29,852 nt of DNA. Origin: a virus. The stretch lies in IMG/VR virus record IMGVR_UViG_3300025133_000447, positions 1 to 29,852 of that record. One strand, 5' to 3'. Position numbers and translations under genes: made by a program. This document shows, piece after piece, positions 1 through 29,852 of this stretch. Each line of letters opens with the position of its first letter. Position 1 is the first letter of the stretch. The notes beneath the pieces are model-generated. The model was not told where the DNA came from. It searched no databases and worked only from the letters and a program-made list of their open reading frames with translations.

Positions 1-2
1 AT

Positions 3-1088
3 AAAGTTTTTACACATAACGGAAGTAGTTATACTGACGTTACACTAGAAGCACAATCCCCTGCGGGAACTTCCTTCTCCATTCTCGGGGCATCAAGTCA
101 TTATTTATATTTAGGTAATGATGCAAAGTTTGATATGGCTATATTTGATGTTGATACTGCTGGAAGTTTAGGAGCATTAACATGGCAATATTATAATGGA
201 AGTGCTTGGACAACATTTGTCCCAGCTTCTGGTAGATATGAGATAGACCCAGACGATGATGAGGGAGGTCAATATGATTTCTCAGAAGATGGTGCAGAAA
301 TATTCCCCGCTAACTTACTTAGTGATTGGGCAACAGATGCAATAAATAGTGAAACCAAATATTGGGTTCGAGTAAGTACTGCTAGTGTTACCACTGCCCC
401 TACAATAAAACGTATACAAATGAGACCTTATGCAGCTTACTGTACGACTAAGGACGTATATAATTTAATGCAATTGAATAATGTTCTTAGTGGTACTGAC
501 TTTACAAGTTCTACTGTTCCAAGTAAAGCTACAGTAGAACAATATATAATGGAAGCTCAGTCTTATATTGATATGCAAACAAGAAAATCGTGGCGACCGA
601 ATTATGTGGCAGATGAATACCACCAATTTAATTTAAATGGTTTCAAACTTGACCGACCAGATGCATATAAAATAATAGATTTAAAGGTATGGAATGGTGC
701 TAATTGGGATTCTAAAAGGAATGGAAGAACTAAAGACTTCTTTTTGGTTTATGATACAAACATGATTCACTTTTCTAGATATTTCTTATTACCAGCTAGG
801 TTTACCTCTTATAATGCTCCTGTTTGGAGATGGGGTGGTGGAGAATTTACAATGCCTGTAAAAGTAACCTATCTATGTGGAAGAGATATACAAACTGATG
901 TCAGACAAGGTGGGATGGTTCAAGACATAACTAAAATGATTGCGGCTACTGAAATAACAAAGAACGCTGATTTTGGTGGTTCTGTAGTTAGTGGTATGGA
1001 TAGATATGACATAGGAAGTAAAATTTCTGGTTGGCAATCTAATATAGACGACACTATTGACAGTTTAAGAGCTTTTGAGGTGTTTTAA
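3..1088 (+). CDS. Putative head-tail connector / virion protein (5' partial)
   Basis: The reading frame is open from the first bases of the window, so the gene begins outside it; the first internal ATG (135) is not needed as a start. The visible N-terminal part is beta-rich with aromatic and glycine turns (WQYYNGSAW, then YWVRV), a pattern common in phage virion proteins. The C-terminal part, from about the CTTKDVYNLM segment onward, has a helical stretch with YIMEAQSYID followed by TRKSW, which resembles gp6/gp15-type head-tail connector proteins. It ends in a TAATG overlap with the next gene, which looks like a tail terminator. That position, upstream of the tail tube, fits a connector or neck protein. 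The family call is inference from sequence flavour and gene order; the beta-rich N-terminal region could instead be a decoration domain. Confidence 0.6.
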   Translation, partial: KVFTHNGSSYTDVTLEAQSPAGTSFSILGASSHYLYLGNDAKFDMAIFDVDTAGSLGALTWQYYNGSAWTTFVPASGRYEIDPDDDEGGQYDFSEDGAEIFPANLLSDWATDAINSETKYWVRVSTASVTTAPTIKRIQMRPYAAYCTTKDVYNLMQLNNVLSGTDFTSSTVPSKATVEQYIMEAQSYIDMQTRKSWRPNYVADEYHQFNLNGFKLDRPDAYKIIDLKVWNGANWDSKRNGRTKDFFLVYDTNMIHFSRYFLLPARFTSYNAPVWRWGGGEFTMPVKVTYLCGRDIQTDVRQGGMVQDITKMIAATEITKNADFGGSVVSGMDRYDIGSKISGWQSNIDDTIDSLRAFEVF

Positions 1089-1528
1089 TGCCAACGGAGC
1101 CAATACCAATAGATGCTATAATGTCAGACCTAAACAGTCAGTGGAATGCATCTAATGTAACAAAACCTACACTGACTACTGTGAATGGTGATAATCAGCC
1201 ATTTAGATTTGATTTAAATGTGGGTGACCATCTTATAGGACGTACAGGTTCCCCAGCTTTAGTTGAAACCCCAATAGGGAATAGGAAGTATGGTAACAGA
1301 GTCTTTAATATTGAAATAGAATTATATACATTGACTAGTAGACAACGATTATATAATTTAATGCGGGAAGTTAGAAAAATTATTCATGCAAGAATGCATT
1401 CGTTGACTAATTTTCAAAGACAAACTTTCCAAAATTTTTCAGAAGAAGTATCTGAGCAAGCTAATATGTGGACAGGTACAATATCAATACAATTAGAAAA
1501 CAATGGGGTTTTATTAGAAACTACGTAA
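1088..1528 (+). CDS. Putative tail terminator / tail completion protein
   Basis: A 146-residue protein whose start overlaps the previous stop (TAATG) with a GAGGTG ribosome binding site just upstream. The middle of the protein (RVFNIEIELYTL) is a beta strand segment followed by a helix rich in arginine (RQRLYNLMREVRKIIHAR) and a last beta segment (MWTGTISIQLE). This alternation and size fit tail terminator proteins of long-tailed phages, which cap the tail tube and join it to the head. Its place between a connector-like gene and the major tail gene is the main support. No catalytic motif is expected or seen. Confidence 0.5.
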   Translation: MPTEPIPIDAIMSDLNSQWNASNVTKPTLTTVNGDNQPFRFDLNVGDHLIGRTGSPALVETPIGNRKYGNRVFNIEIELYTLTSRQRLYNLMREVRKIIHARMHSLTNFQRQTFQNFSEEVSEQANMWTGTISIQLENNGVLLETT

Positions 1529-1545
1529 AAATGTAGTATAATATA
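1527..1545 (+). promoter_or_regulatory. Promoter-like element (TATAAT box) before major tail gene
   Basis: The gap between the tail terminator candidate and the major tail gene contains TATAAT at 1537-1542 inside the string TAGTATAATATA (1534-1545), preceded by AAAAATG. No good TTGACA-like -35 box is seen 17 bases upstream. The same 12 bases recur at 25020-25031. The transcription start would fall near 1549, leaving a short leader that includes the GGAGG ribosome binding site at 1563-1567. This suggests a promoter for the tail genes, possibly read by the phage sigma-like factor. Confidence 0.5.
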
Positions 1546-1574
1546 TAATAGGACTAATTACGGAGGACTTAAAT

Positions 1575-3437
1575 ATGGGCGTATATAGAAGCGACCAAGC
1601 ACAATTAACATTCGCTGCTGAAGCAGCACAAGGAGGAGACCCTGAATTAATGCAGGGTGAGGCAGAAACATCTTCTGCAGGTTCAACTACTTTAAGTGCA
1701 TCCTTTAATGCTGGGTCTAGAAGTATTACAGTAGCCAGTGCAAGTAATTTTGTTGCTGGGTCTTTTATTAGAATAGGTACTGTTGAAGGTACTTATGCTG
1801 AAACTAAAACTGAACACGAAGTAAGACGAATTGAATCTATTGATGGAACAACTTTCCATTTAGACAGACCTACGGCTTTTTATCACGCAGCTTCTGATGA
1901 CGGTTCAGCCACAGAAGTGATAGAGGTAAAAGGTATTGGTAATGAGTCTACCGCTGAAGGAGACAATGGTAAATTTATAACATTTATTCCGGGTATTTAT
2001 GAAACTATAGATACACCAGACCCAGAGATGAGTATTGAAGGTAGAAGATTCCTTAGTACACAATCTAAAAGAAATTTTTCAGTAGCCTATTCAGGACAAC
2101 AAGTTCTAACAGGTTCCGTAAGTAACATTATTTTACTAAATGGTTGGGCGTTAAGATTTCCGATTGGCTCTGTAACTACTACTGCTTCAGCATATGCAAC
2201 AGACACTATATTATTAAGTGCAACAGCTAAAAAAGGTGATGTTTTTGTTGTAGTAGATGGAACTGATGCAGACAACTTAGCTGTGGGAGATTATCTCCAA
2301 ATTAGTGGTAGCTCTTCAGACCCAACAGATGGCTCATATTCAGAAATACGAAGAATTGTAACACGTACACTAGATGAAACTAAGATATCTGGTAGTGCTT
2401 CAGGCAATAATGTATTAAAATTAAATTACCCACTTCAGTTTGAACATGTAGATAATTCGGTAGTAAATGAAGTTGCTCACAGTAGTAGTATAGTTTACAC
2501 TCATGTAATAGATGAAACAACTGACTTAGACACAGTAACATGGCATGTACATATGAAAGACAGTACAGAAAACAGTAGTTACGATTTTGACAGAAGATAT
2601 GTGGGAGGTATGATTGGTTCATCTACTATATCAGCTGAAGAGGGCGGAATGCTTACAATGTCTTGGGATAGTGTGAACTTTATAAATATGGTTCACAACC
2701 AAAGAAACCAAGAGACAGTAGCAGCTAGTTCAAATGATTTGTATTATGGAGCTAGTCCAACTGCTAATATGCCTAGATTTGGCTTTATGCAAACAATTGA
2801 TACAGATGATGTAGGAATGCCAAGTCATGCTTCTACAGTTACTAATGCACATGATGGTACTGGATATCCAAACACACAACCTTATTACTTTTCTGAAGGT
2901 ACAATAAAGTTTTTTGGGCAAGAGTTTGCTAGGATACGAAGTTTTGCATTATCTATTTCTAATGGTGAGGAGCCTAGATATTATATTGGTAAACAAGGTA
3001 AAAGAGCACGAGGACCTTATGAAATAAAAGAAGGACCTAGAGAGTACTCTATGTCAGCTTCTGTAGCATTACCAGACGCTAGTGTAGCAGCTGATGCTGC
3101 TGTTGGAGCAACTGGGCAACAATCAGGGGCATTAGAGTTATTCAAACAATTATTGCTTGAGGGTGATTATGGGCATAACGATTATAAAAAAGGATTTACT
3201 GCGACCTTAAAGTTTGAACGTGATACAAATGATTACATAATAATAGATATACCGGGGTCTGCTGCAGGAGCCGCAGGAACACCAACTGCAACTTCGCATG
3301 AGTTGAATAGTCAAGGAATATTTATAAACACTGCAGGACATTCAATAACTGGAGACAATCCATTTCAAGTAGATTTGGATATGATATTCAGAAGTTTAAA
3401 GATAACAATAGTGGATAATTTACCAGTATATCCATAA
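1575..3437 (+). CDS. Major tail protein (tail tube) with added beta domains
   Basis: A 620-residue protein with a strong GGAGG ribosome binding site. It is identified as the probable tail tube subunit because it lies directly upstream of a frameshifted tail chaperone pair and a tape measure gene, the standard siphovirus order. It is long for a tube protein. Two beta-rich segments (about residues 40-105 and 213-290) share a pattern of N-[AG]-x-SITV, F-V-A-G-x-F-I-R-I, then an R-R-I turn, which resembles repeats in the 1265-residue tail protein downstream. These may be surface-exposed inserted domains on a core tube fold. No transmembrane segment or enzyme motif was seen. The alternative is a separate sheath-like or fibrous structural protein, but only one candidate for the tube exists here. 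Confidence 0.6.
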   Translation: MGVYRSDQAQLTFAAEAAQGGDPELMQGEAETSSAGSTTLSASFNAGSRSITVASASNFVAGSFIRIGTVEGTYAETKTEHEVRRIESIDGTTFHLDRPTAFYHAASDDGSATEVIEVKGIGNESTAEGDNGKFITFIPGIYETIDTPDPEMSIEGRRFLSTQSKRNFSVAYSGQQVLTGSVSNIILLNGWALRFPIGSVTTTASAYATDTILLSATAKKGDVFVVVDGTDADNLAVGDYLQISGSSSDPTDGSYSEIRRIVTRTLDETKISGSASGNNVLKLNYPLQFEHVDNSVVNEVAHSSSIVYTHVIDETTDLDTVTWHVHMKDSTENSSYDFDRRYVGGMIGSSTISAEEGGMLTMSWDSVNFINMVHNQRNQETVAASSNDLYYGASPTANMPRFGFMQTIDTDDVGMPSHASTVTNAHDGTGYPNTQPYYFSEGTIKFFGQEFARIRSFALSISNGEEPRYYIGKQGKRARGPYEIKEGPREYSMSASVALPDASVAADAAVGATGQQSGALELFKQLLLEGDYGHNDYKKGFTATLKFERDTNDYIIIDIPGSAAGAAGTPTATSHELNSQGIFINTAGHSITGDNPFQVDLDMIFRSLKITIVDNLPVYP

Positions 3438-3458
3438 ACAATAGAATAAGGAGGCTGT

Positions 3459-3839
3459 ATGGCTGAGAATAGTAAAGTAAAAAGTTTTGATGTTTCAAAG
3501 TATAGAATTGCTACAGGAACAGAGAAACGTAAAGTTATTATAGAAGAAACGGGAGATGAGTTTGAAGTTACTGTAAAACAGTTATCTTGGGCTAAGAGAA
3601 ATCAAATGGTTTCAAGATGTTTACAGTTAGGAACAAATGGTCAAAACAGTTTTGATGGGGACCTTTATATTAGAGAGTGTTTAAAACAAATGATTGTAGA
3701 CGCTCCATGGGGGGTTACTAACGAAACTTTTTTGTCTACTATTGATAGTAGATTAGGGTCAGCTCTTGAGAAACTAGTACCAAATGCTTTTGGTGAAGAA
3801 TCCCCAGTAGCTGCTCCGAATGATATAAAAAAAGGGTAA
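3459..3839 (+). CDS. Tail assembly chaperone, short form (gpG-like)
   Basis: A 126-residue protein with an AAGGAGG ribosome binding site upstream. It lies between the major tail protein and the tape measure protein, where lambda G and its relatives sit. The protein is soluble and mixed alpha/beta, with KRKVIIEETGDEFEVTVKQL near the N terminus and a helical C-terminal half. Such proteins coat the tape measure protein during tail assembly and are absent from the finished particle. Its last codons contain a run of seven A residues followed by GGG and the stop, where a fraction of ribosomes would shift frame to make the longer form. The sequence itself gives no domain signature, so the call depends on position plus the frameshift signature. 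Confidence 0.75.
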   Translation: MAENSKVKSFDVSKYRIATGTEKRKVIIEETGDEFEVTVKQLSWAKRNQMVSRCLQLGTNGQNSFDGDLYIRECLKQMIVDAPWGVTNETFLSTIDSRLGSALEKLVPNAFGEESPVAAPNDIKKG

Positions 3840-4063
3840 AGGCTTTCTGGGCAGGGACGGGTGATATAACACAAAAAGAGTCCCTCCTGTATAATTACTG
3901 GACAGTAATGCTCCAATTATTGAAACTAGGATTAGACTGGGAAGCCATAATGCAAATGACGGAGGCAGAAATTAATATAGTTTTAGGAGTTGAAATGGCA
4001 ATAAGAGATAAACAAAATGAGGCTGAAGCTAGGTCTATGGCAGGCTCAGGGGGGTCTTTCTAA
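3459..4063 (+). CDS. Tail assembly chaperone, frameshifted long form (gpGT-like)
   Basis: The product of a -1 ribosomal frameshift. The short form is read to Lys125, the ribosome slips back one base at A-AAA-AAA (3827-3833), and translation continues in the -1 frame from 3833 to the TAA at 4061-4063, giving about 201 residues (125 + 76). The extension reads RVKAFWAGTGDITQ and later LGLDWEAIMQMTEAEINIVL, a helical, conserved-looking segment with no suitable start codon near its beginning. The -1 frame is closed upstream by a TGA at 3821-3823, so the shift must fall in the short window containing the slippery run. This matches the lambda G/GT arrangement, in which the T extension binds the tail tube protein while G binds the tape measure. 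Confidence 0.82.
3827..3833 (+). promoter_or_regulatory. Programmed -1 frameshift slippery site
   Basis: The bases read A-AAA-AAA in the frame of the short chaperone, a canonical X-XXY-YYZ slippery heptamer, followed by GGG and the zero-frame stop TAA at 3837-3839. A possible downstream stimulatory stem pairs AGGGAC (3853-3858) with GTCCCT (3880-3885) across a 21-base loop. It begins about 19 bases after the slip site, farther than usual, so its role is uncertain. Confidence 0.8.
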
Positions 4064-4064
4064 C

Positions 4065-5264
4065 ATGTTATTTACGGCAGGGGCTATTAGAATGGCAGTT
4101 GATGTATTATCTGGAGGTGTGGGTGCTGCTGCAGGTGCTTCAATGGGTTCCGGGGGTTCAAGCGAATCACCACCAGACCAATCTAGAGGATTTATTAAGT
4201 CTTCTTTAGACGCAGGTAAAAAAATAAAAGACATGGCTGGGTATGGGAAACAACTAGTTAATAAACGACTAGGTGTTTTAGGAATTAATTTATCTTTAGG
4301 TGCTATATTAAAACAATCACAGATATTTACAGGTGTAATGGGGTCCCTATTCCAAATTTTAGGGGCTTTTGTGGACATAGCGTTAGCACCGTTAATGCCT
4401 CTTTTTGCACGTGGGTTACAAGCATTAGCTGGTAAGCTACCAGATATGTTTGAATTAGTAGCAAAAGTAGAAAATTATATAAAAAGCATTTGGGCTGAAG
4501 CTAATGGAGACTGGGCAGGTTTTATAGGTATGCTTGTTAGCAGAAGTCTATCTATAGCTACTCGCAAAACTCTGGAAAACTTATGGGATAACTCCATGGG
4601 AAGCTCCAACTTCTGGGTAAAAGTTCTGAAAAATGCAACACCAGCAAATGTGTTACAAAATATACTAAAATCTGAAACCGTAAAGAATTTGTGGAAGGGT
4701 TTTGCAGACGGAATAGACGAGGACTTTAAAAGATGGTTAGACCAAAACTTTTTAATTACCCCAATAATGGGAGTTATTGATGCGATTAAAAACAGCTTTT
4801 CAGGACTCATTATATCAATTAAAGAAAAGTTTGGAATAGATACACGTTCGGACGTACAAAAACAAATAGTTGCCCGTCCACGATTTAGTATCGGTAGTCA
4901 AGAAATGGAAGAATTTGGTTCTCCATATGGACCAAACAGTGGTTTTAACAGAGGTGTAGTCACAACCCCAGCTCTTAACATGTTTGACGACAGTAAAAGC
5001 TTTTGGGAAAGTCTTAAAGATGCAGCAGTTGCTGCCACAGATTCTTCATTGCTTAAATCCATCCCTATTCTAGGACAGATGGCATCGGCTCCAACAGTAG
5101 CTAAATTTGTTGTAGAAAGTGGTACTGAGGTTTATGAAACTGTTTTTGATTATGGGAGCAGAACAAAAAACCAAGACACTATAGATTTTTTTATAAATCC
5201 GGGTGGGTTTAGGAGTTACTTTGACGATGTAGTAGGTCAAATGAAAGGATTTATGGGGCATTAA
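4065..5264 (+). CDS. Putative short tail tape measure protein
   Basis: About 399 residues from ATG 4065. I chose this start because it follows the chaperone extension stop by one base and has a purine-rich AGGGGGG ribosome binding site about nine bases upstream; the frame stays open to an ATG at 4017, which would overlap the chaperone. The protein is rich in Gly/Ala/Ser near the N terminus (GAAAGASMGSGG) and has a long hydrophobic helical stretch (SLFQILGAFVDIALAPLMPL), a typical tape measure feature thought to help DNA entry through the membrane. Its position after the G/GT pair is diagnostic. At 0.15 nm per residue, the usual tape measure scale, it predicts a tail near 60 nm, short for a siphovirus. 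Confidence 0.68.
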   Translation: MLFTAGAIRMAVDVLSGGVGAAAGASMGSGGSSESPPDQSRGFIKSSLDAGKKIKDMAGYGKQLVNKRLGVLGINLSLGAILKQSQIFTGVMGSLFQILGAFVDIALAPLMPLFARGLQALAGKLPDMFELVAKVENYIKSIWAEANGDWAGFIGMLVSRSLSIATRKTLENLWDNSMGSSNFWVKVLKNATPANVLQNILKSETVKNLWKGFADGIDEDFKRWLDQNFLITPIMGVIDAIKNSFSGLIISIKEKFGIDTRSDVQKQIVARPRFSIGSQEMEEFGSPYGPNSGFNRGVVTTPALNMFDDSKSFWESLKDAAVAATDSSLLKSIPILGQMASAPTVAKFVVESGTEVYETVFDYGSRTKNQDTIDFFINPGGFRSYFDDVVGQMKGFMGH

Positions 5265-5266
5265 TT

Positions 5267-5797
5267 ATGGATACTCCTTTATCGGTATTATTAAGAGACA
5301 ATTCTCATGAAAACGCTACAGTTAGATTGGCTTTAAAGGCAGACCAATTGAGCATATCGGCTTCTAGAACTCCTTTACAGGTCCCTATTGCTGGGGCATC
5401 CCCTATTATATTTGACCTTGGAATGAGTCGTCCTAGTATTACAGTTTCAGGTATTATAGACAATACGGGTACAGACCCAACACAAACTACAGATAATGCT
5501 TTTTATCAAATGGAACTACTAACTATAGGAAGTCAAAGTTATTATGTTCCTTATAAAAACTATTTAGAAGATAAATTATTAACTTGGTCTACTATGGGTG
5601 GTTCAGATTTACAACTTGAAGTAGGTAATGCAACTACATCAGACTATACTGTTGGTTCAACTACAGCAGTTACAGGCGGGGGGGTTTATAGAGTGGCTTT
5701 ATCGCAATTTCAATTTAGTCAATTACCTGCCTTAGAAGACCGTTGGCAGTACAGTCTTCAATTTGTCTCTGAGTGGAGAGATGGGGTAAATAACTAA
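5267..5797 (+). CDS. Putative distal tail / baseplate protein
   Basis: A 176-residue beta-rich protein placed directly after the tape measure gene and before the large tail fibre-like protein, the position of distal tail (Dit) or hub proteins. The stretch IIFDLGMSRPSITVSGII resembles the N-terminal beta strands of tail hub proteins that pack against the tube. It contains YYVPYKNYLEDKLLTWSTM, and ends with a strand rich in aromatic residues (WQYSLQFVSEW). Only two bases separate it from the tape measure stop. It has no enzyme motif. The call is by gene order and fold flavour only. Confidence 0.5.
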   Translation: MDTPLSVLLRDNSHENATVRLALKADQLSISASRTPLQVPIAGASPIIFDLGMSRPSITVSGIIDNTGTDPTQTTDNAFYQMELLTIGSQSYYVPYKNYLEDKLLTWSTMGGSDLQLEVGNATTSDYTVGSTTAVTGGGVYRVALSQFQFSQLPALEDRWQYSLQFVSEWRDGVNN

Positions 5798-5798
5798 A

Positions 5799-8700
5799 AT
5801 GGCTATAAATTCAACAGTAGCATATTGGAATGGTAGTAAATGGGTGGAACTAACGACCGTCCGTAGTGCTAAATTTGCGGCAACTTTAAATGAAGCTTTA
5901 GACACAAGTGAGACTGCTATAGATGTGTCATCAGTAGCTGAAATGAGGACAGGTCAAAATATCAAGATTGATAATGAGCCCATGACAATTTCAGCTATTA
6001 GTACTAGTGCAAATACTATTACTGTTACACGAGGAACAGCTACCACACTAGGAGCTGTTATTGATGAAACCTTAGATGCCAGTGAAGAGTCAATAGATGT
6101 CACAGATACTACTGAAATGTTTGTAAATCAAGTTTTACAAGTAGATAATGAATACTTAACGGTTACAGCAGTAAATAGTATAACTAACATTACTGTAACT
6201 AGAGGTGGAGGTTCTGGAGCAGCCACTCACAGTAATCAAGCTACTATTCTTGATAGAACTACAGTAGCGGCAACTCATTCAAGTGGAGCATCTATTTTTT
6301 ATGGAAGTTCAGACCTAATTGATATGCGTCTTAAACATACATTAAATAGGACACAAACAGCTAGAGTCACACTTAGAAATGGGTCGAAAAACCCTTTAGG
6401 AATTAATGCTACTCAAGCGGCGGGTTTATATAACAATACTTTAGGCGATTTTACACCAATTAAAATCTTCGATACTAATTCAGGACAACTATATTTTTAT
6501 GGTTTAACTTTATCTTATAATGAAGTGCACAACCCTTTGTATGGAATGGTAGCTGAAATAGAAGCCGAAGATTTTTTAACCGAAATTAAAGCCATACCTA
6601 CAAAAGGAATAACAGCTTTTGAGGTTGATACAAGTGGGAATTTATATGACGCTATAGCAACAACAAATGGTAAGATATCATCAACAGTAGGAAGAGTAAA
6701 GGGTGGTTGGTTCGGAGCAGGTCCTAATGTATGGGATGATGAAGTAGCTGCTCGTGGGGGTCTTATAAAATCTCTTTTGACCGAACACTCTATTAATAAT
6801 TTAACACATCCCGGAAATGCAAATTCGGGGGATTCTAGATTTACTGAATCTATAGCTAAATTTAGAGAAGATGAAATACTAAATGTTAGTAAATCTAAAA
6901 AATCTGTATTAGGTTTAATTGAAGATATAGCTAAAACAGACCCCCACAATGCTGTAACAAACGCTTCAGAATTTGGGTTTGACTTTTATGTAGACCCTAA
7001 TTTTACATCAACTGTATCGACAACAGCCAGACCAACTTCATATTTTAATTACTTTAAAAGAGGATATCGTCCAAATTCTAATCCGGGTGCCTATGGATTA
7101 AGTTTAGTTATGCCTAACCGACACTCAATTGGTTCAAATGGAAGATTTAGGACAACAGGACAACAAAAAGCTGTTAGTGGGACTTTAGGGTTTAGAAGAC
7201 CTAAGAGTGAAAATTATACAGCAGCCGCTGTAAGTTATTCTAAAGTTTCAACTGCTGACAAAGGAGCAGGGACAGTCACAGGGGATGAAAGAATTTTTGA
7301 GATGTTAGTAGTAGATACATTTGCTTTAAATCATGCTAACAACTTTAGATGGCGTGGTTCAGATGGATATAGAATTAGTGGTGGAGTGCAAGGCACAGAC
7401 AGCTCAGAAAACTTATCTTACTATATAGGTACGATAACAGCTGATGTTGGTACTAGTGCTACCACTATAACCGTAGCTGATAATACTAGTATGTATGTTG
7501 GGGCTTATTTATGTTGGTCACCAATTACAACGGGTTCAGCAGAGCAAATGGAAGTCACAGCTGTAAATAGTAATGGGACTGATATTACTGTGCAGAGAGC
7601 TAAAAATGGGACTTTAGCAGATGACGCTAAAACAACTGGGGATAATATTTACTTAATGGATGCCGCAAAACTACAGTTTATAAGTTATGCGGATTCCGCC
7701 GCCTTATCAGGTTCTGAAACTGCGTATGTTTTAGTATCAGATATACCATCCCATATAATGAATAACACTACTGTTTGGGGAGAAAATGCTGTTTTAATAG
7801 GTGAGGCAACAGGATATACTTTTCAAATAAAATCTAGACCCCACTTAGATTATGGTGTTAGAAGAGTTTTAAATTTTTCTGTAGGTTCTGAAACTAAAGA
7901 TGATACGATTAGAGAACGTGTTGTGGCAGCACTATTGAACAGGTCTGTTAATACAGCCACTAGAGGTAGTGCAACAGTATATAATGAGCCAACAACCTAC
8001 TTTGATAATGTACCATCAGCAGTTTCAACCCCAAGTGGGTTTAGTCAAACTATAACTTTTGGTAATACAGAATTATCAGGGGAAATCGAATATAACTTAA
8101 ATGCTTCTGATACAGATATTATAGTATCTGATACAACTGGAATGTATGTAGGGCAACAATTATTAGTTGATTCTGAAAAAATGACTATAAGTTCTATAAA
8201 AAATCTTACTCAGCTAACTGTTAGTAGAGGGGCTGCAAGTACGTCAGCTGATACACATGATGGAAGTAGTACAGCTAAAAAGATTTATGATAGTAATGTT
8301 AACCCCGTTAATTATGGATTTACTATCGGAATGACTGTAAATGAATTAGATGCTAGTAGCAACCCTACAGCTACCTTTGGTTATGTTTCAGCGGTCTCAT
8401 CTACCCAAGTTACAGTTGTTTGGAATGTTGGTAGTGCTAGCACATCATCAACATTACGTTATTATGTACCAACTAGAGCTGGGGACATTTGTAAAGTTAA
8501 GGATAATTCAGTTGGTATGGATTCTAATTTCATCATAACTGGGGTTACTTACACAGAAGGTCCGGGAATGTCAATGACTGATTACGAATTAGTAAAAGCA
8601 GACAGTCTTCAAGAAGGGGGTTCTGCAGAAATAGGGTTTATTCCACAAATAGCAGATAAACTTGAAGATGAAGAGGAAGCTGAATTTAAAGAAGCAATGT

Positions 8701-9596
8701 CTAAACAAGGTCCGATAGCAACGGATTTAGAATTTACATCCGCAAGTGCTACACAAGTAAATTGGTCTAAAAATGGTGATGGTAGTACTGCAGGTAAACT
8801 ATACTTTGCAGATGAAACTTATTCGGTTAACGCTGGGGATACGTCAGCTCTTGAAACTTTAAGTACGTCTTACAATTATATAATATACTACAAAAAAGGT
8901 GATACAACACTAACTACTATTAGAGAATCTAATTTTGCAGCTGTAATAGCGTCTGATTATGATGATGAAATTAAAATTATAGGTTATTGTAATGCAGTTA
9001 GCAGTGGTAGAGCTGTGTTTGATGTTCATTCTTCAGTTAAGGATTCTAATGGTGTAGGAAGCCCTTTGAAAACGTCCGGAACAAAAATTTTATCTGAAGC
9101 AGGTGGGTTAAATGTTGATTCTAATGCTCAATTTACAGGCACTAAAACAATGGTCGGATTTACAGGTACAAATGGGCACTTGTCAGTAACCAATTTAGGA
9201 AGCATCCACCACAAATCTATGGAACTAACGGCGGGTGGAACTGTTAAGTTTACGGGCTCAAGCTTATCTGGTACTGATGTTATAGTGACATCAGGTAACG
9301 TCTTGGCACTAAAATCTAGTTCGGCAAAATATAAAGAAAACATTAAAGATTTAGAATATGATAGAGAAAAATTAGATGGCTTAAGCCCTAAAATTTATAA
9401 CTATAAAAAACAAGAAGATGACCAAAAAGATATTGGATTGATTGCAGAAGATGTGAACGAAATTTTACCTGAACTTATAAATTATAATTCAGAAGGTAAT
9501 CCAGAATCAGTGAAATATCATGGATTATCTGTTATGCTATTAAAAGAAGTACAAAAATTACGTCAAGAAATAAAAGAACTCAAGGAGGATAGCTAA
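5799..9596 (+). CDS. Large tail/baseplate protein with C-terminal S74 chaperone domain
   Basis: A 1265-residue protein. The C terminus (about residues 1175-1262) is a peptidase S74 / endosialidase-type intramolecular chaperone: SSAKYKENIKDL, then LSPKIYNYKK, IGLIAEDVNEILPEL, YHGLSVMLLKEVQKL and a terminal coiled coil. In this family the domain helps the protein trimerise and then cleaves itself off, with a Ser-Lys pair; S1175/K1177 lie in the usual place. Upstream are at least four repeats of about 50 residues (30-79, 88-136, 547-600, 767-811) with the pattern LNA-(S/T)-x-T-x-I-x-V-x-(D/S)-T-T-x-M-x-V-G, ending in TVTRG-like strands. The middle part (about 170-500) probably forms the baseplate hub or a receptor-binding trunk. 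The most likely role is host recognition at the tail tip. It combines hub-like and fibre-like parts in one chain. Confidence 0.85.
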   Translation: MAINSTVAYWNGSKWVELTTVRSAKFAATLNEALDTSETAIDVSSVAEMRTGQNIKIDNEPMTISAISTSANTITVTRGTATTLGAVIDETLDASEESIDVTDTTEMFVNQVLQVDNEYLTVTAVNSITNITVTRGGGSGAATHSNQATILDRTTVAATHSSGASIFYGSSDLIDMRLKHTLNRTQTARVTLRNGSKNPLGINATQAAGLYNNTLGDFTPIKIFDTNSGQLYFYGLTLSYNEVHNPLYGMVAEIEAEDFLTEIKAIPTKGITAFEVDTSGNLYDAIATTNGKISSTVGRVKGGWFGAGPNVWDDEVAARGGLIKSLLTEHSINNLTHPGNANSGDSRFTESIAKFREDEILNVSKSKKSVLGLIEDIAKTDPHNAVTNASEFGFDFYVDPNFTSTVSTTARPTSYFNYFKRGYRPNSNPGAYGLSLVMPNRHSIGSNGRFRTTGQQKAVSGTLGFRRPKSENYTAAAVSYSKVSTADKGAGTVTGDERIFEMLVVDTFALNHANNFRWRGSDGYRISGGVQGTDSSENLSYYIGTITADVGTSATTITVADNTSMYVGAYLCWSPITTGSAEQMEVTAVNSNGTDITVQRAKNGTLADDAKTTGDNIYLMDAAKLQFISYADSAALSGSETAYVLVSDIPSHIMNNTTVWGENAVLIGEATGYTFQIKSRPHLDYGVRRVLNFSVGSETKDDTIRERVVAALLNRSVNTATRGSATVYNEPTTYFDNVPSAVSTPSGFSQTITFGNTELSGEIEYNLNASDTDIIVSDTTGMYVGQQLLVDSEKMTISSIKNLTQLTVSRGAASTSADTHDGSSTAKKIYDSNVNPVNYGFTIGMTVNELDASSNPTATFGYVSAVSSTQVTVVWNVGSASTSSTLRYYVPTRAGDICKVKDNSVGMDSNFIITGVTYTEGPGMSMTDYELVKADSLQEGGSAEIGFIPQIADKLEDEEEAEFKEAMSKQGPIATDLEFTSASATQVNWSKNGDGSTAGKLYFADETYSVNAGDTSALETLSTSYNYIIYYKKGDTTLTTIRESNFAAVIASDYDDEIKIIGYCNAVSSGRAVFDVHSSVKDSNGVGSPLKTSGTKILSEAGGLNVDSNAQFTGTKTMVGFTGTNGHLSVTNLGSIHHKSMELTAGGTVKFTGSSLSGTDVIVTSGNVLALKSSSAKYKENIKDLEYDREKLDGLSPKIYNYKKQEDDQKDIGLIAEDVNEILPELINYNSEGNPESVKYHGLSVMLLKEVQKLRQEIKELKEDS

Positions 9597-9796
9597 TGGC
9601 AGAAGGCGATGTAACAGTAACAATAACGTTTTCAGAAGCACAATGGACTAGGATAGCAGCAGCATCTGCGTGGTTAAAACCTGTAGGGGATGACTCTACA
9701 ATAACAGCAGATTATTTAGCAACCGCATGGAAAAACCAACTTGCACAAGATGTCAAAGCGTACGAACAAAGCCAAGCGTCAATTGACGATTTCTAA
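9596..9796 (+). CDS. Small protein after the tail fibre gene, unknown
   Basis: A 66-residue protein whose ATG overlaps the tail gene stop and whose ribosome binding site (AAGGAGGAT) lies in the end of that gene, so translation is probably coupled. It is acidic and helical (FSEAQWTRIAAASAWLKP, then YLATAWKNQLAQDVKAYEQSQ), with no membrane segment and no cysteine. Small proteins in this position often occur in phage tail operons, but I do not recognise the family. Its 3' end overlaps the start of the HTH/zinc gene by about 47 bases in another frame. Confidence 0.6.
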   Translation: MAEGDVTVTITFSEAQWTRIAAASAWLKPVGDDSTITADYLATAWKNQLAQDVKAYEQSQASIDDF

Positions 9797-10139
9797 AATC
9801 ATTCAACATCGTCAAGATAATCCATTTGATACCCTACAAGAAATAGGGAAAGCTTTTGGGTTTAGTAGACAATATATCTATAAAGTTCTAAAAAAGAACA
9901 ACATGCCAACTTTACGGGTAAAAAAACGTAAAGTAAACTATTGTTTAGCTTGTAATGAACCAATACTAGTTGGTAATAGCAAAATTCATAAAGGTAAATG
10001 TCGGTTTTCATACTATAATATTAAAATAGAATGTGGGTTTTGTAGGGTGCCTTTTTATAGAAAACGCTATAGAGATAATATTTACTGTAGTATGTCTTGT
10101 TTTAAGAAAGCCAGTTCTGAAAAAGCCTTATCTAAATAA
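9750..10139 (+). CDS. HTH plus double zinc-binding protein, putative transcription regulator
   Basis: About 129 residues from ATG 9750; an in-frame TTG at 9741 is a possible earlier start. The N-terminal part is very basic. Residues about 13-50 form a helix-turn-helix (TLQEIGKAFGFSRQYIYKVL), the shape of a DNA-binding recognition helix. The C-terminal half has eight metal-ligand candidates in two sets: C65-x2-C68 with H80-x3-C84, and C95-x2-C98 with C113-x3-C117. It sits directly before the sigma-like gene, so it could control early-to-late gene switching. A homing endonuclease or HNH-like role was considered, but no His-Asn-His catalytic set is visible. Overlaps the preceding small gene in another frame. 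Confidence 0.7.
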   Translation: MSKRTNKAKRQLTISKIIQHRQDNPFDTLQEIGKAFGFSRQYIYKVLKKNNMPTLRVKKRKVNYCLACNEPILVGNSKIHKGKCRFSYYNIKIECGFCRVPFYRKRYRDNIYCSMSCFKKASSEKALSK

Positions 10140-10143
10140 TTGT

Positions 10144-10157
10144 ATTTTTATAAAAAT
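10144..10157. promoter_or_regulatory. Perfect 14-base palindrome before sigma-like gene
   Basis: The sequence ATTTTTATAAAAAT is its own reverse complement and lies in the 34-base gap before the sigma-like gene. It contains no G or C, so it does not look like an intrinsic terminator. It could be an operator for the HTH/zinc protein encoded just upstream, or chance in AT-rich DNA. Confidence 0.3.
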
Positions 10158-10173
10158 TTGTTAGTATTTAAGT

Positions 10174-10698
10174 ATGGAAATTAATAATGAACTGGTAGCC
10201 CAATGGGAACCCAAAATCCAAAAAATGTCTTCAAATTCTTATGTAGTGGGGCTAGATAAAGAAGACTTAGCTCAAGAGCTTAGAATAGCATTAGTAAAAG
10301 CTGCACGTGCCTATGATGATTCTAAAGGGGCAATCTTTCATACATATCTACACACATCTTTAGTGAATACCATAAGAACTTTGATTACTAAAGCACAACG
10401 AAAACCTATTGCTAGAAGCATAGATGTGACTTTTGATGGTAATAATACTATTCCTAAAGAAATCGCAGCGGCAATGGTTGAACCAAAAAACTACACTGAA
10501 GAAGTTGAAGCCAATATATGGATACATGCTCAGGGACTATTAGATAAAGAAAAACTATTCTTAGAATTAAAACTAGAAGGTTTGACAATGGAAGAAATTA
10601 CAGAAGATTTAGGGGAGTCTGCCTATAAAGTCAGACAATCTTTACGAGATAAATTACATGAATTGAAGGATGCAAATGCCAAGAAGGACCAGACGTAG
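10174..10698 (+). CDS. Phage RNA polymerase sigma factor-like protein
   Basis: A 174-residue protein. Residues about 20-76 resemble sigma-70 region 2: LDKEDLAQELRIALVKAARA, where DLAQE is the typical region 2.2 core-binding motif, followed by AYDDSKGAIFHTYLHTSLVNTIR, matching the region 2.3/2.4 helix. Residues about 125-166 resemble region 4, a helix-turn-helix (EKLFLELKLEGLTMEEIT then GESAYKVRQSLRDKL). Such proteins redirect host RNA polymerase to phage promoters, as T4 gp55 does for late genes. No clear ribosome binding site is seen before the ATG. Its targets may be the matching TATAAT elements at 1527 and 25013. The family is judged by motif layout; a DNA-binding HTH protein of other origin is the main alternative. 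Confidence 0.75.
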   Translation: MEINNELVAQWEPKIQKMSSNSYVVGLDKEDLAQELRIALVKAARAYDDSKGAIFHTYLHTSLVNTIRTLITKAQRKPIARSIDVTFDGNNTIPKEIAAAMVEPKNYTEEVEANIWIHAQGLLDKEKLFLELKLEGLTMEEITEDLGESAYKVRQSLRDKLHELKDANAKKDQT

Positions 10699-10909
10699 CG
10701 GAAGACTAATACAGAAAAAACATAGGGTGAAAAACCCTGTAAACACTTTTAGAGTATTAGCGGAAAGACATTCAGATTTTTGGTTAGAAGCTGAGTTTAA
10801 TTTATTTGATGAGGCTAGGGACTTTATTGACAAAATTCCTGCTAATGATATAAACTATTATATACACAGTGAAAATAATAGAGTTTTATATACTAGAGAA
10901 GGAATATAA
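10670..10909 (+). CDS. Small basic protein, unknown
   Basis: A 79-residue protein whose start lies inside the end of the sigma-like gene; a second in-frame ATG at 10676 (MPRRTRR) is equally plausible. The first 20 residues are strongly basic (PRRTRRSGRLIQKKHR), and the rest is an alpha/beta unit with aromatic residues. It ends immediately before the helicase ATG. It could be a nucleic-acid-binding helper of replication, but no family is recognised. Confidence 0.55.
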   Translation: MQMPRRTRRSGRLIQKKHRVKNPVNTFRVLAERHSDFWLEAEFNLFDEARDFIDKIPANDINYYIHSENNRVLYTREGI

Positions 10910-12169
10910 ATGTCGGCACCAAGTTATGAATTTATAGAATCAGCGATTATATTTGGAATTACAGATTATGATAAACTAAAAAACTTTACCTATCATTCCA
11001 ATGATTTTGCAAAACACGGGGATGCGTTTAAGTTTATAGGGGAATACTTAGACAAGTATGACATGTTTCCTACTGAAGAAATATTACTAGAAAACTTCCC
11101 TACCCTAAATCCATCAGCAAAAACGCAATCACTAGAGTATGCTTTAGATATATTTAAAAATCAAGTTTTACAAAGAGCTGTTGTTTCTACAGTACAACAA
11201 CAGAGGGAATTAGTAAAAGAGAACCCTAAACAAGCCCTATCAAATATTATGAGTGGCTTATCAGATGTAGACCTGATTTATGACGAAGATATAGAGACAT
11301 ATGATGATGGGGAAACAGACAGAGTATCCGAATGGAAAGAACGAACTAGAAGACGTAAAATGGGTGAGGGTCTTATGGGGGTTCCTACCAGCTTTAAATT
11401 TATAAATCAAGCGGGTATAGGATGGCAACCGGGGGAGTTGATAGCTGCCTTTGCTAGACCTACTATAGGTAAAACATGGCTATGCGTACACTCAGCAGCG
11501 ACCGCTGTCCATAATGGTCATAAAACCTTACTAATATCTACAGAAATGCCTAATACTCAGATAGCAATGAGACTTGACGTAACATTAGCAAAAATGATGG
11601 GTTATAATTTTTCCCATAGGGCTATACGACACGGGGACGACATTGATGTTGATTCGTACATAAAATTTTTAAAAGAGTCTAATAAGCAATCCTTGTTGAT
11701 TTGTGACGGTATTGCAGGTCAAACAGGAATTTCACTAGAATCAATAGCAAGTCTTATTAGAAAACACCACCCAAAGTTTGTTGTAATAGATGGAGTCTAT
11801 TTACTGACTACAAAAGACACTGATAAAGCAGCGTGGGAGCAATCTCACGGTATATTCTATGGCTTGAAGAATTTAGCCATATCAACAAACACTCCAATTA
11901 TGGTATCAACACAAGCGAATAGAGACGCTGATAATGTGTATGTACCCCCATCAGCAGCACAAGTAGCTTTTGGGGATGCTTTGATACGGGCATCAGACGT
12001 AGCAATAGCGTTAGCCAAGGTCGAACACCATGACGATAAACGACTAGTTCAGTTCCAAAAATATCGAGATGGTGAGTTAGCACAAGACAGTCTGGTAATG
12101 CAGTGGGGTGTAGACAATGGTACAATTGAAGAAATCTCGGATTGGGATTGGAACGATGATGAATTTTAA
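10910..12169 (+). CDS. dnaB: DnaB-like replicative helicase
   Basis: A 419-residue RecA-fold ATPase of the SF4 (DnaB/T7 gp4) family, which unwinds DNA ahead of the phage polymerase. The Walker A motif reads ARPTIGKTW (residues 182-190, with G187-K188-T189), typical of DnaB. Walker B is FVVIDG, with the aspartate at D294. Between them are LLISTEMP, like the H1a segment with its catalytic Glu, and VSTQANRDAD downstream, like the sensor Gln. The N-terminal region (residues 1-140) is helical and shorter than in bacterial DnaB, so its loader and primase contacts may differ. The ATG follows the stop of the previous gene directly, with an AGAAGGA site upstream. Primase and SSB genes follow. Confidence 0.9.
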   Translation: MSAPSYEFIESAIIFGITDYDKLKNFTYHSNDFAKHGDAFKFIGEYLDKYDMFPTEEILLENFPTLNPSAKTQSLEYALDIFKNQVLQRAVVSTVQQQRELVKENPKQALSNIMSGLSDVDLIYDEDIETYDDGETDRVSEWKERTRRRKMGEGLMGVPTSFKFINQAGIGWQPGELIAAFARPTIGKTWLCVHSAATAVHNGHKTLLISTEMPNTQIAMRLDVTLAKMMGYNFSHRAIRHGDDIDVDSYIKFLKESNKQSLLICDGIAGQTGISLESIASLIRKHHPKFVVIDGVYLLTTKDTDKAAWEQSHGIFYGLKNLAISTNTPIMVSTQANRDADNVYVPPSAAQVAFGDALIRASDVAIALAKVEHHDDKRLVQFQKYRDGELAQDSLVMQWGVDNGTIEEISDWDWNDDEF

Positions 12170-12180
12170 GGAGGAATAAA

Positions 12181-12372
12181 ATGGGAATTTTATCATGGAT
12201 TACAGGAGATAGCGAAGAGGACATTATAGTTACAACAGGAAGAAGCAAAGGTGCTGGTAAACCTGTAACTAATATCACAGTAGGTGACATTAGAAGACGT
12301 AGAGTTGTGGACGAAAATGGCTTTGAGAATAAAGTAGTTATATTCCTAACAAAAACAAAGAAGCGTAGCTAG
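12181..12372 (+). CDS. Small unknown protein in replication operon
   Basis: A 63-residue basic protein with a strong TAAGGAGG ribosome binding site, the same 15-base leader as used by nrdJ. It has a short hydrophobic start (MGILSWITG), then VVTTGRSKGAGKPVTNITV and a basic C terminus (KTKKRS). It overlaps the GTG of the primase gene by one base, suggesting coupled translation. No family is recognised. A role with helicase or primase is a guess from position only. Confidence 0.55.
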   Translation: MGILSWITGDSEEDIIVTTGRSKGAGKPVTNITVGDIRRRRVVDENGFENKVVIFLTKTKKRS

Positions 12373-13232
12373 TGGTAGATTGGTATTCAGCACTACTACG
12401 TTATGGCATAGATGTAGAACACGAAGAAGAGATTCTACTAAATTGTCCTTTCCATGAGGACAGAAGAAAATCTTGTGCCATAAATATAGATAAAGGTTTA
12501 TGGATTTGTTTTGCCGGATGTGGACAAGGAAACTTGAAATCTTTTTTACAGAAGTATTCAGGTAAACCATGGGCAGATATAAATGCAGAGTTTGAAATAG
12601 AGGAGCTAGATTTAGACCTTTCATTCTTAGATGAATACCACGAAGAGGAAACTGAAAATATATACGTAGAACCAGAAGACCAAAACAAAGTTCCATCTAG
12701 TCATTGGATTTATGACAGAGGATTCTTACCTAGCTTAGTGGAAAGCTGGGGGTGTAGAATAAATAAGTTTTCTGATTTTATGATTCCAGTACGGAACCAA
12801 AAGAAAGATTATGTAGGATGGATATACAGAAGGCAGAAAGCCATACCAAAATACATGTTTTCCAAGGGGTTTAAGAAATCCCAAGTATTGTTTGGTGTAG
12901 ACAAGATACAAGACTTTAGTAAACTGTTTATAGTTGAAGGAGCCTTAGACTGTATGTGGCTGAATCAAAATGGTTACCCAAGTGTAGCCATATTAGGTGC
13001 ATCAGTATCAAAAAAACAATTAGAATTGATTAGTTCTTTGAATCCATCAGAGGTTGTGTTATCATTAGATAATGACACAGCAGGAGCCAAAGGCATTTCT
13101 AAAGCTACATTTGACATGGACGGGCGGTTTCTGATATCATATTTAAGGTTACCAAAAAAATACAAAGATGTTCAAGAGATTCGTAATAAAGATGTTTTGG
13201 ACAAGGTGATGAGAAATACAACAATATTTTAA
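12372..13232 (+). CDS. dnaG: DnaG-type primase (CHC2 zinc finger plus TOPRIM)
   Basis: A 286-residue protein starting at GTG 12372. The N-terminal zinc finger has C25-x2-H28 and C46-x3-C50, the CHC2 layout that recognises the priming template. The TOPRIM catalytic part shows FIVEGALD with E189 and LSLDND with D233 and D235, which bind the metal ions needed to make RNA primers. It is much shorter than bacterial DnaG (about 580 residues), lacking the C-terminal helicase-binding domain, as in many phage primases. It follows the helicase and precedes the SSB, so these form the core of the replisome genes. The one-base overlap with the preceding small gene may couple translation. Confidence 0.9.
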   Translation: MVDWYSALLRYGIDVEHEEEILLNCPFHEDRRKSCAINIDKGLWICFAGCGQGNLKSFLQKYSGKPWADINAEFEIEELDLDLSFLDEYHEEETENIYVEPEDQNKVPSSHWIYDRGFLPSLVESWGCRINKFSDFMIPVRNQKKDYVGWIYRRQKAIPKYMFSKGFKKSQVLFGVDKIQDFSKLFIVEGALDCMWLNQNGYPSVAILGASVSKKQLELISSLNPSEVVLSLDNDTAGAKGISKATFDMDGRFLISYLRLPKKYKDVQEIRNKDVLDKVMRNTTIF

Positions 13233-13246
13233 ATAGGAGAAAAGCA

Positions 13247-13930
13247 ATGAGTGGAATTGCAAAAATACAAAAGAAAATAGATGACTCTAGGAAGCCGGTA
13301 TCTTCCAGTAATGCACCGGGTCGAGAGTTATGGTTTAAAGATGGGGACCAAGTCTTCATGTCAACCATAGCTACTGGGGCAGAGGAAGACAAGTACCTAG
13401 ATGAGATTTATTTATACACACTACGGGTAGGTAATAGTTTTACTAACGTCCTAAAAGACGATAGAGTAGACACTAGTGCTATCCCGTCTGAAAACTACCC
13501 AAGTCACAAGTTTGCTGTATGGGCATATGTGCACAACGTGATTCATACAGAGAAACGAAATGACAGCTGGGAAGAAGTGGAAGGACCTGCTGGGAAGAAA
13601 GTATATAGAGAAGATGTGAACGACTTCAAAATCATAGCTTTAAACTTTGGTCGAAGTGACTATATATGGAACCAGCTAGTTGATGTGTATAGCGACTGGG
13701 GAGCCTTGAATAAAGGTGTGATTAGAGTAAAGAGAACTGGACAAGGCATGTACGATACTTCATACTCAATTACAGCAACTCCAAAATCTGAAAAGATTCC
13801 GGAGGAGAAAATGGCTGAAGTTGAAAGTTTACCACTAATCAAAGATTATTTCTTTGAGAGATACGGTACATTTAGTGTACCTGAAGGTGGATTTGCTAGT
13901 GAAGAATCTGAAGACGACAACTTATTCTAA
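13247..13930 (+). CDS. Single-stranded DNA-binding protein (gp32/gp2.5-like)
   Basis: A 227-residue protein with a TAGGAGA ribosome binding site. The C terminus is strongly acidic and ends in an aromatic residue (EESEDDNLF), the usual tail of phage SSBs that contacts polymerase and helicase. The body has aromatic residues suited to base stacking (ELWFKDGDQVF, HKFAVWAYVHNVIHT) and the segment RVKRTGQGMYDTSYSITATP, found in gp32-like phage SSBs. Its place between primase and polymerase supports the role of coating single strands at the fork. It does not resemble bacterial SSB at sequence level, so the subfamily is uncertain, but the function is likely. Confidence 0.82.
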   Translation: MSGIAKIQKKIDDSRKPVSSSNAPGRELWFKDGDQVFMSTIATGAEEDKYLDEIYLYTLRVGNSFTNVLKDDRVDTSAIPSENYPSHKFAVWAYVHNVIHTEKRNDSWEEVEGPAGKKVYREDVNDFKIIALNFGRSDYIWNQLVDVYSDWGALNKGVIRVKRTGQGMYDTSYSITATPKSEKIPEEKMAEVESLPLIKDYFFERYGTFSVPEGGFASEESEDDNLF

Positions 13931-13947
13931 GAAGGGCATGTAACATT

Positions 13948-15918
13948 ATGTCCGTAGTTACCAATGACTCCTTTCAGTCAGACATTGATGAACTAAAGTC
14001 GGTTTTAGAGGTAGACCCGACTTTAGTCATTGATGTAGAAACAAATGGATTAGAACCATACAAAAACAATCAAATATGTGGTATTGGGGTAGGTCAACCA
14101 ACTCACTATGGCTTGGCTCAATACTATCCTTTTAGACACCATCAAGGTGAAAATCTTACCCCCGAAAAACTAATACAACTTATAGAGTTACTAAATTCTA
14201 AGGTTGAGTCCTATATAGGGTACAATATAAAGTTTGACTTACATTTTTTAGCGAGAGATGGCTTAGATGTTATAAGCAAGAAGCTAATAGACGTTATAGT
14301 CTTAGTTAGATTGATGGAGCACTCTGATATAAAAGACCTTGGGTTGACCCCTACAGGCAAACGAAGATACGGTGAGAGTGCTGTTCAGTATGATATAGAC
14401 ACAAAGAAACTTCTCAGGTCTAATAAATGGAATAAAGATTTTTCTATGGCTCCTCCAACAGTATTGGGGGAATATTGTAAGAAAGACGTTATCCTAACTG
14501 CTCGATTGTATGTAGATTACCTTAAACAAGTAATCAAAACAAAGCAACGTAAAGTATTTGAAATGCAATGTGCTCTTACTAAGGTATTATATAAGATGGA
14601 ACGTAGAGGTATTACTATTGATACAGAATATGCTAATAATACCAAAGATAAAATCTTATCTAGATTAGAGGAAGTGAAACAAGAAATATATAAATTAGCG
14701 GGCAAGGAATTTAATGTTTCAAGTCCGATGCAAATAGGGGGAATATTTTCAGAGTTAGGGATAGAATCTCCGGTAAAAACCCCCAAAGGTCAGGACTCAT
14801 GGAGTGAGGCTGCCCTAGTGAACATAAACCACCGTTTAGCAGGGCTTATACGGCAATATAGGACGCTTGAGAAGCTAACATCTACCTACATAGAGCCTTA
14901 TGTGGATACTAGTACTATGCACACATCTTTTTGTAATTGGGGAACAGCGACAGGCAGACTATCTAGCAGGGGTCCAAATCTACAAAACATACCTAGGAAT
15001 CATTTCAAGCTTTTAGAGAGGGATTTATCTGACTACGAGAAACAGGAAATCAAAGCTAAGATTGCTGCAACAGTTGGAGCTAAAGGGTTATCTATGAATG
15101 AAGACCTATCTGACGATGTTTTGAAAACTTGGTCTTTTGTAGGTGATGAATCCTACACAGATACAGATGATAATCAAATAGCTATTAGAAGATTGTTTGT
15201 CCCTAGAAAAGGATACTCATTAGTGGGGTTTGATTACAGCCAAATGGAAGTTCGTGTGTTTATGTCGTACTTTAGAAATAAGACTATTGATGAGATATTG
15301 AATAAAGATGATGTTGATTTTCATAGTGAGGCTGCTAAGTTAGCTTTCAAGGTTGAAGAATCGTCAGACAAATTCAAAGAGTATAGACAGGCGGCTAAAG
15401 CAATTACCTTTGGAACAATTTACGGTATTGGTAATAAAAAGCTGTCCCAACAATTAAGCACAACACCTAGAGAAGCTGGTCAATATAAGAAACAATACTT
15501 TGCTGGTATGGAGGGGTCTAAGGATTTTTTTGATGCTGTTGTAAAAACAGTTTCTGTTAGGGGTTGGATAAAGAATAGGTATGGCAGAAAATATAGAATA
15601 AACCCAGACTTAGCGTATAAGGGGGTAAATTACTTAGTACAAGGTACTAGTGCAGACATGTTGAGTGAACGTATGTTAGAAGTAGACCAATATCTTGATG
15701 ACAAGAAAAGTAATATTCTTCTACAAGTTCATGATGAGATTATATGTGAAATCCATGATTCAGAACTTGAAGATGTACCATATGCGATAAGAGATATATT
15801 ACAAACTAATAGTTTAGACATACCCTTACAAGTAGATATGGAAGTGTGTAAAGGGTCATGGGCAGTAAAGAAAGATTTAGGACCAACTACACTAGAAGAC
15901 TATATTGACTGGAGTTAA
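13948..15918 (+). CDS. polA: Family A DNA polymerase (Pol I-like) with 3'-5' exonuclease
   Basis: A 656-residue polymerase. The exonuclease motifs are D29/E31 (VIDVETNGL), D97 (YNIKFDL) and Y176-x3-D180 (YCKKD), so proofreading should be active. The polymerase part has TGRLSSRGPNLQNIPR, motif A D429 (GFDYSQMEVR), motif B R480/K484/F488 (RQAAKAITFGTIYG) and motif C H595-D596-E597 (QVHDE). There is no 5' nuclease domain. F488 aligns with Phe762 of E. coli Pol I. It is the replicative polymerase of this phage, downstream of helicase, primase and SSB. An inserted stretch around residues 355-410 between the template-binding motif and motif A is longer than in E. coli. All essential residues are present. 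Confidence 0.96.
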   Translation: MSVVTNDSFQSDIDELKSVLEVDPTLVIDVETNGLEPYKNNQICGIGVGQPTHYGLAQYYPFRHHQGENLTPEKLIQLIELLNSKVESYIGYNIKFDLHFLARDGLDVISKKLIDVIVLVRLMEHSDIKDLGLTPTGKRRYGESAVQYDIDTKKLLRSNKWNKDFSMAPPTVLGEYCKKDVILTARLYVDYLKQVIKTKQRKVFEMQCALTKVLYKMERRGITIDTEYANNTKDKILSRLEEVKQEIYKLAGKEFNVSSPMQIGGIFSELGIESPVKTPKGQDSWSEAALVNINHRLAGLIRQYRTLEKLTSTYIEPYVDTSTMHTSFCNWGTATGRLSSRGPNLQNIPRNHFKLLERDLSDYEKQEIKAKIAATVGAKGLSMNEDLSDDVLKTWSFVGDESYTDTDDNQIAIRRLFVPRKGYSLVGFDYSQMEVRVFMSYFRNKTIDEILNKDDVDFHSEAAKLAFKVEESSDKFKEYRQAAKAITFGTIYGIGNKKLSQQLSTTPREAGQYKKQYFAGMEGSKDFFDAVVKTVSVRGWIKNRYGRKYRINPDLAYKGVNYLVQGTSADMLSERMLEVDQYLDDKKSNILLQVHDEIICEIHDSELEDVPYAIRDILQTNSLDIPLQVDMEVCKGSWAVKKDLGPTTLEDYIDWS

Positions 15919-15921
15919 ATA

Positions 15922-16521
15922 ATGCCTAAATATATATTAAAAGAAGAACTTGAAAAATATGAGATAAAAACGGGAACATCTGGAGTTGTTGTTCCTTTAG
16001 ATGAACTTGCTATATTACGAGCTGATACTTTTTCTCGGGGCATGGAACAACGAAAGCCTAACGAAAAGCAATATCAAGACGATGGTAAGAATATTAAGAA
16101 AAGAACAGGCACTGGAAAAAAAGCTGAATTAGCGGTGGAACAAATTATCCAAGAAACGTACACTGATGATACTATTAGTGATACATCTGAGCACAGCCAT
16201 CCAGATTTAAAGTCATTAGGCATGGAGATAGGAGTAAAAGGAGTTACACCTCCAAATTTTCCGGTTATTTTTAAAAAATCAAAGATTCCCGAAATAATTG
16301 CTATTGTGTCCCCAACATATGTAAAAGTATTGGGAGTTGCATCTGTAGACAATTTAAACACTTTTCAGTGGGATGATGGTATAGGAGACCCAAACCTTAG
16401 AAAAAAAGGATATAAAACAACTTTTTGGAACCTTGAGACCATTATGCCCTTTCGTTCCAGAAAAGAATTAGAAGAGATATATCACTTTACTAAACTGGGA
16501 CAATATATTGACTGGGACTAA
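15922..16521 (+). CDS. Putative PD-(D/E)xK-like nuclease
   Basis: A 199-residue protein starting three bases after the polymerase stop. Its centre looks like a restriction endonuclease fold: a helix with E69 (TGKKAELAVEQII), then HSHPDL with D95, then MEIGVKGV with E102 and K106, then beta strands (EIIAIVSPTYVKVLGV). The spacing in E102-I-G-V-K106 departs from the usual (D/E)-x-K. The tail has aromatic residues (YHFTKLGQYIDWD). A nuclease role, perhaps host DNA degradation or repair, is inferred. No neighbouring methylase is present, so a restriction-modification pair is unlikely. Confidence 0.5.
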   Translation: MPKYILKEELEKYEIKTGTSGVVVPLDELAILRADTFSRGMEQRKPNEKQYQDDGKNIKKRTGTGKKAELAVEQIIQETYTDDTISDTSEHSHPDLKSLGMEIGVKGVTPPNFPVIFKKSKIPEIIAIVSPTYVKVLGVASVDNLNTFQWDDGIGDPNLRKKGYKTTFWNLETIMPFRSRKELEEIYHFTKLGQYIDWD

Positions 16522-16534
16522 AAAACTGATAGAA

Positions 16535-16540
16535 TATAAT
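16535..16540 (+). promoter_or_regulatory. Third TATAAT-like box before DUF3310 gene
   Basis: TATAAT lies in the 23-base gap before ATG 16545, within GATAGAATATAATAAC. If used as a -10 box, transcription would begin at or next to the start codon, giving a nearly leaderless mRNA. The surrounding bases match the other two promoter-like elements only in part, so this may be chance in AT-rich DNA. Confidence 0.3.
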
Positions 16541-16544
16541 AACA

Positions 16545-16817
16545 ATGGGCAAATATAACGAAGACAAAATAATTGAAGAAATTAGTACCTATGTGAATAA
16601 CACATATGACCAGCATTATAGTGAGGGTGAAGTACAGACTTTGGATTTTATTGAAGCCTGTGGTGATGCTAAGGCATTCTGTAGAAGTAATATACTAAAG
16701 TATGCTTCAAGATATGATAAGAAGGGCACACCTAGAAAAGATATATTAAAAATAATACACTATGCAATGTTACTATTGCATTTTAACGATAAGGAGGACA
16801 CAGATGGCAAAAGTTAG
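16545..16817 (+). CDS. DUF3310-like small phage protein
   Basis: A 90-residue protein. The segments QHYSEGEVQTLDFIEACG, SNILKYASRYDKKGT and DILKIIHYAMLLL follow the pattern of DUF3310, a family common in phage genomes (often H-Y-x-x-G-x-x-x-T-x-D-F-I, then N-I-x-K-Y-x-x-R-Y, then D-L-K-K-A). The biochemical role of the family is not settled; it is often near nucleotide metabolism genes, as here. No clear ribosome binding site is visible. Its 3' end overlaps the ribosome binding site and start of the next gene. Confidence 0.75.
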   Translation: MGKYNEDKIIEEISTYVNNTYDQHYSEGEVQTLDFIEACGDAKAFCRSNILKYASRYDKKGTPRKDILKIIHYAMLLLHFNDKEDTDGKS

Positions 16818-17022
16818 TGGGCATTTAGGATTTACATTTAGAGTAGGGGCATTGGACCTGAATCAATATGGTAGGGTAGATTTGAATATAGACCAAATAG
16901 ATACAGAATTACCTATAGAGCCGCAAATAGAAGACGCTAAAAAGGTAGCTGATGTTATTTGGGATGTGCTAAAAGGCAAAATAGACGCTAAGATTGAGGA
17001 CATATTAGATGAGGGAAAATAA
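16804..17022 (+). CDS. Small acidic protein, unknown
   Basis: A 72-residue protein. I chose ATG 16804 because it has a TAAGGAGG ribosome binding site at the right distance; the frame stays open to an earlier ATG at 16762, which would lie well inside the DUF3310 gene. The N-terminal half is beta-like (HLGFTFRVGALDL), and the C-terminal half is an acidic helix (EDAKKVADVIWDVLKGKIDA). No family is recognised. It overlaps the next gene by 14 bases. Confidence 0.6.
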   Translation: MAKVSGHLGFTFRVGALDLNQYGRVDLNIDQIDTELPIEPQIEDAKKVADVIWDVLKGKIDAKIEDILDEGK

Positions 17023-17269
17023 CGAACCTATAAGGGCATCAGTTTTAGAATCTGTTCTCGGTGAAAGAGAGCGACAAGAATTACTGTGGGGTCAACAAAA
17101 CCATGATGATGCTTGGTGGAATATCCTAGCTACGGAAAAGAATGGGGATATTGCAGAGGAGATTTTTTCTCAAAGTGATACTAAATTATTTATAGAACTT
17201 GTACAAACGTGTGCTACTTACTTTGCGTGGGCTGAATGCGTTAGACGGAGGGTGATGAATGGAAAATAA
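17009..17269 (+). CDS. MazG-like / DUF550-like NTP-PPase-type protein
   Basis: An 86-residue helical protein. It has ERERQELLWGQQNHDDAWW, then LATEKNGDIAEEIF, then LFIELVQTCATYFAWAECV, the arrangement seen in phage proteins related to all-alpha NTP pyrophosphohydrolases (ER-x-RQ, an acidic E-x-x-GE-like helix, then EL-x-Q-x-A). Here the second motif is EKNGDIAEE, so metal ligands could be E and D residues. If active it would hydrolyse nucleoside triphosphates, for example to clean the dNTP pool. The family match is by pattern only. It overlaps both neighbours. Confidence 0.6.
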   Translation: MRENNEPIRASVLESVLGERERQELLWGQQNHDDAWWNILATEKNGDIAEEIFSQSDTKLFIELVQTCATYFAWAECVRRRVMNGK

Positions 17270-18200
17270 TGCTGAAGAAGCAATACAAAAAATGCTAAAA
17301 AACAAAAAACTAAACTTCCAGTTGGGGAATAGCAACGCTTTTACAACGAATAGAATCCCTTTTAACATACCAGCATTAGATAAATTGACTGGTGGGGGAA
17401 TCCCATTTAAAAAGATGACTCTTATATACGGTCCTACTAACGTGGGAAAGTCTTATCTAGCGTCTCAGATAGTTGTAAATGCTCAGAAAATGGGTGGTAA
17501 GGCTGTTTGGATAGATACAGAGCTTTCATATGACAAAGACTGGATGGCTACGTGTGGAGTAGATGCTAAAAAAATATTAGTATCACAGCCAACTACGGGT
17601 GAAGAAGCTATGGAGCATGTTAGAGAAGCTATGATAGCAGGATTTGAAGTTATTGTGCTGGATAGTATTGCAGGGTTAGTACCAGCGAATGTGGCTGCAG
17701 AAGACTTTGGGTTTAGTCCAATGGCTTGGCAAGCAAGATTTGTAAATAGTTCGTTCCCTAAATTATTTCCACACCTACAAAATGGGTCAGCTTTTGTGGC
17801 TATAAATCAAGTACGTGCTAGTATGGGACCTGTGGCATTAGATAACATGCCAGCGGGACAAGGACAAGTATTCTTTGCCCATTCTATTATGCAAGTCCAA
17901 CGGAAAGGTTGGATAGAAGAGAAAGAACAAAAAGTTGGGTTTAATATGAATATTAGACTAAGAAAGACAAAGACAGGTGGGGAAAATTGGGATTCCGCTA
18001 TTGTTCCTTTCCGTGTTGAGGGGGGTATAGATGTCCTAGAAAGCTTTATTAGAGATGGTATTGAGGCTAAACTAATAACACAGGCTGGGGCGTGGTATAC
18101 TTATGGGGATGTGAAAGCTATGGGTATGAATGGATTAAAAGCAAAGTTTATCGAAGACGAAAAATTGTTTGAAAAACTAAAAGATGAACTTACCTCCTAG
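17259..18200 (+). CDS. recA: RecA/UvsX-like recombinase
   Basis: A 313-residue recombinase that would form filaments on single-stranded DNA and drive strand exchange. Walker A is GPTNVGKS (G58 to S65), and Walker B ends VIVLDS with D134. VWIDTEL carries the catalytic Glu at the expected place. AINQVRASMG matches loop L1/L2-linked Gln region (the allosteric Gln of RecA), and QRKGWIEE lies downstream. Near the C terminus, AGAWYTYGD followed by MNGLKAKF resembles the end of the RecA core. It lacks the long bacterial C-terminal domain. It heads a recombination gene set and overlaps the preceding gene by 11 bases and the next by 17. Confidence 0.9.
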   Translation: MENNAEEAIQKMLKNKKLNFQLGNSNAFTTNRIPFNIPALDKLTGGGIPFKKMTLIYGPTNVGKSYLASQIVVNAQKMGGKAVWIDTELSYDKDWMATCGVDAKKILVSQPTTGEEAMEHVREAMIAGFEVIVLDSIAGLVPANVAAEDFGFSPMAWQARFVNSSFPKLFPHLQNGSAFVAINQVRASMGPVALDNMPAGQGQVFFAHSIMQVQRKGWIEEKEQKVGFNMNIRLRKTKTGGENWDSAIVPFRVEGGIDVLESFIRDGIEAKLITQAGAWYTYGDVKAMGMNGLKAKFIEDEKLFEKLKDELTS

Positions 18201-18498
18201 AGACTATACCCAACAAGAAGAAATTATAGCTCAATGGTTATCTAAGTTTGGATTAAGTTACGAACCCCAAGCTTATTATCATCCGTATGTAGTAGATTTT
18301 TACATACCTGAAATAAAAACGGTTGTGGAAGCGGATGGAGTATATGGTCATTTAGGTAAGAGGGATAGGAAAAGGGACTCAGACCTTTTATCCTTGGAAG
18401 ATATAGATTATATTATTCATATAAAAGAAAAAACAAACGAAAAAATAAAAGACCAACTTTGGTTGGAACTAAATAATTTAGATAAAGGTTTAGAATGA
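18184..18498 (+). CDS. DUF559/Vsr-like endonuclease
   Basis: A 104-residue protein of the PD-(D/E)xK superfamily. The core reads YVVDFYIP with D38, then VVEADGVYGH with E49, D51 and H56, then RDRKRDSDLL with an Arg-Asp pair, then DYIIHI. This is the DUF559 layout, related to very short patch repair endonucleases. It overlaps the recombinase gene by 17 bases and is followed by the Cas4-like nuclease, so it probably acts in repair or in resolving recombination intermediates. The substrate cannot be told from sequence. Confidence 0.75.
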   Translation: MNLPPRDYTQQEEIIAQWLSKFGLSYEPQAYYHPYVVDFYIPEIKTVVEADGVYGHLGKRDRKRDSDLLSLEDIDYIIHIKEKTNEKIKDQLWLELNNLDKGLE

Positions 18499-19154
18499 TA
18501 CAGAAAAGGAAAGCTAATCCAGCCCATAGACAAGATATGTGGCTAAAAGATTTGATAGATGAGCACTTAGAGGGGACAATGACTTCTAGGGGTGTACAGG
18601 TGTTTTACCCATCTGTTATAAGTAACTCATGCGATAGATATGTATGGTTATGTTACAATGGACGTATGGTAGACAGACCCTTACCAGCAGTTTTGGAGAG
18701 AATTTTCCAGAACGGTAGTTTTTTAGAAGAACGAGTTGGGAAGTGGTTTTCTGAAATGGGTATACTGATTGACAGAGAGGTTTCTGTAAAGTATGAAATC
18801 CCGGCGATTTCTGGCAGGATAGACTTTCTGATTAGGCATGCTAATTATGGGGTAATACCTATTGAGTTGAAGTCTATTAATACATCAAAGTTTGATGCAT
18901 TACGAAAACCATTGCCAGAACACAACATTCAAATTCAAATGTATCTTAATATGGGGAACTATGAAAAGGGAACGGTGTTATATGAGAATAAAAATAACCA
19001 AAAAATAAAAGCTTTTTTAGTAGATAAAGACCCAGAACATTGGGCTGATATATTAGAGAGGTGTTTTAAGATTAAAGACATGTTAGCAATGCCTGAAAAA
19101 TGTACGGGACCTAGGTATTGTGACTGTCGATTAGTAGAAGAAGGATTGTTATAA
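18495..19154 (+). CDS. Cas4/RecB-like nuclease with four-cysteine Fe-S set
   Basis: A 219-residue nuclease. The RecB-type active site is D110 (SGRIDFLI), E124-L-K126 (IPIELKS) and Q146-x3-Y150 (QIQMY). Four cysteines lie as in Cas4 and AddB: one before the nuclease core (C46, in SNSCDRY; C53 is nearby) and three at the C terminus (C203, C209, C211), so a 4Fe-4S cluster is likely. Phage Cas4-like enzymes process DNA ends, and here it would supply single strands for the RecA-like protein. No CRISPR array or cas gene is nearby, so a phage recombination role is preferred. It overlaps the previous gene by four bases. Confidence 0.85.
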   Translation: MIQKRKANPAHRQDMWLKDLIDEHLEGTMTSRGVQVFYPSVISNSCDRYVWLCYNGRMVDRPLPAVLERIFQNGSFLEERVGKWFSEMGILIDREVSVKYEIPAISGRIDFLIRHANYGVIPIELKSINTSKFDALRKPLPEHNIQIQMYLNMGNYEKGTVLYENKNNQKIKAFLVDKDPEHWADILERCFKIKDMLAMPEKCTGPRYCDCRLVEEGLL

Positions 19155-19654
19155 TGGAAGAGCGAGAGACAAAATGGACCCCTATGAAAGCATTAGGGAG
19201 GGTGTCTAAGAGAATTGACTCATTAGGTATACCTATATTTGACCCAAAACTACCAGAGTATGAAGGATTAGATTTTTCTGATTTATCAAAAGCTTCGGAT
19301 AAAGACCTAGAAAGGTTCCTAACTATGTATGGGGGATACAATGCTTTTCTACAAACGAAAGTAGCTGACATTGAAGCCACTGTAGGTGCTTTAGAAGCAT
19401 CATTTAATGAAGGTTACAGTAAAGCTTCGTTTAGACTATCCCAAGAGCATGAAAAAGCGGGGCGTAAAAAAGCTACTAAAGATGAATTGAAGGGTGAAAT
19501 TATGGAAAAGTATGATGCCTTAGTTCAACTAAGAAGAGATATTATAGAACAAGCAGCTGAATTGAAAAGACTTAGGGGGTTGTTAGAAACATATAAAGAA
19601 GCTTACGGAACGGTAAGTAGGGTAGTCACAGTAAGAACTACGGATAAATACTAA
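19154..19654 (+). CDS. Coiled-coil protein in recombination module, unknown
   Basis: A 166-residue protein whose ATG overlaps the nuclease gene stop. It has a short N-terminal part with aromatic and Pro residues (WTPMKALGRVSKRIDSLGIP), a middle helix region, and a long charged C-terminal helix (IMEKYDALVQLRRDIIEQ) that looks like a coiled coil. No cysteine is present. It lies between the Cas4-like nuclease and the RuvC-like resolvase, all with start-stop contacts, so it may be an accessory factor for recombination (for instance a loader or mediator). The function is unknown. Confidence 0.65.
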   Translation: MEERETKWTPMKALGRVSKRIDSLGIPIFDPKLPEYEGLDFSDLSKASDKDLERFLTMYGGYNAFLQTKVADIEATVGALEASFNEGYSKASFRLSQEHEKAGRKKATKDELKGEIMEKYDALVQLRRDIIEQAAELKRLRGLLETYKEAYGTVSRVVTVRTTDKY

Positions 19655-20109
19655 TGGCAAACTATTTAGGATTAGACACATCAAGTAAAGCTATACATGG
19701 GGCTGTCGTAGACGACGCAGAAGCCCTTGTGGGACTATACAAATGGTCTAGTGATAAGAAACTATCCGCTGCAAGATTCCCTGAAATTGTGGTAGATTTT
19801 TCGGAAGAAATGAGTAAAATAAATATAACAGATAAAGCAGCTGTAGAGGCTGCAATCTTCGTACAAAACCGAAGGTCCTTGATTTCTTTAGCTAATATAA
19901 TAGGAGCAGTGTGGGCAGTACTTGTTTTAAATGACATTGATACAGCACTTATACATCACGCTGAATGGAAAAAAGAAATCTTAGGTAAAGGAAGTTTGAA
20001 GAAAGATGCAATCATGAAGTTTGCAATAGAAAAGTGGGGAGATAGATTCCCCGAACAAGATTACGCTGATGCAGCATGTATAGCGTTATGGAATAAGAGG
20101 AGGTTCTAG
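19654..20109 (+). CDS. RuvC-like Holliday junction resolvase
   Basis: A 151-residue protein of the RNase H / RuvC fold. The N terminus begins with a strand carrying D8 (YLGLDTSSK). A second acidic residue is E65 (AAVEAAIF). The C terminus has D136 and D139 (EQDYADAACIALW), as in RuvC, where four acidic residues bind two metal ions and cut four-way junctions. The basic WKKEILGKGSLKKD segment could contact DNA. It ends the recombination gene set and immediately precedes packaging genes, so it could also clear branched DNA before packaging, as T4 gp49 and T7 gp3 do. Confidence 0.85.
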   Translation: MANYLGLDTSSKAIHGAVVDDAEALVGLYKWSSDKKLSAARFPEIVVDFSEEMSKINITDKAAVEAAIFVQNRRSLISLANIIGAVWAVLVLNDIDTALIHHAEWKKEILGKGSLKKDAIMKFAIEKWGDRFPEQDYADAACIALWNKRRF

Positions 20110-20110
20110 T

Positions 20111-20626
20111 ATGATAGGTGCAGGTGGACTAAGTAAAGTAGTAAGAAGATTCCAAATGTTCTTTCCGGGTAAGAAGGAAGAACCTAAAAGGGAATATAAA
20201 GATAAGTTTCCCAAGAAACTTCCAACTTTAGAAGATGTAAAAAAAGAGTATGGTGCTGTTGTTTGGTGTAAGTTTGCTAAATGTGGTAGTAACCAACAAG
20301 TAAAAAATTTACAGAGAACCACAGGGAGCATACTAAAAAGAACAAACTATACACCAATTGTCGAACAAGAACACATATGGGCTGGAATATGTACTAGGGG
20401 TGAGATAGGAATGCAATTCAATGAAATAAGATTACCCGGGGGGTCTAAGGTAAAGGTTCCAAGTTGTTACACAGCACATACAGATAAAACAGGATACTGG
20501 GATTTCTCCCAATTTCTAAACTCAGATGGAAGTCCATTAGGGGGTAATATTGACTCTCAAAATGTTTCTGATGCTGGATACGGAATGATGGATGATAACA
20601 GTATATATGACCAATTTAAAGACTAA
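20111..20626 (+). CDS. Unknown protein upstream of terminase genes
   Basis: A 171-residue protein with a GGAGG ribosome binding site inside the end of the resolvase gene. The first 45 residues are very basic (KVVRRFQMFFPGKKEEPKRE). There is a C-x4-C pair (WCKFAKCG), and two later single cysteines (GICTRG, SCYTAH) that could complete a metal site. The C terminus is acidic and polar (GYGMMDDNSIYDQFKD). The C-x4-C pair resembles one at the C terminus of the large terminase subunit (CKETVC). No family is recognised; a DNA-binding or packaging helper is a guess. Confidence 0.6.
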   Translation: MIGAGGLSKVVRRFQMFFPGKKEEPKREYKDKFPKKLPTLEDVKKEYGAVVWCKFAKCGSNQQVKNLQRTTGSILKRTNYTPIVEQEHIWAGICTRGEIGMQFNEIRLPGGSKVKVPSCYTAHTDKTGYWDFSQFLNSDGSPLGGNIDSQNVSDAGYGMMDDNSIYDQFKD

Positions 20627-20634
20627 CTAAGATT

Positions 20635-21135
20635 ATGCCTAAACATATACCAGAAGAAACAAAACTAAAAGCAATGCGAATGTACCTCCAAGGAGATAAA
20701 TCAGCTAAACAAATAGCAGAAGAACTTTCTATAAATGGTGTGGTGGTAAGCCCTCCTACTATATATGCATGGGCTAAGAAAGAAAGTTGGGGTGACCAAA
20801 AAGCTGTAGCTATCTCAGACCAACAGCAGAAAATTGCTGAGTCAGAGGGACAACGATTTGCTCGAATGCAATCAGAACAGTTGGATAGTTACTCTCAGAT
20901 AGCTGGACAAGCTTCAGAAGACCTAAAGGGATTGCAGTTTGACCGAGCCTTAGATGCTGCACGAGCAGCAGACATAGGTATAAAAGGACAGAGAGAAGTT
21001 CTGCAAGGAATGATTAACATGGAATTTGTTCAAGATATCATGAGTGTTTTGATTGAAGAAATTTCTGATAATGAAACCCTACAAAGAATCGGTATCAAAC
21101 TAAAAGCTATTGAACAAAAACATAGGGATATATAG
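20635..21135 (+). CDS. terS: Terminase small subunit
   Basis: A 166-residue protein. The N terminus (about residues 7-52) is a helix-turn-helix of the kind found in small terminase subunits: EETKLKAMRMYLQGDKSAKQ, then VVVSPPTIYAWAKKESWGDQK. The rest is a long helical part (EGQRFARMQSEQLDSYSQIA, then later FVQDIMSVLIEEIS), suitable for ring oligomerisation. It recognises the packaging site and recruits the large subunit, whose gene starts two bases after its stop. The HTH plus helical rod layout and this position make the call secure. Confidence 0.85.
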   Translation: MPKHIPEETKLKAMRMYLQGDKSAKQIAEELSINGVVVSPPTIYAWAKKESWGDQKAVAISDQQQKIAESEGQRFARMQSEQLDSYSQIAGQASEDLKGLQFDRALDAARAADIGIKGQREVLQGMINMEFVQDIMSVLIEEISDNETLQRIGIKLKAIEQKHRDI

Positions 21136-21137
21136 AA

Positions 21138-22802
21138 ATGCCTAAAGATATTGTAAGTGTTGAGGGTGCCTTTGATTTACTCTCTAAAGGTCTTATGGAA
21201 CAGAAAAAGTATGATGTGGGTTCCTTTAAAGATTTTGTTCAGAATATTTGGAGCTTATCATATGATAATCCTGAATATTTCAAAGCTTGGCACGTTGGGG
21301 TATTAGCTGAAGACATACAAGAATGTGTAGAAACAGGTATGAATTATGTAGGAGTGCTCCCTAGAGGGCATTTTAAGTCAACTATTCTAGGACATGCGTT
21401 TAGTGTATGGAGGTTATTGACCGCCCCTAGAGACATGTCTGTACTTTACTTATCCTACAGTGATGGAATGGCTAAATATCATATTGCTGAGATAAATAAA
21501 GTGATTGCTAGGAACCCAGTCATCACAGAAATGTTGGTAAATAGAAATCCAAAAGCTGATTATTCGGCTAGATTTTATAAGAACAATCAACCTATGGAAA
21601 TAATGCATGGTGGTTTGTTTTCTTTCAAACGAGGTATGCACGTGAATGGTGCTTTGATTGCTGATGACGTTCTGAGAGACCCAGAGAACCCTTTAAACAT
21701 GGGTCAAATTACTAAGGTGGAAGACCACTTCATGACAGAAAGTTTGTTTATTCCTTTAAAGGGGGTTCCAGTTATTGTTGTAGGTACACCTATGATGCCG
21801 GGAGACTTATTATCTAAGCTCCAAGAAGACCCTAGATTCAAATCTAGAGTTCTTCCTGCGTTAGACCCTCTTCCCGGGCGAAGAGTATTGATGCCAGAGT
21901 TATATACAGAAGACTATTTATTAGCACAACAGAAAGCTAGACCTAAATCGTTTGCTTCTGAGTTTATGTTAGTTCCTCACTTTGCTACGGAGTCTTATTT
22001 TGATGCTGAAGATATTGAAAAATGTGAAGATGCTACATTAAGGTCTGTCCCAGCGACTAAGAAATATAAGGATTGGGAAACTGGAGACCAGACGTTTGGA
22101 GGTTTCGATGTAGGTAAGAAAAAACATCCATCGCATTTAGTTATCTTTAGGAAACGAGGGGAGAACATCCAACAAATACATCATTCTTTCTTAGATGGCT
22201 GGAGTTACTCAGACCAAATAGAATATTTAAATGAAGTTGCAGATAATTTTGATTTAACTTCAGGGTACATAGATAACACACGTGGGGAATTAGAGGACCG
22301 AGGATTAGACGCTAGATGGAGAGGAATGCATTTCTCCCAAAAAAGTAAAAATACTATGGCTTCAGTCTTTGAAAATTTCGTTCATGGTGGTAAAATAAAG
22401 TTAATCAAAGACGAAAGACAGAAGCATCAGATACTGTCTGTAAGTAATGAATTGAAAGCACCCGACACACCTCTAGGACATGGGGATGCCTTTTTCTCAA
22501 TTGCAATGGCTTTACAGGCGGTTCATGACACAGCATATAAGTTTGTAGATTTGGGAAGTGCAGCGGATTGGTTTAATGCAATCAGTCCCGGTGAGACCCC
22601 TGAGAGTAGGCAAAAACAACGTGATGAACAAACTGGTTTGGTCCAAGGTGAGAATAAACCACATCCATTAAAAATGGAGCCCGTTAATGAAGTTGAACGA
22701 GCCAGCAGTGCTCCAAACCCACAGTGTAAAGAAACTGTGTGTAATGCTAATTTCTGGGTCCCCGAAAGAGGATTGTGTTTATACTGCGGTCATAGACAGT
22801 AA
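21138..22802 (+). CDS. terL: Terminase large subunit (packaging ATPase and nuclease)
   Basis: A 554-residue motor protein. The ATPase Walker A is LPRGHFKST (residues 74-82), and Walker B is ALIADD with D176-D177, where the usual catalytic Glu is an Asp. The nuclease part has D324 (GGFDVGKKK), D379 (GYIDNTRGE) and D450 (GHGDAF), fitting the RNase H-like fold that cuts concatemers. The C terminus has an added zinc-finger-like set C530-x4-C535 and C547-x2-C550, uncommon in terminases. The gene follows the small subunit with two bases between. It is followed not by portal but by nrdJ. Confidence 0.92.
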   Translation: MPKDIVSVEGAFDLLSKGLMEQKKYDVGSFKDFVQNIWSLSYDNPEYFKAWHVGVLAEDIQECVETGMNYVGVLPRGHFKSTILGHAFSVWRLLTAPRDMSVLYLSYSDGMAKYHIAEINKVIARNPVITEMLVNRNPKADYSARFYKNNQPMEIMHGGLFSFKRGMHVNGALIADDVLRDPENPLNMGQITKVEDHFMTESLFIPLKGVPVIVVGTPMMPGDLLSKLQEDPRFKSRVLPALDPLPGRRVLMPELYTEDYLLAQQKARPKSFASEFMLVPHFATESYFDAEDIEKCEDATLRSVPATKKYKDWETGDQTFGGFDVGKKKHPSHLVIFRKRGENIQQIHHSFLDGWSYSDQIEYLNEVADNFDLTSGYIDNTRGELEDRGLDARWRGMHFSQKSKNTMASVFENFVHGGKIKLIKDERQKHQILSVSNELKAPDTPLGHGDAFFSIAMALQAVHDTAYKFVDLGSAADWFNAISPGETPESRQKQRDEQTGLVQGENKPHPLKMEPVNEVERASSAPNPQCKETVCNANFWVPERGLCLYCGHRQ

Positions 22803-22826
22803 AAGAAAATATAAGGAGGAATAAAA

Positions 22827-24776
22827 ATGACATTAGAAGATAAAATTAAGACATCAACAGAAAATAAAACAGTAATTACTGACCAAGCAGAGGTGATATT
22901 AAATCACAGATATTTATTGAAAGATAATTCTAATAATGTTATAGAAACCCCAACTGAAATGTTTACTAGAGTGGCTAAATCAGTTGCGTCAATTGATAAG
23001 CAATATATGAAATTAGACGTTGAGTCGGCACTTACAGAAGCTGATTTTTTTAATATGATGAGTAATCTCGAGTTCTTACCAAATTCACCTACACTAATGA
23101 ACGCTGGCACAGAGCAGGGTACCCTATCAGCATGTTTTGTATTGCCCTTAGAGGACAGTATGGAAGGCATAATGAAGGCTGCAACTGACAGTGCCATGGT
23201 ACAAAAGTTTGGAGGTGGGACAGGGTTTTCTCTTTCAAAGCTTCGACCAAGAGGTGCTTCAATAAAATCTACACATGGTATAGCTTGTGGACCTATTGAA
23301 GTGTTAAAAACTCTATCAAGAGTATCTTCTATGATAACTCAAGGTGGTAAAAGAGATGGGGCTAATATGGCAGTCATGTCTATCTATCACCCAGACATAT
23401 TAGAATTTATTGACTGTAAAAAGGTTGAGGGTGAGATACACAACTTTAATATTTCTGTTGGTGTTGATTCTAACTTTATGAAAGCGGTGGAAAACAATAT
23501 GGATTACAATCTAATAAACCCTAAAACCAATGAGGTTGTTGGGGAATTGAATGCTAGAGATGTTTTCAACAAAATAGTTGATGGTGCTTGGAATAACGGA
23601 GAGCCCGGAATGATATTCTTAGACCAAGTGAACAAAGATAATCACGTAAAAGAACAATATGGTAATATGATTGCAACAAACCCATGTGGTGAGCAGCCAT
23701 TATTAGGGAATGAGTCTTGTAACCTAGGTTCTATAAACCTAGCTAAGTTTTACCAAAGTTCAAATGAACCTAAACAGGGGTGGGACGAGAAAATAAACTG
23801 GTCACGTTTAGAAGAAGTAACAAGAACATCGGTACATTTTTTAGATAATGTAATTGATGCAAACAAATATGCTACTCCAGAAATAGAGGAGATGACTAAG
23901 TCTACTAGAAAAATAGGGTTAGGCGTTATGGGTTTTGCAGACTTACTAATACAAATGCATATACCATATAATTCTAAATTAGCTAGAGAAGTAGGGGAAA
24001 AGGTCATGGCTAAAATTAGAGAATGGTCAGATGATGAGTCAATAGAACTAGCTAAGTTTAGAGGAACTTTCCCAGCATGGGATAATAGTAACTACGATAA
24101 GGATACAGAAGCTTATAGGAATCACTGTAGATTAACAGTTGCTCCTACAGGTACAATATCAATGATAGCTGACACATCTAGTGGTATAGAACCCACGTTT
24201 GCGTTAGCTTGGAAAAAACAAAATATACTAGAAGGCAAAACTCTGAATTACGTAAATAAATACTTCGAGGCAGATGCTAAAAAACACGGGTTTTATTCTG
24301 ACGATTTGATGGATTATTTGGCTGAGGGGGGTTCACTAGAAACCGTTCCGGAAGTACCGGAGTGGACTAAGGCAGTTTATGCTACTGCCCCCACTATTTC
24401 GCCACAGGACCATGTTCTAATGCAATCTGCTTTTCAAGAAGCCGTAGATTCAGGTATATCTAAGACAATAAATTTCGCCAACAGTGCTACTAAAGAAGAT
24501 GTTGAAAATGCATATATGTTAGCATGGAGAGAAGGATGTAAGGGAATCACTGTCTACAGGGCAGGTAGCCGAGAAAAAGAAGTGTTAGTAAAAGGAACTA
24601 AAAAAGAGTCTTCTCAATTACCATTAGATGGTTTTGATATAGAAGAACAAGCCATAGATAAGCGAGAGAACTACAGAGTTCCACAACATAACTGTTGTGA
24701 TACTCCCAACGTAGTTTTTGAGTCTGGCTGCGAAACATGTAAGTCTTGTGGGTATAGTGTTTGTCTTATTGCATAA
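22827..24776 (+). CDS. nrdJ: Class II (B12-dependent) ribonucleotide reductase
   Basis: A 649-residue enzyme that makes deoxyribonucleotides using adenosylcobalamin. The redox pair is C103 (SACFVLP) and C298 (GNESCNLGS), and the finger loop is NPCGEQ with C287 (thiyl radical site) and E289. [18 protein letters not shown] is a further substrate-binding signature of the family. There is no N-terminal ATP cone, and no NrdB partner is present, both expected for class II. The C terminus has a zinc-type cysteine set ([12 protein letters not shown]). It has a strong TAAGGAGG ribosome binding site. It lies between terminase and portal, outside the replication genes. The host must supply or import cobalamin. 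Confidence 0.95.
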
Positions 24777-24785
24777 GGAGACATA

Positions 24786-25007
24786 ATGGATAATAATCAA
24801 CGTAAAGAATTTGACAATACCTTTTATAACCATCAAGAGGAGATGAAAGGTATCTCAAGTATTTTAGATAGTCAAGAAGAAGTGAAATCTAAGATACTTC
24901 TTCTAACTGAAAAAGTGGATAAGTTGACTCTGTTGTATACAGATTTACAAGAGAAGTATGTTCACGAGAACAATCAACTGCGTCAAGAACTATCAGGTAG
25001 AAGATAA
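24786..25007 (+). CDS. Small coiled-coil protein, unknown
   Basis: A 73-residue, highly charged helical protein with a heptad-like C-terminal half (EEVKSKILLLTEKVDKLTLL, then TDLQEKYVHENNQL). A TAAGGAG ribosome binding site overlaps the nrdJ stop. There is no cysteine or membrane segment. It could form an oligomeric rod. No family is recognised. Confidence 0.55.
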   Translation: MDNNQRKEFDNTFYNHQEEMKGISSILDSQEEVKSKILLLTEKVDKLTLLYTDLQEKYVHENNQLRQELSGRR

Positions 25008-25012
25008 ATACA

Positions 25013-25031
25013 AAAAATATAGTATAATATA
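25013..25031 (+). promoter_or_regulatory. Promoter-like element (TATAAT box) before head genes
   Basis: This gap carries TATAAT at 25023-25028 within TAGTATAATATA (25020-25031), identical over 12 bases to the element before the major tail gene and preceded by a similar run of A (AAAAATA here, AAAAATG there). No TTGACA-like -35 box is seen. The predicted transcription start lies before the AGGAG ribosome binding site of the next gene. This suggests an independent promoter for the portal region. Confidence 0.5.
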
Positions 25032-25058
25032 AAGATAGAGAAGTTTTAGGAGAAGTTT

Positions 25059-25532
25059 ATGGTATTAGGTAATATGATGAGTGAAGGTGGTCAACAGTAT
25101 GTGGCTATTAAAGATGACAAGCATACATGGAGAATTTTAGACACTTGGCATGCTGACCTAAAGATGCTAACAGCTGATGATGACATCCCTGATGATAGTC
25201 CAGCGGTAGTAGCATTATCAGAAGGTCAATTTATTGCTTTGATAAAAGAAGCCGGTAGTATGGGAGTACTTGAAAATGCTACTTTTGGTACTGGTGAGGC
25301 TGCACTTGAAGCCACTATATTAGATAGAGACCAAGAAATTCAAACCTTGAATGAGGAAATATTAAAGTTGAAAGAAGAAGCATCAGAACTAAATAGAGCA
25401 GTCGAAAGGTCAGAGGATTACGAAATAAAAGAAAAAGAGATAAGGTCTGCGTATGATTTGAAAGTTCTAGCTATGGACAAAATAGAAAGATTGGTGTCAA
25501 TGCAAGACTTATCTAACCTAAGTAGGGAATAA
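25059..25532 (+). CDS. Coiled-coil protein before portal, unknown
   Basis: A 157-residue acidic protein with an AGGAG site seven bases before the ATG. The N-terminal half is globular (YVAIKDDKHTWRILDTWHAD) and acidic (TADDDIPDDSP). The C-terminal half is a long charged helix (ILDRDQEIQTLNEEILKLKE) that should form a coiled coil. It ends two bases before the portal start. Possible roles include head assembly or a scaffold-type factor, but nothing in the sequence settles this. Confidence 0.55.
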   Translation: MVLGNMMSEGGQQYVAIKDDKHTWRILDTWHADLKMLTADDDIPDDSPAVVALSEGQFIALIKEAGSMGVLENATFGTGEAALEATILDRDQEIQTLNEEILKLKEEASELNRAVERSEDYEIKEKEIRSAYDLKVLAMDKIERLVSMQDLSNLSRE

Positions 25533-25534
25533 AT

Positions 25535-27508
25535 ATGAAATTATCTGAATATCTACCACAAGTCCCCCAAATGCAACAGACAATGGCTGATTTGAATAAA
25601 CAAATTAGTTTATTGGATGTTATGAAATCTCAGGGAGACACTGGGGCAGCTCCTACAGTTGGTCTTGACCACGTGGTGAATACATGGGTGCGTCATCAAA
25701 TGGCGTACAGACAACAGTTAGTACAAGACCTTCAAACTATAACCTTATCGGTTGAAGAAATCAGGGGTCCTCTAACACATATTACAGGGGAAGTATTTAG
25801 AAGAGGTATAGAAATTATACCTAATAAAGAAAACCCCGACACTGACCAACGTAAGAGACTGACTAAATGGTTACGAGACTGTAATGTATTTGACCAGAGT
25901 ATGGAAGAGGTGTTTAGACAATTCCATTTTGATGTGAACTCTCTAGACGATGCCTTTTTGTATTTAGCTAAAGAATATAAAGATGTGGGTGGTGGAGAGG
26001 TCAGAACTAAACTTCTAGAGATTAGAAGACTAAACCCAGCACTAGTTGAATTTGATTTAGACCAAGCGGGACTACCTAAAAATTCTCATTTCCTTTGCCC
26101 TATTCATAGGGAAGTAATTCAAGAAGCCGCAGGGACATGTGAGAAAGAAGATTGTGATGTAAAACTACAACCAGCAATGTATAAATATTACCATAGAAGT
26201 CATCACATGTACTTTACCGATTCCGAAATTATTCACTTATCTAAGTTTGCCCCATCAGAAACATATGGTTGGTCTCCAATACTAACTATTTTTGAGAAGG
26301 CTTTAACTTTAGTAGGTATGGATAAAAACCTTTACAGATATTTTTACGAAAGAAAAATGCCTGCAAGTATGTTAATGGTAACTACTGATGACCCTGAGAG
26401 TCTACGAAAAGAACGAGAACACATTGCGGCTCAAACAAGAATGGACCCTAACTATATACCTATGGTAGCAGTATCTGCTAGAAACCAAAGAGGTAGGGTA
26501 GACATGGTAAGACTATTCCACACTCTAAATGAAATGGATTACTTACCTGTTAGAGATGAAATCAGGGAACGTGTAGCAGCTATGTGGGGAGTTACTCCAG
26601 CATGGCAGGGAGCTCCTGAAGCTTTTGGTGGGATGTCTACTCAGACACAACAACTAGTAGTTATGAGTAGAGTAGTTGAAGGAGACCAAAGATTATTCCA
26701 CGAGAAAATTTTCCCGCAACTATTAGAAGCTTTTGGGATAACTGACTATGACTTAAAATTACCCCAGCCTGAAGAGAAGGCTGAGAATACTAGGTTGAGT
26801 TTCGCACAACAAAAAATACAAATAGTAAATCAATTTGCTCAATTAGGGTTTGATATAAAACTAAAAGAACAGGATGTTGATTTATATGCGGCAGAGTTTG
26901 TTGTGAGTGGTGAGCCTGTTCAAACGGCTAAGATATCAGAAGAACAGCAGAAAATAGCTCTACAACAAACTAAAGACCAGCAAGATTTAGTAAAAAAACA
27001 AACAGAGCTTCAAGAAGACCAGTTAGACCAACAAGAACAGCAAATGGAGACTCAAGAGGTTGACCTAAATGCTGATGGAGAAGTGACTCCTGAAGAAGCT
27101 TTAGCTATCCAAGCGATGCAGAAATCTATTCCAACGTCACAAAGGAAGTTTAAAGGTCGGACTGGGGGAGTTACCCCAAACTGGGCAGATAAACATCCTG
27201 ACGAAGAAAGAGATATTGATGAGTATGCTGAAGCTAGAGCTAATAAAAACGAATTAACCCTGTCAAAGACGTGGGTACAGTCGTTGAATGAAAAAGGTTT
27301 TGCCGCTCCGATAATAAAACAAGTATCTCCAGACTTGAGTCAGATGTGGTTTTCGGAAAATAACGTCGAGTATATAGCAAACCTTTCGGCTACAGGCGTA
27401 ACAACTATTGAAAAAGCAACTTTCGGAGACCCGACAAGATTCAGTAGAAATAAACAGGAAGGACCAAAGGCAACAGAACCAACCAAATTTGATATAGAAG
27501 ATGAATAA
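25535..27508 (+). CDS. Portal protein with zinc-finger insert and EF-hand loop
   Basis: A 657-residue portal, the dodecameric ring through which DNA enters and leaves the head. Portal-like segments include VEEIRGPLTHITGEVFRRGI, SKFAPSETYGWSPIL (wing/stem), and MWGVTPAWQGAPEAFGGMS (crown-side loop and stem helix). An inserted zinc-type set lies at C188-x2-H191 and C202-x4-C207. After a Gln-rich helix (about residues 470-508), residues 510-521 read DLNADGEVTPEE, a perfect EF-hand calcium loop pattern (D, N, D, G, V, E). The remaining C-terminal part is polar and may be exposed. It is long for a siphovirus portal. It overlaps the next gene by eight bases. Confidence 0.85.
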   Translation: MKLSEYLPQVPQMQQTMADLNKQISLLDVMKSQGDTGAAPTVGLDHVVNTWVRHQMAYRQQLVQDLQTITLSVEEIRGPLTHITGEVFRRGIEIIPNKENPDTDQRKRLTKWLRDCNVFDQSMEEVFRQFHFDVNSLDDAFLYLAKEYKDVGGGEVRTKLLEIRRLNPALVEFDLDQAGLPKNSHFLCPIHREVIQEAAGTCEKEDCDVKLQPAMYKYYHRSHHMYFTDSEIIHLSKFAPSETYGWSPILTIFEKALTLVGMDKNLYRYFYERKMPASMLMVTTDDPESLRKEREHIAAQTRMDPNYIPMVAVSARNQRGRVDMVRLFHTLNEMDYLPVRDEIRERVAAMWGVTPAWQGAPEAFGGMSTQTQQLVVMSRVVEGDQRLFHEKIFPQLLEAFGITDYDLKLPQPEEKAENTRLSFAQQKIQIVNQFAQLGFDIKLKEQDVDLYAAEFVVSGEPVQTAKISEEQQKIALQQTKDQQDLVKKQTELQEDQLDQQEQQMETQEVDLNADGEVTPEEALAIQAMQKSIPTSQRKFKGRTGGVTPNWADKHPDEERDIDEYAEARANKNELTLSKTWVQSLNEKGFAAPIIKQVSPDLSQMWFSENNVEYIANLSATGVTTIEKATFGDPTRFSRNKQEGPKATEPTKFDIEDE

Positions 27509-28481
27509 GTCTTGGATTACAAACCCCAGAGGGCAGAACGACTCATATAAAAAAGCCTCTAAAAAAGATTTGCAGAAGCAAAAATCTGATGAAATAAAAC
27601 ACGACTTATTGTTACCACGAGGTGAGACTAAGGTTTTGCGAGCCACCGATATGGAAGATGGTCCAAGTTATGACAGAGGTTTGTTTGTAAAATTATTAGA
27701 TGATGGTGGGTACGAAGTCGCTTATTGGTATAACACATTAAATGAAATATATCCTATTGAAATATTAGTGGATGGTGAATCAGTGAAAAAAGATGCAAAA
27801 AAAGTAACATTTAAATTTCATCCTGAATTAGAAAAACTACTGAAGGAAAACGGTGGTGGTGGCGGAGCCGCTACTTCGGGGTCGTTTGGTGGTGGTGCAG
27901 GGACGGTATTTACGTCTCAAGACACAGGAGTGTTTACTCCTAGCTACGGTGGTAGGTCAGAACGTAAAAAAAGATGGGATAAAAATCGTAAAGGCAAAAA
28001 ACGAAGTGGTGTTGAAAGACTTGGGCTGTTTATAACTGACCAGTCTCCAGAAAGAAAAATGCAGAAAGAACTTACTTCATCAACAGTTGACCTAATAAAG
28101 TGGGTTCAAGATGAACTTAAAAAAGATGATGTAAAGTTTCGACAGCAAACATCATCTACTTCTATGAATGACCAGACTAAACAAACTGATGGACTTAGGA
28201 ATCCTGTGTTATATGATGCAGAGCCAGATAAAGAAGCAGATGTGGCTCAGAAAGATGTAGAAGATAGAATTAGAAGCTTAGATGATTCAGAAAACATAAA
28301 GAATAATAAGGCTGATGAAAAGGGGGATGCAGGGCAAGTAGCTCCTGCAGGGCTAAGTGTTCAATTATCATACGGTTCGGGGACAGAAACAGGACCAACA
28401 GTTGCGGGGGGTTATAGAGACCTAGACGCTGGTAAAATAGATGCTGAAGAAGAAGACGATAAAGATAGCCCCTTTGTTTAA
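27501..28481 (+). CDS. Glycine-rich, probable virion or scaffold protein
   Basis: A 326-residue protein overlapping the portal by eight bases. Residues 1-115 look like a folded domain (GLFVKLLDDGGYEVAYWYNT, then IYPIEILVDGE). It then has a glycine-rich stretch (about 117-151, with five consecutive Gly), a strongly basic patch (about 153-169, RKKRWDKNRKGKKR), a helix (VDLIKWVQDELKKDD), and a long polar, acidic C-terminal tail ending in DAEEEDDKDSPFV. The multi-part, low-complexity architecture and the position after the portal suggest a head scaffold or internal protein. No protease motif is seen, so I do not call it a prohead protease. Family unknown. Confidence 0.6.
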   Translation: MNKSWITNPRGQNDSYKKASKKDLQKQKSDEIKHDLLLPRGETKVLRATDMEDGPSYDRGLFVKLLDDGGYEVAYWYNTLNEIYPIEILVDGESVKKDAKKVTFKFHPELEKLLKENGGGGGAATSGSFGGGAGTVFTSQDTGVFTPSYGGRSERKKRWDKNRKGKKRSGVERLGLFITDQSPERKMQKELTSSTVDLIKWVQDELKKDDVKFRQQTSSTSMNDQTKQTDGLRNPVLYDAEPDKEADVAQKDVEDRIRSLDDSENIKNNKADEKGDAGQVAPAGLSVQLSYGSGTETGPTVAGGYRDLDAGKIDAEEEDDKDSPFV

Positions 28482-28784
28482 ATGAAATTATATGATAGAA
28501 TGTGTACTAAGTGTCAAGGACATATGTACATAAACGAAGATAAAGATTTACAATGTCTTACTTGCGGTAAGATATTGGTAGTAAAGGTAAGGAGGAACTA
28601 TGATTCCAGAACAGGCAAAATCAGAGATAATAAGAAGAAGGGCTCTAGGAGCTACGTGGACAGCGATAGTAAACTGGATGAACGAGGAGTACGGTACCGA
28701 AACCCATCGAACAACCATTCAACGTTGGCACGACAGCGAGATAGAGGGAGTTCAGGTAGAGCAGGTCTTACATCCGGAAGATAG
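28482..28784 (+). CDS. Zinc-ribbon small protein overlapping the phosphoesterase gene
   Basis: A 100-residue frame starting one base after the previous stop. The N-terminal 40 residues form a zinc-ribbon-like unit with C8-x2-C11 (MCTKCQGH) and C25-x2-C28 (LQCLTCGK). The following part is basic and low in complexity and is read in a different frame from the phosphoesterase, which begins at 28600, so 185 bases would code for two proteins. The cysteine pairs support that the first half is real; the tail may simply be permitted by the overlap. Function unknown; a nucleic-acid-binding role is possible. Confidence 0.55.
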   Translation: MKLYDRMCTKCQGHMYINEDKDLQCLTCGKILVVKVRRNYDSRTGKIRDNKKKGSRSYVDSDSKLDERGVRYRNPSNNHSTLARQRDRGSSGRAGLTSGR

Positions 28785-29852
28785 TCTAGCCCAAAGGATA
28801 AAACTTGATAAAAAGGTTGCTACCCAAAAGAGTGAAGCATCTTTTTATAAAAAGCTTTATCAAGCGGCTTTAAAAGATGATACTAAACAAGACCTTATTA
28901 TAGAGACTATACAACAACACACCAAAGCTTTCCCATCAGTACCCCTAAAATATATCGAAAAAACCGATAAGACCCCATTTGGACATCAAGCACAAGTTAT
29001 GGTTACCCCTTTATCTGATACACATGTAGGTGAGCAGGTGTATAAAGACCAGATGAGAGGATTGAACGAATACAACTTGGAGGTCTTTAATAAACGGATG
29101 TATGGTTGGGCTAACCAAATACTAAAACACGCATCTTATAGAAGACAGATAGCCCCAGTAGATGAACTAATTATACCTATGTTAGGTGACATGATTAGTG
29201 GAGACATACACGAAGAGTTAGCTAGGTCTAATATGGCTAACTGTATGGACCAAATGATTAGAGGAGCTAGTATTATCGGACAAGCTTTGATGTACTTAGC
29301 CCCACATTTCACAAAAATCAAAGTCCCATGTGTAGTTGGTAATCATGGTAGGATGACTAGAAAGCCTCCTATGAAAGACAAATTCATGGATTGGGATTAT
29401 ATGTTATACCAATGGATTGCTTCTTTCTGTAAGAACCAAGAAAATATAGAGTTCCATATTCCTAAAAGCTTTATGACTACATTCAAAGTGCATGATAAGG
29501 TAGTTCTTATTACTCACGGAGATTGTATATCGGGGGCTGGAAGTAGTGGAGCAATACTAAATTCAATAACTAAACTACGAAGTGTATTCCAATTTAGGAA
29601 GAATCTACAGCGTGAGATAGAAGGTGCTCTTGATGAAGACTTAGAGCAAGAGTTTGATAGTGTAATGATTGGGCATTTTCACAGAATAGATGAATTAGAT
29701 ATAGGTACAGGAGAGCTACATATATGTGGAACCATGAAAGGTCCAGATGAGTTTGCTCTTCAACGATTACAAGCGGCTACTAAACCTAAACAAATAGTTA
29801 CTTATTGGCACCCAAAGTATGGTTATGTGGGTAGAGATGTTATTTATTTGAA
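28600..29852 (+). CDS. HTH-fused calcineurin-like metallophosphoesterase (3' partial)
   Basis: The frame runs open to the right edge of the window, giving at least 417 residues. The start ATG 28600 has a strong AAGGAGG site seven bases upstream. Residues 1-48 look like a helix-turn-helix (PEQAKSEIIRRRALGATW, then RTTIQRWHDSE), of the kind found in small terminases and resolvases. The phosphoesterase part has the full metal-binding set: D140-x-H142 (LSDTHVG), G196-D197 (MLGDMISGD), G247-N248-H249, H306-G-D308 (VLITHGD) and G358-H359-x-H361 (MIGHFHR). Related phage enzymes act on nucleic acids or nucleotide phosphoesters, as SbcD/Mre11 does, but the substrate cannot be told here. It follows portal-linked genes. 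Confidence 0.9.
   Translation, partial: MIPEQAKSEIIRRRALGATWTAIVNWMNEEYGTETHRTTIQRWHDSEIEGVQVEQVLHPEDSLAQRIKLDKKVATQKSEASFYKKLYQAALKDDTKQDLIIETIQQHTKAFPSVPLKYIEKTDKTPFGHQAQVMVTPLSDTHVGEQVYKDQMRGLNEYNLEVFNKRMYGWANQILKHASYRRQIAPVDELIIPMLGDMISGDIHEELARSNMANCMDQMIRGASIIGQALMYLAPHFTKIKVPCVVGNHGRMTRKPPMKDKFMDWDYMLYQWIASFCKNQENIEFHIPKSFMTTFKVHDKVVLITHGDCISGAGSSGAILNSITKLRSVFQFRKNLQREIEGALDEDLEQEFDSVMIGHFHRIDELDIGTGELHICGTMKGPDEFALQRLQAATKPKQIVTYWHPKYGYVGRDVIYL

Follow-up and report, generated by a model that had tools for sequence, protein, structure and literature searches.

A probable programmed −1 ribosomal frameshift in the tail assembly chaperone gene of a group of uncultivated tailed viruses

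The 29,852-nucleotide stretch of DNA analyzed here (IMG/VR record IMGVR_UViG_3300025133_000447; hereafter, the window) comes from an uncultivated tailed virus, and its tail assembly chaperone gene is followed by an open frame that starts within the gene's own 3′ end, shifted by one base. This raises the question of whether the second frame is reached by ribosomes slipping at a run of adenines, as in the G/GT module of phage lambda, or is to be explained in another way. The features of the locus, with the evidence for each, are as follows.

1575 to 3437, plus strand: tail tube protein gene, the upstream neighbor (PF18906 Phage_tube_2, 31.6 bits against a cutoff of 27).
3459 to 3839, plus strand: short tail assembly chaperone (G-like), 126 amino acids (ORF; PHROG 25860; AlphaFold model compared with YqbN and HK97 gp13).
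3827 to 3833, plus strand: A_AAA_AAA, candidate slippery heptamer for a −1 shift, in register with the chaperone ORF (sequence; canonical heptamer in all 44 distinct sequences).
3837 to 3839, plus strand: TAA that terminates the short form in the zero frame (sequence; one codon past the heptamer in 29 of the 44).
3833 to 4063, plus strand: T-like domain extending the chaperone in the −1 frame, 76 codons followed by TAA (sequence; kept in relatives; AlphaFold; dN/dS).
4065 to 5264, plus strand: tape measure protein gene, the downstream neighbor (by the gene order of relative L012 and of Haloarcula hispanica tailed virus 2 [HHTV-2]).

The chaperone ORF ends in GAT ATA AAA AAA GGG TAA (3822 to 3839), with a codon register of ATA at 3825 to 3827, AAA at 3828 to 3830, AAA at 3831 to 3833, GGG at 3834 to 3836, and TAA at 3837 to 3839. 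The −1 frame is shut by a TGA at 3821 to 3823 and is open from 3824 to a TAA at 4061 to 4063. The first codon following a slip is AGG (3833 to 3835), and the codons from 3833 to 4060 encode 76 residues (RVKAFWAGTGDITQKESLLYNYWTVMLQLLKLGLDWEAIMQMTEAEINIVLGVEMAIRDKQNEAEARSMAGSGGSF), giving a long form of chaperone residues 1 to 125 plus 76, or 201 amino acids. The original prediction had described this gene ending, the in-frame heptamer, and a −1 frame open only between the upstream TGA and position 4063, and on direct reading all of its coordinates were right. As in-frame A7 occurs at eight other sites in the window, the heptamer alone is unconvincing and, by itself, constitutes weak evidence. 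Within the window, the copy at 3827 to 3833 is the only A7 heptamer lying no more than 20 codons from the stop of an ORF, and the probability of a stop-free frame of 76 codons arising by chance was approximately 0.002 (mononucleotide shuffle of the region).

The locus is flanked by the tail tube gene on one side and the tape measure gene on the other, the position of G/GT and the expected place named in the original prediction, with the PF18906 gene upstream and the tape measure ATG one base after the stop of the extension. The ORF at 4065 to 5264 had no family match of its own; the ORF at the equivalent place in L012 matched PHROG 4200 tape measure proteins (E value, 9e-17), and by comparison with L012 and HHTV-2 the window ORF is identified as the tape measure gene. 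The tail tube gene encodes a long product (620 amino acids); a subthreshold match to the Rider domain PF24149 toward the beginning of the gene may mark an inserted domain. Elsewhere in the window, a 1,265-residue tail fiber protein (5799 to 9596; PHROG 5668), the end of which is presumably an S74-type intramolecular chaperone, and a Cas4-like exonuclease (18495 to 19154; PHROG 1706/1990) were identified. A sigma-factor-like protein (10174 to 10698; PHROG 351; E value, 2.5e-12) suggests a bacterial host.

To identify relatives, the chaperone and the extension were each used as a query against IMG/VR, returning 51 and 27 loci, respectively. Removal of duplicates and of one broken locus left a working set of 44 distinct sequences, including the window, of which 34 with mutual nucleotide identity below 80% formed the lineage set; these are related lineages and not independent samples. 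The broken locus (L059, 197 to 700) passes from the chaperone N terminus into unrelated Lys/Gly-rich low-complexity sequence after approximately 55 residues and is probably a chimeric contig. An initial scan of bacterial and archaeal genome contigs returned no relatives, and a second scan with a wider alignment recovered two distant contigs from metagenome-assembled genomes (MAGs), L088 (labeled Maricaulis) and L089 (labeled Daviesbacteria). Both share the heptamer and −1 ORF layout; the extension of L089 is very divergent, with only its KKR start obviously common. A terminase search among isolated phages identified no relative of this virus group.

The short form was compared with known chaperones at the level of both sequence and predicted structure. 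The window protein matched the PHROG 25860 tail assembly chaperone (E value, 8.3e-5), as did 34 of the 44 members of the set, while 12 of the 44 matched PHROG 389 and 19 gave weak matches to PF08890 (Phage_TAC_5; best E value, 0.0026). The window protein itself gave no PF08890 (XkdN-like) match at all, and hence none above the curated cutoff. Its AlphaFold model (pLDDT, 79) matched YqbN (PDB 3klu; Z score, 6.5) and HK97 gp13 (2ob9; Z score, 4.6), both of which ranked high among a small number of fold matches, with identities of 7 to 12% in the structural alignments. The best fold match was thus to YqbN, of the XkdN/YqbN family (PF08890, PHROG 389). The short form resembles known tail assembly chaperones; middling Z scores are not proof alone but agree with the sequence matches and with the position of the gene. 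The extension was confidently modeled as four helices, with a mean pLDDT of 93.4. No family match was obtained for it in the libraries searched, nor any significant match in fold searches of the PDB and BFVD, and for this reason the designation "T-like" rests on position.

A canonical in-frame heptamer was found in all 44 sequences: A_AAA_AAA in 41, T_TTA_AAA in two (L052 and L060), and A_AAA_AAC in one (L053). The zero-frame stop lies 1 to 5 codons past the heptamer, and a homologous −1 ORF reaches 66 to 83 codons beyond that stop in every sequence, the +1 frame being shut within 4 to 41 codons. Three lineages recovered through the extension alone (L067, L070, and L080) each have the chaperone and heptamer upstream. 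As judged from these comparisons, conservation in 44 of 44 distinct sequences, the window included, is the decisive evidence that the arrangement is not due to chance.

Across the 34 lineages, stops in the region of the extension were absent from the −1 frame in every case, while the two remaining frames averaged 9 and 6 stops. Most moderately diverged pairs had extension dN/dS values of 0.02 to 0.36, with values of 0.02 to 0.1 in, for example, L015/L019, L014/L043, and L041/L042, from which it is concluded that purifying selection is acting on the extension. The checks put forward with the original prediction, namely, that relatives should keep the A run and the −1 frame and that change in the extension should be biased toward synonymous sites, were thus borne out: heptamer and frame are retained in all intact relatives, and most of the moderately diverged pairs have dN/dS values far under 1. 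At the slip site, the codon carrying the first A varies (ATA, GTA, TTA, ACA, or GCA), with A as its third base in every A-heptamer case. AAG is never used for the slip-site Lys codons; elsewhere in the same ORFs it makes up 28% of Lys codons. Naive multiplication of the codon frequencies gave approximately 3e-21 for the slip-site pattern, a figure that is overstated since the lineages are related. Because T_TTA_AAA and A_AAA_AAC replace A_AAA_AAA in some lineages, slipperiness has been kept despite a change in residues, and this turnover with retention of frame is good evidence that slipperiness, and not the encoded residues, is what has been selected.

From these comparative data, it is very probable that the tail chaperone is made in two versions by programmed −1 ribosomal frameshifting, forming a module of the lambda G/GT type. 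The majority of ribosomes would read the chaperone to the TAA at 3837, producing the 126-residue short form. In a minority, the Lys-tRNAs on the AAA codons at 3828 to 3830 and 3831 to 3833 would slip back together by one base onto 3827 to 3832, and reading would continue with AGG GTA AAG to give the 201-residue long form bearing the 76-residue helical T-like domain. If the roles are as in lambda, binding of the tape measure protein would fall to the chaperone part, and the T-like part would bring in the tail tube protein. Slippage at a useful rate is likewise presumed. Low-level −1 G-T frameshifting is broadly conserved among long-tailed phages (PMC5009743), with shifting of 6 to 7% in two phage tail chaperone genes and approximately 10% at a natural A_AAA_AAA cassette of another gene (PMC3711429); in Escherichia coli, A_AAA_AAA is less shift-prone than A_AAA_AAG (PMC5009743).

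Possible stimulators were sought around the heptamer. No common structure was identified by RNAalifold in the 68 nucleotides from the heptamer onward across 24 sequences, and Rfam gave no matches in the window. Folding of single sequences gave a mean z of approximately −1.2 for windows starting 7 to 11 nucleotides from the heptamer's first base, which was the lowest of the positions scanned and is modest. Purine-rich, Shine-Dalgarno-like stretches are present approximately 16 to 22 and 28 to 32 nucleotides upstream of the heptamer in about one-third of relatives, a count made without a control. A downstream structure or an upstream Shine-Dalgarno-like stimulator is usual but not obligatory in −1 frameshifting at X_XXY_YYZ sites.

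Were the extension instead a separate gene and the heptamer incidental, translation would have to begin at a start of its own or resume by reinitiation once ribosomes reach the stop of the chaperone. A start codon overlapping that stop (e.g., TAATG, a classic coupling signal) does occur in 17 of the 44 sequences, representing 13 of the 34 lineages. These overlaps, of the TAATG and TGATG type, were found in L012, L013, L018, L023, L025, L028, L029, L031, L035, L036, L038, L039, L041, L042, L044, L045, and L056, and the window is not among them. However, in 25 of the 44, the window among them, the first nine −1 codons from the slip site contain no ATG, GTG, or TTG, and the first such codon in the window is the ATG at 3908, 25 codons in and well past KKRxxAF, the conserved start of the domain, in keeping with the earlier claim that the extension has no credible start. 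With the heptamer conserved in every sequence and the start codon present in only a minority, reinitiation cannot be the general route, and expression of the extension as a separate gene is considered very unlikely. In the lineages with a stop-start overlap, reinitiation might add a free T domain alongside frameshifting, although it is rather doubtful that the 13 lineages obtain the T-like domain by both routes, as a fusion from frameshifting and as a free protein from reinitiation. If they do, this virus group could show a transition between two modes of expression.

The remaining alternatives attribute the second frame to the A run itself. RNA polymerase slippage adding one A would yield mixed mRNAs that are read by unshifted ribosomes; a run of seven A's is present, and slippage on A runs is known, the sites for it being runs longer than 7 (PMC3711429). 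The runs observed here are of seven in 40 of the 44 sequences, eight in one, six in one (L053), and only four in the two T_TTA_AAA lineages. Conserved throughout is the heptamer's register relative to the codons, a requirement for slippage by the ribosome but not by the polymerase. Both this register and the two lineages with four A's disfavor RNA polymerase and favor the ribosome, leaving the former with a very low probability. Homopolymers are also prone to indel errors in sequencing, and the chaperone could formerly have been one continuous ORF, split by such an error or by decay of the gene. The same two-frame layout is, however, shared by all 44 distinct sequences, which come from many separate metagenomes and include those with the two other heptamers, making the chance of this negligible. 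Programmed −1 frameshifting is therefore the reading retained, and the lambda G/GT-type interpretation originally proposed draws its support from the conserved heptamer and −1 frame, the synonymous-biased change, and the lack of a conserved start.

Compared with known systems, the locus is like lambda G/GT in its position between tube and tape measure genes, in its short form and −1-extended long form, and in having a canonical heptamer a short way ahead of the zero-frame stop (PMC5009743). It differs in its heptamer and in that no sequence relation to the lambda proteins was detected; in the libraries searched, no known T domain showed similarity to the extension. The heptamer of lambda is G_GGA_AAG, while that found here is A_AAA_AAA. 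A sequence relative of the chaperone is gp47 of HHTV-2 (31.5% identity; E value, 3e-4). As in the window, the HHTV-2 chaperone gene is followed by a −1 frame, that of gp48, and then by the tape measure gene; unlike the window, the end of gp47 (GAG GAA AAC TGA) has no canonical heptamer. The open frame of gp48 overlaps the end of gp47 (L008, 4282 to 4309). gp48 was considered as a homologue of the extension and rejected, as no relation between them was detectable.

The phenomenon is almost certainly the textbook one, the known G/GT −1 frameshift (PMC5009743), found here in an otherwise undescribed virus group. It adds a clean, deeply conserved case of G/GT frameshifting in uncultivated tailed viruses for which isolated phages offered no terminase match, and it brings to light a conserved T-like domain that standard gene prediction would overlook.
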